The notes below the pieces were generated by a model. It ran no database searches and was not told the origin of the DNA. It worked only from the letters and a program-made list of their open reading frames with translations. A stretch of 64,000 bases of DNA from Acidobacteria bacterium Mor1 (lineage in GTDB: Bacteria > Acidobacteriota > Polarisedimenticolia > Polarisedimenticolales > Polarisedimenticolaceae), in assembly GCA_001664505.1 (NCBI GenBank), contig CP011806.1, positions 174,026 through 238,025 on the forward strand, given 5' to 3'. The translations under genes and the position numbers were made by a program. Positions 1 through 64,000 of the stretch are shown piece by piece (the stretch's first letter is position 1; each line of letters starts with the position of its first letter).

Positions 1-72
1 GGCGAAGGCCAGCGCCAGGGCCAGCTTGATCACGGCCGAGAGGGCGAGAACGCCCCAGAAGGCACGGCGCAT
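1..72 (-). CDS. N-terminus of a membrane protein, cut by window edge
   Basis: The reverse strand reads an ATG at 72 and then 24 sense codons to the window edge, giving MRRAFWGVLALSAVIKLALA followed by more Leu/Ala/Phe. This is a short basic N-terminus followed by a hydrophobic helix, as in a polytopic membrane enzyme (for example a PMT-type glycosyltransferase) or a signal anchor. A GAGGAGA Shine-Dalgarno lies about 8 nt upstream, which supports the start. The family cannot be decided from 24 residues. It is divergent from the sulfatase-fold gene at 165. Confidence 0.6.
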   Translation of the reverse strand, partial: MRRAFWGVLALSAVIKLALALAFA

Positions 73-152
73 CGAGGTCTCCTCGGCGCGGGGACCCCTC
101 TGTCCCTTCACGCCGTTCGCGGCGGACCACGATACGTGGCGTACCGAGCAGT

Positions 153-158
153 TACAAT
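153..158 (+). promoter_or_regulatory. candidate -10 box (leaderless start) of the sulfatase-fold gene
   Basis: TACAAT lies 6 nt before the ATG at 165 and no Shine-Dalgarno is present. Transcription would begin at or next to the start codon. No convincing -35 is seen. Confidence 0.35.
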
Positions 159-164
159 GCCGTC

Positions 165-1586
165 ATGGGAAGAGCGCGAAACATCGGCGTTGCCGCGACG
201 GTCCTGGCGGGCTTGCTCTGCGTAGTCGGATGCGGAGGGGGGAGCGACTCGGCGGCCGACGCCGTGCCGGACGATCGGGGCGGCGGTTCGCCCAACGTTC
301 TCTTGATCAGTCTGGATACGACCCGGGCGGACTACCTCGGCTGCTACGGCCGTCCCGGGGGGGTGACCCCGAACCTTGATCGACTGGCCGCCGAGGGCAT
401 CCGCTTCGAGCGCGCCTACTCGACCGCGGGCATCACGCCGGTATCCCACGCCTCCTTGCTGACCGGCCTCAATCCCTACCGTCATGGCGTGCGGGTCTTC
501 TTCGGTGCCGCATCGCACTACCTCGAGGCGGACCATCCCGGTTTCGCCTCGCTGCTCGGCGACGCCGGCTACCGCACTGCGGCGTTCGTCAGCGCCTACC
601 CGGCCTCTGAACGATTCGGCATGCATCACGGCTTCGAACGATTCGATACCGGGGTCTCCGACTCGGTGATGCAGCAGGACATGTCGCGGCTCCCGCCCAA
701 GGACGGGGTGTGGGCCGACCGGGCCGCCGCGGCCGCTCAGCGACGGGCCGACGCGACGGTGGATCGCATCCTCGACTGGCTCGAGGGAGGGGACGACCGT
801 CCCTTCTTCCTCTGGGCCCACTTCTTCGATCCCCACGACACTCAGCTCGTGCCGCCGGTGTCGTGGCTGGATCGCTTTGACGTCCGCCCCAGGGAGCCGG
901 GGGCGGCCAAGCGGGTCTACGTCCCCGAGGTCGCTTTCATGGACCATCACATCGGCCGGCTGTTCGCGGCCCTTCGTGAGTCGGGGGCCTACGAGAACAC
1001 GCTGGTGGTGGTCACGGCGGATCACGGTCAGGGTCTCGGAGATCACGGCTGGTTCCCTCACCGGATCCTGTACCAGGAGCAGATCCGTGTGCCGCTTCTG
1101 ATGCGGTTGCCCGACGGGCCGCGAGGCAAGGTGGTATCCCCGACGGTGCGCAGCATCGACGTACTCCCGACGGTGTTGGAGGCGCTGCAGTTGCCGTTAC
1201 CGTTGGATCTCGACGGAGCTCCCCTGCAGCCGGTGATCGACGGCCGGGAGGGCGCGCGGGTGGCCTATGCCGAAGCCCTCAACACCCTGGACGTATTCGC
1301 TCCCAGGGCGTTGCCCGAGGTCCATCGGGATCGCCTGTTCGCCGTGGCCGATGATCGGTGGAAGCTGATCTACCACCACGATCATCCCCAGAGGAGCGAA
1401 CTCTACGACCTCGTCGAGGACCCTGGAGAACTGCGCAACCTCTTTGCCGACCGCCCCGACCAGGCCGCGCGCCTGCTCGAGGAGATTCGAAGCCGCGACG
1501 CGATGTACGTGGAGATCATCGAGCCCGGAGAGAGAGAGCCCGAGGTGTTCGAGAAGCTGCGCTCCCTGGGGTACGTCGACGGTTGA
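165..1586 (+). CDS. sulfatase/alkaline-phosphatase-fold lipoprotein
   Basis: This 473-residue protein starts with a lipoprotein signal peptide (GLLCVVGC, lipidated Cys about residue 23), so it should sit at the outer side of a membrane. The body has the sulfatase (PF00884) layout: the metal-binding ISLDTTRADYLG segment near residue 48, the nucleophile loop TPVSHASLLTG (residues 91-101), the late TADHGQGLGDHG metal motif and an RSLGYVDG C-terminus common in this bacterial group. The nucleophile position holds Thr91 where true sulfatases have the formylglycine Cys/Ser of C/S-x-P-S-R. It is therefore more likely a phosphoryl-transfer or phosphodiesterase-type relative than a sulfate-ester hydrolase. 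Substrate unknown. The gene is divergent from the partial gene at the window start. Confidence 0.8.
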   Translation: MGRARNIGVAATVLAGLLCVVGCGGGSDSAADAVPDDRGGGSPNVLLISLDTTRADYLGCYGRPGGVTPNLDRLAAEGIRFERAYSTAGITPVSHASLLTGLNPYRHGVRVFFGAASHYLEADHPGFASLLGDAGYRTAAFVSAYPASERFGMHHGFERFDTGVSDSVMQQDMSRLPPKDGVWADRAAAAAQRRADATVDRILDWLEGGDDRPFFLWAHFFDPHDTQLVPPVSWLDRFDVRPREPGAAKRVYVPEVAFMDHHIGRLFAALRESGAYENTLVVVTADHGQGLGDHGWFPHRILYQEQIRVPLLMRLPDGPRGKVVSPTVRSIDVLPTVLEALQLPLPLDLDGAPLQPVIDGREGARVAYAEALNTLDVFAPRALPEVHRDRLFAVADDRWKLIYHHDHPQRSELYDLVEDPGELRNLFADRPDQAARLLEEIRSRDAMYVEIIEPGEREPEVFEKLRSLGYVDG

Positions 1587-1609
1587 TCGCGACGCTTTCG
1601 GCCTTGGTC

Positions 1610-1615
1610 TAGACT
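1610..1615 (+). promoter_or_regulatory. candidate -10 box of the cupin gene
   Basis: TAGACT sits 6 nt before the ATG at 1622 with no Shine-Dalgarno, again suggesting a leaderless message. A TTGATC at 1583-1588 could be a -35, but the 21-nt spacer is long. Confidence 0.35.
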
Positions 1616-1621
1616 GGGGCC

Positions 1622-1987
1622 ATGGACGTCATCAATCTCAAAGACAAGTTCGGCACCTTCGACGAAAACTGGGTCCCCCGGGTGATCGGCGAGCTCAACG
1701 GCCAGCACGTCAAGATCGCCAAGATCGAGGGGGAGTACGTCTGGCACGCCCACGAGCAGGAGGACGAGCTGTTCCTCGTGGTCGACGGCGAGATCACCAT
1801 CGATTTCCGGGACAAGAGCGTGACCCTCAAGCCGGGGGAGTGCTGCATCGTGCCCCGGGGCGTCGAACACCGGCCCCGGGCCGCGTCCCAGGCCAGCATC
1901 CTGATGTTCGAGCCGGCGTCGACACGCAACACCGGCAACGTCGTCGAGGACCGGACCCTCGAGCCCGACCAGCTCGAACGCATCTGA
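1622..1987 (+). CDS. single-domain cupin protein
   Basis: A 121-residue cupin. Motif 1 is HAHEQEDELFLVVDGEITI, with His42, His44 and Glu49 as probable metal ligands, and motif 2 is PGECCIVPRGVEHRP, with the last His ligand near residue 84. Small stand-alone cupins of this kind are often annotated as mannose-6-phosphate-isomerase-like, but many have no assigned reaction. No signal peptide is present, so it should be cytoplasmic. It lies between the sulfatase-fold gene and an esterase gene on the same strand, with 35 and 22 nt gaps. Confidence 0.85.
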   Translation: MDVINLKDKFGTFDENWVPRVIGELNGQHVKIAKIEGEYVWHAHEQEDELFLVVDGEITIDFRDKSVTLKPGECCIVPRGVEHRPRAASQASILMFEPASTRNTGNVVEDRTLEPDQLERI

Positions 1988-2009
1988 CCTCGCTGCCGGA
2001 GAAGCTGCC

Positions 2010-2753
2010 GTGACCGCTACATCCCGCCCTGCCCAGGGTTGGCACTCGGACCGTACCGGGCGGCACATGCCGCTGGTGCACTACGGCAGCTCGGGCGATC
2101 CCTGGATCTACGTGCCGACATCCGGCGGCGACGAGCAGGAGTTCGCCCGCTACGGTATGCCGGAGATCTGCCGCCCGTGGATCGAGGCCGGGAAGATGCA
2201 TCTGGTCTCCATCGACGGCTGCGGACCGCGCACCTTGTTTTCCGACACCTTGCCGCCGCGAGAGCGCATCGCCGGATACGCCGCCTTCGAGCGCTACGCC
2301 TCTGAGGAGCTGCTGCCCTGGATGCGGGAGCGCACCGGCCGGGAACGCATCGGCCTGATCGGTGCCAGCTACGGCGGGTACGTCGTGGCCAACTTGCTGT
2401 TCAAGTATCCCGAACAGGTCCGGATCGCGTTCGGCATGGGCGGCGTCTACGGCCTGTGGCATCGGCTTCACGGCCACCACGATGATGACGTCTACTTCCA
2501 CACGCCCCTGGAGTACCTGCCGCGGCTCGAGGACCCTGCGATCCTCGAGCGGATCCGGGGCACCGGCGGGATCGTGCTCTACGGCGCTCGGGACGACGGC
2601 TGGCTGGAGAGCACCGAGCGGATGGCCGAGGTCGTGGCCGAAAAGGGAATTCCCCATCGGGTCGACATCTGGGGATCGCCGGCGGACCACCACGAACGAT
2701 GGTGGCGGCAACAGCTCCACAAGTTCCTGGTGGAGAGCTACGGGAACCCTTAG
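2010..2753 (+). CDS. alpha/beta hydrolase (putative esterase)
   Basis: A 247-residue alpha/beta hydrolase of the putative-esterase type. The nucleophile elbow is GLIGASYGGYV with Ser120, an oxyanion-region HYGSSGDPWIYVPTSGG lies near the N-terminus, and a late Asp and His (SPADHHERWW) are candidates for the rest of the triad. No signal peptide is visible. Translation is taken from a GTG at 2010; an ATG 19 codons later is the alternative. It follows the cupin by 22 nt and may share its transcript. Substrate unknown. Confidence 0.75.
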   Translation: MTATSRPAQGWHSDRTGRHMPLVHYGSSGDPWIYVPTSGGDEQEFARYGMPEICRPWIEAGKMHLVSIDGCGPRTLFSDTLPPRERIAGYAAFERYASEELLPWMRERTGRERIGLIGASYGGYVVANLLFKYPEQVRIAFGMGGVYGLWHRLHGHHDDDVYFHTPLEYLPRLEDPAILERIRGTGGIVLYGARDDGWLESTERMAEVVAEKGIPHRVDIWGSPADHHERWWRQQLHKFLVESYGNP

Positions 2754-2778
2754 CGCTTCATGCAGGGCGGGTCGACAC

Positions 2779-3675
2779 CTACTCGAGGAACCGGGGTCCC
2801 AGCCGCTCCTCCATCCGGTCCAACGCTTCGAGGTAGCGGCCGCGGAACACCAGGTCCTGTCCCTCGATCAGGCGCCGGCAGCGACGGATCTCCCGCATCG
2901 GATTCACCGCAAGAGGGTCGCGCTCGGTGTCGATGGCGTTCTCCACCACCTGAAGCGCCATGAATCCGGCGAGAGCCTCCTGGATCGGGGGGCGCCGGCG
3001 GAGCAACGCCTGCCCACCCAGGGTGTCGATCAGGAATGCCGAGTAGGTGTACTGGGACGAGAAGTTGGGCGGTGCCGGCAGGTTGCCCTCGCAGCTGTCG
3101 CCGGACCGGGTCCAGTCGTAGAGCGCCAGGGTCAGCGGTTCCAGGAACTCCGGGTTATCCCGAATCAGGTCGCGGGTCTCGTAGAGCCGCTCGCCGCCAA
3201 GCACCCGGAACAGGTGCGCAACGTTGCCACGCAGGCGGTCGACGTTCTGCATCAGGCCCTCGACCTCCGGCGGCCGAGCCTCGAGATCGGCGGCGAGCCC
3301 GGTGAGCATGGCGAAGGTGCCCTGGGGTGGCACCGCCCGGGACTGTTCGGCCAACCGGCTGTCGATACGCCGGCAGATCCGCTGGAGCTCCTCGACCGAG
3401 CGGCGGCAGTCGGGGGTCTGATCGAAGGGCCAGGCCGGAGGCGTGCCGAGTAACTCGGTCCACCCCGGGTCGGGGATCAACAACTCCGGCGCGTCCTCGG
3501 GCTGAATCGGGTCCGAGAGGCCGTCGCCTGCTTCGGCGGTCTCCGCCGGGTCCGGGGTCGGCTCGCCGCGGGACAACAGGTACCAGAGCCCGTAGCCCCC
3601 GGCCACGACCAGCAGCAGTAGCAGCGGAGCGAGACGCAGGAAGCGTCCGGAGTCCTTGCGGCGCGCGTCGTTCAT
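2779..3675 (-). CDS. membrane-anchored protein of unknown function
   Basis: The ATG at 3675 is preferred over an in-frame ATG at 3789 because a GAGGG Shine-Dalgarno lies just upstream; it gives 298 residues. After a basic N-terminus there is one membrane span (LAPLLLLLVVAGGYGLWYLL), then a Pro/Glu/Asp-rich linker and a mostly alpha-helical domain with several Cys residues. The topology suggests a single-span anchor with the main domain in the periplasm. I recognise no family. It is convergent with the esterase gene and divergent from the macroglobulin gene. Confidence 0.65.
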   Translation of the reverse strand: MNDARRKDSGRFLRLAPLLLLLVVAGGYGLWYLLSRGEPTPDPAETAEAGDGLSDPIQPEDAPELLIPDPGWTELLGTPPAWPFDQTPDCRRSVEELQRICRRIDSRLAEQSRAVPPQGTFAMLTGLAADLEARPPEVEGLMQNVDRLRGNVAHLFRVLGGERLYETRDLIRDNPEFLEPLTLALYDWTRSGDSCEGNLPAPPNFSSQYTYSAFLIDTLGGQALLRRRPPIQEALAGFMALQVVENAIDTERDPLAVNPMREIRRCRRLIEGQDLVFRGRYLEALDRMEERLGPRFLE

Positions 3676-3853
3676 CGATCCCTCGGTGCCCCCCGGGTGA
3701 CGCGGATCCGACGGACGGATCGATGCGTCGAGACTCGACCATTCTACCCATGGTGTGGGGCGGCGCTTCCCCGATCGCGGATCCGGCACGGAAGATGCTC
3801 TATCCAGGGGTGAGATCTGTCACGATTGGCCGAATCGCGAAGGGAGAGCGCCG

Positions 3854-6800
3854 ATGATTCGATGGAAACGGACTCACGACCGTGACGCCGGGACACAGGT
3901 GTGGCCGAGGCGACACGTCCGAGTGGCGCTGGCCCTGGCGGCACTGCTGTTCGGCGGCGGCGCATGGGCCGAGGAATCCCTGCGGCTGTTGCGGGTCACC
4001 CCGTCCGGAGAATCCGCGGAGGTCGGCCGCCAGATCGTGCTCCAGTTCGATCGGGCGATGGTGCCGTTGGGCCGGATGGACCGGCGCAGCGACGAGGTGC
4101 CGGTGCGGATCAGCCCGGATCCCGGCTGTGCCTGGCGCTGGATCAGTACCTCGGCGCTCTCCTGTGAGCTCTCCGAGGACCGACCGCTGCGTCCGGCGAC
4201 TCGCTACACCGTGCAGGTCGCACCCGGATGGGCTGCGCTGGATGGATCGACCCTGCCCGAACAGGTGGTGCATCGCTTCGCCACCCGGCGGCCGGAGGTG
4301 AGGCATCACTGGTTCGAGCGCTGGGAGGGCCCGGGGCAGCCGGTGGTGCGTTTGACCTTCAATCAGCCGGTCGATGAGGAGAGCCTTCCCGAAGGGGTGG
4401 TGTTCGAAACCGGCGGCAACCGGGTCCGCTGCCTGGTCGAGCGCGTGGAAGGTTCCGATACCTCCTTCCGGGTGCGCCCCGAGACTCCACTTGCAATCGA
4501 CCGTCGCTACGATCTGCGCACCCTGCCGGGAATCCTGTCCCGGGAAGGGGAGTTGCCGAGCGACGACGAGGAGAACCTGGCCCGCTTCAGTACCTTCCCC
4601 GAGTTCCGTTTTCTCGGTATCTCCTGCCGGAACAAGGGGCGCTCCAGCAGGATGTTCCTCGATCAGGGAGACCTGGAGAAGCGCCGCTGTGATCCGTTGA
4701 GCGGGGTCGAACTACTCTTCAGCGCGCCGCCGACGCTGGAAACGCTGCGAACCGGCCTCGGCGTCGATCCGGACCTTACCGGAGGCGAAGACCGGGATCC
4801 CTGGGCCGGGATGCACCTGGGGTCGTCGCTCTACGGGATCCGCCGCGACCACGAGTACGGGATCTACCTCCCGCAGGTCCTGCGGGCCGACGAACTCTAT
4901 CGTCTGCGAGCCGCAGCGGGAGCGCTTCAGGATGAATTCGGTCGCGGTCTCGCCGGCGGGATGGACTTCGTCTTCCGCACCAACAACCGCCGCCCGCGCC
5001 TGCGGCTGAACCACACCGTCTCGGTGCTGGAATCCGATGTCGAGACCCACCTGCCGGTGGTGGTCACGAACCTCGCGCAGCTTCATCTCAAACACCGGGT
5101 GCACACCGTCGACGGTACCGGGCCCTGGCTTGAAGGGGACCGTGAGCTGCCCGAGGTACGCAACGTCGCCTATCGACACCCGATAAAGGTGCGGGAACTC
5201 CTGGGTGAAGGGGGCGGTGCGGTGACCGGGCGGATTCGCTCGACGCCGAAAACCGACGGCTCCCGGCACGAGGGGCAGTGGTTCTTCACCCAGGTCACCC
5301 CCTTCCAGGTTCACGTCAAGCTCGGCCATTACAACTCGCTGGTCTGGGTCACCGACATGCAGACCGGCAAACCGGTGTCCGGTGCACGGGTCGAGTTGAT
5401 GAGGGCGCCGCTGTCGACCCTCCAGGGTATGGAGCCGGTCGGCTTCGAGGCGGTCACCGACGATCAGGGTTTCGCGATCCTGGCCGGAACGGAGCAGATC
5501 GATCCGGAGCGGCTCTACCTGCGCTACTGGAAACAGCACTCCGACGCCCATCTGTTCGTCCAGGTGACCCGGGACCGCTCGATGGCGTTGCTGCCTCTCG
5601 GCAACGACTTCCGGGTGCGTGGCCAGGGCGTGGGGGAGAGCTGGATTCCCGAGAACGCCGCCAAGCGCCACGGCCATATCGAGGCCTGGGGCTTCACCGC
5701 CCAGGGGGTCTATCGGGCCGGCGATACCCTGCAGTACAAGCTTTACGTTCGCGAGGAGGGCAACGAGACCCTGAGGCCGGCGCTTCCCGGCAACTACTCC
5801 CTGACGATCCGCGATCCTCTGGGTAAACCGGTGCAGCAGCGGGACGATCTGGTGCTGGACCCCTTCGGCAGCCTGTCCGGTGAGTTGAAGCTGCCCGAGA
5901 GCGCGACCCTCGGCTGGTACGTCTTCGAACTGAGCGCGGACTACACCGACGACCGCTCCTGGCAACCGCTGCGGGTGTTGGTCACCGACTTCACCCCGTC
6001 GCCGTTCAAGGTCCATGGGGATCTCGACGGAGAGCGCTACCAGGCGGGAGACCGGGTTCGGGTCGACACCTCGGCCGCGCTCCATGCCGGCGGCCCCTAC
6101 GTTGATGCTCCGACCCGGGTCACCGCCCAGGTGCGGGCTTCCGCCTTCGAGGTCGACGACCCGCGGGCCGAGGGGTTCTTCTTCGACACCGGCTACTCCC
6201 GTCCCGAGACCGTGCATCGCAGCGAAGGCCGGCTCGATGGGCAGGGCCGGGTCATGACCGAGTTCGAGGTGCGCACCGATGCGGTCATCTTCGGCACCCT
6301 GACCGTCGAGAGTGCGGTGCGGGACGACCGCGGCAAGTACGTGACCTCCCGCAGCCAGGCCCGCTACGCGGCCCGGGACCGCTTCCCGGGGTTACGGCAG
6401 CAGGACTGGGTGCTGCAGGCCGGGACTCCGGCGGAGGTCGATGTGCTGGTCGCCGACGCCGCGGGCGCCCTGGTCGAGGGCCATCCGGTCGAGGTGATCG
6501 TCGAACACCGGGAGACCAAGGCGGCGCGGGTCAAGGGAGCGGGTAACGCCTATACCACCCGCTACGAACACCGCTGGGTCGAGGCGGATCGTTGCGATCT
6601 GACCTCTGCGGCCGAGGCCGTTGAGTGCCGTTTCACTCCCGACGGGCCCGGCTACTACCGCATTAGCGCCAGCCTCGAAGACAGCGACGGTCACGGGGTG
6701 AAGTCGGTGCTGCACCGCTGGGCGGCCGGGAGTGGCTACGTACTGTGGGAAGAGCGCCCGGGACACCATCTCGATGTGCTGCCCGAGGCCGGGTCGCTGA

Positions 6801-9598
6801 AGGTCGGGGATACCGCCCGCTATCTGGTCAAGAACCCCTTCCCCGGCGCCACCGCGTTGATCTCTGTCGAACGCTACGGCGTCATCGATCACTGGACCCA
6901 GGTCCTCGAGGACAGCACGGCGGTGATCGAGGTCCCGATCAAGAAGGACTATTTGCCCGGCTTCTACCTGTCGGTGGTGGTGGTCTCGCCGCGAGTGACG
7001 GATGCGCCGGCGGATGGGAACGTCGACCTGGGCAAACCCGCCTTCCGCATCGGCTACGCCCGTACCGAGGTGCGGGATCCTTTCAAGGAGTTGGCCATCG
7101 AGGCCCGGGCCGACCGGGAGGTCTACAAGCCCGGGGAGGAGGTCACCGTCGAGATCGAGGCCTCACCGCGACGGGGTAACCGGGAGCCGGTGCAGCTGGC
7201 GGTGGCGGTCCTGGACGAGGCGGTGCTCGACCTTGTGGCCGGCGGCACAGACAGCTTCGATCCCTACCGCAACTTCTACGAGCTGCGGGCGTTGGACCTC
7301 TGGAACTACAACACGTTGTTGCGGCTGATCGGGATCCAGAAGTTCGAGCAGAAGGGCGCCAACCCGGGCGGCGGCGGCGGTCCCGATCCGTCGATGCGCA
7401 GCGACTTCCGCTTCGTCGCCTACTGGAACCCGGCGGTCGAGGTCGACGCCGAGGGCAAGACCGTGGTGCGCTTCGAGGTTCCCGACAACCTGACGGGGTG
7501 GCGTGTGCTGGTCGTCGGCGCCACGGCGAGCGATCGCTTCGGGTTGGGGCAGGGGAGCTTCAAGGTCAACCGTCCGACGGAGATTCGTCCGGCGCTGCCC
7601 AATCAGGTCTCCGAAGGGGATCGCTTTACCGCCCGTTTCACGGTGATGAACCGTACCGAAGCCGAACGCGAGATCGAGGTGCGCGCCGAGGCTCGCGGTG
7701 CGGTGACGGAACCGGCCTCGATCACCCGAGAGACGCTGGTCGCCGCACCCTACAAACGGTACGACGTTTCGCTGTCGGTCGCGGCGGGGGAGCGGGAAGG
7801 AGAGATCGAGTTCTCGGTCACCGCCGGAGATTCCCTCGACGCCGACGGACTGGTGGCCACCGTTCCGGTGTTGCCGGCTCACTCCATCGACACCGGAGCC
7901 AGCTACGGCACGACCGTCGAGGAGCAGGTGCTCGAGGCGGTTCGGTATCCCGACGGCATCCGCACCGATGTGGGGTCGCTGCAGGTGGAGCTGAGTCCCA
8001 CGGTGATCAGCGGCGTCGAAGGAGCCTTCGACTACATCCGCCGCTATCCCTACCACTGTTGGGAGCAGAAGCTGACCAAGGGGGTGATGGCGGCGCACTA
8101 CCGGTCGCTGCGTGAATACCTGCCCCCGGACTTCGTTTGGGTAGGCGGGGATGATCTGACCCAGAAGACCCTGGACCTGGCGGCCGATCATCAGACTCCA
8201 GGCGGGGGCATGGCCTACTACGTGGCGGAAGATCGCTACGCCAGCGCCTACCTCAGCGCCTACACGGCACTGGCCTTCGGCTGGCTGGAAGAACGGGGGT
8301 ACACCGTGCCGCCGGGGGTCACCGAGAAGCTCCACGACTATCTGCTGCGGCTGTTGCGTAGGGATGTGTTTCCGGGTTTCTACTCCGCGGGCATGTCCTC
8401 GACGGTTCGGGCGGTGGCCCTGGCGGCGCTGGCGCCCACGGGCAAGCTGACCCTGGACGATCTGCGGCGCTATCGCCATCACGCCGACCGAATGGACCTC
8501 TTCGGCAAGGCCCATTACCTGCAGGCGCTGCAGGCTCTGAACGACGAACCCTTCGCCACCCGGCTTCAGGATCAGATCCTGTCCCACGCCAACGAGACCG
8601 GCGGCAAGCTCACGCTGCAGGAGCAACTGGACAACGGCTACGCCCGAATCCTGCACAGCTCCAACCGCACCCAGTGCGCCGTGCTGAGCGCGCTTGCCCG
8701 GCGTCCTGTCGAGGCCTTACGCGAGGCGGGCGCCGACGGCATCCCGTTCAAGATGGTGAAGGCGTTGGTCGCCGCGCGGTCTGCCCGGGACCGCTGGGAG
8801 AACACCCAGGAGAACGTCTTCTGCATGAACGCGCTGGTGGACTATTCCCGTGCCTTCGAGCAGGTCGATCCCAAGTACCGGGTGCGGGTCAAGCTAGGGA
8901 AGAAGTCCCTCGGCAGGGCGTCCCTCGAGGGTTACCGCGGGGCTTCGGTGCAGTTCGAGCGCCCGATCCGTGACGGGGATGCCGGTCGGGAAACGGAACT
9001 GCAGATCGAGCGCAAGGGCCGGGGGCGGCTGTATTACGCCCTGCGGATGCAGTACGCGCTGAAGAACCCGCCCAGGGATCCGGTGATGGCGGGAGTCGAG
9101 GTTCACCGGGAGTACAGCGTCGAACGGGACGGGCGCTGGATCCTGCTGGACGATTCCGCCGAGGTGGCCCGGGGCGAGCTGGTTCGGGTGGACCTCTACG
9201 TCTCCCTTCCTGCGCCGAGGCACTTCCTCGTGGTGGATGACCCGATTCCGGGAGGCCTGGAACCGGTCAACCGTGACCTGGCCACCGCATCACAGTTCGA
9301 CGCCGACAAGGCTGAAGAGCACTACCCGTCCGACGCGTTCTTCTACCGTCACGACGACTGGTGCTTCTACGAGTCCACTCGGTGGAGTTTCTACCACCGG
9401 GAGCTGGGCCATGACCGGGCGGTCTTCTACTCGGACTACCTGCCGGCGGGCCGCTACCACCTGTCCTATGTCGCCCAGGCGATCGCTCCCGGTAGCTTCC
9501 GGGCGATGCCGACCCACGCCGAGGAGATGTACGCTCCCGACGTCTACGGTAAGGGCCCGCTCAGGACCCTCGAAGTGGTCGAGGGAGGTGCACGATGA
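3854..9598 (+). CDS. yfhM-like: bacterial alpha-2-macroglobulin (thioester type)
   Basis: A 1914-residue homologue of bacterial alpha-2-macroglobulins such as E. coli YfhM, which trap proteases in the periplasm. The ATG at 3854 is chosen for its AGGGAGA Shine-Dalgarno and the signal peptide that follows (basic stretch, ALALAALLFGGG, cleavage after AWA near residue 39). The thioester motif CWEQ is at residues 1402-1405, inside RYPYHCWEQKLTKG. A Gly-rich stretch ahead of an MSDFRF-like segment lies in the usual bait/C-terminal half. The cleavage site has no lipobox Cys, unlike YfhM, so the protein is predicted soluble or otherwise anchored. It overlaps pbpC by an ATGA, the classic pairing that couples protease trapping to wall repair. 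Confidence 0.93.
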   Translation: MIRWKRTHDRDAGTQVWPRRHVRVALALAALLFGGGAWAEESLRLLRVTPSGESAEVGRQIVLQFDRAMVPLGRMDRRSDEVPVRISPDPGCAWRWISTSALSCELSEDRPLRPATRYTVQVAPGWAALDGSTLPEQVVHRFATRRPEVRHHWFERWEGPGQPVVRLTFNQPVDEESLPEGVVFETGGNRVRCLVERVEGSDTSFRVRPETPLAIDRRYDLRTLPGILSREGELPSDDEENLARFSTFPEFRFLGISCRNKGRSSRMFLDQGDLEKRRCDPLSGVELLFSAPPTLETLRTGLGVDPDLTGGEDRDPWAGMHLGSSLYGIRRDHEYGIYLPQVLRADELYRLRAAAGALQDEFGRGLAGGMDFVFRTNNRRPRLRLNHTVSVLESDVETHLPVVVTNLAQLHLKHRVHTVDGTGPWLEGDRELPEVRNVAYRHPIKVRELLGEGGGAVTGRIRSTPKTDGSRHEGQWFFTQVTPFQVHVKLGHYNSLVWVTDMQTGKPVSGARVELMRAPLSTLQGMEPVGFEAVTDDQGFAILAGTEQIDPERLYLRYWKQHSDAHLFVQVTRDRSMALLPLGNDFRVRGQGVGESWIPENAAKRHGHIEAWGFTAQGVYRAGDTLQYKLYVREEGNETLRPALPGNYSLTIRDPLGKPVQQRDDLVLDPFGSLSGELKLPESATLGWYVFELSADYTDDRSWQPLRVLVTDFTPSPFKVHGDLDGERYQAGDRVRVDTSAALHAGGPYVDAPTRVTAQVRASAFEVDDPRAEGFFFDTGYSRPETVHRSEGRLDGQGRVMTEFEVRTDAVIFGTLTVESAVRDDRGKYVTSRSQARYAARDRFPGLRQQDWVLQAGTPAEVDVLVADAAGALVEGHPVEVIVEHRETKAARVKGAGNAYTTRYEHRWVEADRCDLTSAAEAVECRFTPDGPGYYRISASLEDSDGHGVKSVLHRWAAGSGYVLWEERPGHHLDVLPEAGSLKVGDTARYLVKNPFPGATALISVERYGVIDHWTQVLEDSTAVIEVPIKKDYLPGFYLSVVVVSPRVTDAPADGNVDLGKPAFRIGYARTEVRDPFKELAIEARADREVYKPGEEVTVEIEASPRRGNREPVQLAVAVLDEAVLDLVAGGTDSFDPYRNFYELRALDLWNYNTLLRLIGIQKFEQKGANPGGGGGPDPSMRSDFRFVAYWNPAVEVDAEGKTVVRFEVPDNLTGWRVLVVGATASDRFGLGQGSFKVNRPTEIRPALPNQVSEGDRFTARFTVMNRTEAEREIEVRAEARGAVTEPASITRETLVAAPYKRYDVSLSVAAGEREGEIEFSVTAGDSLDADGLVATVPVLPAHSIDTGASYGTTVEEQVLEAVRYPDGIRTDVGSLQVELSPTVISGVEGAFDYIRRYPYHCWEQKLTKGVMAAHYRSLREYLPPDFVWVGGDDLTQKTLDLAADHQTPGGGMAYYVAEDRYASAYLSAYTALAFGWLEERGYTVPPGVTEKLHDYLLRLLRRDVFPGFYSAGMSSTVRAVALAALAPTGKLTLDDLRRYRHHADRMDLFGKAHYLQALQALNDEPFATRLQDQILSHANETGGKLTLQEQLDNGYARILHSSNRTQCAVLSALARRPVEALREAGADGIPFKMVKALVAARSARDRWENTQENVFCMNALVDYSRAFEQVDPKYRVRVKLGKKSLGRASLEGYRGASVQFERPIRDGDAGRETELQIERKGRGRLYYALRMQYALKNPPRDPVMAGVEVHREYSVERDGRWILLDDSAEVARGELVRVDLYVSLPAPRHFLVVDDPIPGGLEPVNRDLATASQFDADKAEEHYPSDAFFYRHDDWCFYESTRWSFYHRELGHDRAVFYSDYLPAGRYHLSYVAQAIAPGSFRAMPTHAEEMYAPDVYGKGPLRTLEVVEGGAR

Positions 9599-11826
9599 AG
9601 ATCCGCGGCAACGAGCTTCGTCGACTTCTCCACTTCGCCGGGATCGGCTGCGCCGGTTTCCTGCTGCTGTTCATCCTGGCGACCTGGGTGTCGATTCATC
9701 CGGCGCCCCGTCAGCTTCCGGGCCCGGCCGGGAGCGCGACCCATCCGATCGTCGAGGCCCGGGACGGCCGGCGCCTCTCGTCGACCTACGAGAACCGCTG
9801 GAACGTCCACGACGTGGTGCCGCTCTACGCGGTGCCGGACACGCTGCGCCAGGCGTTCCTGGTCGCCGAGGATCGGCGCTTCTACGAGCACAACGGTCCC
9901 GACTGGCAGGCCCGCTTCTCGGCAGCCTGGCAGAACGTGATGGCCGGCGGCCCGGTGCGGGGCGCCAGCACCATCACCGAACAGAGTGCGCGGATTCTGA
10001 ACCCGCGCACCCGCAGCGTCTGGGCCCGCTGGCTGGAGGGCTTCGAGGCTAGGCGTCTGGAGCGCCGCTTCGGCAAGGGGGCGATCCTCGAGTTCTATCT
10101 GAACCAGGTGCCCTTCGGTGGGCAGCGCCGCGGGGTGGTCCAGGCGGCCCGCTACTACTTCGATCGGGACCTCGAGACCTTGAGCGTCAAGGAGATGCTG
10201 ACCCTGGCGGTGCTGGTGCGCAGTCCCTCCCGGCTCGATCCACGGAAACAGCATCCGACCCTGGATCCGACCATCAAACGGTTGGCCGACGCCATGCGTG
10301 AGCGGGGGCTGCTCGACGAAGCGGGATACCGGGCCGCCATCGAGCCGCAGCTGGTCACCCGGGAGCATGAGCTGGAGCTGGAGGCGCCGCATTTCGTGCG
10401 CCGGGCGCTGGACCAGCGGGAAGAGCACGCAGGGGCGGTGCGGTCGACCCTGGACGTGCCCCTGCAGCGGGAGGTCGCCGGCCTGCTGCAGCATCAGGTG
10501 GAGCTGTTGAAGCCCCGGGGCGTGACTGACGGCGCGGTGCTGGTCGTGGATCATCGACGGGACGAGGTGCTCGCCTGGGTCAACGCCGAGGGGGTGGGGC
10601 GCGCCGAAGATACCCGCGACATCGACGCCGTATTGACGCCGAGACAGCCGGGCTCGACGTTGAAGCCGTTCGTCTACGCCATGGCGTTGGAGCAAGGCTG
10701 GACCGCCGCGACGTTGATCGACGACAGCCCCCTCGAATCGGCGGTGGGCAACGGGCTTCACGCCTTCCGCAACTACAGCCGGAGCTACCACGGGCCGCTG
10801 CGCCTGCGATCGGCACTGGCCAGCTCGCTGAACGTGCCGGCGGTGCGTGCCCTGGGGCAGGTCGGCACGGCGCCCCTGCTCGAGCGTTTGCGCGAGGCGG
10901 GGTTTCGGTCGCTGACCGAAGGGCCCGAGGTCTACGGCGACGGCCTGGCTCTGGGCAACGGTGAGGTCACGCTGCGGGAACTGGTCGAGGCCTACGCGAC
11001 CCTGGCTCGCGGCGGCATCTGGCGTCCGCTGCGGGAGGTCGGAGATCGCGACTCCCGGGCGGCCGAAACCCGGGAGGTGTTCGATCCGGCGGTGGCGTCG
11101 TTGATCGGCCACATCCTGTCGGATCCCGACGCCCGCAGCCTGGAGTTCGGGCAGGGGGGCGTGCTGGACTTCCCGGTGCAGACCGCGGTCAAGACCGGTA
11201 CCTCCAACGACTATCGGGACGCCTGGGCGATCGGGTTCTCCGACCGGCACACCGTTGGTGTCTGGTTGGGCAACCTGGACCGCCAGGAGATGCGCGGGGT
11301 CACCGGTTCGATCGGGCCTGCACTGGTGCTGCGCGGTGTCTTCGCCGAGTTGCGCCGCCGTGACGGCGAGGCGGGGCTGCCGCTGGACCGGCAGCTGGTG
11401 GAGCGCAAGATATGTCGGCATAGCGGCCGCCCGCCGGGGCGGGGATGTTCCGTGATGACCGAGTACTTCCGGGAAGATCACGCGCCTCACCGCGAGTGCG
11501 GACTCCACGGCGACCAGCGCCACGCAGGCGCGGCCCGGCGCCCGAAGTTCCCGAGGGTGGCCCGGCCGACCCAGGGCATGCACGTCGCCATGGACCCGCG
11601 TATTCCCGACGAGCTCGAGGCGCTGCCCCTGGAGCTGGAAGAGCCGACCCCCGGAGCCCGGATCGTCTGGTACGTCGACCGCAAGGCGGTGGCCCGCACG
11701 AGTGGCGACGAGGGGGGCTACTCCTGGCCGTTGACTCCGGGGGAGCACGAGGTCTACGCCCGGGTGCGGATGCCCGGGGAGCGTCGAGCGGTCGAGACGC
11801 CGCGGGTCACCTTCAGGGTCAAGTAG
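9595..11826 (+). CDS. pbpC: penicillin-binding protein 1C
   Basis: A 743-residue bifunctional class A PBP of the 1C type: one N-terminal membrane helix, a GT51 glycosyltransferase (EDRRFYEHNG with Glu92; GASTITEQ), a transpeptidase (Ser354-TLK357, SSLN, K533-TGT) and the extra C-terminal domain typical of PbpC. It would polymerise and cross-link peptidoglycan on the periplasmic face. The start overlaps the macroglobulin stop as ATGA, implying coupled translation. The pairing suggests repair of wall breaches at sites attacked by foreign proteases, by analogy with the known yfhM-pbpC operon. Confidence 0.93.
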   Translation: MKIRGNELRRLLHFAGIGCAGFLLLFILATWVSIHPAPRQLPGPAGSATHPIVEARDGRRLSSTYENRWNVHDVVPLYAVPDTLRQAFLVAEDRRFYEHNGPDWQARFSAAWQNVMAGGPVRGASTITEQSARILNPRTRSVWARWLEGFEARRLERRFGKGAILEFYLNQVPFGGQRRGVVQAARYYFDRDLETLSVKEMLTLAVLVRSPSRLDPRKQHPTLDPTIKRLADAMRERGLLDEAGYRAAIEPQLVTREHELELEAPHFVRRALDQREEHAGAVRSTLDVPLQREVAGLLQHQVELLKPRGVTDGAVLVVDHRRDEVLAWVNAEGVGRAEDTRDIDAVLTPRQPGSTLKPFVYAMALEQGWTAATLIDDSPLESAVGNGLHAFRNYSRSYHGPLRLRSALASSLNVPAVRALGQVGTAPLLERLREAGFRSLTEGPEVYGDGLALGNGEVTLRELVEAYATLARGGIWRPLREVGDRDSRAAETREVFDPAVASLIGHILSDPDARSLEFGQGGVLDFPVQTAVKTGTSNDYRDAWAIGFSDRHTVGVWLGNLDRQEMRGVTGSIGPALVLRGVFAELRRRDGEAGLPLDRQLVERKICRHSGRPPGRGCSVMTEYFREDHAPHRECGLHGDQRHAGAARRPKFPRVARPTQGMHVAMDPRIPDELEALPLELEEPTPGARIVWYVDRKAVARTSGDEGGYSWPLTPGEHEVYARVRMPGERRAVETPRVTFRVK

Positions 11827-11879
11827 GCGCCCGGCCACAGGGGCTGCAGGATTCGGAGGTCATGTCATGATGTGCGCTC

Positions 11880-12872
11880 ATGACCGTCGATCCGATCTTC
11901 CGTCCCTCCTGGTGGCTGCGCAGTCCGCACCTGCAGACCATCCTGGGCAGCAGCGACTTCCGCAAGAAGCGGGTGTTGCGCCGCCGGGCACCCCTGGACC
12001 CGGGGGCCGAGGCGCACTTGCTGGAGTGCCGGGACGGCATTCGTCTCAAGGGCTTCCTCAACGAGGCGAACGGCAGCTGTAGGGGCACCGTGGTCCTGCT
12101 GCATGGCTGGGAGGGGACCGAGGTCTCCAACTACATGCTGAGCTGCGGGACCCTCCTGCGGGATCGGGGCTACCGGATCTTCCGTCTCCTGTTCCGGGAT
12201 CACGGCGGGACTCATGAACTGAACCGGGAGCTCTTTCACTCCTGCCGGCTCGGCGAGGTCATCGACGGCGTGGAGCAGGCGCTGGAGCGGTTCGGACAGG
12301 GGCCGCGTTTCGTCGTCGGGTTTTCTCTCGGCGGCAACTTCGCCTTGCGGGTCGCGGCCGACGCCGGCACCCGGATCGGGCTCGAACAGGTGGTGGCGGT
12401 GAATCCGGTGGTGCATCCGCCGACCACCCTGATCGCCCTCGAGAACGGGCCCTCGTTCTACGAACGCTACTACGTCGAGAAGTGGCGCCGGTCCCTGCGG
12501 CGCAAGTCGGAGCTGTTCCCGGATCTGTTCCCCTTCGACGAGATCGCGCCGATGACCTCGCTCAACGAGATGACCGAGGCGCTGGTCAGCCGGTTCGGGG
12601 ACTTCCCCAGCGCCGACGCCTACTTCCGCGGCTACTCGATCGCCGGCGACCGCCTGGCGGCCCTCGACGTGCCCGCCCGGATCATCACCTCCCGGGACGA
12701 CCCGGTCATTCCCGTCGGTGACTTTGCGCCTCTGGGAGAGCACCCGCGGATCGACCTGGACATCCAGGACCGGGGCGGCCACGTGGCGTTCTTGCAAAAC
12801 GGGGCGATGGAGAGTTGGATCGACCCTCGCATCGCCTCGATCCTGGACGACGTGGCGGTCGCGCCACGTTAG
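11880..12872 (+). CDS. YheT-family alpha/beta hydrolase
   Basis: A 330-residue hydrolase with the YheT/ABHD1-3 signature opening (PSWWLRSPHLQTILGS), an oxyanion region LLHGWEGTE, nucleophile elbow GFSLGGN with Ser149, a late Asp (SRDDPVIPV) and a His in the GGHVAF segment. Family members act on lipids or small esters, with no firm substrate in bacteria. The ATG at 11880 is the only usable one in frame; the nearest GGAGG is about 20 nt upstream, so initiation may be weak. A perfect hairpin abuts its stop codon. Confidence 0.87.
   Translation: MTVDPIFRPSWWLRSPHLQTILGSSDFRKKRVLRRRAPLDPGAEAHLLECRDGIRLKGFLNEANGSCRGTVVLLHGWEGTEVSNYMLSCGTLLRDRGYRIFRLLFRDHGGTHELNRELFHSCRLGEVIDGVEQALERFGQGPRFVVGFSLGGNFALRVAADAGTRIGLEQVVAVNPVVHPPTTLIALENGPSFYERYYVEKWRRSLRRKSELFPDLFPFDEIAPMTSLNEMTEALVSRFGDFPSADAYFRGYSIAGDRLAALDVPARIITSRDDPVIPVGDFAPLGEHPRIDLDIQDRGGHVAFLQNGAMESWIDPRIASILDDVAVAPR
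12850..12869 (+). other. perfect 8-bp inverted repeat at the end of the YheT-type gene
   Basis: ACGTGGCG and CGCCACGT are separated by GTCG and end directly before the TAG stop. No T-run follows, so it is a hairpin of uncertain role (3' mRNA stabiliser, weak terminator or binding site for the next gene). Confidence 0.4.
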
Positions 12873-12913
12873 AATAGGGATCCGCGATCGCTGCCATTCT
12901 CGGAGGAGTCCAT

Positions 12914-15853
12914 ATGCGTGCCCCCGCCCCCCGTCTGCTGATCGGCCTGGTGCTGCTGGCCCTGATCGTCTGTGCCGGTTGCAGTGTCGACCGGAACACC
13001 AACCGGTTGCTGAGCCAGCCCGGTGCCGATCCTGCCGAGAGCGCCACGGAACCGGCCGAGGCCGTCGCGCCCGCGGCGCCCGCGGACCCGAGCGGTCCGG
13101 CGCTGCCGTTGGATCCCGCGGTGACCATGGGCAAGCTGGACAACGGCCTGACCTACTACCTGCGGCCCAACGGGAAACCCGAGGACCGGGTGGATCTGTG
13201 GTTGGCCGTCAACGCCGGCTCGATCCAGGAAGACGAGGATCAACAGGGCCTGGCCCACTTCCTCGAGCACATGGCGTTCAACGGCACCGAGAACTTCGAG
13301 AAGCAGGAGCTGGTCGACTTCCTCGAGAAGATCGGCATGCGTTTCGGCCCCGACGTCAACGCCTACACCAGCTTCGACGAGACCGTCTACATGCTGGAGC
13401 TGCCGACCGACGATCCCGAGATTCTCGACACCGCCTGGTTGATCCTCCACGACTGGGCCAGCGGCGTGACCTTCGATCCTGAGGAGGTCGACAAGGAACG
13501 GGGTGTGGTTCTCGAGGAGTGGCGCCTCGGGCGTGGCGCCGCGGCGCGGATCCAGGACAAGCAGTTCCCGATGTTGTTCCACGGCTCCCGCTATGCCGAG
13601 CGGCTGCCGATCGGCAAGACCGAGATCCTGAAGGAGGCCCCGGCATCGGCTCTGGAGCGCTTCTACCGGGACTGGTACCGGCCGGACCTGATGGCGATCA
13701 TCGCCGTCGGCGATCTCGATCCGGCGGAGATGGAAAAGACGATCAAGGCGCGCTTCAGCGATCTGAAGAACCCCAGGAAACCGCGGCCCCGGGAGGAGTA
13801 CCCGGTTCCCGGTCACGCCGAAACCCTGGTCTCCATCGAGACCGACCCGGAGATGACCAACACCCAGGTGCAGGTAGTGACCAAGGGGCCGCGCAAGTCC
13901 TCGGACAGCCGTGAGTCCTACCGCAGCTCGCTGGTCGAGGGTCTCTACGCCAGCATGTTCAACGCGCGCCTCGACGAGCTGCGTCAGCAGGCGGATCCGC
14001 CGTTCCTGTTTGCCGGGGCCGGCGCGGCTTCCTTCTCCCGCTCCTCGGAGTTCTATTTCCAGGTAGCCGCGGTCGAGGAGGGGGGCGTCGAGCGTGGGCT
14101 CGAGACGCTGCTGGTCGAGGCCGAGCGGGTCACTCGTCACGGCTTCACCACCGGCGAACTGGAGCGCACCAAGAAGCAGCTGCTGCGGGGCTTCGAGCAG
14201 GCCTACCGGGAGCGGGACAAGCAGCGCTCTCAGCGATTCGCCAACGAGATCCTGCGCCACTTCCTCGAGCAGGAGTCGATGCCCGGAATCGCGGTGGAAC
14301 TGGAGATGGTTCGTGAGTTCCTGCCGACCATCACCCTCGACGAGGTCAACACCCTTTCACGGGAACTGATCTCCGACGAGAACCGGGTCATTGCCGTGAG
14401 CGGTCCCGAGAAAGACGGACTGGTCTGGCCGAGCAAGGGTGACCTGCTGGCGGTGTTCGACAACGCCCGCAAGCGGCAGATCGCCGCCTACGAGGACAAG
14501 GTCAAGGATCAGCCGCTGGTCTCGAATCCGCCGCAGGGCGGAACGGTCGTGAGCCGGGACCGGATCGACGAGCTCGGCGTGACGGTCTGGGGCCTGTCCA
14601 ACGGGGTTCAGGTGGTGCTCAAACCCACCGACTTCAACAACGACCAGATCCTGATCGCCGGGTCGAGCCCCGGCGGTACGTCGTTGGTCGATGACGCGGC
14701 CTACACCTCGGCCTCCTATGCCGGCAGCCTGGCGGGGGTCGGCGGACTAGGAGAGTTCAGCCAGGTCGAACTGGAGAAGGCGTTGGCCGGCAAGGTCGCC
14801 GGCGCCCGGGCCTATCTCGGCGAGCTGGAAGAGGGGGTGCGCGGGTCGGCGTCGCCCCAGGATTTCGTGACCATGCTGCAGCTCGTCTATCTCAACATCA
14901 CCGCGCCGCGGCGGGACGACGAGGCGATCCGGGCCTGGATGTCCCGGATGCACAGCAGCCTGGTCAACCGGGATGCCCGTCCCGAGACGGTCTTCGGCGA
15001 CAAATACGGCGAGGTCCTGTCTCAGGGGCACCTGCGGCGCAAGCCGCCGACGGTGGAGACCCTGGAGCAGATCGACGTCGAGCGTGCCTTCGCCATCTAT
15101 CGGGACCGTTTCAAGGATGCAGGGGACTTCGTCTTCACCCTGGTGGGCAACTTCGACCCTGCCGAGATCGAAGCGCCGGTGGCCAAGTGGCTGGGCGGCC
15201 TGCCGGCGGCGGGGCGCAAGGAGCAGTGGCGGGACGTCGGCGTCTCGACCCCGAAGGGAGTGGTCGACTTCGAGGTGCGCAAGGGGCTCGAGCCCAAGAG
15301 CAGCGTGCGCATCACCTTCAACGGCGATGCGGAGTACAGCTTCAAGGAGTCCCATGGGCTGCGCTCCCTGGCCGAGGCGATGCAGATCCGGCTGCGGGAG
15401 ATCCTGCGCGAGGACATGGGCGGTACCTACGGCGTGAGCGTGCGCGGCAGTATTTCCCGCCGCCCGCAGCAGCGCTACTCGGTGACCGTCTCCTTCGGCT
15501 GTGCCCCGGAGAACGTCGAGGCGATGACCCGGGCGGTGTTTGCCGAGGTCGACCGGATGCGCACCGAGGGGGTCGGACAGGAATACGTGGACAAGGTCAA
15601 GGAGGCGCAGATCCGCGGCCGCGAGACCCAGCTCAAGGAAAACGGTTTCTGGCTGGGCAACCTGGACTACTACTACACCTACGGCGACGATCCGCGGTGG
15701 ATCCTGAAGTACGACGAGCTGGTCCAGTCGGTGACGGCCGAACGGATGAAGCAGATGGCCCTGCGCTACCTGGACAAGGAGAACTACGTCCAGGGTGTGC
15801 TGTACCCCGAGGAAGCGGGGGACGCCGTTGCGTCGGGTGGGTCCGGCAACTAG
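12914..15853 (+). CDS. M16 (insulinase/pitrilysin) zinc peptidase lipoprotein
   Basis: A 979-residue M16 peptidase with a lipoprotein signal (LALIVCAGC) and a long Ala/Pro/Glu linker. The inverted zinc motif HFLEH is at residues 115-119 and the third ligand is in ERGVVLEEW about 80 residues later. Its length and the second, inactive-looking half (from about residue 540, GVTVWGLSNGVQVVLKP) match the two-repeat clam-shell architecture of PqqL-type enzymes. It should degrade peptides at the cell envelope. A GGAGGAG Shine-Dalgarno precedes the ATG. The gene is monocistronic and convergent with the MATE transporter. Confidence 0.92.
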   Translation: MRAPAPRLLIGLVLLALIVCAGCSVDRNTNRLLSQPGADPAESATEPAEAVAPAAPADPSGPALPLDPAVTMGKLDNGLTYYLRPNGKPEDRVDLWLAVNAGSIQEDEDQQGLAHFLEHMAFNGTENFEKQELVDFLEKIGMRFGPDVNAYTSFDETVYMLELPTDDPEILDTAWLILHDWASGVTFDPEEVDKERGVVLEEWRLGRGAAARIQDKQFPMLFHGSRYAERLPIGKTEILKEAPASALERFYRDWYRPDLMAIIAVGDLDPAEMEKTIKARFSDLKNPRKPRPREEYPVPGHAETLVSIETDPEMTNTQVQVVTKGPRKSSDSRESYRSSLVEGLYASMFNARLDELRQQADPPFLFAGAGAASFSRSSEFYFQVAAVEEGGVERGLETLLVEAERVTRHGFTTGELERTKKQLLRGFEQAYRERDKQRSQRFANEILRHFLEQESMPGIAVELEMVREFLPTITLDEVNTLSRELISDENRVIAVSGPEKDGLVWPSKGDLLAVFDNARKRQIAAYEDKVKDQPLVSNPPQGGTVVSRDRIDELGVTVWGLSNGVQVVLKPTDFNNDQILIAGSSPGGTSLVDDAAYTSASYAGSLAGVGGLGEFSQVELEKALAGKVAGARAYLGELEEGVRGSASPQDFVTMLQLVYLNITAPRRDDEAIRAWMSRMHSSLVNRDARPETVFGDKYGEVLSQGHLRRKPPTVETLEQIDVERAFAIYRDRFKDAGDFVFTLVGNFDPAEIEAPVAKWLGGLPAAGRKEQWRDVGVSTPKGVVDFEVRKGLEPKSSVRITFNGDAEYSFKESHGLRSLAEAMQIRLREILREDMGGTYGVSVRGSISRRPQQRYSVTVSFGCAPENVEAMTRAVFAEVDRMRTEGVGQEYVDKVKEAQIRGRETQLKENGFWLGNLDYYYTYGDDPRWILKYDELVQSVTAERMKQMALRYLDKENYVQGVLYPEEAGDAVASGGSGN

Positions 15854-15878
15854 GGTCCCGTGCGGGACGTAGGGCAGG

Positions 15879-17243
15879 TCAGTCCCGGCGCGGTGCGGCG
15901 AGTTCGATCGCCAGCCGCGCCGTGAGCTGCCGCCAGGTCCGGACCATCACCACCGAGATCAGGATCATCCCGGCGCAGAGGCCGGTCCAGATGCCGAACG
16001 CACCGCTATCCAGCCGGAAGGCCAGGATCCACGCCAACGGCAGCGCCAGCACCCAGTAGCCGAGCAGGTTCCAGATCATCGGTGTGCGGGTGTCGCCCGC
16101 GCCGCGCAGCGCGCCGATGGCGGCGACGCAAACGCCGTCGGAGAGCTGAAACAGCGCGGCCACGTAGAGCAAACCGACCGAGATCTCCCGAACCGCCAGG
16201 TCGGGAGTGAACCAGCCGGCGATGGTTCTCGGTATCGCGAACAGCACGACCGCGGCGAGGGCCATGAACCCGCCGGCGATGGCCATCGCGGTCCAGCCGG
16301 CGACGTCGGCACCCCCGGCATCCCTGCGGCCCACGGCGTGACCGACCCGCACCGCCGCCGCCGAGGAGAGGCCCAGGGGCACCATGTAGGTGGTGCTGGC
16401 CACCACGATCGCGATCTGGTGGGCAGCCAGGGCTGCCGGTTCCAGATGCCCCGCCATCAGCGTCGCCATGCCGAAGGCGCCGACCTCCAGGGTCACGTAG
16501 ATCGCCGCGGGCAGGCCCACCCGCACCAGCGCGCCCATGGAATCGGGTGTGAAGGGGGCCGGCCGGCGCAACAGCGCAGGCTCGCTGCGGTGTTCGAGGT
16601 AGAGGGCCAGGCCGAGAAACGCCGCCATGTAGCTCATCGAGATCGCCGTCGACCAGGCGGCGCCGGCGACACCCAGGGCGGGCATGCCGAGCTTGCCGTG
16701 AATCAGCGCCCAGTTGCCGAGCACGTTGACGATGTTGGCGCTGATCAGGGCCAACATGACCGGCCGCACCCGGTTGATCGCCTGCAGGTAGCGCCGCAGG
16801 GCGGTGTAGACCAGGAGCGGCACCATGGCGAACCCGATCGCCGGGCCGTAGCGCCGGAGTTCGGTCGCCACCCCCGGGTCGATGTCCATGGCCAGAATGC
16901 CGCGTAGCGCTCCCATCACCGCGAGCCACAGCAGGGGAGCGACGATCGCCGTCAGCAGCAGCGCCTTGCGCAACCAGTGTCCGCACTGGCCGAACCGCCC
17001 TGCGCCGAAGGCCTGGGAGACCAGGCTGTCGAGCCCAAGCAGCATGCCGATGCCGAACACACCGATGGACATGAAGGCGAAACGGCCGAGACTCACGGCA
17101 CCCAACGCTTCGGCTCCGAGCTGTCCGACCATCAGGGTGTCGACGGTGGACATGGCGATCCAGGCCAGTTCGCCCAGGGCGACCGGCACCCCGAGACGGA
17201 GCATCGGTCCCAGCTCGCGCTTGATGGCAATCGTCTCGGGCAT
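15879..17243 (-). CDS. MATE-family multidrug efflux transporter
   Basis: A 454-residue integral membrane protein with the usual dozen hydrophobic segments and MATE hallmarks (VALGELAWIAMSTVDTLMVGQLG near the N-terminus, a repeated half starting GLPAAIYVTLEVGAFGMATLM). It is expected to export cationic drugs or metabolites using Na+ or H+. The ATG at 17243 gives the family's normal length; the longer upstream reading is rejected because it adds an Arg/Pro-rich tail with no membrane character. It is divergent from a DMT exporter. Confidence 0.92.
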   Translation of the reverse strand: MPETIAIKRELGPMLRLGVPVALGELAWIAMSTVDTLMVGQLGAEALGAVSLGRFAFMSIGVFGIGMLLGLDSLVSQAFGAGRFGQCGHWLRKALLLTAIVAPLLWLAVMGALRGILAMDIDPGVATELRRYGPAIGFAMVPLLVYTALRRYLQAINRVRPVMLALISANIVNVLGNWALIHGKLGMPALGVAGAAWSTAISMSYMAAFLGLALYLEHRSEPALLRRPAPFTPDSMGALVRVGLPAAIYVTLEVGAFGMATLMAGHLEPAALAAHQIAIVVASTTYMVPLGLSSAAAVRVGHAVGRRDAGGADVAGWTAMAIAGGFMALAAVVLFAIPRTIAGWFTPDLAVREISVGLLYVAALFQLSDGVCVAAIGALRGAGDTRTPMIWNLLGYWVLALPLAWILAFRLDSGAFGIWTGLCAGMILISVVMVRTWRQLTARLAIELAAPRRD

Positions 17244-17400
17244 GGAGGGGGCCTTAAGCGGGTCCGGCCGCGACGTCGGCCGGGTGCTGCGCACCATAGC
17301 CCAAGTCCACGGCCGGGGGCTCGCCCGGAGCAGGACAATCCCGAATGTCACCGCCGAGAACAGCCGGTCTTGATCAGGCGCCTCTGATAGCCTGCCGCCC

Positions 17401-18342
17401 ATGGTCAGCCGCCCGAGCACTCCGGTTCTGGTCCTGGTGGCCCTCGTGCTGTTCCTGGTCTGGAGCAACAGCTTCATCGCCATCGGCTACCTGTTGGGCG
17501 CCGACGAGGCCGCCCCGCGAACCGACTGGATCGGCCTGACCGTCCTGCGTTTCATCCCCGCCGGTCTGATCTGCGGCGCCTACTGCCTGTATCGGCGCCG
17601 GGAGGCCTGGGACATCCTGCGGAAGCACCCGCTGAGGGTCCTGTTCTGCGGCGTGCTGACGGTACCCGGCTACAACCTGGCTCTCTACTACGGGCAGCAG
17701 CACGGCGTGCCGGCTCCGATCGCCGCCCTGACCACTGCGCTTGTGCCGCTGTTCGTGATGTTGATGGCGGCGGTGTTCCTGGCGGAACGACTGACGCTGC
17801 GCCGGGTCGCCGGCTTCTTGATCTCGGTGACGGGCATGGGGCTGATCGCTTCGGCCAAGAGTGGAGACGTGGAGGCCTATCCGCTGCTGATCGCGGTCAC
17901 CGCCGGGGCGCCCCTCTGCTGGTCGGTGTTCTCGGTGATCAGCAAACCGCTGGCCGGACGCATTCCGATGCTGGTCTGGACCTACCTTTGTACCGCGGTG
18001 GGGACCCTGCTGGCGCTGCCGTTGATTCCGTTGACCGGCAACGAGCCGCTGCGCCAGGCAGCCGCACTGGACGCCACCGGCTGGGGCGCACTCCTGTTTC
18101 TCGCCGTTCCCTGCACGGTGCTCGGCTTCGCCATCTGGACCTGGCTGCTGCGCTTCCTGCCGGCGTCGACGGTGGGGTTCACCGTGTTCCTCAACCCGCC
18201 GCTGACCACCTCGTCCAAGTACCTGTTCTCGCTGTTGCTGCCGACGGTGTTCGTCTTCGATATCCGGCCGTTGGAGTGGCTGGGCGGTGCGGTGACCCTG
18301 GCCGGCCTGGCGGTGGCGGTCTGGGTCAGGGGGAGTCGCTAG
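17401..18342 (+). CDS. DMT (EamA) family transporter
   Basis: A 313-residue membrane protein with ten hydrophobic stretches in two EamA-like halves. Recognisable features are the LFLVWSNSFIAIGYLLG first helix, ALTTALVPLFVMLMAAVFLAERLT at the end of the first half, and FLNPPLTTSSKYLFSLLLPTVF in the second. The family exports amino acids, nucleosides or other metabolites. There is no clear Shine-Dalgarno; a TGATAG lies 10 nt upstream of the ATG. The 157-bp gap shared with the divergent MATE gene should hold both promoters. Confidence 0.88.
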   Translation: MVSRPSTPVLVLVALVLFLVWSNSFIAIGYLLGADEAAPRTDWIGLTVLRFIPAGLICGAYCLYRRREAWDILRKHPLRVLFCGVLTVPGYNLALYYGQQHGVPAPIAALTTALVPLFVMLMAAVFLAERLTLRRVAGFLISVTGMGLIASAKSGDVEAYPLLIAVTAGAPLCWSVFSVISKPLAGRIPMLVWTYLCTAVGTLLALPLIPLTGNEPLRQAAALDATGWGALLFLAVPCTVLGFAIWTWLLRFLPASTVGFTVFLNPPLTTSSKYLFSLLLPTVFVFDIRPLEWLGGAVTLAGLAVAVWVRGSR

Positions 18343-18407
18343 GCCGGGGCGCAGAACTCTTCGCTGTGCCGGCCGTAGACCCGGGCAGGGGCGCAAAGGA
18401 GGTTCGA

Positions 18408-18971
18408 ATGGGCGGGCGACGCTTTCTGTCATCGTGTTTGATTGCCGCGGCACTGTTGGCTCCGTCTGCCTGGGCCGAGGAGCCACGCAATGAGCCGCAC
18501 CCCGATGCGCCCGCCGAGACCGACCAGTACGGTTTCCTGATCGGCAGTTGGGACTGCGCCACCCGGTTTCTCGGTCCTGACGGCTACATCGAGGGGAGCG
18601 CCACCTGGAGCGGCTGGTACATCCTCGACGGTTGGGCGATCCAGGACCTGTGGGTCAGCGAGTTGCCCGGCGGGCGGAAGATGCACGGCACCAACATCCG
18701 CTCGTTCAATCGGTCGAGCGGAGTCTGGGACAACCGCTGGCTACCCCAGGGCACGCTGCAGTGGAAGTACTACCGTTCGGAGCAGGTGGGGGACACCATG
18801 GTGATGACCGGAGGCGAGGGCAAAGATCCGCGCGGCGCCTTCGTCGACCGCAACACTTTCTACGACATCGGCGAAGACGGCTGGAAGTGGCGCAAGGACC
18901 GCAGCTACGACGGCGGGAAGACCTGGATCGAAGGTGTGGGCCACATCACGGCGACGCGAGCGAAGGGGTAG
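18408..18971 (+). CDS. secreted DUF1579-like protein
   Basis: A 187-residue protein starting at an ATG with an excellent AAAGGAGG Shine-Dalgarno. A cleavable signal peptide (FLSSCLIAAALLAPSAWA) precedes a Trp-rich beta domain (IGSWDC, ATWSGWYILDGWAIQDLW, WKYYRSEQ). The pattern of GxWD followed by a remodelled barrel resembles DUF1579 proteins, which have no established function. Expected location is the periplasm. It stands 65 nt after the DMT gene and may be co-transcribed. Confidence 0.7.
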   Translation: MGGRRFLSSCLIAAALLAPSAWAEEPRNEPHPDAPAETDQYGFLIGSWDCATRFLGPDGYIEGSATWSGWYILDGWAIQDLWVSELPGGRKMHGTNIRSFNRSSGVWDNRWLPQGTLQWKYYRSEQVGDTMVMTGGEGKDPRGAFVDRNTFYDIGEDGWKWRKDRSYDGGKTWIEGVGHITATRAKG

Positions 18972-18986
18972 GGAATCATCGAGACG

Positions 18987-19030
18987 GAGCCGCGACACCG
19001 CACGCCATGAGTTGTGCGGTGCCGCGACTC
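18987..19030. terminator. long hairpin between convergent genes
   Basis: A 17-bp stem with two mismatches (GAGCCGCGACACCGCAC paired with GTGCGGTGCCGCGACTC) and a 10-nt loop lies in the 77-bp gap between two convergent genes. It lacks a T-run on either strand, so it is a candidate bidirectional 3' structure rather than a textbook intrinsic terminator. Confidence 0.5.
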
Positions 19031-19048
19031 CACTCTCGGGGTTGAGAG

Positions 19049-20392
19049 TCAGGGATCGATGTAGAGCGCCTTGCTCGGCGGTCCCGCCCCGTATGGCACG
19101 GCGTTTCCGGTGGTCCAGCCGTAGATCGCGGTGCGGTTGGGCCGCAGCACCACCCGGGGTTCTCCGGGAGTCGCGGCGAGGTCGTTGACCCATACCTGGG
19201 GCATGACGAAGCCGGGATCATCCCGCTCCCCCTGGAAGGCGTGCACCGCCCAGCCTTCGCCGTTGCGGCAGTCGGCGGTGACGAATCCATCTCCGCGCAC
19301 TGCGGCGATGTCCGCCTTCGAACGGCAGGTGTCGTGAATGGTCGGAAGGCCGATGAACGATCCGGGCTGCCAGAGCACGCCGAAGAACCATTCCAGAGCA
19401 AAGCCGCCGCGATTGGCCCGGCCGAGGGCGGTCAGCGATGTCTCGCCGTCCTTGGCCAGCAGCGTCGGGTGGTGCAGGCCGGTCGGCGTGGTGAAGACCT
19501 CGGCCTGCCCGACCGGCTGTTTGAACGGCGTGCCGTGGAGCCGGCCGCTGATCACGGTGATGTGGCCCGCCTGGGTATCGTCCAGAGCGGCTGCCCAAAG
19601 GCCATTGTTGAAGTCGGCAGTCAGGCTGGCGCGGCCGAAGTAGTCCCCCTGCACGGCGGGAACCTGGGCGCTGGGACCGCTGATCGCGTGGGTTGCGTAG
19701 CTCCAGTAGCGCACGGGCGGGTTGAAGCGGCGGTCGATCTCGTTTTCGAACAGCGTGAGCATCACCCCGCGTTCGCCCTCGGGGCCTCCGGTCCGTTTGG
19801 TCCAGGTGATGCCCACGGCGTACTCGCGGAAGTTGCCGGGGAAGCGGGGGATCACCGCGATCGACGGGTCGGCGGCGACCGCAGGGGAGGTCGCATTCTC
19901 CGGCAGCACCGAGGCGAATCCGACCCCCTTGGGGCCCCGGGGCCAGGGGGTGTCCACCGGGCCGTTGTATAGCTCGAGATGTTCCTGGCTACCGGGCACC
20001 GCCTCGTACTGCACCACGACGAACGCTCTGTTGTTGCCCTGGGTTTCCAGATCCGACCCCACGGCGACCGCCAGATCGACGATCTTGCCCCGGTTCGCCG
20101 GCGGCATGAAACTGCTGAGCTCCTGCCAGCGGCCGGTGGGGTCCTGGCTGACCACCAGAACGCGGGGCTGGTAGTAGCTGTCCTCCACGAAGGCCATGAC
20201 GGTGAAGCCCCGATTGTCGATGTCCATGTCGAGCAGGGTCGCTTCCCGGGCCGCGCGGTCCCTCGGATCGGCGAACAGGTGGTAGATCTCCTCGTCGGGA
20301 TCGTCCTGGGCGGCGACCGGGGCCATTATCGCGACGGCGAGCAGTAGAACGGTCCAGAGCGCCGGGGCGCCGGGAATGCGATGGATCGACAC
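19049..20392 (-). CDS. secreted protein, probable beta-propeller, unknown function
   Basis: A 447-residue protein with a signal peptide (LWTVLLLAVAIMAPVAAQ). The mature part is almost all short beta segments with recurring Asp/Asn-Gly turns and phrases such as AFVVVQYEA, GLWAAALDDT and TSLTALGRANRGGFALEWFFG. This is consistent with a BNR/sialidase-like propeller but no Asp-box is clean enough to assign. No catalytic motif is seen. It is convergent with the DUF1579-like gene. I do not recognise the family. Confidence 0.65.
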   Translation of the reverse strand: MSIHRIPGAPALWTVLLLAVAIMAPVAAQDDPDEEIYHLFADPRDRAAREATLLDMDIDNRGFTVMAFVEDSYYQPRVLVVSQDPTGRWQELSSFMPPANRGKIVDLAVAVGSDLETQGNNRAFVVVQYEAVPGSQEHLELYNGPVDTPWPRGPKGVGFASVLPENATSPAVAADPSIAVIPRFPGNFREYAVGITWTKRTGGPEGERGVMLTLFENEIDRRFNPPVRYWSYATHAISGPSAQVPAVQGDYFGRASLTADFNNGLWAAALDDTQAGHITVISGRLHGTPFKQPVGQAEVFTTPTGLHHPTLLAKDGETSLTALGRANRGGFALEWFFGVLWQPGSFIGLPTIHDTCRSKADIAAVRGDGFVTADCRNGEGWAVHAFQGERDDPGFVMPQVWVNDLAATPGEPRVVLRPNRTAIYGWTTGNAVPYGAGPPSKALYIDP

Positions 20393-20485
20393 GACATACC
20401 TCCGAATTGAGGCGACTCTCGGGGTGACGGGCGTCGCCGGGTTCGGTCAGTTATCGATCCGTGGGCGGGAATCCCTGCATCCGCT

Positions 20486-20491
20486 TATCAT
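20486..20491 (+). promoter_or_regulatory. candidate -10 box of the SGNH hydrolase gene
   Basis: TATCAT stands 8 nt before the ATG at 20500 and no Shine-Dalgarno is present, so a leaderless or near-leaderless transcript is possible. Confidence 0.35.
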
Positions 20492-20499
20492 GCAGCCCG

Positions 20500-21687
20500 A
20501 TGGGAAGCGCCAATCGAGCCGGGAGCGTCTCGAAAACCCCCGGCAAGGGGCCGCGCCGGGTTCTGTTGCTGCTGATGCTCCTGCCGCTGCTGATGCTGCT
20601 GGCCCTGAACGTGGTCCGCCCCGAGGACGGGGCCTGGCCGTTGACCGCGGCGCTGGCTGTTTGCGCCGTCGCCGGGTTCGGTCTGGTTCGCTCTGCAACC
20701 CCCGCCGCTGCCGGTTGGCTCGTCAGCCTGACCACGGTGGTGCTGTTCGCCGCCGGCCCCGAAGTCGCGCTGCGACTCGCCGGCTATCGTCACGATGTCC
20801 AGGGTGGGATCCAGTTCGGTTACCCACGCCCCGAGCTGTTCACCCAGTTCGAGCGGGACCCGGAGCTCTTCTGGGCGTTGCCACGCACCCTCGAGGGGGT
20901 CAACCGGCAGGGTTTCATCGGAAGCGACTGGGTGCTGCCCAAGCCGGCGGGGGTCACGCGGCTTGTCTTCTTCGGCGACTCCTGCACCCAGCAGGGTTTC
21001 CCCGAAGGGGTGGCGGCCTATCTACGCCAGGGGGGGGACGGAGAGTACGACGCGATCAATCTCGGTGTCTCGGGCTACACCTCGTACCAGGGGAGGGTGC
21101 TGGCCGGACGCTGGAGCGAAGGGTTGGAGCCGGACGTCTCCCTGATCTATTTCGGTTGGAACGATCACTGGCTAGCCTGGGGGGAGCCGGACGCGGAGAA
21201 GGCCGCACGCTATCGCACCACCGGAGCCCTGACCGCCTTCATCGACGCAAGCCGGGTCGGGCAGTGGATCGCCGAACGGCGTATGCCCAGGCCCGAGTCG
21301 CCGACCGATCGGCCCCGGGTCAGCCAGACCGAGTACCGGCAGAACCTGACCGAGATCGGCCGCACCGTCGCGGGCGAGGGGAGCCGGGTGGTGTTGATCA
21401 CCGCACCAGCATCCCACCGCCGGCTCGGCGTTCCCGACCGGCTGGTGCAGATGGGGCAGGCGCGAGACACCGCGTCGGTACTGGAACTCCACGACGCCTA
21501 CAACGCCATCGTTCGTGAGGTCGCCGCCGACCAGGGCTGGGAACTCCTCGACCTGGCTGCCGAGGCGGACCGCTTGCCCGACCCGCAGGAGATGTTCCTG
21601 CCCGACGGGATCCACTTCACCCGCTCGGGGCTCCATTGGATCGCCTCCCGCATCGCCGAGCATGTCGGCGGTGACCCGAGCTCCTAG
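20500..21687 (+). CDS. membrane-anchored SGNH/GDSL hydrolase
   Basis: A 395-residue protein (from the ATG at 20500; a GTG 13 codons upstream is possible). Three hydrophobic segments fill the first 100 residues. The catalytic domain has block I FFGDSCTQQGF (nucleophile Ser), block III FGWNDHW (Asn) and block V DGIHFTRSG (Asp and His). Family members remove acyl or acetyl groups; several membrane-bound SGNH proteins act on exported polysaccharide, but nothing here fixes the substrate. It is convergent with the M49-like peptidase gene. Confidence 0.82.
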   Translation: MGSANRAGSVSKTPGKGPRRVLLLLMLLPLLMLLALNVVRPEDGAWPLTAALAVCAVAGFGLVRSATPAAAGWLVSLTTVVLFAAGPEVALRLAGYRHDVQGGIQFGYPRPELFTQFERDPELFWALPRTLEGVNRQGFIGSDWVLPKPAGVTRLVFFGDSCTQQGFPEGVAAYLRQGGDGEYDAINLGVSGYTSYQGRVLAGRWSEGLEPDVSLIYFGWNDHWLAWGEPDAEKAARYRTTGALTAFIDASRVGQWIAERRMPRPESPTDRPRVSQTEYRQNLTEIGRTVAGEGSRVVLITAPASHRRLGVPDRLVQMGQARDTASVLELHDAYNAIVREVAADQGWELLDLAAEADRLPDPQEMFLPDGIHFTRSGLHWIASRIAEHVGGDPSS

Positions 21688-21735
21688 AGCGCCGGCGAGA
21701 GCCGTGCCCGTGGGACTCGAGGGACGGCGGCGCTC

Positions 21736-21747
<12 letters not shown>
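21680..21747. repeat. 16-bp direct repeat covering two opposing stop codons
   Basis: GCTCCTAGAGCGCCGG occurs at 21680-21695 and again at 21732-21747. Its CTAG core supplies the TAG stop of the SGNH gene in the first copy and of the minus-strand M49-like gene in the second. Confidence 0.8.
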
Positions 21748-23454
<1,707 letters not shown>

Positions 23455-23659
23455 CGAGATCCTCCTTCGTGGCGCCTTCCCGGCCGCTGCTGCGGGCTCC
23501 GGGCCTGCCGTCCTGGGGCGGTTTTCGGCGACGAGGGACCTTAACATCCGGGCCGAACGGGCGCGAGGAGGCCGATCCGGACCCGGGGGCCCGGGTTGAC
23601 GGTTGGGCCGGCCAACGTATGTTCTGCCTCTGAGCTTTCTGGTTCCGAATAGGATCGCC

Positions 23660-24256
23660 ATGGCCTTCGAAAACGGCTTCGACCCGGTCGATGATCTGCT
23701 GACCGCTCAGACCGAGCGGCCGGCCGAATTGGGTCAGGTGAACCTGCGAACCCTCAGCCCCTTCCAGCGCGCCCTGCTGGTCATCGACGGCACCGTCACC
23801 AAGTTCATCGAGGCCTACACCATGGAACCGGTGGAGGTGGTGCGCCTGGAGCAGCAGGAGCGGCAGCTCCGCGGGGACCACCCCTGGCTCGAGATCCCGG
23901 CGGGCACCACCGTCGCCGCCCGGCAGGTCATGCTTCGCGGACGGTACAGCCGCCACTTCTGGGCCTATGCCCAGTCGCTGGTGGTGCTCGACCGGGTGGT
24001 CGGGGAAGTGCGCAACAAGCTCGATATCCAGGGTGAGAGTATCGGGCGGATGCTCAACGCCCGGGACATGGAGACCCGCCGGGACGTGCTCTGGTACGGC
24101 CGGGAGCGGGTCGATGAGCTGCCCGACGAGGTGCGCAAGGTGTGCGACGGTGAGTTCATCAGCCGCACCTACCGCATCGTCACCGGCGGCAAGCCGATCA
24201 TGATGATCACCGAGAAGTTCCCGATGGGGGCCGACAACCTCCCATCCCATCACTAG
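23660..24256 (+). CDS. chorismate--pyruvate lyase family protein (UbiC/DUF98-like)
   Basis: A 198-residue protein resembling the UbiC/DUF98 fold: LSPFQRALLVIDGTVTKFIE at the N-terminus, a central MLRGRYSRHFWAYAQSLVVL strand-helix with the candidate substrate Arg, and a C-terminal ITEKFP whose Glu matches the catalytic Glu of UbiC. UbiC converts chorismate to 4-hydroxybenzoate and pyruvate. The ATG at 23660 is preferred (AGGA about 10 nt upstream) over an earlier in-frame start. It lies 11 nt before a CoA-ligase gene, itself 11 nt before a DAHP synthase, which strongly suggests a chorismate-derived aromatic acid as product. Confidence 0.78.
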   Translation: MAFENGFDPVDDLLTAQTERPAELGQVNLRTLSPFQRALLVIDGTVTKFIEAYTMEPVEVVRLEQQERQLRGDHPWLEIPAGTTVAARQVMLRGRYSRHFWAYAQSLVVLDRVVGEVRNKLDIQGESIGRMLNARDMETRRDVLWYGRERVDELPDEVRKVCDGEFISRTYRIVTGGKPIMMITEKFPMGADNLPSHH

Positions 24257-24267
24257 AGGGCGAGACG

Positions 24268-25593
24268 ATGCCGACCCCCAAAGCCGAATCGCGGGTGAAG
24301 ACCCGGTACCTCGATCCCTTCATCGAGACGTTGGGGCGCGAGGCGCTGGAGCAGATCCAGCTGCGGAAGCTGCAGTTGATGCTGGAGCCGATCCTCGAGT
24401 CCAACGCCTTCTACCGCAAGAAGCTCGGCGAAGCGGGTCTGCGCAGCCCCGATGAGATACGCACCCTCGACGACCTGCGGCACCTGCCGCTCACCAGCAA
24501 GCAGGAGCTGTCCAAGGACCAGCGGGACAACGAGCCCTACGGCACCAACCTGACCTTCGAGCGGGACACCTACACCAAGATCCACCAGACCTCGGGCACC
24601 ACCGGCGAGCCCCTGCGCTGCCTCGACACCGAGGAGAGCTGGGCCTGGTGGGCACGCTGCTGGGCGACGGTACTCACCGGAGCCGGAGTCACCTCGCGAG
24701 ACCGCATCTTCTTCGCCTTCTCCTTCGGCCCCTTCATCGGCTTCTGGGCCGGCTATCAGGGGGCGCAGCGGATCGGGGCGCTGTCGATCCCCGGAGGCGG
24801 CATGTCCTCCTACCAGCGGGCCAAGGCGATCCTGACCTACGACATCTCCGTGCTGGTCTGTACGCCGACCTACGCGCTGCATCTGGCCGAGGTAGCCGAG
24901 CAAGAGAACATCGACATCGCCAACTCCAACGTGAACGTCACGATCCAGGCCGGCGAGCCGGGCGCCGGGTTGCCGGCGACCCGCCAACGTATCGAGACCG
25001 CCTGGAACGCCCGCACCTACGACCACGCCGGCGCGACCGAGGTCGGTGCCTGGGGCTTCGAATGCCAGTGCCAGTCCGGGCTGCACCTCAACGAAGGGGA
25101 GTTCATCTTCGAGGTGCTCGACCCGCAAACCGGTGAACCGGCCGAAGAAGGGGAGTTGGTGGTGACCAACCTCGGCCGGGTGGGCATGCCGGTGCTGCGC
25201 TACCGCACCGGTGACCGGGTCAAGATCCATCCCGACGAGTGCCCGTGCGGCCGCAGCTTCCGGCGCCTCGACGGCGGCGTGATCGGCCGGGCCGACGACG
25301 TGCTGATCGTGCGGGGAATCAACGTCTTCCCCAGCTCCATCGAGAACATCGTGCGCCGCTTCCCCGAGGTCGGTGAGTTCGCCGTCGATGTGTATCGCAA
25401 GGGCAATCTCGACGACATGGAGATGCGGGTCGAGATCAGCAAGGGTGAGCCGGGCGAGGTCGCCGCTGCGGTGTCCAAGGAGATGCGCAACGCCCTGGGC
25501 CTCCGGGTGCGGGTCGAGCCGGTACCCTTCGGCACGCTACCGCGTTTCGACCTCAAGGCCCGCCGCTTCAAGGATCATCGCAACTTGGAATAG
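24268..25593 (+). CDS. paaK-like: phenylacetate-CoA ligase-like adenylate-forming enzyme
   Basis: A 441-residue AMP-forming ligase of the PaaK type: the phosphate loop QTSGTTGEP, the adenine motif [10 protein letters not shown], the RTGDRV hinge and a compact C-terminal domain starting [20 protein letters not shown]. Length matches PaaK. The family activates aryl acids as acyl-AMP and then CoA thioesters. Sitting between a chorismate lyase-like gene and a DAHP synthase, it more likely activates a hydroxybenzoate than phenylacetate; no other phenylacetate pathway gene is present. A CxC-type segment (DECPCGRSF) precedes the hinge. Confidence 0.87.
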
Positions 25594-25604
25594 GGAGCCG
25601 GGTC

Positions 25605-26630
25605 ATGATCGTCGTCATGCAGAACGGGGCGTCGGAGCGCGACATCGACTACATCGTGCGCCGGGCTCGCTCTCTGGGACTCTCCAGTCACGTCTCCGAA
25701 CAACAGGGTCAGATCCTTGTCGGCCTGTCCGGTGACATGCGGGGCATCGAACCTGCCGCGCTGCGGGGGCTCCCCGGCGTCGAACAGGTCAAGGCGATGT
25801 CCCACCCCTACCGCCTGGCCAGCAGGGAGTTCCGCACCGAACGCACCGAGATCCCGGTCCGGGAACTCCGGATCGGCGGCGACGACCTGGTGTTGATGGG
25901 TGGCCCCTGTTCGGTGGAGTCGAAGGATCAGATCCTCGAGTGCGCCCACATGGTCAAGGACGCAGGCGGCCAGGTGTTGCGCGGAGGCGCCTTCAAGCCC
26001 CGCAGTTCTCCCTACAGCTTCCAGGGTCTGGCCGAGGACGGCCTCAAATACCTGGCGGCGGCCCGGGAAGAGACCGGCCTTGCCATCATCACCGAGGTGA
26101 TGGCCATCGAGCAGGTCGAGATGGTCTGCGAGTACACCGACATCCTGCAGATCGGCACCCGCAACATGCACAACTTCAATCTGCTGCATGCGGTGGGACG
26201 CACGCGCACGCCGGTGATGCTCAAGCGGGGCATGATGTCGACGCTGAAGGAACTGCTGCTCAGCGCCGAGTACATCCTGTCCCAGGGCAACCCGTACGTG
26301 ATGCTCTGCGAGCGGGGCATCCGCACCTTCGAGACCTATACCCGCAACACCCTGGACATCAACGCGGTGCCTTCGCTGCGGGAGCTGACCCACCTGCCGG
26401 TGATCGTCGATCCGAGCCATGCCACGGGCAAGGCCAGCCTGGTCCGCTCGGCCAGCCGGGCCGCAGTGGCTGCCGGGTGCGACGGCCTGATCATCGAAAT
26501 GCACCCGGACCCGAGCGCCGCCTGGTCCGACGGTGCCCAGAGCCTCGCTCCCGAGGAGTTCCGCCGCACCTTCGCGGAGTCCAGGGCGGTTTCCGAGGCG
26601 CTGAAGCCGCTCACCGCCGCCGGCGGCTAG
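25605..26630 (+). CDS. aroF: 3-deoxy-7-phosphoheptulonate (DAHP) synthase, type I-beta
   Basis: A 341-residue DAHP synthase joining phosphoenolpyruvate and erythrose-4-phosphate, the first step of the shikimate pathway (EC 2.5.1.54). Residues 1-70 form a ferredoxin-like regulatory domain as in the Thermotoga enzyme, which is controlled by aromatic amino acids. The barrel follows with [35 protein letters not shown] and [11 protein letters not shown]. Its place 11 nt after the CoA ligase suggests it boosts chorismate supply for the upstream pair. It could also be the cell's main DAHP synthase. Confidence 0.95.
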
Positions 26631-26712
26631 TCCAGGGGCGACGGCGCATCCCTCCGGCCGGTTCGCGCGTCCGGTTGCTTCGGGTTAGGCTCGAAGCAAG
26701 CAAGGAGGGACC

Positions 26713-27141
26713 GTGAGACAAGCCCTGACTCTCTTGATGCGCACCGTGCGCGGCGCCGGGTGGGCGCTGCTGCTGGTCCTGGTCGGCCACGAGATCGCCG
26801 GGGCCCGCTTCGGCCACGAACCGGTGGTGGATCCCATCGCACATTTTTCCGGTGGCGTGGCCATGGCCTACTTCGTCTGGTACGGCTGTCGGCGAGACCC
26901 GGGGTTCCTCGGCAACCCCAGCGCGTTGGCCCGCGACCTGATCGCCCTCGGTGCGACCCTGGCGGTGGCGGTGTTCTGGGAGGCGGGGGAACTCGGCTCT
27001 GATCTGTTCCGCGGAACCCGGATCCAGACCGACCCGGCCAACATGATGCGGGATCTAATGCTCGGAGGCCTGGGAGGCGCGGTACTGTTGGCCGGTGTGC
27101 GGGTGCGCGGTTGGTTCCGCGGCGGGAACGGCGCCCGGTGA
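26713..27141 (+). CDS. small integral membrane protein, unknown function
   Basis: A 142-residue protein read from a GTG with a strong AAGGAGGG Shine-Dalgarno. It has three to four hydrophobic segments, with a conserved-looking VDPIAHFSGGVAMAYFVW, an FWEAGELGSDLF segment and a DPANMMRDLMLGGLGGAVLL end. The Asp...Asn..D...G arrangement recalls YjdF/DUF2238-type membrane proteins, but this is a resemblance only. It follows aroF by 82 nt and overlaps the next gene by a GTGA, so those two are coupled. Confidence 0.65.
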   Translation: MRQALTLLMRTVRGAGWALLLVLVGHEIAGARFGHEPVVDPIAHFSGGVAMAYFVWYGCRRDPGFLGNPSALARDLIALGATLAVAVFWEAGELGSDLFRGTRIQTDPANMMRDLMLGGLGGAVLLAGVRVRGWFRGGNGAR

Positions 27142-27584
27142 GTGCGACCCTGTACCGGCTGTTGGCCGATCTGACCCTCTACGTCCACGTCGCCTTCGTC
27201 GCTTTCGTCGTGTTCGGGTTGATCCTGATCTTGATCGGCGGCCCGCTGGGCTGGAGCTGGGTACGCAACCCACGTTTTCGGCTGTGCCACCTGGTTGCCA
27301 TCGGGATCGTGGTGATCCAGGCCTGGATCGGCGTGATCTGCCCGCTGACGATCCTCGAGATGTCGCTACGGGACCGGGCAGGGGACGCAACCTACGCCGG
27401 CAGCTTCATCGCCCACTGGTTCGACCGCCTGCTGTTCTACCAGGCGCCTCAGTGGGTCTTCACCCTGTGCTACACCCTCTTCGGCGCCGCGGTCCTGGCC
27501 AGCTGGATCTGGGTCCGGCCGCGTCCGCTGGGGGTTGGACCGGTCGAGGGAGCACCAGCGGGGTCGGTTGAGAAACCCGAGTGA
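27138..27584 (+). CDS. DUF2784 membrane protein
   Basis: A 148-residue protein from a GTG that overlaps the previous stop (GTGA). It carries the DUF2784 pattern: LLADLTLYVHVAFVAFVVFG as first helix, a short hydrophilic PRFRLCHLVAIG, then WIGVICPLTILEMSLR and an HWFDRLLFY segment, about four helices in all. The family has no known function. Translational coupling to the preceding membrane protein suggests they act together. Confidence 0.8.
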   Translation: MSATLYRLLADLTLYVHVAFVAFVVFGLILILIGGPLGWSWVRNPRFRLCHLVAIGIVVIQAWIGVICPLTILEMSLRDRAGDATYAGSFIAHWFDRLLFYQAPQWVFTLCYTLFGAAVLASWIWVRPRPLGVGPVEGAPAGSVEKPE

Positions 27585-27588
27585 GGTC

Positions 27589-28089
27589 ATGGAGCTAATC
27601 AAGGTGCGCTTGATTCACCCGTTCATTCGCGAACGGATCAAGCTGACGTGGCGAGAAATCAAGTTCGGGTTGGACCACGACATCATGGACTCTGATGCTG
27701 CGATCGAGTTCGCTGTGGAACAGGTCGCCTGCGAGGCGAAACCGTCCGCGGACTTGCTCGAGGTTGCCGAGGCACACCCAGGGAGTTCAATCTCGAGGGC
27801 GGTGGATCGGTTGGCCCAGGCAGAAGCCAGGGGCTCCGAAGAGCAAACCCGTCAGAAGTGGATGTTCCTGGTGCTCGCCTGGATCTACGCCCACCGAGAT
27901 GAATTCGATGATCCACTGGAAAGGGTGGCCGACGCTTACGCCGACTTCGGATACCCAGAGGAAATCGCGAGTATCGTGTACTACATGCCCAATGAGGGCG
28001 ATCAGGGAAACCGGGAAGGGAGCGTGGAACGTATGATCGAGCGCTGGAAGCAATACTTGGAGAAGGCCGGCGCAAAGTATCGACCCTAG
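27589..28089 (+). CDS. DUF2247-family protein, possible immunity-type protein
   Basis: A 166-residue soluble protein with the DUF2247 opening (LTWREIKFGLDHDIMDSDAAIEFAVEQ) and an acidic helical C-terminus (FDDPLERVADAYADFGYP). Its GC content is visibly lower than that of the surrounding genes. DUF2247 proteins are often found as orphan immunity-like genes near polymorphic toxins; no toxin gene is present here. The ATG at 27589 has a GAGG nearby and lies 4 nt after the DUF2784 stop, but the composition shift suggests a separate origin. Confidence 0.7.
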   Translation: MELIKVRLIHPFIRERIKLTWREIKFGLDHDIMDSDAAIEFAVEQVACEAKPSADLLEVAEAHPGSSISRAVDRLAQAEARGSEEQTRQKWMFLVLAWIYAHRDEFDDPLERVADAYADFGYPEEIASIVYYMPNEGDQGNREGSVERMIERWKQYLEKAGAKYRP

Positions 28090-28168
28090 CGTCAACAAGG
28101 GCTACAGTCGCCCCGCAAGTGCGGACTCGCAGATTCGTGAGATGGTGTCTCGTTTTGGTGGAATTGCC

Positions 28169-28492
28169 ATGTACGTGATCCTGCTCGACTACGTGGAGCC
28201 CCTCGAGGCGATCGACGCTGCGATGCGGGATCACGTCGCGTTCCTCGAACGTTGCTATGCCGCCGGGGTGTTCCTGGCCTCGGGGCGCAAGGTGCCCCGG
28301 GAGGGGGGCGTGATCCTCGCGGTGGCCCCGAGCCGGGAGGATCTCGACGAGATCATGTCCCACGATCCGTTCATCGTTCGTGGGCTGGCCCGCTACGAGA
28401 TCGTCGAGTTCCGCACCAGCCTGCATCACCCGGCCCTGGCTCCCTTTGCCGACCCGAAAACCCGCGTGGCGCGGGGAGTTCCGGATTCCTGA
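28169..28492 (+). CDS. YciI-like protein
   Basis: A 107-residue dimeric alpha/beta-barrel-type protein with the YciI pattern: MYVILLDYVEP, RDHVAFLERCYAAGVFLASG and SHDPFIVRGLARYEIVEF. The His-Asp pair in DHVAFL and the DPF motif form the putative active site in relatives. Family function is mostly unknown, with a few members acting in catabolic pathways. The ATG at 28169 is preferred over an in-frame start at 28142 because the fold begins there. No operon partner is obvious. Confidence 0.85.
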   Translation: MYVILLDYVEPLEAIDAAMRDHVAFLERCYAAGVFLASGRKVPREGGVILAVAPSREDLDEIMSHDPFIVRGLARYEIVEFRTSLHHPALAPFADPKTRVARGVPDS

Positions 28493-28705
28493 ATACCTTC
28501 AATAAGCCCACGCGCCCGGGGATCGGCGTCGGCGGGCGGGCCGAATCGCGACCCGACGGAATCGTGACCCGCTGCGCTAACTGACTCACCTTCACGCGCT
28601 TACCGATCACGTTTTGCGTGTTTCCGAACGCCCTTGACCCCTGTCGCGGCGCGCCCGAACGTTGCCTCGTGGAGAGTTGTGCTCGGACCAACCATGAGGA
28701 GCAGC

Positions 28706-29110
28706 ATGCGAGACGGACACACACGCAGGACGCATCGTGAGGAACGGGACGGGTTCCAGGTCTTTCTTGCGGAGCATCAGGCCAAGATCGTCGCCGTCGA
28801 GGGACGCTCGGCGGGGGTCGAGTACCCGTTGGATCAAGGGGTCGTGGTCGTCGGCCGTGGGCCCAGTGTCGACGTAGCCTTCGACGACCCGGAGATGTCC
28901 CGGCAACACGTCGCGGTGGAGTACGCGGAACAGGGGTTCCGCGTGCGAGACCTGGGCAGCACCAACGGCGTGCTGGTCAACGGCGTACGGGTCCAGGTCG
29001 GCGATCTATCCGACGGCGATCGCTTCGAGATCGGCCACACGGTGTTTCAGCTCGTGATCGAGGACGCCGAGATCGAGCCGGACGTCTACGAGCTGACCGA
29101 CGAAGGCTGA
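28706..29110 (+). CDS. FHA-domain protein
   Basis: A 134-residue protein that is essentially one forkhead-associated domain: VVVVGRGPSVDVAFDDPEMSRQHV (split here only by reading) followed by VRDLGSTNGVLVNG. The Gly-Arg, Ser-Arg-His and Ser-Thr-Asn residues that contact phosphothreonine are all present. The ATG at 28706 has AGGAG 8 nt upstream. It lies 24 nt before a Ser/Thr kinase gene, so it is the likely reader of that kinase's phosphorylation, probably in the cytoplasm. Confidence 0.9.
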   Translation: MRDGHTRRTHREERDGFQVFLAEHQAKIVAVEGRSAGVEYPLDQGVVVVGRGPSVDVAFDDPEMSRQHVAVEYAEQGFRVRDLGSTNGVLVNGVRVQVGDLSDGDRFEIGHTVFQLVIEDAEIEPDVYELTDEG

Positions 29111-29134
29111 CCGGGACCGAGGCCGGAGGCTGAC

Positions 29135-30595
29135 GTGGGAACTCCCCGGGCAGCGGTGCGCCCGCCCAAGCGGCTGGGCAACTACGAGGTTCTGCGCGAG
29201 ATCGGGCAGGGCGGCATGGGGGTGGTCTATCTGGCCCGCCAGCCGGCGCTGACCCGGATGGCCGTGCTCAAACGGATGCGCCCCGAGCTTCAGGCGGACC
29301 CGTCGATCGTCGAACGTTTCGAGCGCGAGGCCCGGGCCGCCGCGGCGGTGCATCACCAGAACGTGGTCGCGGTCTACGACTGTTTCGTCTCCCGGGGCGG
29401 GCACTACATCGCCCAGGAGTTCGTCGACGGCCGCGACCTCAGCAGTGTGTTGACCAAGCTGCGGCGGATCGATCCGGACATCGCTGCGCTGATCGCCCTC
29501 GAGATGGTGCGTGGGCTCGAAGGGATCCACGCCGAAGGCATCATTCACCGGGACATCAAGCCGGCCAACGTGCTGGTCGGCTCCAGCGGTGAGGTCAAGA
29601 TCGCCGACTTCGGCATCGCCCAGGAGGGCCGCGCTCCTGGTTTGACCCGGCCGGGCACCATGCTGGGGTCGGTGCCCTACATGTCCCCCGAGCAGATGCA
29701 GGGCGAGCGGGTCGACTATCGCACCGACCTGTTCTCCTTCGGCATCGTGCTCTACGAGATGGTGGTGGGCTACCCGCCGTTTCGCGAGTCGTCGGAGGAC
29801 TCGACGGACACCCTGCTGGAGCGGATCCAGTTCGAACGGTTCGTCTCTCCGCGGCGGGCGGTGCGGAAGGTACCCCGCTGGATGGCCCGGCTGATCCGTC
29901 ACTGCCTGCGGGCCCGGCCGGGACGCAGGCCCCCCTCCGCCACCGCGTTGCGCCGCACCCTGGAGCGGCATCTCGGCCGGGTCTCGGCGGCGGACTGTCG
30001 CCGGGAGATCGCCGAGTATCTGTGGAACGAAGAGGTCTTCGAGCTGAGCGAACGCCGCACCGCGGTCAAGCGCAAGCCGGTTCGGCGCGGGGTGCCGCGC
30101 TGGGTGCCGGCGACGGCGGCTTGCGCGGTGGGAGCCTGCCTGCTGGCCATGCAGTTCACTGCGGGCCGCGGGGCCGGGAACCCGGAGGTGGTCGCCGCGG
30201 AGCCCGCCTCGACAGCAGTGGTTTCCCCGACGCCTCTATCCGAGGCGAACGATACGAACGGGGACGCGGTGCCCTCCATCGAACCGGTGGTCGCCGCGCG
30301 CCCCTGGGTCACGCCGACGTTGCTGGTTCCCGCCGAGATCGTCCTCGACTCTTCGGTCATCGCTCCGCCGGTGCCCGCGGGCGCCCTGCTGCTGGTGGCT
30401 CGGCCCTGGGCGGAGGTGGTGGTCGACGACCGCTGGAAGGTCACGACCCCACGGGCAGCTCCGTTGCGGATCCCGGCCGGGCGCCACCGGGTGGTGTTCC
30501 ACCATCCGACTTACGGCATCTACGAAGCGGAGGTCGAACTGGCCGCCGGGGAACAGGTCACTCTGGCCCACAGCTTCGGGGAGGGGGGGAGATGA
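29135..30595 (+). CDS. transmembrane Ser/Thr protein kinase with PEGA-like tail
   Basis: A 486-residue kinase from a GTG with a GGAGG Shine-Dalgarno. The Hanks-type domain has an IGQGGMGVVY loop, Lys46, His138-Arg-Asp140 in HRDIKPANV, Asp158 of DFG, and MSPEQ, all intact, so it should be active. One membrane helix follows near residues 323-343 (VPATAACAVGACLLAMQF). The outside part is a Thr/Pro-rich linker and a final 70 residues (LLLVARPWAEVVVDD to EVELAAGEQVTL) that look like a PEGA domain. It sits between an FHA gene and a LysM gene (ATGA overlap), implying a wall-sensing signalling module. Confidence 0.93.
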   Translation: MGTPRAAVRPPKRLGNYEVLREIGQGGMGVVYLARQPALTRMAVLKRMRPELQADPSIVERFEREARAAAAVHHQNVVAVYDCFVSRGGHYIAQEFVDGRDLSSVLTKLRRIDPDIAALIALEMVRGLEGIHAEGIIHRDIKPANVLVGSSGEVKIADFGIAQEGRAPGLTRPGTMLGSVPYMSPEQMQGERVDYRTDLFSFGIVLYEMVVGYPPFRESSEDSTDTLLERIQFERFVSPRRAVRKVPRWMARLIRHCLRARPGRRPPSATALRRTLERHLGRVSAADCRREIAEYLWNEEVFELSERRTAVKRKPVRRGVPRWVPATAACAVGACLLAMQFTAGRGAGNPEVVAAEPASTAVVSPTPLSEANDTNGDAVPSIEPVVAARPWVTPTLLVPAEIVLDSSVIAPPVPAGALLLVARPWAEVVVDDRWKVTTPRAAPLRIPAGRHRVVFHHPTYGIYEAEVELAAGEQVTLAHSFGEGGR

Positions 30596-31539
30596 GAGCG
30601 ATCGCACGTTGGATCCTCGCGGCCGGAATCGCCTTGCTGGCGATTCCGCTCTGTGCCATGGAGAAGATCCATCTGGTGTCCGCAGGAGACTCGGCGTCGA
30701 AGATCGCGAAGATCTACTACGGCTCTTTCCGGGCGACCGACGCGCTGTTGATCTACAACGGCCGCTCATCGACCAGGCTGTCCGCGGGTGAACGGTTGAA
30801 GGTGCCGTTTTGTCCACGGCACCGGGTGCGGGCGGGGGATACCTGGTCCGCTCTGGCCAGTCGCTACCTGGGTCAGGGGGCGGCCTACGAGACCGTCGCC
30901 CGGCTCAACGGGCTATCTCCCCGGGCGCCGCTTCAGGTCGGCCAGGAGATCGTCTTCCCGGTGGTCAAGGAACACCGGCTGCGTCGGGGCGAGACCCTGG
31001 ACCGGTTGGCCGAGCGCTTCATGGGATCCTCTGTGTTCGCCGAGGTCCTGGCTGGATTCAACGGTATCGACGATCCCCGGCGCCTCGCGGTCGGCGCCGA
31101 GCTCCGCATTCCGATGATGGACTTCGTGCCCCTAGAGCGAGGTGAGCGGCGCGCGGCCACCTCACGCAAGGTTCCTTCGCCGGCCCCGGCGAAGGCCGCT
31201 CCGAAAGCAGCGTCGAACAAGGCTTCCACGAAGCCCGCGAAGAAAGCTCGTTTCGCTCCCCGCTTGGACCGGGCGATGGAAGACTACGAGGCCGGCCGGT
31301 ACGAACAGGCCTTCGATGCGTTCCGGCAGATGGAACGGGTGGTGGAGCGGCAGGGCACCTCCGCCGAGCGTTCGAGTCTCTGGCGGGGCCTGACCTTCGT
31401 CTACGTGGCCTATGACCGGGGCGACGACGCCTGCGCCGCCTATCGGCGCTGGTGCGATGTGGGGGGTGTTCCGCAGCTGGATCCGGACCGGATCTCTCCA
31501 CGGATTCGCCGGCAGATCAGGGGTTGTAGCGACCGCTGA
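30592..31539 (+). CDS. secreted LysM-repeat protein
   Basis: A 315-residue protein with a signal peptide (WILAAGIALLAIPLCA) and three LysM-like repeats beginning near residues 22, 77 and 124 (HLVSAGDSASKIAKIYYG; HRVRAGDTWSALASRYLG; HRLRRGETLDRLAERFMG). An Ala/Lys/Pro-rich linker leads to a TPR-like helical end (MEDYEAGRYEQAFDAFRQME). LysM repeats bind peptidoglycan. The start overlaps the kinase stop as ATGA, so it is probably made together with the kinase and may present wall signals to it. Its 3' end overlaps the convergent FHA gene by 23 bp. Confidence 0.88.
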   Translation: MRAIARWILAAGIALLAIPLCAMEKIHLVSAGDSASKIAKIYYGSFRATDALLIYNGRSSTRLSAGERLKVPFCPRHRVRAGDTWSALASRYLGQGAAYETVARLNGLSPRAPLQVGQEIVFPVVKEHRLRRGETLDRLAERFMGSSVFAEVLAGFNGIDDPRRLAVGAELRIPMMDFVPLERGERRAATSRKVPSPAPAKAAPKAASNKASTKPAKKARFAPRLDRAMEDYEAGRYEQAFDAFRQMERVVERQGTSAERSSLWRGLTFVYVAYDRGDDACAAYRRWCDVGGVPQLDPDRISPRIRRQIRGCSDR

Positions 31540-31903
31540 GCAGCACCAGCCGGGTGCCGCCGAGGCGGATCTCGTCCAGGTGCCGCAAGCGGTGGGCGGT
31601 GCCGCGGCGGAACGGCCGGCCGTTGAGTTCGGTTCCGTTGGTGCTCTCCAGATCGTGGAGCGTGCAGACCCCACCTTCGATCCGGATCTTGCAGTGACGC
31701 TTGCTGATCTGCTCGTCGTCGATCCGGATCGCGCAGGCATCGGACCGACCGATGATCGACTCGCTGCGCGACAGCCGATAGGTCTGGGTCAGGTCCGACC
31801 CTTCCACCACCGCCAGCACGAAGATGTGGGGCGCGCCGAAGGGTTGCGCCCGTACGGGACGCTCCGCCGTGGTTCCTTGGGTCTGGTCATGGGTATGGGG
31901 CAT
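31517..31903 (-). CDS. FHA-domain protein
   Basis: A 128-residue protein if read from the ATG at 31903; a TTG at 31999 would add 32 residues but would run through two inverted repeats, so the shorter form is preferred. The FHA domain is complete: ESIIGRSDACAIRIDDEQISKRH, then LHDLESTNGTELNGRPF. It is divergent from a pseudokinase gene and convergent with the LysM gene. It likely reads phosphothreonine from one of the local kinases. No strong Shine-Dalgarno is seen at either start. Confidence 0.82.
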   Translation of the reverse strand: MPHTHDQTQGTTAERPVRAQPFGAPHIFVLAVVEGSDLTQTYRLSRSESIIGRSDACAIRIDDEQISKRHCKIRIEGGVCTLHDLESTNGTELNGRPFRRGTAHRLRHLDEIRLGGTRLVLLSGRYNP

Positions 31904-31924
31904 GCAGAAAATGTGAGGCACGCG

Positions 31925-31945
31925 ATTGTCCGGTTCAAGGACAAT
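31925..31945. promoter_or_regulatory. perfect 7-7 inverted repeat, candidate operator
   Basis: ATTGTCC and GGACAAT are separated by 7 nt, giving a 21-bp dyad in the gap between the FHA and pseudokinase genes. Its size and position suit a dimeric regulator. Confidence 0.5.
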
Positions 31946-31986
31946 GCGGCCGTTTCCGAGCAACTGACACCCATTGGCCAAACGGC

Positions 31987-32004
31987 AACGGTTTCGCAAC
32001 CGTT
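31987..32004. promoter_or_regulatory. second perfect inverted repeat, candidate operator or hairpin
   Basis: AACGGTT and AACCGTT flank TCGC. On the minus strand a TTGACA lies just upstream, so a regulator bound here could block the FHA gene's promoter. Confidence 0.45.
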
Positions 32005-32040
32005 CCCCTATGGGACTGTGTCAAAACGACCTGCCACGTC

Positions 32041-32070
32041 TTGATCCACCTGCGATCACGCGTTTAGACT
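32041..32070 (+). promoter_or_regulatory. candidate sigma-70 promoter of the pseudokinase gene
   Basis: TTGATC (32041-32046) and TAGACT (32065-32070) are separated by 18 nt, about 40 nt before the ATG at 32112. Confidence 0.4.
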
Positions 32071-32111
32071 GAATCGTTGAACGCGCGCCATTCCATGGGG
32101 TGGAGGGAGCG

Positions 32112-34550
32112 ATGCAGGCCGTAGCCGGGCAGTTGATCGCACACTATCGCCTGATCGAACCGATCGGCGAGCGCTGCGGTGGTGCGCTCTGGCGCGCCGA
32201 GGACACCACCGGCGCCCGGGAAGTCTTCCTCGAGATCATTGCAGCCGACGCCATCGCCGAAGGGCGGCGGATGCGCCTCGTTCGCGAGTTGAACGCGGTA
32301 CGGGAGGCGCGCCATCCGTTCTTCGAGGCGACCCTCGAGGTGCGCACCGATCTTCCCGGCGGCATCGCCGTAGTTCGCGAGCCGGTGCTTGGCGCGACCC
32401 TCGGCGCATGGGCCGACGCCGAACGGCGCCCCTTGGCCGAACTGCTGCGGGTGGCGATGGAGGCGGCCGAGGCGGTCTCGGCGCTCCACGCGGCGGGCTT
32501 GTGCCACGGCGACCTGCGCGCCGAACGGTTCCGGGTTTCGCCCAGCGGTCACGTCAAGCTGACCGGGCTCGGCACCTGGCCGCTGGCGGTGGATGAGGTT
32601 GCCGACGACGACGACGTGATGCGTGCGGCCGACGTGGCCACCCTCGGTGAAGTCCTCCGCGGCTTTCTTCCGTCCGGCGACAAGGGGACGGGCATCTCCG
32701 ACACCCTCGCCGATGTGTTGCGGCGCACGAGCCTCGCCGACGCGCGGGAACGGCCCCGGGCTGCCGAGATCTCGGCGGCGCTCGATGCCGAGGCGCTGGG
32801 CGAGGAGGACCTGCGCCGCGCTCGCGCCCGGGTCGATCCCTCCACCGGCCGGCTGCGGATTCTTCTCGGCGTGGCCGCACTGGCGCTGGTCGGTGTGGTC
32901 GGTGCCTTCGCGGTTTGGCGTCAACTGGACGTCCCGTCCCGCGGCGGCCGTGGAGCCGGTTACGACCTGGCGATCCTGCCGCTGGTCGACGCCCGCGCCG
33001 GAACGCTGGAACATGACTATGCCCGGGAGTTGGCCCGACACCTGAGCGAGATGTCCAGCCCGGCGCGGGTGCAACCGGACGCTCAGGTCGAGCGCGCGCT
33101 CTCACGCGGCAGCGCGCTTCCCGCGGTGGACTGGATCAGCCCCCAGGCGGACTACACCCTGCGCTGGATGACCGGGGATACCTCGGCGGTCGAGCCGGCG
33201 GTCCAGGTCAGTCTGCTCGGTGGCGACGGGAGCCTGCAGCAGGCCTTCGGCTATCCGCTGCACGGAGACGGCACGGTGCCCGACGGATTGGAGGGCAAGG
33301 TCGCCTCCGACGTCGAGGCGTTCCTCTTTTCGGTGCAGTCGTCGACGGCGCGCTTCCAGCGCAGCTACAAGCAGCTCCGCAGCGCGCCGATGACCTGGTC
33401 GCCCCGGGCGGCCCAGCTCTTCGTCCGGGCGATCACCGCACGCCACCAGGGCAAGGAGTGGACCGCCCTCGACGCAGTCGACGAGGCGCTGTCGCTGGAC
33501 GGCGAGTTCGCCCAGGCGAGACGTTTGCGCAGCCAGCTGCTGGAACAGCTCCAGTGGCCCTACGAAGGTACGGTGATGCGGCGTCGCGAGGTCGATCGTG
33601 CGCTGGCCGCGCGCAACCGCCTGGAGCCCTGGGAGATCGAGTTGCTCGACCGGGAGTCCAGCTACCTGGAAGCCGGCCCGGACCCGGCGGCGGGGCTGCT
33701 GGATCCGGCCCTGACCGAATCCCTGGGGCGGCAGGCGCGGTTGGAGTCCCACGGACTCGCGTTGCAGTACCGGGGCGAGATCGAAGGCCGCATCGACCTC
33801 GTGATCGCGTCCCTGGTGGAGAACCCGGAACCGGACTACCTCTGGATCTGGTTGGCTCGAGCTCTGCTCACGTCCGATCGCGGCCTGAACGCCAACCTCG
33901 AACGGATCGCTCCCTTGACCGCTGCCCATCCGGGCAATCCGCTGCCGCTGGTTCTCGAGGCCTCGTTGCGCATGCAGAATCGCAGCGGTCGCGCTCAGGC
34001 TGACTCGCTGCTGTCCCGGGCCCGTGAACTGGGCGGCGGTCTGTGGGTTCCCAGGTTGGGCTGGTGGGTCGCGTATCTCGAGATCGACACCGGGCGTTGG
34101 GACCGGGCGGAGTTCGTGCTCAACGAGGCGTTGGCCGTGGCCTCCTCGGGAGATGCCTCTTCGGGTGGCGACGAGGATCCCCGGCTCTACGCTGGGCTGT
34201 TCGAGGTCTACCTGGCGACGGGGCGTCCCGGTGAGGCCGCCGACGCCCTGGGCATCTACCGGCGCCGCCTGCCCGGAAACCCCTGGGCCGATCTGGCCGA
34301 AGCCCGGCTTCAGCAGCAGCAGGGGGACCGGGTCGCCTCCCTGGCCGCGCTGGATACCGCCGTGGAGCGGGATCCGGCCTATTCCGAGGCCCGTTTTGCC
34401 CGGGCCGAGGCCCTGATGGCCGGCGGGGACTACCCGCGTGCACTGGAAGACTTCAGGATCTACGTTCAACAGGTCGAGCGTGCGGGAAGCAACCCGAGGC
34501 TGGACCGGGCACAGCGTGCGATCCGTACCCTGACCGCCCGGCTCGGCTGA
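32112..34550 (+). CDS. transmembrane pseudokinase with TPR-like periplasmic domain
   Basis: An 812-residue protein starting at the ATG behind GGAGGGAG. Residues 10-255 follow the Ser/Thr kinase fold, but the catalytic residues are lost: the Gly-loop is IGERCGGALW, the VAIK lysine is Glu41 (VFLEII), HRD is HGD (132-134) and DFG is GLG (VKLTGLG). A membrane helix (LGVAALALVGVVGAFAVW) follows near residue 260. The outer 540 residues are helical, with TPR-like repeats toward the end (ARLQQQQGDRVASLAALDTA). It cannot be expected to phosphorylate and probably acts as a scaffold or sensor. An FHA gene is divergent and a PilZ gene is 31 nt downstream. Confidence 0.85.
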   Translation: MQAVAGQLIAHYRLIEPIGERCGGALWRAEDTTGAREVFLEIIAADAIAEGRRMRLVRELNAVREARHPFFEATLEVRTDLPGGIAVVREPVLGATLGAWADAERRPLAELLRVAMEAAEAVSALHAAGLCHGDLRAERFRVSPSGHVKLTGLGTWPLAVDEVADDDDVMRAADVATLGEVLRGFLPSGDKGTGISDTLADVLRRTSLADARERPRAAEISAALDAEALGEEDLRRARARVDPSTGRLRILLGVAALALVGVVGAFAVWRQLDVPSRGGRGAGYDLAILPLVDARAGTLEHDYARELARHLSEMSSPARVQPDAQVERALSRGSALPAVDWISPQADYTLRWMTGDTSAVEPAVQVSLLGGDGSLQQAFGYPLHGDGTVPDGLEGKVASDVEAFLFSVQSSTARFQRSYKQLRSAPMTWSPRAAQLFVRAITARHQGKEWTALDAVDEALSLDGEFAQARRLRSQLLEQLQWPYEGTVMRRREVDRALAARNRLEPWEIELLDRESSYLEAGPDPAAGLLDPALTESLGRQARLESHGLALQYRGEIEGRIDLVIASLVENPEPDYLWIWLARALLTSDRGLNANLERIAPLTAAHPGNPLPLVLEASLRMQNRSGRAQADSLLSRARELGGGLWVPRLGWWVAYLEIDTGRWDRAEFVLNEALAVASSGDASSGGDEDPRLYAGLFEVYLATGRPGEAADALGIYRRRLPGNPWADLAEARLQQQQGDRVASLAALDTAVERDPAYSEARFARAEALMAGGDYPRALEDFRIYVQQVERAGSNPRLDRAQRAIRTLTARLG

Positions 34551-34581
34551 GGCGAGGGGCCTCCCGCGAGGAGGTTCCGTC

Positions 34582-35376
34582 TTGAGTCTTCCCGAAGTCG
34601 ATGCCCCCGGTCGCCATGTGCGAACCGGCACTCCCGTTCAGGCCGAATTCGGTGGCACCCGTTTCACGGCCAAGGAGTTCATCGCCGACCTGTCCCAGGC
34701 CGGGGTGTTCTTGCCGACGGAGTTGATCCTGGAGCCCCGCACCGAGGGGACGCTCACGTTTCGTGCGACCCGCTACGAAGAACCCTTCACCGTTCGAGCC
34801 GAGATCGCCGTGGCCTTCCCTCCGGGGAACGCCGTCTATGAGGGCGAGCCCGGGGTAGGGGTGATGCTCAAGGACCTCACCCCGGCGCTGCGGGATCGAT
34901 TGGACCGCATGGTCGACGGGACCCGGGACGGCTCGATCGTCGAGTCGATTCGCCGGGCGGTGCGGGAAGGAACGAAGTCCCTGGAGCAGCAGCTTCGCGG
35001 CCGTCCGACCGATCAGAAGCTGATGTTGGCGATGCAGGCCGAGGGTCCCGAGATCGACGCGCTGCTCAAGGAGGGTAACCCGGTGGTCGTCACCCGGTTG
35101 CTGAAGAACCCACGCCTACAGATTCCCCACGTGCGGGTGTTGACCCGGGATGCGCGGCTGACCACGCCGATTCTGCTGGCGGTGGGGAAGAAGCGGGAGT
35201 GGATCGAGGACGACGAGATCCTGTTCAACTTCTGCAAGCACCCCAAGGCACCGCGCCACGAGGTCAAGAGACGGATCGTCAACCTCTCGCTCGGGAAGAT
35301 TCGCGAGTTGATCCTCGCACCCGGGGTGCATCCCGAGGTGCGGGCCGAGGCGAAGAAGTTCAGCCGCGGGCGCTGA
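34582..35376 (+). CDS. PilZ-domain protein with helical-repeat C-terminus
   Basis: A 264-residue protein from a TTG with a GAGGAGG Shine-Dalgarno. The first 115 residues resemble PilZ (RHVRTGTPVQAEF, DLSQAGVFLPTE, GVGVMLKDLTP), with RxxxR and D-x-S-x-x-G elements of the c-di-GMP site partly present. The rest is made of short helical repeats (ALLKEGNPVVVTRLLKNPRL, VLTRDARLTTPILLAVG) like the DUF2336/HEAT-type tails seen in delta- and acidobacterial proteins. It lies 31 nt after the pseudokinase gene on the same strand, linking c-di-GMP to that locus. Its end overlaps a small minus-strand gene by 17 bp. Confidence 0.8.
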   Translation: MSLPEVDAPGRHVRTGTPVQAEFGGTRFTAKEFIADLSQAGVFLPTELILEPRTEGTLTFRATRYEEPFTVRAEIAVAFPPGNAVYEGEPGVGVMLKDLTPALRDRLDRMVDGTRDGSIVESIRRAVREGTKSLEQQLRGRPTDQKLMLAMQAEGPEIDALLKEGNPVVVTRLLKNPRLQIPHVRVLTRDARLTTPILLAVGKKREWIEDDEILFNFCKHPKAPRHEVKRRIVNLSLGKIRELILAPGVHPEVRAEAKKFSRGR

Positions 35377-35581
35377 TCCGTTCGGTCAGCTTGCCGCGCA
35401 GCCGTCCGAGGATGCTGCGCTTGGTCTGGGCTTCGCGCTCCAGCCGGTCCCGGCGCAGCTCTTCCAGTCGCGCGTCGCCGTAGGCCAGTTTGATCTTGGC
35501 CGGCTTGGTGGTCTCGATGTGCCACCCGGCCCAACGGAAAGTCTGACCGGATTCGTTCCAGGCTTCGTTGCGTTGTCGCAT
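35360..35581 (-). CDS. small basic protein, unknown function
   Basis: A 73-residue protein from an ATG with AGGAG 11 nt upstream; an in-frame upstream extension is rejected for lack of a start site. The sequence MRQRNEAWNESGQTFRWAGW leads into a strongly charged helix (DARLEELRRDRLEREAQTKR), likely a coiled coil or nucleic-acid-contacting tail. It is convergent with and overlaps the PilZ gene by 17 bp. I recognise no family. Confidence 0.5.
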   Translation of the reverse strand: MRQRNEAWNESGQTFRWAGWHIETTKPAKIKLAYGDARLEELRRDRLEREAQTKRSILGRLRGKLTERISARG

Positions 35582-35815
35582 CGGTTCGTCTCCTGGGCGC
35601 CTGACAGAGGCTGCCGTTTCGAAGTCGATACCGATGTACGAGGCGAAACGAACCGCTCGCAACGGCCGTTTCCGTCATCGCCGATGAGTCGAGCGGGGAG
35701 ACGCGTGCTTGTCGCGCTCTTCCGGCGGCTCACCGCTGCCGATCACGATCTCGTTACCGTGACCGGCAGGGTGAGCTGCAGCCGACGGAATTGCCGGCTG
35801 CTTTAGGAGGGGCGG
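35582..35815. other. 234-bp gap without recognisable gene
   Basis: This interval lies upstream of the 73-residue gene and downstream of the M56 gene, both minus-strand. Open frames cross it on both strands but none has a Shine-Dalgarno, a conserved motif or protein-like composition. It should contain the promoter of the 73-residue gene. Confidence 0.4.
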
Positions 35816-37279
35816 CTAGTGGGTTTGCTGCACCCGGGGCTTCACTTCCCGGAGCACGCGGCGCTTGAGACCCGGAGCGTTCTCCTCGTCCCGGGCGGCC
35901 CACATGCTGCGGACCATCTGACGGTAGCGATCGGTCTCGGCGGAGAGAGGCGTACCGTCCTGGAGGTGCCGGCGTAGGGCACCCTCGCCGCCGTTGTAGG
36001 CCGCGGCCAGCCACTCGACCTGCTGCAGCGGGTCGTCGCTGACGAACTCCTGCTGATGCTTGGCCAGGTACCAGGCCGCCAGATCAATGTTGGTCGCCGG
36101 GTCGGCGAGCTGGCCGGGTTCCAGCTTCATGCCGCGTTTCTTGGCGATGATCTCCGCCGTCGAAGGCAGGACCTGCATGATGCCGGTGGCGCCCAGGTAG
36201 CTGACCGCATCCGGATTCCCCTTGGACTCGAGCAGCGCCATGATCGCCAGCAGTTCGGCGTCGACGCCGTGCTCCACCGCAGCCTGTTCGAACAGCGGGT
36301 TCCAGCGAGCGACCGATTCAGGCAGCCAGGGAATGTCGATCTCCTGGGCAAGTGGTGTGGCTACGAGGGTGCCGGCGAGCAGGACCGCGGCGAAGCCGCC
36401 GGCCAGCAGCAGGGGAGCGAAGGGCCCGGCAGGTGCCGGGCGATCGTTCTGGGTCAGTCGGAGCAATCGGGACATCAGGTTTCCTCCGTGGGCGGCGACC
36501 GCGAGGGTCGGTCCGTCCGAGCGAGATGCTTCGAGGGCCGCGAGGGCCCGGGCGTAGACCTGCCGGTTGCCTAGGATGTCCACGGCGAGGTCGTCCGTGC
36601 AGTACTCCCGGTCGTCGGTGACCTTGCGCGAGATCCACCAGCAAACCGGGTGATAGAACAGGAGCGTTTCGACCAGGCGCTGCAGGGCCAGCACCCGGGT
36701 GTCGTGGCGCGCGATGTGCGCCAACTCATGGGCCAGCAGCGCGCGCACTCCGTCGAACCCCACCGCCGCCTCGAGGCTCCTGGGCAGGATCAGCACCGGG
36801 CGCAGCCAGCCGAAGACGAAGGGGGTGGCGACCTGGTCGGAAACGCGCAGGCGCAGCCTGCCGCGGATATCGAGAGAGCCGGCAAGGGAGGTTGCGGCCC
36901 GGCGCCAGCGGAGGGGCACCTCGTCGGACGCCGCCCGGCTCAGGCGTTGGAGCAGCCACCAGCCCCCGGCCCAGCGCACGCCCAGCACCAGTTCTCCCAG
37001 CAGCCAGATGGCGAAGATCCAGGATGGTCCGCCCTGAGGCAGCCCCCCCTGGAGCGGCGCCGCGGTGCCGCCGTTCCCGAGTCCCGCGATGAGGGCGGTG
37101 ATGGCTACCGTAAGGGGCATGGAGATCAGCGCGGCCACCCCCGCGGCGTAGCGCAGCCGTGGGTTGGCGGTCATCTGCCGCAGCAGGGCGTAGGCCAGTC
37201 CGATGACCAGGCCCTGGAGCAGGAAGGCCCACAGCGCCGTGGACAGGGCGGCGGTGATGCGCAGGATCCATTCGTTCAT
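35816..37279 (-). CDS. M56 (BlaR1-like) membrane metalloprotease fused to a lytic transglycosylase domain
   Basis: A 487-residue fusion. The N-terminal 290 residues are an M56/BlaR1-type membrane protease: three hydrophobic segments before residue 105 and HELAHIARHD with His184, Glu185 and His188. A further helix near 295-320 (PLLLAGGFAAVLLAGTLVA) leads outside. The remaining part, about 333-430, is a soluble-lytic-transglycosylase domain with catalytic Glu351 in ALLESKGNP, GIMQVLPSTA, and AAYNGGEGALRRHL. Ordinary BlaR1 ends in a beta-lactam-binding domain; here a wall-cleaving domain takes that place. It overlaps the BlaI-type gene by an ATGA, so it most likely inactivates that repressor when the outer domain senses wall state. 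Confidence 0.88.
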   Translation of the reverse strand: MNEWILRITAALSTALWAFLLQGLVIGLAYALLRQMTANPRLRYAAGVAALISMPLTVAITALIAGLGNGGTAAPLQGGLPQGGPSWIFAIWLLGELVLGVRWAGGWWLLQRLSRAASDEVPLRWRRAATSLAGSLDIRGRLRLRVSDQVATPFVFGWLRPVLILPRSLEAAVGFDGVRALLAHELAHIARHDTRVLALQRLVETLLFYHPVCWWISRKVTDDREYCTDDLAVDILGNRQVYARALAALEASRSDGPTLAVAAHGGNLMSRLLRLTQNDRPAPAGPFAPLLLAGGFAAVLLAGTLVATPLAQEIDIPWLPESVARWNPLFEQAAVEHGVDAELLAIMALLESKGNPDAVSYLGATGIMQVLPSTAEIIAKKRGMKLEPGQLADPATNIDLAAWYLAKHQQEFVSDDPLQQVEWLAAAYNGGEGALRRHLQDGTPLSAETDRYRQMVRSMWAARDEENAPGLKRRVLREVKPRVQQTH

Positions 37280-37665
37280 TTGCCGCCTCCTTTCTTTTCC
37301 ATGCTGTCCAGCAGCCGCCGGATCTCGTCGATCTCTTCGGGACTGGCCTTGCGCGCGGAGAGGGCATGCAGCGCCAACTGTCCGGCGGAGCCGGAAAAGG
37401 CGCGCTGCATCAGGTCGTCGACCAGCGCCTTGCGGGTGACCCGCGGAGTCCTTGCCGGCGTGTAGGTGTGGGTTCGCCGGCTTTCGTCCCGTTCCAAGAG
37501 CCCCTTGCCGACCATGATCTGCATCAGCTTCAGTACGGTCGTGTAGCCGCTTTCGCGGCCCCGGGCGGCGAGCAGATCGTGGACCCGGCGCACGGTGGCG
37601 GGGCTTTCCTCCCACAGCACGCTCAGGATCTCCAGTTCGGCCTCGGTCGGTTTCGGCAGACTCAT
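37276..37665 (-). CDS. blaI-like: BlaI/MecI/CopY-family transcriptional repressor
   Basis: A 129-residue winged-helix repressor: PTEAELEILSVLWEESPATV, a recognition helix in YTTVLKLMQIMVGKGLLER and the RRTHTYTPAR wing with the usual protease-sensitive region after it. Family members dimerise on dyad operators and are cleaved through an M56 partner. The ATG at 37665 has GGAGGA directly upstream. It is translationally coupled to the M56-transglycosylase gene. Two matching dyads overlap its own promoter, so it should repress itself and its partner. Confidence 0.93.
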   Translation of the reverse strand: MSLPKPTEAELEILSVLWEESPATVRRVHDLLAARGRESGYTTVLKLMQIMVGKGLLERDESRRTHTYTPARTPRVTRKALVDDLMQRAFSGSAGQLALHALSARKASPEEIDEIRRLLDSMEKKGGGK

Positions 37666-37682
37666 GCTTCCTCCCAGGCCCA

Positions 37683-37723
37683 GTATTACGAACTGCTTCG
37701 TAGATGTCAACGAAGATCTTCGT
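37683..37723 (-). promoter_or_regulatory. promoter of the blaI-like operon with twin operators
   Basis: On the minus strand TTGACA (37705-37710) and TAATAC (37683-37688) form a -35/-10 pair with a 16-bp spacer. Two dyads of the form ACGAA-N4-TTCGT, at 37688-37701 and 37710-37723, lie 22 bp apart (two helical turns) and cover the spacer and the upstream edge of the -35. The first extends to TACGAA-CTGC-TTCGTA; the second is a perfect 14-bp palindrome. Confidence 0.7.
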
Positions 37724-37784
37724 ACTTTGTGACGCAAGTGCGTAATCGGCCGGTCCGATGCCGAGTCGGGGAGTTCGTGGGGCC

Positions 37785-39227
37785 TTAGGAGCCTTCGCCT
37801 GCGGGAGGGGCGTAGAAGGACACCCCGCGCAGGTTCTCGTCGACCTGCAGCGGCACCTGGAGCCGCGGGAAGGCCCGCTGCTCGCAGTCGTCCCGGTCGC
37901 ACAGGCGGCAGGTGGTGCCGATCGGGACCAGCGCGTCCTTCTGATCGACGTCGACGGCGTCGGCGTAGACCATCCGCTTGGCGTGGCGCACCTCGCAGCC
38001 CAGGGTGATCGCCTGGATCGCCTTGGGCGCCTGGTAGCCCCGGGCTCCCTTGGCCACGGTGCGGGCGACGCAGAAGTAGACCGCGCCGTCGGGCATCTCC
38101 GAGAGCTGCTTGGTGATGGTCCCCGGCGTGAGGAAGGTGGTGTGCAGGTTCCAGCGGGGGCAGGCGCCGAAGCGGGAGAGCTTGATACCCGATGAGCTGA
38201 AGCGCTTGGAGATGTTTCCGGCGACGTCCGCCCGCACCAGGTGGAACGGGATTCCCTCGTTGCCTTGCTTGCGCAGGGTCGTCAGCCGGTGACAGACCTG
38301 TTCGAAGCTGGCGCCGAAGCGGTTCTCCAGCAGGTCGATGTCGTAGCGGGTGCGGCGCACTTCGTCGATGAAGCGCTCGTAGGGCATGACCACCGCGCCG
38401 GCGAAGTAGTTGGCCAGGGCGATGCGGGCCAGCCCCCGGGAGCTGTCGGCGGTCAGGGTCGCCTCGCTCCGGGTCAGTTCATCGAGCAGGGGCGAGTGCT
38501 GCACCAAACCGATCTGGTGGGCGATCTGGAACTTGCGGCTGCTGCGGGGGAGCGCCTCGGACAGGATCAACAGCTTGCGCTGTGGGTCGAAGCGGCGCAC
38601 CGCGCCGCCGTCGGCCGAGGAGTCGACGTATTCGATGCGGATCCCGTGAACCTCCCGCAGGTAGCCCGAGAGCCCGTGGTACATGTCGTCGGGGCGCAGG
38701 TCCGCCTGCTTCCACAGGTCGGTGGCCGCATCCTCCAGCAGCGGGAAGTAGTTCTCGTGGGCGTGGATGAAGTCGGTGACCTCCTCCGACGGCAGGCTCG
38801 AGTAGTCGACTCCGGGGAGATCCCGATCCTCCGATAGCTGCGAGGCCAGGCTCAGCGCCGACTCCCGGGTGCTGCGGAACACCTGGTAGAGCTGGATCAC
38901 CGCCCGGGCCAGGGTGGGGGAGCTGAGGGCGAACTCCCGGACCTCGGTGGAGTTGAGCCCGTGGCGGTCGAAGGCGGGGTCGCCGAAGACCTCCATCAGG
39001 TCCGAGGCGACCCGGGCGTCGTCCTCGGCAGCGAACTGTTGGAGGTCGAGCTGGAACAGCTCGGCCAGTTTGAGCAGCAGATTCGCGCTCAGCGGGCGGC
39101 GGTCGTGCTCGATCAAATTTAGGTAACTGGGGGAGATCCCCAGCATCTCCGCCAGTTTGGTCTGTCGGAGGTTTCGGGCCCGGCGCAGGGCCCGGACCCG
39201 GCTCCCCAGGCGTGCAGTTTCTGCCAT
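37785..39227 (-). CDS. RamB/ScfR-type transcriptional regulator
   Basis: A 480-residue regulator with an XRE-type helix-turn-helix (residues 1-65, LRQTKLAEMLGISPSYLNLIEHDRRPLS region), a central IrrE/ImmA-like domain whose protease motif is degraded (AHQIGLVQH instead of HExxH), and the Cys-rich C-terminal DUF2083 domain (FGACPRWNLH and CRLCDRDDCEQRAFP). Family members sense short-chain acyl-CoA or acetate status: RamB in actinobacteria controls aceA and aceB. It is divergent from exactly these two genes here, so control of the glyoxylate shunt is the obvious role. A GGAGAA Shine-Dalgarno precedes the ATG. Confidence 0.92.
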   Translation of the reverse strand: MAETARLGSRVRALRRARNLRQTKLAEMLGISPSYLNLIEHDRRPLSANLLLKLAELFQLDLQQFAAEDDARVASDLMEVFGDPAFDRHGLNSTEVREFALSSPTLARAVIQLYQVFRSTRESALSLASQLSEDRDLPGVDYSSLPSEEVTDFIHAHENYFPLLEDAATDLWKQADLRPDDMYHGLSGYLREVHGIRIEYVDSSADGGAVRRFDPQRKLLILSEALPRSSRKFQIAHQIGLVQHSPLLDELTRSEATLTADSSRGLARIALANYFAGAVVMPYERFIDEVRRTRYDIDLLENRFGASFEQVCHRLTTLRKQGNEGIPFHLVRADVAGNISKRFSSSGIKLSRFGACPRWNLHTTFLTPGTITKQLSEMPDGAVYFCVARTVAKGARGYQAPKAIQAITLGCEVRHAKRMVYADAVDVDQKDALVPIGTTCRLCDRDDCEQRAFPRLQVPLQVDENLRGVSFYAPPAGEGS

Positions 39228-39244
39228 TCGGCGTTCTCCGGTTT

Positions 39245-39269
39245 TTTACAGCGTTGACAAGTTTACAGC
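39245..39269. promoter_or_regulatory. direct repeat TTTACAGC upstream of the RamB-type gene
   Basis: TTTACAGC occurs at 39245-39252 and 39262-39269, start points 17 bp apart, 18 to 42 bp upstream of the regulator's start codon. A TTGACA lies between the copies on the plus strand. Position suits autoregulation. Confidence 0.4.
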
Positions 39270-39339
39270 CTTGGCTCGTAAAAGCCAGGACCCGTTTGCG
39301 GGCTGAAAACCAATGTCTCGTTGACTCTCGCCGTTCATG

Positions 39340-39349
39340 TTGCAAATTT
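39340..39349. promoter_or_regulatory. TTGCAAATTT, candidate RamB/ScfR-type site before aceB
   Basis: The reverse complement AAATTTGCAA is close to the TTTGCAAA-containing sites I recall for RamB and ScfR-type regulators. It lies about 105 bp before aceB, next to a TTGACT at 39321-39326. The match is by memory of the published consensus. Confidence 0.4.
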
Positions 39350-39452
39350 ATGTTTTCACGGACTCTCGTCAGCGCCCTCAGGGGTGATCGGGCCCCGGGA
39401 AGCCCCGGCGGGGCCCGGGAGGGGCCGAAACGGCCGAGAAGGAGCGGAATCG

Positions 39453-41048
<1,596 letters not shown>

Positions 41049-41084
41049 GCCTCGGGCCTTTTCCCGGATCTGTAGGAGTGACCG

Positions 41085-42380
41085 ATGTCGAAGCACAAGA
41101 GCGCTGAAGAGCTGGCCCGCAACTGGGCCGAGGACGCCCGCTGGCAGGGGATCGAACGTCCTTACTCGCCGGAGGACGTGGTCCGTCTCCGCGGCAGCGT
41201 CAAGGTCGAGCACACCCTGGCCCGCCTCGGTGCCGAGCGGCTGTGGGAGCTGATTCACAAGAACGACTACGTCAACGCACTGGGCGCCATGACCGGCGGC
41301 CAGGCGGTCCAGCAGGTCCAGGCCGGCCTCCAGGCGATCTACTGCAGCGGCTGGCAGGTCGCCGGCGACATGAACGAAGCGGGGCAGACCTACCCCGACC
41401 AGAGCCTCTACCCGGCCAACAGCGTCCCGTCGCTGGTGCGCCGGATCAACAACGCCCTGACTCGGGCGGATCAGATCGACCACGCCAACGGACTCAACGG
41501 CGAGGCACCTCACTGGTTCGCGCCGATCGTCGCCGATGCCGAGGCCGGTTTCGGTGGCGTGCTCAACGCCTACGAGTTGATGAAGGGCATGATCGAGGCG
41601 GGCGCCGCCGGCGTGCACTTCGAGGACCAGCTCTCCTCGGCCAAGAAGTGCGGCCACCTCGGCGGCAAGGTGCTGGTGCCGACCCAGGCCGCGATCGACA
41701 AGCTGGTCGCCGCGCGCCTGGCTGCCGACGTGCTCGATGTGCCGACGCTCCTGATCGCTCGCACCGACGCCAACGCCGCCGGACTTCTGACCTCCGACGT
41801 CGACGAGCGGGACAAGCCCTTCGTGACCGGCAACATGACCGCCGACTCCTTCGTCGAGGTCAAGCCGGGTCTGGATCAGGCGATCTCCCGCGGCCTTTCC
41901 TACGCTCCCTACTGCGACCTGATCTGGTGTGAGACTTCCCATCCGGATCTGGCCGAGGCCAAGCGCTTCGCCGAGGCGATCCACGCGAAGTTCCCGGGCA
42001 AGAAGCTGTCCTACAACTGCTCGCCGTCGTTCAACTGGAAGCGCCACCTGGACGACGCCACCATCGCCCGCTTCCAGCGGGAGCTGGGCGCCATGGGCTA
42101 CGCCTTCCAGTTCGTGACCCTGGCCGGTTTCCATGCTCTGAACACCTCGATGTTCGAGCTGGCTCTGGGCTACGGCAAGACCGGCATGGCCGCCTACTCT
42201 CAGCTCCAGGAGAAGGAGTTCGCGCTGCAGGAATCCGACGGCTTCCGCGCGGTCAAGCACCAGGCCTTCGTCGGCACCGGATACTTCGATCAGGTGAACC
42301 AGGCGATCACCGCCGGCAAGTCCTCCCTGAGCGCCCTCAAGGGTTCGACGGAAGAGGAGCAGTTCTCCAAGGCGAAGTAG
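41085..42380 (+). CDS. aceA: isocitrate lyase
   Basis: A 431-residue isocitrate lyase, splitting isocitrate into succinate and glyoxylate (EC 4.1.3.1). The catalytic loop KKCGHLGGK has Cys189; other family markers are the [11 protein letters not shown]-terminal segment, [23 protein letters not shown] and [10 protein letters not shown]. An AGGAG lies before the ATG. With aceB it allows growth on acetate, fatty acids or other C2 sources. A strong intrinsic terminator follows at 42433. Confidence 0.97.
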
Positions 42381-42432
42381 CGTCCTGATCGCTGCGTACC
42401 ATCCAGCTCTTCAGTGACTCTTGACTTTTGGG

Positions 42433-42460
42433 GGCGGCCTTCGGGTCGCCTCTTTTCTTT
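42433..42460 (+). terminator. intrinsic terminator of aceBA
   Basis: GGCGGCC and GGTCGCC pair around a TTCG loop (one G-T pair) and are followed by a run of mostly T. Confidence 0.85.
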
Positions 42461-42617
42461 GGCGTCGAGTTCGATGAGCGACCGGCGACAAGGTTGCCGA
42501 CCACCCGGATCTCGAGCCTCCACGTGATACGATCAAAGGCAATTCGTTTTGCTTCCGGGGTCCACGTTCTAGTGGGCAGCTTCCGGATTCGATTGCCGGA
42601 GCGGTGCGGGGGGTGTT

Positions 42618-43697
42618 GTGCGCGTACAGAAGTGTTTTGTGGTCATGCCTTCGGGAAATCACGGTGAGTATGCGGGCGGTGTGGAGGAGGCGAACTTCGT
42701 CTATAGCGGAATCATCTGCGAGGCAATCAAGCAGGCCTGGCCTGACACTGTCAAGGTGGTTCGTCAAACCGATGACCGTAAGCCGGGCTCGATCAATCGT
42801 GAGATCGTTCGCAATCTCGTTGAGAGTGATGTTTGCATTGTCGATATTACCAACCAGAATCCCAACGTGTTTCTCGAGCTCGGGGTTCGATACGCCCTAA
42901 GGAAATCAACGACGATTCTTTTGAGGCAGCGTGATACCGAGATCCCGTTCGATATCACGAACTATCGGTGCATCGAGTACTCGTCGGTGTACGCCGGTGT
43001 AAAGAAGGCGATATCTGATATCGCGGCTTCCCTGCGAACCGCGGCGAGCATCGAGAACCCTTGCGACAGCCTCGTGTTCGAGGTCTTTCCGAATCTGACG
43101 GTCGAGATACCCGAGGTGATTCACGAGTCGGTCAATAGTGCCAGCGGGTTCATGTCCTGGCAGGAGTATTGGGAGCAAGTTAGCCGGGTTGTGCAGAGGC
43201 TCAGGGATCCGTTTCAGGATGGCCGTTTCGTCCCAAAGGCCATCTTGGGCATTTCGAATGGCGGGATGATGTTGGCGGATATTCTCAGTCGTGAGTTGTT
43301 TACAAGTATCCCGGTGACCGCTCTATGGGCTGAACGGACGAACAAGAACGGGCACTACTTCGACAACGTCCTGAATCGGAAGACTCTGGATGGGATCGAG
43401 GCCATCGCGCCGGAGGGAGATCGAGAGTACGAATTGCTGCTGGTCGATGACTCACTAACCACTGGGCGCACTATTCAGGCTGCCATCAAGTTCGTTGGGG
43501 AAAACCTGCCTAGGGCGCGGGTCTATTACCTGCCGCTCTACCTGCGCGACAAGAAGTACGCAGATCTTCTGGATCTAATGAAGGATCACATCGTCTGGGA
43601 ACATCGTCACTGCTACATGGAAGAGGAAGAGATTCGTAGACTGCACATACTGGGGGAGGCTCGGCTGTTGCCCTACAAGAAACAGATTCCGAGGTAG
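42618..43697 (+). CDS. NDT/TIR-like domain fused to a phosphoribosyltransferase domain
   Basis: A 359-residue two-domain protein read from a GTG. Residues 1-140 resemble nucleoside 2-deoxyribosyltransferase/TIR-like Rossmann domains: KCFVVMPSG start, DVCIVDITNQNPNVFLELGV with the candidate catalytic Glu, and EIPFDITNYRCIEY. Residues 190-350 are a type I phosphoribosyltransferase with ILGISNGGMMLADIL and the PRPP loop LLLVDDSLTTGRT. Together they point to nucleotide or NAD-type chemistry. GC content is clearly below that of neighbouring genes and AT-rich codons are frequent, suggesting horizontal transfer. No partner gene flanks it: aceBA ends 237 bp upstream behind a terminator. Function unknown; defence-related NDT/TIR-like proteins look similar. 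Confidence 0.8.
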   Translation: MRVQKCFVVMPSGNHGEYAGGVEEANFVYSGIICEAIKQAWPDTVKVVRQTDDRKPGSINREIVRNLVESDVCIVDITNQNPNVFLELGVRYALRKSTTILLRQRDTEIPFDITNYRCIEYSSVYAGVKKAISDIAASLRTAASIENPCDSLVFEVFPNLTVEIPEVIHESVNSASGFMSWQEYWEQVSRVVQRLRDPFQDGRFVPKAILGISNGGMMLADILSRELFTSIPVTALWAERTNKNGHYFDNVLNRKTLDGIEAIAPEGDREYELLLVDDSLTTGRTIQAAIKFVGENLPRARVYYLPLYLRDKKYADLLDLMKDHIVWEHRHCYMEEEEIRRLHILGEARLLPYKKQIPR

Positions 43698-43773
43698 ACG
43701 CGACAGTTCCAACACCAAACCAGAATGAACACGATGACTAGCGCCCGTGGCCGAGGAGTGGCTTGCGTCGAAG

Positions 43774-43805
43774 AGAAAAAAATGGCGGCCACCGAAGTGG
43801 CCGCC
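43774..43805 (-). terminator. minus-strand intrinsic terminator without a known upstream gene
   Basis: GGCGGCCAC and GTGGCCGCC pair perfectly (43784-43792 with 43797-43805) and, read on the minus strand, enclose TTCG and are followed by ATTTTTTTCTC. It is the strongest intrinsic terminator in the window, yet no established minus-strand gene lies in front of it. Confidence 0.8.
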
Positions 43806-43896
43806 GAGGGGCCGTGGATAACCCGGCTCGTGCGTACCAGGGTTAACCGCAAACCTTGGAATCGAAGAGAACCCGCACCGTGGGGCTAGCCCGGGC

Positions 43897-43968
43897 TCAA
43901 GTCGGCGCGTCGGACCACAACGCGGCTAATAACATCAATAACCTCAGGTTGTGGGGCAGGCGCCTCAT
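43897..43968 (-). CDS. possible 23-residue hydrophobic peptide or leader
   Basis: The frame opens with an ATG 8 nt after AAGGA and ends in TGA before the orphan terminator. The product would be MRRLPHNLRLLMLLAALW plus five residues: a basic start and a Leu-rich core, like a small toxin, leader or membrane peptide. There is no family to compare it with, and chance occurrence in 442 bp is possible. Confidence 0.3.
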   Translation of the reverse strand: MRRLPHNLRLLMLLAALWSDAPT

Positions 43969-44139
43969 CAGTTTTCCTTCCCCGGAGAGCGCTTGGCTCT
44001 CCTTGTTCCCCTTCAGAGGCGCAACCGAGAGCGGAATCGGCTCAACCCTGCCCAGATTGGGGTTGACGGGACCGGGGCCACAGTGGAACTTGGTGGGTCA
44101 AGTGACTGAACGAACAGGGTTTCGGGAGGCCGGCAAGCG

Positions 44140-44688
44140 TTGAGTGGAGTGACCTCACTGCTGCTGCAGTGGAACTCGGGAGACGGTTCGGCGCGGGAAG
44201 CGCTGATGGAACGGGTCCACTCGGAGTTGACTGCCATCGCCGCCAGGCGGCTGGCAGGGGAGCGCCACGCACTCACCTTCGAACCCGCCGCCCTGGTCAA
44301 CGAGGCCTACCTGAAGCTGATCGACCTCGAGCGGATCGATTGGCAGAACCGCGCTCACTTCTTCGCCATGGCGGCGCGCCTGATGCGCCAGGTGTTGATC
44401 GATCACGCCCGCAAACGTGACGCGGCCAAACGGGACGGGGGAGTACGGGTCACCTGGACCGGCGTCGACCCGGGCTCCGACCCTCCCCAGACCGACGTGC
44501 TGTTGTTGAACGGCGCCCTGGACAAGCTCGCCGAGGCGGATCCCGATCGTGCTCGGCTGGTCGAGCTGCGTTTCTTCGGTGGGTTGACTATCGAGGAGAC
44601 CGCCGAGGTGCTCGGCAGTTCGCCGGCGACGGTCAAGCGGCACTGGGACGTGGCGCGGGGTTGGTTGCACCGGGCGATGAAGGCCTAG
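44140..44688 (+). CDS. ECF-type RNA polymerase sigma factor
   Basis: A 182-residue sigma factor of the ECF group frequent in Acidobacteria and Planctomycetes. Region 2 reads FEPAALVNEAYLKLIDLE and FFAMAARLMRQVLIDHARKR; region 4 reads LVELRFFGGLTIEETAEVLG and SSPATVKRHWDVARGWL. Translation starts at a TTG with GGAGG about 11 nt upstream; a GTG three codons later is possible. Its tail overlaps the convergent Ser/Thr kinase gene by 4 bp. No anti-sigma gene is adjacent, so the kinase is the likely controller. Confidence 0.9.
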   Translation: MSGVTSLLLQWNSGDGSAREALMERVHSELTAIAARRLAGERHALTFEPAALVNEAYLKLIDLERIDWQNRAHFFAMAARLMRQVLIDHARKRDAAKRDGGVRVTWTGVDPGSDPPQTDVLLLNGALDKLAEADPDRARLVELRFFGGLTIEETAEVLGSSPATVKRHWDVARGWLHRAMKA

Positions 44689-47219
44689 TCGCACTTCTCC
44701 AGATTGGTCCGCATCAGATCGGGTTGGTTGGCGTCGAACTCCGAGAGCTTGAACCGCTCATCCATCATCAGCCACTTGTTCAGTGCCTTGCGCCACCAAC
44801 GACAGGCTTCCGGAGTGCGCCCGGCGTAGTCGAGGGCGCTTCCCAGCATCTCGTACTGGATCGCCGTCGATCGGTGATTCCCCGAGATGTCGTCGGCCCG
44901 TTCCCGTTCCTCGAACCAGGCCACACCGGACTCCAGGATCGCGATCCCTTCATCGTGTCGACCGAGGTACGCCAGGCTGTCGGCCTTGGAGCTCTCCACC
45001 ACCAGTTTGCGGCGCATGGCGCTGAGATCCTCGGGATCTCCTGCCAGGACTTCGTCGATCAAGGCCAGCGCCTCGTCCAGCGGGGGCAGGGCGGACTCCG
45101 GTTGGTCCAGGGCGTTGTAGGCGTTTCCCAGGGACCACAGGGCGATGACGCGGGCTGCGTCGATCTGGGCGTTGGCGCCGTGGATCTCGAGATGCTCTCG
45201 GTATCGCTCCAAGCCATCGAGGTAGGGCTGCACCGTTTCTTCGTAGCGTGACTGGAAGAACAGGGATTCGCCCAGGGCGATCCGGGCATCCGCCTGGAGT
45301 TTCAGGAAGTCCGGGTCTTCATTCAGCCTGGGCTCGAGCTCGTCCAGGGTCGCGAGGAGGCTCTCGAGCTGCCTTTCGGTGCCCTCCTGGTCTCCTTGCC
45401 ACTTCCAGGTATCGGCGATTCGTTTCTCGACGAGGAGCCGTTCGACGGTCCAATCGCCCCGGTCGGGCCGCAGTTCCTCGGCGCGCCGGTAGGCCTCGAG
45501 GCCCCGCTCCATCTCCGCGCGGGCCGGTTCGGGCTGGTTGTCGCTGTAGAGCATGTCGACGCCCCGGTTGGAGTGCAGTTCACCCAGGGTGCGCAACACC
45601 TCGCCGGGAGCGGGGTGGGTATCGACGAGGCCGTTCAATAGCTCTACGGCGCGAACAGCGGCAGCCTCGGCTCGCTCTCTGGTTTCGGCAGAGTCTACCG
45701 ATTGGCGTTCCAGGATGCTCGAGAGGCGGCTGAATCCCTGGGCGGCCTCGTACAGCACTTCGGGGCCGGCACCCTGAGAGTTGCTCAGCGCTTCCAGGTA
45801 CTCCTGTGCGGTTTCGGCGAGGGTCTGCTTGGCTGCCCGGGTGCCGGGCACCTTCTCCACCTCGTTGTACACCTTGCCCATCATCGTCCGGGCGATCGAG
45901 CGCACCTGGTCGAAGCGTTGATCCGCCTCGATCCGGGCCCGGTCCGCCTGGATGAATGACCAGGTCGTCGCGGCGAGGGCGCCGAGGAGCAGCACGAGGG
46001 CAATGCTGCCGGCGGCCACGGCGAGTTTGTTGCGCTGAATGAACCGGCTTGCCCGGTAGGACCAGCTGTCGTCCCGGGCCTCGACCGGCATGCCCCGGGA
46101 GTAGCGGTCGAGATCGGCGCTGAACGCCTCGACCGACGGATAGCGCCGCTCCGGCTCCTTGTGCAGCGCCTTCATCAGGATCGTGTCCAGGTCGCCGGCC
46201 AGCGCCCGGATCATGCGAGCCGGCGTGGTCGAGCGGCAACTGGCGATCTCTCGATCCCGGCCGTCGGCGGTGTTGGACTGGAAGCGCGTGCTCGCCCGGG
46301 GCACGGTCAGCTTGTCCACCGATTCGACCATAGCGCGATAGCTGCTGCGCTCGATGTGGTAGGGCAGATCGCCGGCGAGCAACTGGTAGGTCAGAACGCC
46401 CAGCGAATACACGTCGCTGGCCACGGTGACCTTGCCGTCCAGAATCTGTTCGGGGCTGGCGTAGTCCGGGGTCAGGGCCCGGCTTCCGAACTGGGTCACT
46501 CCGCCGTCTTCTTCTCCCTGTTCGGTCTCGATCAGTTTGGCGATGCCGAAGTCCAGCAGCTTGGGAATGCCGTCGGAGGTGACCAGCACGTTGGAGGGTT
46601 TGAGGTCCCGGTGGACCACCAGGTTCTGGTGCGCCGACTGGACGGCGACGGCGACCTTGCGCAAGAGTTCGATTCGCTGGTGCAGGTCGAGACGGTTCTC
46701 GTCGCAATAGCGGTCGATGGGAACCCCTTCGACGAACTCCATGGCCAGGTAGGGCACGCCCTGCTCGGTGGTGCCGCCGTCGACCAACCTGGCGATGTAG
46801 GGGTGGTGCAGGCCGGCGAGGATCCTTCGTTCGGCATTGAAACGTTCGATCAGGTCGCGGCTGGTCAGATGGCTCCGAACCAGCTTGAGGGCGACCCGTT
46901 GGGTGAAGCCCTCGCCCCGGCGCTCCGCCTTGTAGACCGCGCCCATGCCACCTTCGCCGATCTTCTCCTGGATGGTGTAGGGGCCGATCCGGGTGCCGGC
47001 TTCAGGGTCGTTGCCGATGGGCAGCCGGCGGTCGGGATCCGCCGTGCCGAGGATCTCGGTGGCGTCATGGATCGCAAGCAGAACCGAGTCGACCGACGAG
47101 CGCAGGGCGGCGTCATCGCCGCAGGCGCGGTCGAGATAGGCGTTGCGTTCCGCCTCGGAGACCTCGAGGGCGCCGTCGCAGATCTCGAGGACACGTTTGA
47201 GCTGGGGTTCGTCGGCCAT
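44685..47219 (-). CDS. transmembrane Ser/Thr kinase with TPR tail
   Basis: An 844-residue protein. A helical N-terminal extension (EICDGALEVSEAERNAYLD) like that of many ECF-linked kinases precedes an intact kinase domain (IGEGGMGAVYKAE, VALKLV, VVHRDLKPSNVLV, DFGIAKL, YASPEQIL). One membrane helix (AVAAGSIALVLLLGALAATT) near residue 400 separates it from about 400 residues of TPR-like helices. It is convergent with the ECF sigma gene; in related genomes such kinases and sigma factors are paired. No Shine-Dalgarno is present and a TAATAT lies 7 nt before the ATG. Confidence 0.92.
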   Translation of the reverse strand: MADEPQLKRVLEICDGALEVSEAERNAYLDRACGDDAALRSSVDSVLLAIHDATEILGTADPDRRLPIGNDPEAGTRIGPYTIQEKIGEGGMGAVYKAERRGEGFTQRVALKLVRSHLTSRDLIERFNAERRILAGLHHPYIARLVDGGTTEQGVPYLAMEFVEGVPIDRYCDENRLDLHQRIELLRKVAVAVQSAHQNLVVHRDLKPSNVLVTSDGIPKLLDFGIAKLIETEQGEEDGGVTQFGSRALTPDYASPEQILDGKVTVASDVYSLGVLTYQLLAGDLPYHIERSSYRAMVESVDKLTVPRASTRFQSNTADGRDREIASCRSTTPARMIRALAGDLDTILMKALHKEPERRYPSVEAFSADLDRYSRGMPVEARDDSWSYRASRFIQRNKLAVAAGSIALVLLLGALAATTWSFIQADRARIEADQRFDQVRSIARTMMGKVYNEVEKVPGTRAAKQTLAETAQEYLEALSNSQGAGPEVLYEAAQGFSRLSSILERQSVDSAETRERAEAAAVRAVELLNGLVDTHPAPGEVLRTLGELHSNRGVDMLYSDNQPEPARAEMERGLEAYRRAEELRPDRGDWTVERLLVEKRIADTWKWQGDQEGTERQLESLLATLDELEPRLNEDPDFLKLQADARIALGESLFFQSRYEETVQPYLDGLERYREHLEIHGANAQIDAARVIALWSLGNAYNALDQPESALPPLDEALALIDEVLAGDPEDLSAMRRKLVVESSKADSLAYLGRHDEGIAILESGVAWFEERERADDISGNHRSTAIQYEMLGSALDYAGRTPEACRWWRKALNKWLMMDERFKLSEFDANQPDLMRTNLEKCD

Positions 47220-47226
47220 TCGAAAG

Positions 47227-47232
47227 ATATTA
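47227..47232 (-). promoter_or_regulatory. candidate -10 box of the large kinase gene
   Basis: Minus-strand TAATAT stands 7 nt before the kinase ATG without any Shine-Dalgarno, as expected for a leaderless transcript. Confidence 0.4.
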
Positions 47233-47367
47233 CGAGATTCCTGCGGGCCGGGGCTGGGGATTTCACGTCAATTCCGGTCCGCCCGGGTGCCGATCTCTGA
47301 AAACCACTAAACCCGCGATGGGGAAGCGGGGTCCAACACACGTTCCCGGCGAGATGGATCGCCGGCC

Positions 47368-47386
47368 GTGTCGCGGATCGCGACAC
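47368..47386 (+). other. 5' leader hairpin before the lipoprotein gene
   Basis: GTGTCGCG and CGCGACAC form an 8-bp stem with a GAT loop, ending 2 nt before the AAGGAGG Shine-Dalgarno of the gene at 47401. It could shield or present the ribosome site. Confidence 0.4.
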
Positions 47387-47400
47387 CAAGGAGGTAGATC

Positions 47401-48045
47401 ATGGAGCGCACCCTCGAGACCCCCCGGCCGTTCCGCCTGCTGGCAACGCTGGCCGCCGGCGCCTGGCTGTTGGCCGGTAGCGGCTGTAGCGACGGCGTGA
47501 CCACCACGCCTTCCCCGGTGGACGATTCACTGACGTCCCAGATGATCGACATCGCCCTGGAGAGTGACGGCATCACCGACGAGATCATCGGAGACGAGAT
47601 CGGCACCGCGGCGGCCGGCTCGGCGGCGGCCGACGAAGACCTGGTGGTCACCGACCGCAGCTTCAGCCGAACGCGCTCCTGTCCGGGGGGTGGGACCGTC
47701 GAGGTCAATGCTGACCATCATCGGGAGTTCGCTCCCGCGACGGCGACGATGGAAGCGACCTTCAGCGGAGACCGCACCCGCACCGACTGCGTGTTCTACA
47801 CCGACGAGTACACGGTCACCGTCAACAGCGCGTCGCAACTCGATGCGTTCCGGCGCCGCGTCGCCGGCATTCCCGACGGGCTGCAGACCGCGAGTTACGC
47901 CGGCTCGATTCACGCCCTCCGCTCCGACGGCGAGGAACGTAGCTGCGATTTCAGCGTCGAGGTGGTCCGCGACCCGGCAACACGCACGCGAACCGTCAGC
48001 GGGGACCTTTGCGGGAACCCGGTATCCCGCAGCGTCGGCTACTGA
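47401..48045 (+). CDS. lipoprotein of unknown function
   Basis: A 214-residue protein with a strong AAGGAGG Shine-Dalgarno and a lipoprotein signal ending GSGC near residue 29. The mature part is rich in Asp, Thr and Ser, with a helical acidic stretch (SQMIDIALESDGITDEIIGD) and then a beta-rich domain containing four Cys residues (RSCPGGGT, TDCVFY, RSCDFS, DLCGNP) that could form two disulfides. I recognise no family. It is divergent from the large kinase gene. Confidence 0.7.
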   Translation: MERTLETPRPFRLLATLAAGAWLLAGSGCSDGVTTTPSPVDDSLTSQMIDIALESDGITDEIIGDEIGTAAAGSAAADEDLVVTDRSFSRTRSCPGGGTVEVNADHHREFAPATATMEATFSGDRTRTDCVFYTDEYTVTVNSASQLDAFRRRVAGIPDGLQTASYAGSIHALRSDGEERSCDFSVEVVRDPATRTRTVSGDLCGNPVSRSVGY

Positions 48046-48106
48046 CCCTTCCAGGGACGCAAGCAGATAGGAACGCCGCGCCGGCCCCTTGGCGCGGCCC
48101 CTCCTG

Positions 48107-48144
48107 GCCCCCGCGCCCCGGGATCCCCTCCGAGGCGCGGGGGC
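48107..48144. other. 11-bp perfect inverted repeat in a GC-rich gap
   Basis: GCCCCCGCGCC (48107-48117) pairs with GGCGCGGGGGC (48134-48144) around a 16-nt loop, 60 bp after the lipoprotein stop. There is no T-run. It may end transcription in a factor-dependent way; nothing else is seen in the 287-bp gap. Confidence 0.4.
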
Positions 48145-48332
48145 AGCCCGGCCCGGGCGGTTGCCGCTGGCGCCGCTCCGGGCCCCGGCACCCACCGGGG
48201 TGATTCCACCGCTCATCGGCTCAGGTCACCACTCATCGGTTCCCGCCGAAATCCTTCGATTTCGCCGCTAATTTCACCCTGGGCCGAGGGGCGAGACGCA
48301 TCCCGCGCTCGCCGGGGCTCCAGGAGGTGCCG

Positions 48333-49244
48333 ATGAGAAGCCAAATCCGATTCATGATCCTGATCCTGTCCGTGTTCGCGGCCGGCGCCACCCTGGCGGC
48401 TACCGCCGACGACGCGTGGATGGAAGGCATCGCCGGCGGCTGGGCCGGCGAGGACAACATGACGCCGATGGGCCGTATGCCCTTCGCCATGGTCTTCGAG
48501 GCTGAAGAGGACGGCAGCTTCCACGCTTTCAGTCCCTTCAACTCCGAGACCTGGATCGATCTGAAGTTCTACAAGGGAGAGGATGGCCGCTGGTTGCTCG
48601 ACGAGAGCGCCGGGATGGAAGGCCTCGGGGTGCAGAAGCACACCTTGATTCCGGTCGATGGTCCCGGCGAGGTGCGCCGCTGGATCTACGAGGAGAACCC
48701 GGAGTACCTGACGGTCGATGTGGCCCAGGCTGACGGCAAGATGATGATGCAGGTGATGCTCCGGGGCCGCGAACACGTGCAGTTCAACCTGGCGCGGATG
48801 TCCGACGCCGAGACCGAGCAGATGCGCGAGGAGATCAAGATCGCCGCCAAGCGCACACCCGAGGACATGCCGTTCCACACCGTGGCCGGGGAGCCCAACC
48901 CGGACCCGGCGATTCGCAGCGCCCGGGCCGCCATCGCGGCCCATCCCGAAGCGGCCCAACCCCGGGTGGACCTCGCCGCGGCCCTGCTCGACGCCATGCA
49001 GGAGGATCCTGCCAAGGCGCCGCTCTATGCCGGTGAGGTGCTGCGGGAACTGCGCACGGCGGTTGAGCTCGACGACAAGCACGCCGGGGCCTGGACCTAC
49101 CTGGCCGGCTACTACCTGAACGCGCCGCCGATCGCCGGCGGCTCCCTGGAGAAGGCCGCCGATGCTGCCGAGCGGGCGGTGGCCCTCGACTCCCAGGCTG
49201 CCGAGGGCATGCTGGCGGAGATCCGGCGCCGCGCCGGCAGCTGA
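48333..49244 (+). CDS. secreted TPR-like protein
   Basis: A 303-residue protein starting at an ATG 9 nt after AGGAGG, with a signal peptide (FMILILSVFAAGATLAATA). The first half is a beta-rich domain (GGWAGEDNMTPMGRMPFAMVFEAE region, reminiscent of DUF1579/THAP4-like barrels), the second half is helical with TPR-like spacing (HPEAAQPRVDLAAALLDAMQ, GAWTYLAGYYLN, AADAAERAVALDSQ). Periplasmic location is expected. Function unknown. An intrinsic terminator follows. Confidence 0.7.
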   Translation: MRSQIRFMILILSVFAAGATLAATADDAWMEGIAGGWAGEDNMTPMGRMPFAMVFEAEEDGSFHAFSPFNSETWIDLKFYKGEDGRWLLDESAGMEGLGVQKHTLIPVDGPGEVRRWIYEENPEYLTVDVAQADGKMMMQVMLRGREHVQFNLARMSDAETEQMREEIKIAAKRTPEDMPFHTVAGEPNPDPAIRSARAAIAAHPEAAQPRVDLAAALLDAMQEDPAKAPLYAGEVLRELRTAVELDDKHAGAWTYLAGYYLNAPPIAGGSLEKAADAAERAVALDSQAAEGMLAEIRRRAGS

Positions 49245-49271
49245 GCCCGCAACCATCCTGTTTCTGCGAGG

Positions 49272-49298
49272 CGGCCTCCCTTCGGGGAGGCCGTTTTT
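49272..49298 (+). terminator. intrinsic terminator after the TPR-like gene
   Basis: CGGCCTCCC and GGGAGGCCG form a 9-bp stem around TTCG, followed by TTTTT. Confidence 0.92.
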
Positions 49299-49340
49299 CG
49301 TCCAGGCGCCGGGTTTCGGCCGGATCCCGCCTGGAGGGGT

Positions 49341-49378
49341 TTGACAAGGCAAGCCGCCCTGGATAAAAACAGGGCGGC
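49341..49378 (+). promoter_or_regulatory. candidate promoter of the ABC operon with an embedded inverted repeat
   Basis: TTGACA (49341-49346) and TAAAAA (49364-49369) are 17 bp apart. A perfect dyad, GCCGCCCTG (49353-49361) and CAGGGCGGC (49370-49378) around an 8-nt centre, encloses the -10. A regulator bound here would occlude RNA polymerase. Confidence 0.5.
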
Positions 49379-49520
49379 TCGACTCGGCGTGGGCCCACGC
49401 GAGCCTCCGGGAGCCGATGCCGCTACAACCAAAATCAGGCGAAGACGTACCAACCGAGGGGACCCCGGGCGGGGCGTCGAGCCACGCTGCCGGGAATCCT
49501 GCGCGACCCACGGAGGCGGG

Positions 49521-50456
49521 ATGATCGAGGTTCGTGAGCTTCGCAAGAACTACGGCGAGACCCAGGCGCTGAAAGGGGTCTCGTTCTCCATCCGGCAGGG
49601 GGAGGTGGTCGGTCTGCTGGGCCCCAACGGGGCGGGCAAGACCACCGCGATGAAGATCCTGGTCGGCTACCTGCTGGCCGCGTCGGGGAGCGCCCGGGTC
49701 GACGGTCTGGAGGTGGCGGAGCATCCCCTCGAGGTGCAGGCCCGGATCGGCTACCTGCCGGAGAACGCCCCCTCGTACCACGACATGCTGGCTCAGGACT
49801 ACCTGGGCTTCATGGCCCAGATGCGGGGCCTCGATGCGTCCCGGGCCCGGACGCGAATCGGCACCGTGGCCGAGGAGTGCGCCATCGTGCGGGTCCTGAC
49901 CCGGCCGATCTCGCAGCTCTCCAAGGGCTACCGGCAGCGGGTCGGGCTGGCGGCGGCCCTGCTCCACGACCCTCCGATCCTGATCCTCGATGAGCCGACC
50001 ACCGGGCTCGACCCGAACCAGATCGTCGAGGTCCGTGACCTGATCCGGAGGATGGGCCGGACCAAGACGGTGATCCTCTCGACCCACATCCTGCCCGAGG
50101 TCGAGGCCAGCTGCGACCGGGCGGTGATTCTGATCGACGGTCAGAAACGGGCCGACGGAGCATTGGGCGATCTGACCCGTTCCCACGTCCAGGTGGTCAC
50201 GGTTCAGGTGGACGATTCCGCGGCAGCCGGGGCCGCTCTCGGGAACCTGCCCGGGGTGTCCCGGGTCGAGGAGGAGCCGGACGCCGACGGTTTCACCCGC
50301 TTCCGCCTGCATCTCGACGGAGATGCGCCGATCGGTGAGCACGCCGCCGAACTGGTGCGTGGCCACGGCTGGAAACTGCGCGAACTGCGCCGGGATGACC
50401 GTTCGCTGGAACAGGTCTTCCACGAACTGACCGAGACCACGGGAGCCAGGGCATGA
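49521..50456 (+). CDS. ABC transporter ATPase (GldA-like)
   Basis: A 311-residue ATPase from an ATG with CGGAGG upstream. It has Walker A GPNGAGKTT, signature LSKGYRQRVGL, Walker B ILILDEPTTGLDP and the switch His in LSTHILPEV, followed by a C-terminal extension of about 90 residues as in GldA/DrrA-type exporters. It energises the membrane subunits encoded downstream. The next gene starts at an overlapping ATGA. A longer in-frame reading from 49341 is rejected since it runs through the promoter. Confidence 0.93.
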   Translation: MIEVRELRKNYGETQALKGVSFSIRQGEVVGLLGPNGAGKTTAMKILVGYLLAASGSARVDGLEVAEHPLEVQARIGYLPENAPSYHDMLAQDYLGFMAQMRGLDASRARTRIGTVAEECAIVRVLTRPISQLSKGYRQRVGLAAALLHDPPILILDEPTTGLDPNQIVEVRDLIRRMGRTKTVILSTHILPEVEASCDRAVILIDGQKRADGALGDLTRSHVQVVTVQVDDSAAAGAALGNLPGVSRVEEEPDADGFTRFRLHLDGDAPIGEHAAELVRGHGWKLRELRRDDRSLEQVFHELTETTGARA

Positions 50457-51175
50457 ACCGGATCCGCGCGGTGGCGCGCCGCGAGCTCAACGCCTACTTC
50501 GATTCGCCGATCGCCTACGTGTTTCTCACGGTGTTCTTCGTGGCGGCGCTCTTCACCTTCTTCAATATCAACGCGTTCTTCTCCCGGGGTGTCGCCGACC
50601 TCAGGGGCCTGTTCGATTCGATCCCGTTCCTGATGGTGTTGCTGGTGCCGGCATTGACCATGCGGCTGTGGGCCGAGGAGACCCGCCAGGGCACCTTCGA
50701 GATGCTGGTGACCCTGCCGGCCCGGGATCGGGAACTTGTGCTGGGCAAGTTCCTGGCGAGTTGGGGGCTGCTGGCGATCGGCCTGGCCCTGACCTTGATC
50801 CTGCCGTTCACCGTGTCCTTCATGGGGGATCTCGACTGGGGGCCGGTCATCGGCGGCTACGTCGGGGCCTTGCTGCTCGGAGCGGCGTATCTGGCGGTCG
50901 GTCAGTTCGTCTCGGCGACCACCGAGAACCAGATCCTGGCCTTCATCCTCGCTATGGTGGTCTGCTTCGTCTTGTACGGGATCGGTGTCGACGCCTTCAC
51001 CAACCTGCTGCCCGACCGTACCGCGGCGCTGTTCCGCTCCCTCGGCACCGGAAGCCGCTTCGAGAGCATCGCCCGGGGGGTGATCGACCTGCGTGACCTG
51101 GCTTACTACGCCTCGATCAGCGGCTTCTTCCTGGCGGCGAGCGTGGCCACTCTCAAGATCCGGCGCTGGGCCTAG
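50453..51175 (+). CDS. ABC transporter permease (GldF-like)
   Basis: A 240-residue permease with six hydrophobic segments, typical of ABC-2 type GldF-like subunits: an N-terminal amphipathic ARRELNAYFDSPIAYVFLTV, MVLLVPALTMRLWAEETRQG, and RGVIDLRDLAYYASISGFFL near the end. With the ATPase and the GldG-like protein it forms an export or envelope-remodelling complex. It overlaps the ATPase gene by ATGA and precedes the next start by 4 nt. Confidence 0.92.
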   Translation: MNRIRAVARRELNAYFDSPIAYVFLTVFFVAALFTFFNINAFFSRGVADLRGLFDSIPFLMVLLVPALTMRLWAEETRQGTFEMLVTLPARDRELVLGKFLASWGLLAIGLALTLILPFTVSFMGDLDWGPVIGGYVGALLLGAAYLAVGQFVSATTENQILAFILAMVVCFVLYGIGVDAFTNLLPDRTAALFRSLGTGSRFESIARGVIDLRDLAYYASISGFFLAASVATLKIRRWA

Positions 51176-51179
51176 GAGC

Positions 51180-53348
51180 ATGAAGATGGGACGCATTTCA
51201 TCGCTGCTGCTGACCCTGGCCCTGGCCGGCCTCAACCTGGTCGCGTTCAATCTGCTGCTCGACGGCTTCAGCGGCGCCCGGGTCGACCTGACCGAGGAGA
51301 GGCTCTACTCGATCTCGCCGGCGACCAAGCGGATCGTGCGAAGCCTGGAAGACGACGTCACGATCTACGGCTACTTCTCCCAACGCACCCACCCGCAGTT
51401 GGCGCCGTTGGTGCCCCAGGTCGCGGACCTGCTCGAGGAGTACGCGGCGCTCTCCGGCGGCCGCGTCCATGTCGAGATCATCGACCCCGGCGAGGATGAA
51501 TCCGCCGCCGAGGAGGCGCGGGAGCGTTTCGGCGTCGAGATGATGCCCTTCCGCATGGCCTCCAAGTACGAGGCCGGGGTGGTCAACGCCTACTTCTCGG
51601 TGGTGCTGCGCTACGGCGATCAGTACGAGCGCTACGGCTTCCGCGACCTGATCCGGGTCGAGCCGCTGCCCGACGGCAACTTCGACGTGCGGCTGCGCAA
51701 CCTGGAGTACGACCTGACCCGGGCGCTGAAGAAGGTGGTCTACAGCTTCCGTGGTTCCGAGGAGTTGTTCGAGCGGGTCGAGTCGCCGATGCGCTTGACC
51801 CTCCTGGCGTCCGAAGGACTTCCCGAGATCTTCCAGGAGATTCCGGAAGCGGTGCGGACCGCCGCGGCGGAACTGCAGGAGAAGGGCGGGGAAAAGTTCC
51901 TGTTCCGCGAACTCGACCCGTCGACCGACGACGCCCTGGCCGACGAGATGTACCGCAAGTACCAGGCGGCGCCGATGAGCGTCGGCTTCTTCGGCGGCGA
52001 ATCGTTCTACCTCTACGGCTTTCTCGAGACCGAGGACCGGGTGGAGCAGCTCTACCTGGCCGACGAGGGGATCAGCGCCGCCACGGTGCGGGAGGCGATC
52101 GAGGATGCGCTGCGCCGCCAGGCGCCGGGCTTCCTCAAGACCGTCGGCCTCGTGGTACCCGAGCCGGAGCTCCCCGAAGAGCTGATGCGCCAGCTGCAGA
52201 TGCAGGGGCAGCGGCTTCCCCAGCCGCCGCCGGAGTTCGAGCAGGTGCGGCGGCTGCTGGAACTGGACTATCAGATCGCCTCGGTGGACCTGAACGATGC
52301 CGCAGGGGTGCCGACCGAGGTGGACACCCTGGTGGTGTTGCGCCCCGAGAATCTGCCGGACCGCGCGCTCTACCATCTCGATCAGTACCTGATGCGGGGT
52401 GGCCGGGTGATCCTCTGCGGGGGCGCGTTCTCGGCGAAGTTGGATGCCCAGGGCCTGCGGGTCGACGCGGTCGAGAGCGGCCTCGACGATTGGCTGTCCC
52501 ATCTCGGGGTGACCATCGAGAAGACCCTGGTCCTCGACGACCGCAACCAGTCGATGCTGATTCCCCAGACCCAGATGACCGCCTTGGGGCCGATGCGGAC
52601 CTTCGCCCTCGAGCCCTACCCTTACCTGGTGGCGGTTCAGGAGGAGGGGCTGGTCAACGATCAGTTGGCCCGGGCGGTCGGTGCGGTCGGGCTCTACTGG
52701 TCGAGCCCGATCTCCCTCGACGAGGAGCGGCTGGCGGCCCAGGAGTTGAACTCGATGGAGCTCCTGCGTTCGTCGGAGCGCTCCTGGGTCGACGACGACA
52801 CCACGGCAATCTCTTTCGTCGACTACGAGGTGCCCGAGGAGGGGACCGAGCCGCAACTTCTCGCGGTCGCCCTGACCGGCCGCTTCGAGAGCTACTTCAA
52901 CGAGCGCGAGATCCCCGCCCGGGAGATCTTGCCGGCGATGGATGCAGGGGAGGCGCCGCCGTCGACCGACGTCGCGTTGACCCGTTCTCCGGAGACCCGG
53001 TTGGTGGTGGTCTCCGACGCGGACTTCCTCAGCGACTTCGTCGCGACCACCATCGGAACCACCGAAGGCGGGTTCTTCGAGGAGAACCTGATCTTCATGC
53101 AGAACCTGATCGACTGGACCAACCTGGACAACGACATGATCGGGATCCGTTCCCGTGGCGCCGCGTTGCGCCGGTTGGCGCCGAGGGAGTCGGGCAAGGG
53201 AATGATCGAGGCGTTGAACTACGCGGTGCCGGCGCTGGTGCTGCTCGGGCTTGCGACCCTGCGCTGGTCCCGGCGACGCAACGTGCGGCCGGTGGTCGCC
53301 CCGCGGCCCCTCGGCACGATTCACTCCTCGGGGAGGACCGAAGGATGA
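51180..53348 (+). CDS. GldG-like ABC auxiliary membrane protein
   Basis: A 722-residue protein with an N-terminal helix (LLLTLALAGLNLVAFNLLL), a large extracytoplasmic part and a C-terminal helix (YAVPALVLLGLATLRW). The start DLTEERLYSISPATKRIV, the VHVEIIDPG segment and VDTLVVLRPENLPDRALYHL match the ABC-type auxiliary domain of GldG. In Bacteroidota GldG partners GldA and GldF in gliding and type IX secretion; elsewhere the trio has no assigned cargo. AGGAG precedes the ATG at 51180. The next gene starts at an overlapping ATGA. Confidence 0.9.
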   Translation: MKMGRISSLLLTLALAGLNLVAFNLLLDGFSGARVDLTEERLYSISPATKRIVRSLEDDVTIYGYFSQRTHPQLAPLVPQVADLLEEYAALSGGRVHVEIIDPGEDESAAEEARERFGVEMMPFRMASKYEAGVVNAYFSVVLRYGDQYERYGFRDLIRVEPLPDGNFDVRLRNLEYDLTRALKKVVYSFRGSEELFERVESPMRLTLLASEGLPEIFQEIPEAVRTAAAELQEKGGEKFLFRELDPSTDDALADEMYRKYQAAPMSVGFFGGESFYLYGFLETEDRVEQLYLADEGISAATVREAIEDALRRQAPGFLKTVGLVVPEPELPEELMRQLQMQGQRLPQPPPEFEQVRRLLELDYQIASVDLNDAAGVPTEVDTLVVLRPENLPDRALYHLDQYLMRGGRVILCGGAFSAKLDAQGLRVDAVESGLDDWLSHLGVTIEKTLVLDDRNQSMLIPQTQMTALGPMRTFALEPYPYLVAVQEEGLVNDQLARAVGAVGLYWSSPISLDEERLAAQELNSMELLRSSERSWVDDDTTAISFVDYEVPEEGTEPQLLAVALTGRFESYFNEREIPAREILPAMDAGEAPPSTDVALTRSPETRLVVVSDADFLSDFVATTIGTTEGGFFEENLIFMQNLIDWTNLDNDMIGIRSRGAALRRLAPRESGKGMIEALNYAVPALVLLGLATLRWSRRRNVRPVVAPRPLGTIHSSGRTEG

Positions 53349-54367
53349 CCCGCACCCAGCTGATTCTGGCGGCTCTCCTGGCCGTGCAGGTGTTGGCGTT
53401 GGTCCTGACCTGGGGGAGCGGCCTCGGTAGCGGAGGCGCCGGCGAAGCTTCCGCCCTGTTCCCCGAACTGGCGGCGGGGGAGCCGGTCAGGATCGCCATC
53501 GTGGATCCCGGCACCGAAGGCTCCGAAGGGGAGCAGCTGGTTCTCGAGCGGGGAGAGCAGGGGTGGGCGCTGCCCGACAAGGAAGGCTTCCCCATCGACG
53601 AGGAGCGGATCGGCGATCTGGTCGAGAGTCTCGAGACGATCCGGGTGCGGGTGCCGGTGGTGCGCCAGAGCCGGCATCACGAGAGCTTCCAGGTGGCCGA
53701 GGGGAATCATCAGCGCAAACTACGGCTATGGGTCGACGAGGCTTCCGGCGAGCCCGACGCCGAACTGCTGGTCGGCAGTTCGCCCAACTACCGCCGGACC
53801 AACGTGCGGCGCGCCGACGGCGACGAGGTCTACGAGGTGCGGGGGCTCGGTTCCTACGACCTGCGCACCGATCCGGGGGCCTGGATCGACAAGAGCTTCG
53901 TGACGGTGCCCTACGAGCAGATCCGGCAGGTAGCCCTGGAGAACGGCCAGGGTCGGTTGTCGTTGCGCCGCGAGGGTGAGGACTGGGTCGTCGACGGCGC
54001 TTCGGCCGAAGAGGCCTTCGACCGGGAGAAGCTCGAATCCTGGGTCCGTTCCGCCTCGTCCCTCTGGTTCGACCAACCTGTGGGTGCCGCTGATCCGGCC
54101 ACTCACGGATTCGATCGGCCGCGTGCGACCCTGACCCTGAGCTACGCCGAGGAAGCGGAGCCAGGCACTACCGAGGCGCTCCAGACGGTGCGGTTGATCG
54201 TCGGGAAAGCGGTGCCCGGCGCCGAGACCAGCGCCTACGCGACCCGCGACGGCTACGGCTTCACGGTGACGCTCGGGTCGATCGATGTAGGCCGCATCGT
54301 CGAGCAGACCCGCGAGGATTGGCTCCCGGATCCGGCCGGGTCGAAGGTCGACGCGTTGGCCCCCTAG
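53345..54367 (+). CDS. DUF4340-domain protein
   Basis: A 340-residue protein with a signal anchor (LILAALLAVQVLALVLTW) and DUF4340 features: a repeated LxxLxLxxxGxxWxL pattern (LVLERGEQGWALPDKEGFPI; LSLRREGEDWVVDGASAEEA), a DLRTDPGAWIDKSF segment, and paired strands at the end. Such proteins regularly close operons with GldA/F/G-like ABC genes, where they likely complete the periplasmic part. It overlaps the GldG-like stop as ATGA. Confidence 0.88.
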   Translation: MTRTQLILAALLAVQVLALVLTWGSGLGSGGAGEASALFPELAAGEPVRIAIVDPGTEGSEGEQLVLERGEQGWALPDKEGFPIDEERIGDLVESLETIRVRVPVVRQSRHHESFQVAEGNHQRKLRLWVDEASGEPDAELLVGSSPNYRRTNVRRADGDEVYEVRGLGSYDLRTDPGAWIDKSFVTVPYEQIRQVALENGQGRLSLRREGEDWVVDGASAEEAFDREKLESWVRSASSLWFDQPVGAADPATHGFDRPRATLTLSYAEEAEPGTTEALQTVRLIVGKAVPGAETSAYATRDGYGFTVTLGSIDVGRIVEQTREDWLPDPAGSKVDALAP

Positions 54368-54410
54368 CGGTCCGGGCTGTTCGCCTCTTCCGATCAGGCC
54401 CCCGAACGGC

Positions 54411-54436
54411 ACGATGCCCGCCGAGAGGCGGGCATC
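54411..54436. terminator. 11-bp hairpin between convergent genes
   Basis: CGATGCCCGCC and GGCGGGCATCG pair around GAGA in the 105-bp gap between the DUF4340 gene and the OmpA-family gene. No T-run on either side, so it is a structural candidate only. Confidence 0.55.
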
Positions 54437-54472
54437 GCTACGTTCAAGAGAAAGTCGGTAGAGGATCGCGAG

Positions 54473-55129
54473 CTACTTGGCCTTGCCCTTGAGCAGCAGG
54501 TCGACCCGGCGGTTGAGGCTGCGCCCGTCGGCGGTGTCGTTGCTGGCGATCGGGTGGGACTCGCCGTAGCCCTGGGACATCATCCGCCCCGAGTCGACCC
54601 CCTGGGAGGCCAGGTAGTTGATCACGGCGTCGGCGCGCCGCTCGGACAGGCCCTGGTTGTGGCTGTCGCTTCCGGTCGAGTCGGTGTGCCCTTGGGCGAT
54701 GATCGCGGTCTTGGGGAACTCCTGGAACACCGCGGCGGCCTGGTCGATGGCCGAGCGGGAGTTGGTGTTGAGGGTCGACGAGTCGACCGCGAACAGCACG
54801 TCGGAGTCGAAGTGCACCAGCAGCATGTCCTCGTCGAGGCGTTCGACGGTGGTGCCGGGGATCCGGGCCAGCTTCTCCTCCTGACGGTCCATGTAGACGC
54901 CGATGCCTGCACCGATTCCGGCGCCGATGGCGGCGCCGGCGAGGATCTCGTCGGCATCGCCCTCGCCGAGGATTGCTCCCAGGACCGCTCCGGCGGCGGC
55001 GCCGATGCCGGCACCCTTGCGGGTCTTGTCGCTCTTGGTCGTGCCGTGGCGCTGTTCCACGTAGTCACAGCCGGCGGCGGTGAGCGTCAGGATCAGCAGC
55101 AGCGCGGCAACGCTTCGCATCGTTCTCAT
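54473..55129 (-). CDS. OmpA-family lipoprotein with glycine zipper
   Basis: A 218-residue protein: lipoprotein signal ending LTAAGC, a glycine-zipper stretch (GAGIGAAAGAVLGAILGEGD and GAAIGAGIGAGIGVYM) able to insert in a membrane, and a C-terminal OmpA domain (residues 105-215) with QGHTDSTGSD and LSERRADAVINYL, which binds peptidoglycan. It resembles the YfiB/YiaD type and should link outer membrane and wall. An AAGGAG lies about 13 nt before the ATG. Confidence 0.92.
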   Translation of the reverse strand: MRTMRSVAALLLILTLTAAGCDYVEQRHGTTKSDKTRKGAGIGAAAGAVLGAILGEGDADEILAGAAIGAGIGAGIGVYMDRQEEKLARIPGTTVERLDEDMLLVHFDSDVLFAVDSSTLNTNSRSAIDQAAAVFQEFPKTAIIAQGHTDSTGSDSHNQGLSERRADAVINYLASQGVDSGRMMSQGYGESHPIASNDTADGRSLNRRVDLLLKGKAK

Positions 55130-55210
55130 TCAGAGATCTCCTTGAATAACCCTATGGGCCTATCCTGGGGGCAGTTCGAACACCCGACAGTCTAGCAAGC
55201 GGAGTGCCTC

Positions 55211-55390
55211 ATGGAATTTGCCCGATCTGCCGACCCTAGGGACGACTGGCCGGAGCTCTACCTGGAGATGTTGCAGGCCGATTTTGTCCTGGTTCAGGGA
55301 AAAATTTTCGTAGTGCCAGGTGGGTTGCGCGGAGGCGTTGCAGCGGCCGATCGCACCTCGCCGGGAGGCACGATCGGCCGTGGGTCTTGA
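55211..55390 (+). CDS. possible 59-residue protein
   Basis: A short frame with ATG behind GGAG (about 10 nt) that would encode MEFARSADPRDDWPELYLEM and 39 further residues. It ends exactly where the minus-strand tricorn gene ends. The last third is Gly-rich and lies over a 10-bp hairpin (55344-55380), which argues that this part is a 3' structure of the tricorn gene and not coding. No family match. It fills most of the 261-bp gap beside the OmpA gene. Confidence 0.25.
   Translation: MEFARSADPRDDWPELYLEMLQADFVLVQGKIFVVPGGLRGGVAAADRTSPGGTIGRGS
55344..55380 (-). terminator. hairpin after the tricorn gene
   Basis: CGGCCGATCG and CGATCGGCCG form a perfect 10-bp stem around 17 nt, starting 10 nt after the tricorn stop codon. 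No T-run, so it would be a factor-dependent or stabilising 3' structure. Confidence 0.45.
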
Positions 55391-58300
55391 CTAGCGCGGG
55401 GTCTTCGGCGCCGGCGGGACCGGGATCGGCTGCGGCGGGTTGCGCTGCAGCTCATCGAGCAGGTGCTTGACCGCCGCTTCCAGAGTGGGGTCCTGCCCCT
55501 TGGAGATCAGTTCGGGACGGTCGATGACCTCGACGTCGGGGGAGACCCCTTCGTTCTCTACCGCCCAGTTGCCCTCGGTATCGATGAAGCGGAAGGTCGG
55601 GACCGAGAGCGACCCGCCGTCCATGAAGCCCGGGTTCCCCGACAGGCCGATCAGGCCGCCCCAGGTGCGGGTGCCGAACAGCTTGCCCAGGCCGACCTTG
55701 CGGAAGTAGTAGGGGAAGGCGTCGCCGCCGGAACTGGAGTAGCCGTTCATCAGCGCCGCCTTGGGCCCGGTGTGGGCAAAGCCCGGCGTCTGGAACGGGC
55801 GGATGCCCCGGCGGGCCCAGATGCTGAGCGGTTGCCGGGTCAGAAGCTCGATCATGCGATCGGGAATGAACCCGCCGCCGTTGTAGCGCACGTCGACCAC
55901 CAGCGCGTCCTTGTGGGCTTGCGGGTAGAAGAACTTGCGCAGCTCCCGGTTACCCGGGCCGGCGGTGTTGGGCAGATGGATGTAGCCGATCCGGCCGCCG
56001 GACATCTTGTCGACCATCTCGCGGCGCTGGTTGACCCATTCCAGGTAACGCAGGCTGGTCTCCGACGAGACCGGGCGCACCTTGACCTCCCGGGAGCCGT
56101 CTTCGCTCGCCTTGTCGTTGACGGTCAGGGTCACCGTGCGGCCGGCGCCGGCGATCAACAACTCGTAGAAGTTCTTGACCGACTTGGTCGAGCGTCCGTC
56201 GACCGCCAGGATGAACTCACCCTCGGCGACATCCACCCCGGCTTCGGTCAGCGGCGAACGGAAGTTGCCGTGCCAGTTCTCGCCGGGGAAGATCCGATCG
56301 ATGCGGAAGTAGCCGGAACGATCCGCCACGATCTCGGCGCCCAGCAAGCCGTTGTTGACGCGGTCGACGCCGGGCTGGTCGCCGGAGTTGACGTAGAAGT
56401 GACCGGCGTTGAGTTCGCCTCCCATCTCGCCGAGGATGTAGTCCAGGTCGGCGCGGTGGGCTACATGGTCGACCAGCGGCTCGTAGAGCTTCTTGATCCC
56501 TTCCCAGTCCACGCCGTGCATGCCCGGGTCGTAGAACCAGTCCCGGGTGATGCGGTAGCCGTCCTCGAAGATCTGGCGCCATTCCGCCTTGGGGTCGATG
56601 CGGGCGTGCATGGTGCTGGTATCGATGTGCCCTTCGCTGGACTTCTTGCCCGGCGCGGCGTCGACGATGCCGAAGTTGCCGCGGCTGGCGTAAAGCAGCT
56701 TGCTGCCGTCGGCGGAGAGTACGTAGTTGGCGACCCCGGGCAGGACGTCCTTGATCTCTTCCTTGTCGATCGAATAGAAACGCACCCGCGGCGCACCGCT
56801 CGACGGGAACTCGGAGAAGAACAGCCCCTTCTTGTTGGCGTTCAGGTTGCCGTAGTTGGAAGGGGAGGCGGGGAGCACGACGACCCGGTCGGCGAGTCCG
56901 TCGAAGTCGATCTCGATGCGCTTCTCGTCGCTTTCTTCTTCCTTGCCCTTCTTGTCGTCCTTGCCTTTTTCGGGCTCGGCTTCCGGTTCGGGGTCCTTCT
57001 TGGGTTCTTCCTCGTCGATCTTGGGCACGCCCAGAGCCGGTCCGTCCTTCTTCAGGGTCACGGCGTAGACCCGGGTCGGATCGACGTAGAAGTAGTTGAA
57101 CTCGTAGCCCGAGAACTGCAGGTTGTAGTCCCGGTCCGAGAGGAAGTACAGGTAGCGCCCTTCAGGGTCGAATACCGGCTGGGTGTCGTTGGTGAAACCG
57201 TCGGTGATCTTGGCGATCTTCTTGTCGTCGATGGAGTAGAGGAAGATCGAACTGGCCTGGGAGGGCTCGACCTTGGTGTAGACCACCCAGCGGCTGTCCG
57301 GCGCCCATCCGTAGGTGGTGATGTCGTTGAACTCGCTGATGTCGACGTCGACGATCTTGCCCCCCTCGACCTCGACGTAGCGCAGCCGCTGCTTCTTGTC
57401 GGCAAAGGCGATCTTCTTGCTGTCCGGCGACCAGACCAGCGGGAAGCGCCAGGTGTCGCCGTCCCGGGTAAGCCGGCGCTCCTCGCCGCTGCCGTCCTGG
57501 GAACGAACCCAGACCTCGTACTCACCCGAGCGGTCGCTGAGGTAGGCCACATGCTTGCCGTCGGGAGACCAGACGCCGGCGGTCTCCCGCACGCCGGGGG
57601 TGCGGGTCAGGTTGCGGGCCGGGCCGTTCTTGGCCGGCACGGTGAACAGGTCGCCCCGGGCGGTGAAGAGCGCCCGCTTGCCGCTAGGGGAGATGTCCGC
57701 GGACTGGATGTCGTCGGCGACGCTCTGGGTCCGTGGCATGGTCTGGAGGAAATCGCCGGTGACCCGGATCGAGAGCTGCTTGGACTGGCCGCTGCCGGGA
57801 TCGAAGCGATGCAAGTAGCCGCCCGCCTCGTAGATCACCGCGTCGGGCCCGGCACTGGGCCACAGCACATCGAAGTCCTCGTGGGTCGTGGCCTTCGAGG
57901 TCTGCTTGCTCCTGGTGTCGTAAGCGTAGAGGTTCAGCCGGCGGTCGCGGTCCGAGGTGAAGTAGATCATGTCGCCGACCCAGACCGGCTGGTTGTCGGT
58001 GGCCACGTGGTCGGTGATCTGTTCCGAGCGATCCCGCTTCAGGTCGTAGATCCAGACGTCCTGGGCGCGGCCGCCCCGGTGGCGTTTCCACGTGCGGAAT
58101 TCTCGGGCGATGGGGGTGTAGACCAGCTTGCTTCCGTCGGGGGAGAGCATGCCGCCGCCCCCCTCGGGGACGGCCAACGCGGTTTCCATCCCGCCGTCGA
58201 CGGGCACCAGGTAGGGACGTCCCATCCGGGGGCCCCAGGGCAGCCGGTTGCCGCGGAACAGCACGTGCTTGCCGTCGGGGGTCCAGTCCATCACCTGGTA

Positions 58301-58654
58301 GTCGAAGCCGCCGCGGGGAGGCATCGGTCCCACGTCGTTGTAGAAGGTCAATTGCCGGGGTTCACCCCCCTCGACGGGGATGACGTAGACCTGGCGATTC
58401 CCCGAGTACTCCGCCGAGTACGCGATGTGGCGTCCGTCGGGAGAGAACTTGGGAAAGAGCTCCATCCCTTCGTGGGAAGTCAGCCTGCGGGCGGTGCCGC
58501 CGGAGACCGGAGCGGTCCAGATATCGCCTGCGTAGACGAAGGCGACCCGGTCCTTGTGGATGTCCGGGAAGCGCAGCAGCCGGGTGTCCTCGGCGGCGGC
58601 GGTGAGGCCCACGAACAGGGCGACGATCGAGATCCAGAACGAAGACAAGCGCAC
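55391..58654 (-). CDS. secreted tricorn-type S41 protease
   Basis: A 1087-residue tricorn protease homologue with a signal peptide (WISIVALFVGLTAAA), so it is exported, unlike the cytosolic archaeal enzyme. Two beta-propellers fill residues 25-540 (repeats such as LFPKFSPDGRHIAYSAEYSG and ETAGVWSPDGKHVAYLSDRS). A very charged insert of Lys/Glu/Asp/Pro lies near 551-580. A core helical domain, a PDZ domain (near 760-850) and the S41 catalytic domain follow, with GRIGYIHLPN and NGYSSSGGDAFPYYF holding the nucleophile Ser. It probably degrades peptides in the periplasm or outside. Confidence 0.93.
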   Translation of the reverse strand: MRLSSFWISIVALFVGLTAAAEDTRLLRFPDIHKDRVAFVYAGDIWTAPVSGGTARRLTSHEGMELFPKFSPDGRHIAYSAEYSGNRQVYVIPVEGGEPRQLTFYNDVGPMPPRGGFDYQVMDWTPDGKHVLFRGNRLPWGPRMGRPYLVPVDGGMETALAVPEGGGGMLSPDGSKLVYTPIAREFRTWKRHRGGRAQDVWIYDLKRDRSEQITDHVATDNQPVWVGDMIYFTSDRDRRLNLYAYDTRSKQTSKATTHEDFDVLWPSAGPDAVIYEAGGYLHRFDPGSGQSKQLSIRVTGDFLQTMPRTQSVADDIQSADISPSGKRALFTARGDLFTVPAKNGPARNLTRTPGVRETAGVWSPDGKHVAYLSDRSGEYEVWVRSQDGSGEERRLTRDGDTWRFPLVWSPDSKKIAFADKKQRLRYVEVEGGKIVDVDISEFNDITTYGWAPDSRWVVYTKVEPSQASSIFLYSIDDKKIAKITDGFTNDTQPVFDPEGRYLYFLSDRDYNLQFSGYEFNYFYVDPTRVYAVTLKKDGPALGVPKIDEEEPKKDPEPEAEPEKGKDDKKGKEEESDEKRIEIDFDGLADRVVVLPASPSNYGNLNANKKGLFFSEFPSSGAPRVRFYSIDKEEIKDVLPGVANYVLSADGSKLLYASRGNFGIVDAAPGKKSSEGHIDTSTMHARIDPKAEWRQIFEDGYRITRDWFYDPGMHGVDWEGIKKLYEPLVDHVAHRADLDYILGEMGGELNAGHFYVNSGDQPGVDRVNNGLLGAEIVADRSGYFRIDRIFPGENWHGNFRSPLTEAGVDVAEGEFILAVDGRSTKSVKNFYELLIAGAGRTVTLTVNDKASEDGSREVKVRPVSSETSLRYLEWVNQRREMVDKMSGGRIGYIHLPNTAGPGNRELRKFFYPQAHKDALVVDVRYNGGGFIPDRMIELLTRQPLSIWARRGIRPFQTPGFAHTGPKAALMNGYSSSGGDAFPYYFRKVGLGKLFGTRTWGGLIGLSGNPGFMDGGSLSVPTFRFIDTEGNWAVENEGVSPDVEVIDRPELISKGQDPTLEAAVKHLLDELQRNPPQPIPVPPAPKTPR

Positions 58655-58747
58655 GGGGTTTCTCCCTGGTAATTGGCTCAGTCTCTACGGCCGGCGGCGC
58701 TACCGGGTTTCATCTCCCGGGCGACGTCGCTTCGGGTTTTCTCGGGT

Positions 58748-60085
58748 CTATTTCTTGGCGCCGATGGCAATCAGGTGTCCGCGGGTCCGGAAATACAGCG
58801 TGCCGTCTGCGACGGCGGGGGAGGCCAGGGTCACCTCGTCGAGGGCGTTGACCGCCACCTCGTCATACGTCTCACCGGCCCGGACGACGTAGACGTCGCC
58901 GTCCTCGCTGGTGAAGTAGACCTTGTCTCCGGCGGCGACCGCCGACGCGGTGTATGCGGCACCCTTGCCCAGGCGCTGCCGGTAGACCTGTTCGCCGGTC
59001 TTGGCCCGGTAGACCGTCAGGGCCCCGTTGTCCCGGCAGACGTAGAGCAGGTCTCCGACGATGATCGGCGTCGGCATGTAGGAGCCGCCCCGGGGAACGC
59101 TCCAGGCGACGTGGTCGTTGGAGGTCTTACCTTCCCCGAGGGTGATGTCCCCCTTGGCTCCGGGCTTGATCGCGTAGACCGGGTTACCCGGGCCATGGGC
59201 CTGGGAGACGTAGATCAACCCGTGGGCCTCGAAGGGGGTCGGGACCGGGATGTCGCCGGTGCCGTGGAGCTTCCACAGCTCCTTGCCGCTGGCCAGGTCA
59301 TAACCGCCCATGTGGCGGAAACCGTTGACCACCACCTGCTTCTTGCCCCCGGCCTCGATCACCGTGGGGGTGCCCCAGGTAGGAACGTCGGAGCGCTCGG
59401 TGCGCCAGAGCTCCTTGCCGCTCTTGGCATCGAAGGCGGCGAGGAAAGATCCCTTCTGCACGTCGGCCAGCACCAGCAGCTTGTCCTCGTGGAACACCGG
59501 CGAAGAGCCGAAGCCCCACTGGGCCTGGGGCACCATGAAGAAGCCGGAATCCAGTACGCCGAAATCCTTCTTCCAGAGCAGCTTGCCCTTGATGTCGTAG
59601 ACGTAGAGCCCCTCGGAACCGAAGAAGGCGGCCACCCGCTTGCCGTCGGTCGCCGGGGTGGAGTTGGCGTGGGTCGCCTTGGTGTGCCGCTTGATCTTGG
59701 GGACCCCGCGGAATGCGGTCTCCTGCCAGACCACCTTTCCGGTCTTGCGGTCCAGGGCCATCACCTGGAGGTCCTGGACGACCTCGTTCTTGACCGGGGC
59801 GATGTCGCCGTAGAGGCCGACCTTGAGCTCGTCGTCCGCCTCGGCAGGCACCGAGGTGGTCAGGAAGATCCGGTCGCCCCAGACCACCGGGCTCGAATGG
59901 GCCAGGCCGGGGATGGCCTGTTTCCACAGGACGTGGGTGCCTTTCTCCAGGTCCCAGGTCGTGGGCGCGGCGGTTTCAGCCACCCCCCGGGCTCCGGGGC
60001 CCCGGAATGAGGGCCAGGACTCATCTCCCGCAGCAGCAACAAAGCCGGACAAGCAGAGGCAGAGAATTAGAAGAAAGCGGCCCAT
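58748..60085 (-). CDS. secreted PQQ-like beta-propeller protein
   Basis: A 445-residue protein with a signal peptide (FLLILCLCLSGFVAAAG), then the WPSFRGPGARGVAE opening typical of PQQ-binding-like repeat proteins. Repeats include HSSPVVWGDRIFLTTS, TPATDGKRVAAFFGSEGLYV and KVYFTSEDGDVYVVRAG. Such proteins are usually not PQQ enzymes and may act as scaffolds; no dehydrogenase active-site motif is seen. It is divergent from a larger protein with the same propeller type at 60322 and is separated from the tricorn gene by 93 bp. Confidence 0.87.
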   Translation of the reverse strand: MGRFLLILCLCLSGFVAAAGDESWPSFRGPGARGVAETAAPTTWDLEKGTHVLWKQAIPGLAHSSPVVWGDRIFLTTSVPAEADDELKVGLYGDIAPVKNEVVQDLQVMALDRKTGKVVWQETAFRGVPKIKRHTKATHANSTPATDGKRVAAFFGSEGLYVYDIKGKLLWKKDFGVLDSGFFMVPQAQWGFGSSPVFHEDKLLVLADVQKGSFLAAFDAKSGKELWRTERSDVPTWGTPTVIEAGGKKQVVVNGFRHMGGYDLASGKELWKLHGTGDIPVPTPFEAHGLIYVSQAHGPGNPVYAIKPGAKGDITLGEGKTSNDHVAWSVPRGGSYMPTPIIVGDLLYVCRDNGALTVYRAKTGEQVYRQRLGKGAAYTASAVAAGDKVYFTSEDGDVYVVRAGETYDEVAVNALDEVTLASPAVADGTLYFRTRGHLIAIGAKK

Positions 60086-60187
60086 CTGGCACCTCGCAAT
60101 GATGTTTTCGGAAAGCCCCGAGGCAGGCTAGCGGGCCGCGGCGGCCCGGGTCAACCGCAGGGCCGATCTCGCTGCAAAAAAAGGTGG

Positions 60188-60234
60188 TTGTACCGGCGAT
60201 TGACGCTTGTACCCGGGCCCCCGATGTCGTACAA
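60188..60234. promoter_or_regulatory. three TTGTAC half-sites between divergent propeller genes
   Basis: TTGTAC occurs at 60188-60193 and 60207-60212, and its inverse GTACAA at 60229-60234. The cluster lies 88-134 bp before the GTG at 60322 and 103-149 bp before the divergent gene. Candidate operator region. The rest of the 236-bp gap shows nothing else. Confidence 0.35.
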
Positions 60235-60321
60235 AAATGTCGTCCACCTGCTGCGGCCCGGTCCGCAGCGTCCGTTCGGTACCCCAGTCCACAACGCGCG
60301 TGTTTCGGGGGGAAACGAGAA

Positions 60322-63033
60322 GTGTCTCGTCGGGGAATCTCTAGCTTTTCGACGGTTCTGGTCCTGATTTGTCTGCTGGCGGCGACCGCCGCACAGGCCG
60401 GGGACTGGAACCAGTGGCGCGGTCCGAACCGCAACGGTGTGAGCCCGGAAACCGGCTTGCCGTCCCAGTGGACGCCTGGAACCGCCGGCGGCAACGTCGT
60501 CTGGCAGCAGTCCACCTTCGTCTTCCGCGAGGCGGAGACCTCCGAGACCTCCCTGGACGCCGGCTCGCCGGTGGTGATGGGGCTCGGGGTCGATGGCAAG
60601 GTGTTCTTCATGCAATCGGTGGAGAGCCGGCGCTCCTCCCGCATGGTCGCCCTGCGCGAATCCGACGGCGCCTTCCTCTGGGACCATGTCACCCAGGTGT
60701 ACGGCGGCGACGGCTTCTCGGTTTGCCGCGACAACCAGGGAGCGGCGACCCCCTATGCCGATGCGGCCGAACAGCGGCTGTACTACGGCACCAAGGAGGG
60801 ACGGCTGCTTTCCCTCGACTTCGACGGCAACCAGTTGTGGCAGCGTCTGACCCAGACCGGCAACCAGGATCCGAATGCCTTCGGGGTCAACATTCACAAC
60901 TGCGGCAACTCGACCCCGATCCCCTACGGCGACACGATGATCTATCCGTTGTGTCCCCACTTCGAGCTTCCCGAGACCACCCCCTACGTGGTGGCGCTGG
61001 ATCGGGACACCGGGACCACGGTCTGGACCCGCGAGATCGACTCGTTTGCCGGCCCGCTGTTCCAGATGCTCCACGGCTCCTGGTCCCAGCCGGTGATCGC
61101 CACGCCACCCGACGGGATCGACCGCATGTACATGCAGCTCGCCGACGGCAGTCTGCGTTGCATCGACCCGGCCACCGGCGCCGCCCTCTGGACTCATGAA
61201 GACGACTCCGGCTTCGACCGCACCCGCAGCGGCAGCGGGCATCCCTTCGGGGAGGGGAGTGAGGGGGTCGCCACGCCGGTCTACAACCCGCCCGGCGCCT
61301 TCGAGGTCGGCAGCGGCGCGATCTACGTCTCTGCCGGTGAAGATCCGTCACACCCCAGGGAAACGCCGATCGGGACCGGCCGGGTCTGGAAGATCAACCC
61401 GATGACCGGGCAGAAGATCTGGCACTACCCCTCGGTCAACAACGACCTGGGCAACGTCGTCGGTTCGGTGGCGATTTCCGGCTACCGCATGTACGTCGGC
61501 GACACCGCCGGTTTCCTCCACGCCGTGGACATCCGCACCGGTCAGAAACTGTGGCGGGAGCAGCTCGGCGGCGGCGACATCTGGGCCTCGCCCACTGTCG
61601 CCGACGGCAAGATCTACATCGGCACCCAGGACGGCGACTTCTACATCCTGAGGGACTCGGACACCTACGAGGTGCTCGACGTCGACAACGTCGGTTCGCG
61701 GATCGCCTCCTCGGTGGCGGTGGCCAACCAGTCGATCTACATCAAGTCCGACCGGCACATCTGGAAGGTCAGCGTGCTCAACGCCGACTGTGCCGATAAC
61801 GACAACGACGGTTTCTTCGGCACCGAGAACTGTCCCCAGGGCACCGACTGCGACGATGACAACCCCGACGTCAAGCCGGGTGAGCCCGAGATCTGCGACG
61901 TGGTCGACAACGACTGCGACGGTCTGATCGACGAGGACTTCGACGGCGACGGTGACGGTGCGACATTCTGCTCCGACCCGCCGGACTGCAACGACGCCGA
62001 TCCCGCGATCAACCCCGACGCCATCGAGATGTGTGGAAACGGTATCGACGAGGATTGCGACGGCATCGACACCTGTCAGTGCGTCGACTTCGACGAGGAC
62101 GGATACGGCACCGCCGGGAACACCGCCGGTTGCCCCAACTCCGGGGTCGATTGCGACGACACCGACCCGAACACCTACCCGGGTGCGGTGGAACTCTGCG
62201 GCGACGACATCGACCAGGACTGCTCCGGCGATGCCCTGATTTGCGCCTCGTTCCGTATCGAGGCCGAGGACATGGAGCTCGAGAACTACCTGGTGCGGGT
62301 CAACGCCAACTTCGCCAGTGAGAGCGCCTACGTGGCGGCTGCGCCGACGGCGGGCTCGGCCTCGGCGGAAGGTGAGTTCCGCGGCCAGCCCGGGTACTAC
62401 GACGTGGCGGTCGAGTACTTCGATGAGTTCGACGGCCAGTCGATGCTGGACGTCTTGATCGATGGGAACCTGATCGGCGCGATGGTCTTCGATCAGGATC
62501 TGGCGGGCACGGCACCGAACGCCCTCAACCTCACCGACCAGATCGTCGCGATCGACGAACCGGTGCTGGCCGGCTCGATGGTGCGGATGCAGGCCACGCC
62601 GACGGTGCTCGAGCGGGCACCGGTCGACCGCATCGCGTTCATCGGCGGTTTCCCCGACGTGGACGGCGACGGCTGGCAGGCCAACGAGGACTGCAATGAC
62701 GTCAACTCGCTGATCTATGCGGCCCCGTCGGAGGTTCCCGGGCTGGTCTGGTCCAACAAGAACGTCCTGCTGTGGCGCTACCCCGACGACCTCGGCGGTT
62801 CTCCGCTGGTCGGCCTGTTCGACGTGGTGCGTTCGGACAACCCCGCGGAGTTCTTCTTCGCGCTTCACTGCGTCGAAGGGGACGACAGCAGCGACACCCT
62901 GGCGATCGATCCGGAAACTCCCGACGAGGGAGTCACCTGGTTCTATCTGGTGCGCGCCGAGAACCCCTGTGGTCGCGGATCCCTGGGCCGGGAGTCCAGC
63001 GGGGTCGAGCGCTCCGCGGGGCAGTGCCAGTAA
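60322..63033 (+). CDS. secreted PQQ-like propeller with MopE-type metal-binding repeats and CBM-like domain
   Basis: A 903-residue protein read from a GTG that places the signal peptide (SSFSTVLVLICLLAATAAQA) at the very start. Residues 25-490 form a PQQ-like propeller (WNQWRGPNRNGVSPETG; LWREQLGGGDIWASPTVADG). About 490-645 follow Asp/Cys-rich repeats of the MopE type (DCDDDNPDVKPG, ICDVVDNDCDGLIDEDFDGD, NGIDEDCDGID), likely Ca2+ or other metal sites. Residues 645-775 look like a carbohydrate-binding module (FRIEAEDMELENYLV to APVDRIAFIGG). A last domain ends with several Cys. It is probably a surface or extracellular binding protein. Confidence 0.85.
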   Translation: MSRRGISSFSTVLVLICLLAATAAQAGDWNQWRGPNRNGVSPETGLPSQWTPGTAGGNVVWQQSTFVFREAETSETSLDAGSPVVMGLGVDGKVFFMQSVESRRSSRMVALRESDGAFLWDHVTQVYGGDGFSVCRDNQGAATPYADAAEQRLYYGTKEGRLLSLDFDGNQLWQRLTQTGNQDPNAFGVNIHNCGNSTPIPYGDTMIYPLCPHFELPETTPYVVALDRDTGTTVWTREIDSFAGPLFQMLHGSWSQPVIATPPDGIDRMYMQLADGSLRCIDPATGAALWTHEDDSGFDRTRSGSGHPFGEGSEGVATPVYNPPGAFEVGSGAIYVSAGEDPSHPRETPIGTGRVWKINPMTGQKIWHYPSVNNDLGNVVGSVAISGYRMYVGDTAGFLHAVDIRTGQKLWREQLGGGDIWASPTVADGKIYIGTQDGDFYILRDSDTYEVLDVDNVGSRIASSVAVANQSIYIKSDRHIWKVSVLNADCADNDNDGFFGTENCPQGTDCDDDNPDVKPGEPEICDVVDNDCDGLIDEDFDGDGDGATFCSDPPDCNDADPAINPDAIEMCGNGIDEDCDGIDTCQCVDFDEDGYGTAGNTAGCPNSGVDCDDTDPNTYPGAVELCGDDIDQDCSGDALICASFRIEAEDMELENYLVRVNANFASESAYVAAAPTAGSASAEGEFRGQPGYYDVAVEYFDEFDGQSMLDVLIDGNLIGAMVFDQDLAGTAPNALNLTDQIVAIDEPVLAGSMVRMQATPTVLERAPVDRIAFIGGFPDVDGDGWQANEDCNDVNSLIYAAPSEVPGLVWSNKNVLLWRYPDDLGGSPLVGLFDVVRSDNPAEFFFALHCVEGDDSSDTLAIDPETPDEGVTWFYLVRAENPCGRGSLGRESSGVERSAGQCQ

Positions 63034-63068
63034 GCGGGCCCCGGGAGTCGGCCGAAAGGAGTCGGCCG

Positions 63069-64000
63069 CTAGTAGGAGAGGCTGTTGAGGCGGTTGATCA
63101 GCTCGTTCGGCAGGGGTTCGTCGATCTCGATCAGTTGACCCGCTTCGGTCGCACCCAGGGTGGTGACTTCGCCGCTGGGCCAGCGCACCTCGATGGCGTC
63201 TGCCTGAGTTGCATCCCCGAGTCCGAAGTGAACCTGTGGTTCGCTCGAGGCAAGAAACGAGGTGTTGCGGTGGACCTGGCGAAGCTGGGTCTTGCCCCCT
63301 GCGGTGAGCTTGATCACCGCGCCGAGTCCGTCCCGATTGCCTCTGCGACCCCGTAGCCGAATGCGCAGCCAGTTTCCCGGCGCCCCGTCGTTGCGCAGCA
63401 GGGTCGGCACGTCGTTGCGGTTGGTCAGCAGGATGTCCAGATCCCCGTCCCCGTCGATATCGGCGCTGGCCGACGCCCGGGTCGAGGCGACCACGGCGAG
63501 CCCGGGCCCGGCTTCGGCGGTGACCTCGTCGAAGGTACCGTCTCCGTTGTTGCGGAACAGGCCGTTGGCCTGGAGGTAGCTGGTCCCCGCCACGTTGCCG
63601 TCGGTCTGGGGATAGACGTGGCCGTGGGCGACCAGCAGGTCGTTGTCGGCGTCCTGGTCCAGATCGAGAAACTGGATGCCCCAGCCGAGGGTCATGAACG
63701 AAGCCGATCCCAGCCCGGAAGGGTAGGAGCGGTCGATGAAGAACCCGTTGGCCTCGTTGCGGTATAGCGTGTCGTGGTCGTGGGAGAAGTTGGTCACGGC
63801 CAGATCGAGATAGCCGTCGCCGTCATAGTCTCCGGCCGCGACCCCCATGCCGGCCTGCTCCCGGCCTTCCTCGTTGAAGGCCAGCCCGGCGACTAGGGAC
63901 CCTTCCTCGAAGGTTCCGTCTCCGCGGTTGACGAAGAAGGCGTTCTGCACCGAGTCGTTGGCCACGTACAGGTCGTCGTCCCCGTCGAGGTCGGCATCGA
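63069..64000 (-). CDS. FG-GAP/VCBS and ASPIC-UnbV protein, N-terminus beyond the window
   Basis: The reverse strand stays open from the window edge to the stop at 63069, giving the last 310 or so residues of a larger protein. Ca2+-binding FG-GAP repeats are clear (DADLDGDDDLYVAN at the edge, DYDGDGYLDLAVTNF, LDQDADNDLLVAHG, DIDGDGDLDILLTNRND), followed by the C-terminal ASPIC/UnbV domain (KTQLRQVHRNTSFLAS, VHFGLGDATQADAIEVRWPSG). Such proteins are secreted and common in Acidobacteria; their function is unknown. It is convergent with the MopE-type gene, 35 bp apart. Confidence 0.9.
   Translation of the reverse strand, partial: DADLDGDDDLYVANDSVQNAFFVNRGDGTFEEGSLVAGLAFNEEGREQAGMGVAAGDYDGDGYLDLAVTNFSHDHDTLYRNEANGFFIDRSYPSGLGSASFMTLGWGIQFLDLDQDADNDLLVAHGHVYPQTDGNVAGTSYLQANGLFRNNGDGTFDEVTAEAGPGLAVVASTRASASADIDGDGDLDILLTNRNDVPTLLRNDGAPGNWLRIRLRGRRGNRDGLGAVIKLTAGGKTQLRQVHRNTSFLASSEPQVHFGLGDATQADAIEVRWPSGEVTTLGATEAGQLIEIDEPLPNELINRLNSLSY

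Follow-up and report, generated by a model that had tools for sequence, protein, structure and literature searches.

A BlaI-paired M56 protease fused to a lytic transglycosylase domain, a possible wall-glycan switch in Acidobacteriota and Myxococcota

The genome of Acidobacteria bacterium Mor1 codes for an M56 zinc protease of the BlaR1 type whose outer part is an SLT lytic transglycosylase domain, with a blaI-type repressor gene in the same operon. We give about an even chance to our best explanation, a BlaI/M56 proteolytic switch whose transglycosylase domain senses wall glycan and whose main output is its own operon, making it a wall homeostat. BlaI-paired M56 proteins are widespread, and in the literature searched the receptors of this kind with a characterized signal are beta-lactam receptors; the M56-SLT fusion, with both active sites intact in two phyla, is a testable case for what other M56 receptors sense, and possibly a direct route from glycan state to transcription through proteolysis. 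The window (the whole stretch of DNA analyzed, 64,000 nucleotides) contains the fusion gene and its parts as follows.

35816..37279, minus strand: M56-SLT fusion gene, 487 aa (translation, Pfam M56 and SLT, fold matches)
36476..37279, minus strand: TM1 to TM3 and predicted cytoplasmic M56 zinc protease domain, residues 1-268 (Pfam, hydropathy, BlaR1 alignment, fold)
36716..36730, minus strand: HELAH zinc motif, residues 184-188 (translation; both His and the Glu are invariant across 24 fusions)
36605..36607, minus strand: Glu225, candidate third zinc ligand corresponding to BlaR1 Glu242 (invariant in 24 fusions; BlaR1 alignment; role from PMC9834060)
36356..36412, minus strand: TM4, residues 290-308, joining protease to outer domain (hydropathy 2.13)
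35900..36307, minus strand: SLT lytic transglycosylase domain, residues 325-460 (Pfam SLT at 329-440; likeness to MltC, MltE, and Slt70; fold)
36227..36229, minus strand: Glu351, candidate SLT catalytic residue (aligns with the MltE Glu; invariant in 24 fusions)
35987..36001, minus strand: AYNGG motif, residues 427-431 (all but the first G invariant in 24 fusions)

The reading frame opens with an ATG at 37279, closes with a stop ending at 35816, and has 487 codons without an internal stop. A preliminary description had reported HELAHIARHD, Glu351, GIMQVLPST, and AYNGG in one frame, and all are there in the translation, with H184, E185, and H188 at the positions given; both families lie far above their Pfam cutoffs (Peptidase_M56 PF05569, E=7e-23, 81.7 bits against a cutoff of 31; SLT PF01464, E=3.6e-23, 81.8 bits against 21.3). 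The idea that two genes were joined by assembly or by a frameshift can be dismissed, as fusions ∼40% identical over nearly the full length are present in many independent genomes, which excludes a local assembly join, and GC3 is uniformly high along the gene (0.78-0.96), which leaves a frameshift unsupported. The fusion is thus real, conserved, and not an assembly artifact.

Hydropathy reveals four transmembrane segments, and the loop charges (+3 and +6 for the cytoplasmic loops, −6 for the outer domain) predict that the M56 protease is inside the membrane and the SLT domain outside. An AlphaFold2 model built from a shallow alignment has a mean pLDDT of 76.8 and a pTM of 0.54, with low confidence in the hinge at residues 285-313. 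Residues 12-266 of the model match BlaR1 (PDB 8exs, Z 17.7, root mean square deviation [rmsd] 5.0, 243 aligned), and residues 317-466 match the lytic transglycosylase MltC (PDB 4cfo, Z 15.8, rmsd 3.3, 150 aligned), which answers the call in the preliminary description for a structure prediction of the outer part.

Both halves retain the residues expected of working enzymes. The zinc ligands of BlaR1 are His201, His205, and Glu242, with Asp246 and Arg294 close by (PMC9834060), and a profile alignment spanning HEXXH to Asp pairs H184, E185, H188, E225, and D229 of the fusion with His201, Glu202, His205, Glu242, and Asp246; R271 is paired with Arg294 by position, outside that alignment. All six fusion residues are invariant across 24 aligned fusions. 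The SLT domain has the ES, GxMQ, and AYNxG motifs of family-1 lytic transglycosylases, with Glu351 aligned to the Glu of the MltE motif ESGGNPNAVS, and residues E351, S352, S360, G363, G366, Q369, P372, T374, Y428, N429, and G431 are invariant in the same 24 fusions. Among six close pairs, dN/dS is 0.06-0.21 for the SLT part, indicating purifying selection, and 0.09-0.51 for the protease part. This residue conservation supports a working transglycosylase, and we infer that the SLT domain is active.

The fusion is found in dozens of relatives. A search of 100 relatives yielded full-length homologues in genomes G004 and G027, plus three from a different family, and a six-row profile search found stop-free, whole-length fusions in 22 of 396 Acidobacteriota genomes, one further genome having a match with an in-frame TGA. 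Fusions are also present in at least five Polyangia (Myxococcota; L046, L047, L187, L188, and L189), and no whole-fusion match was found at E≤1e-88, a strict cutoff that misses distant fusions, in 398 Pseudomonadota and 392 Planctomycetota genomes. All 24 aligned fusions, from two phyla, have both the M56 and the SLT domain. In a tree of M56 sequences, family f32 falls together with named Holophagaceae/Geothrix sequences. The SLT label requires five to six changes on M56 trees, and the well-supported branches force at least two, while a single fusion clade is not rejected by the AU test (p 0.32). One Polyangia metagenome-assembled genome codes for a triple M56-SLT-M23 fusion (L047:2055-4052; Peptidase_M23), with protease, transglycosylase, and LytM-type peptidase in a single chain.

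The repressor gene and its promoter lie upstream of the fusion gene.

37276..37665, minus strand: blaI-type repressor gene, 129 aa (PF03965, 6.4e-25; compared with PDB 2g9w and MecI 1sd6)
37709..37724, minus strand: operator-like dyad 1, TACGAAGATCTTCGTT (exact pattern absent from the rest of the genome)
37687..37702, minus strand: operator-like dyad 2, TACGAAGCAGTTCGTA (exact pattern likewise confined to the blaI promoter)
37682..37710, minus strand: sigma-70-like promoter, TTGACA-17-AATACT, interleaved with both dyads (1 found against 0.1 expected)

The BlaI protein scores 88.2 bits against PF03965 (cutoff 22.6), and its gene overlaps the fusion gene by 4 bp, ATGA being common to the end of one and the start of the other; alignment with MecI shows no clear equivalent of the Asn-Phe cleavage site. 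The proposed coupling to BlaI holds well beyond this genome, with a blaI open reading frame (ORF) directly upstream of 24/24 aligned fusions in two phyla, and likewise in L187. In G004, a 348-aa predicted secreted protein without a Pfam match (L034:5562-6605) overlaps the fusion stop and is possibly a third operon gene. Elsewhere in the window (37785-42380), the divergent neighbors of an ScfR/IrrE-type regulator are malate synthase and, downstream of it, an isocitrate lyase-like gene, which make an ordinary glyoxylate-shunt cluster.

The two 16-bp dyads are spaced by 22 bp and overlap the blaI −35 element and the −35/−10 spacer. Tandem dyads 21 to 23 bp apart also precede blaI in G004, G027, L046, and L187; in L047 a pair of such dyads stands farther apart, and Holophagaceae fusion loci have CTACAC....TTGTGTAG-like sites instead. 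In an exact-pattern search, which degenerate operators would escape, TACGAANNNNTTCGTW is restricted, in the window's genome, to the blaI promoter preceding the fusion, and it is similarly confined to the fusion locus in the G004, G027, L046, and L047 genomes. In G007 it marks a different blaI-M56 pair with another outer domain, and the operator is therefore uninformative about the signal. Five other sites in the window's genome differ by one mismatch and were rejected as BlaI targets: three fall within likely genes, one lies in sequence that resembles a tRNA gene terminus, and the last is an isolated, unpaired site preceding an ORF. The Geothrix operator pattern also matches exactly at the fusion locus only; with one mismatch permitted, a backwards-read control yields an equal number of matches, and we therefore make no regulon claim there. 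The layout of repressor, receptor, and promoter supports a BlaI/M56 switch, and the uniqueness of the operator points to the operon itself as the evident output of the circuit.

Above cutoff, the window's genome has six genes of each family, BlaI and M56, which pair one to one at six loci. The outer domains of the six pairs include SLT, an AhpC/TSA thioredoxin, and ankyrin repeats, and three have no Pfam match outside M56; among further M56 proteins, the added domains include TonB_C and a carboxypeptidase-regulatory-like domain. Because the six pairs differ in this way, the fusion is a variant within a known receptor class, one member of a modular BlaI-M56 family and not a new category. The other pairs in this genome have different promoter dyads, e.g., TACTAAaatcTTAGTA, which suggests that the paralogous circuits are insulated from one another. 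The thioredoxin-bearing M56 protein (L203:1461-3071; G000:C1, ∼4443-4445 kb) adjoins a blaI gene with TACTAAaatcTTAGTA dyads and is possibly a redox version of the switch, and a second blaI-paired M56 protein has C-terminal ankyrin repeats (L204:1361-2788; G000:C1, ∼4954 kb). In L042:3699-5717 and L044:3034-5058, a polysaccharide deacetylase replaces the sensor of a blaI-paired M56 protein, possibly another wall-glycan theme, and at L039:3347-5581 the outer part of the M56 protein contains numerous repeats of the type RLVEFRIHGVSPEFVQG and has no Pfam match, with shorter versions in L043.

How the parts would act together can be proposed by analogy with BlaR1. Dimers of BlaI would sit on the two dyads and hold the blaI/M56-SLT operon low, as the dyads and promoter suggest. 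The M56 protein is predicted to cross the inner membrane four times, with its zinc protease facing the cytoplasm and its SLT domain lying outside at the peptidoglycan, where glycan in a particular state, such as uncrosslinked strands or strand ends, would fill the SLT groove. Occupancy of the groove would shift TM4 and the protease as in BlaR1, leading to BlaI cleavage, and derepression of the operon would then supply more BlaI and more membrane-anchored transglycosylase. Since the exact operator is at its own promoter only, the main product would be BlaI plus the transglycosylase, and sensor and effector would be one chain. That the SLT domain would sense glycan is proposed because the BlaR1 domain in that position senses and because outer domains are widely exchanged; repression, BlaI cleavage, and the signal are what we infer for the fusion system. 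A further version, a one-protein wall homeostat in which the BlaR1-type receptor reads wall damage (uncrosslinked or cut glycan) through an active transglycosylase and, by way of BlaI, governs nothing but its own production, is tentative, and we regard it as possible but short of an even chance.

As the operators indicate the fusion's own operon as the evident target, the SLT domain may act as an output, either alongside a sensing role or in its place. The domain could then be an effector only, with BlaI/M56 sensing membrane state, a partner, or the TM2-TM3 loop, and the operon supplying a tethered transglycosylase. Confinement of the exact operator to its own promoter makes the SLT enzyme the evident output, the SLT catalytic residues are retained, and an extra C-terminal stretch of ∼120 aa in Holophagaceae fusions could serve as sensor. 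However, the sensor occupies the corresponding position in BlaR1/MecR1 (PMC9834060), M56 outer domains are swapped widely, as sensors would be, and fusions of the window's own class have almost nothing besides SLT outside the membrane; we consider this reading unlikely, roughly a one-in-four prospect. A point against the preferred switch model is the harm that a transglycosylase could do by increasing its own amount, unless its activity is somehow limited.

It is improbable that the SLT domain is instead the sensor for a wider regulon, with BlaI also using degenerate sites to repress wall or resistance genes far from the operon. Classical BlaI does govern separate effector genes, the exact pattern is blind to degenerate operators, and the third ORF of G004 overlaps the fusion stop, but none of the five one-mismatch sites in the window's genome is a convincing operator, and the annotated loci have no linked beta-lactamase or penicillin-binding protein (PBP) gene. 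The SLT domain is very improbably a noncatalytic anchor that keeps the receptor at the wall, for although glycan binding by a lytic transglycosylase fold would be enough to localize it, neither Glu351 nor any other residue of the SLT motifs varies among 24 fusions of two phyla.

The preferred reading, a glycan-sensing BlaI/M56 switch, is closest to BlaR1/MecR1 with BlaI/MecI of Staphylococcus and Bacillus licheniformis. The fusion shares with these the M56 gluzincin protease (HEXXH...E), the transmembrane and protease fold, an adjacent BlaI-type repressor gene, and an outer domain placed after the last transmembrane segment, which in BlaR1/MecR1 is the sensor (PMC9834060); the BlaR1 protease cuts BlaI directly (PMC9834060), and as far as layout tells, the fusion works like BlaR1. 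However, the outer domain of BlaR1/MecR1 is a class-D beta-lactamase-like penicillin binder, whereas that of the fusion is an SLT lytic transglycosylase with no transpeptidase or beta-lactamase Pfam match, and the fusion operon has no beta-lactamase or PBP target gene. Because it lacks the penicillin-binding sensor and scores far below the equivalog cutoffs (NCBIfam blaR1_generic, 59.5 against 400; BlaR1 and MecR1, ∼17 against 1200), the fusion belongs to the M56 family and is not BlaR1/MecR1 proper. The preliminary description knew of no characterized system of this design, and the literature search, which covered few subscription papers and no bioRxiv preprints, likewise turned up no description of an M56-SLT fusion; the design is apparently undescribed in that literature, and the two tandem dyads interleaved with the blaI −35 and −10 elements are also new here.

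The outer domain resembles the family-1 lytic transglycosylases MltC, MltE, and Slt70 in its Pfam match, catalytic Glu, motifs, and fold, but those enzymes are lipoproteins or soluble, whereas this one is tethered by the last transmembrane segment of a protease receptor and would be under BlaI control. A signal from the wall to BlaI has precedent in a peptidoglycan dipeptide coactivator reported to act on BlaI/MecI in the cytoplasm (PMC3305447). That system similarly ties wall turnover to BlaI derepression, although there a cytoplasmic fragment binds BlaI, whereas here the protease itself carries a wall enzyme as its outer domain. Lastly, the other BlaI-M56 pairs, with thioredoxin, ankyrin, TonB_C, or polysaccharide deacetylase domains, have the same layout of repressor and M56 receptor and differ in the outer domain and, where examined in the window's genome, in the promoter dyad sequence, which suggests that BlaR1-type receptors swap their outer domains, resembling histidine kinases.
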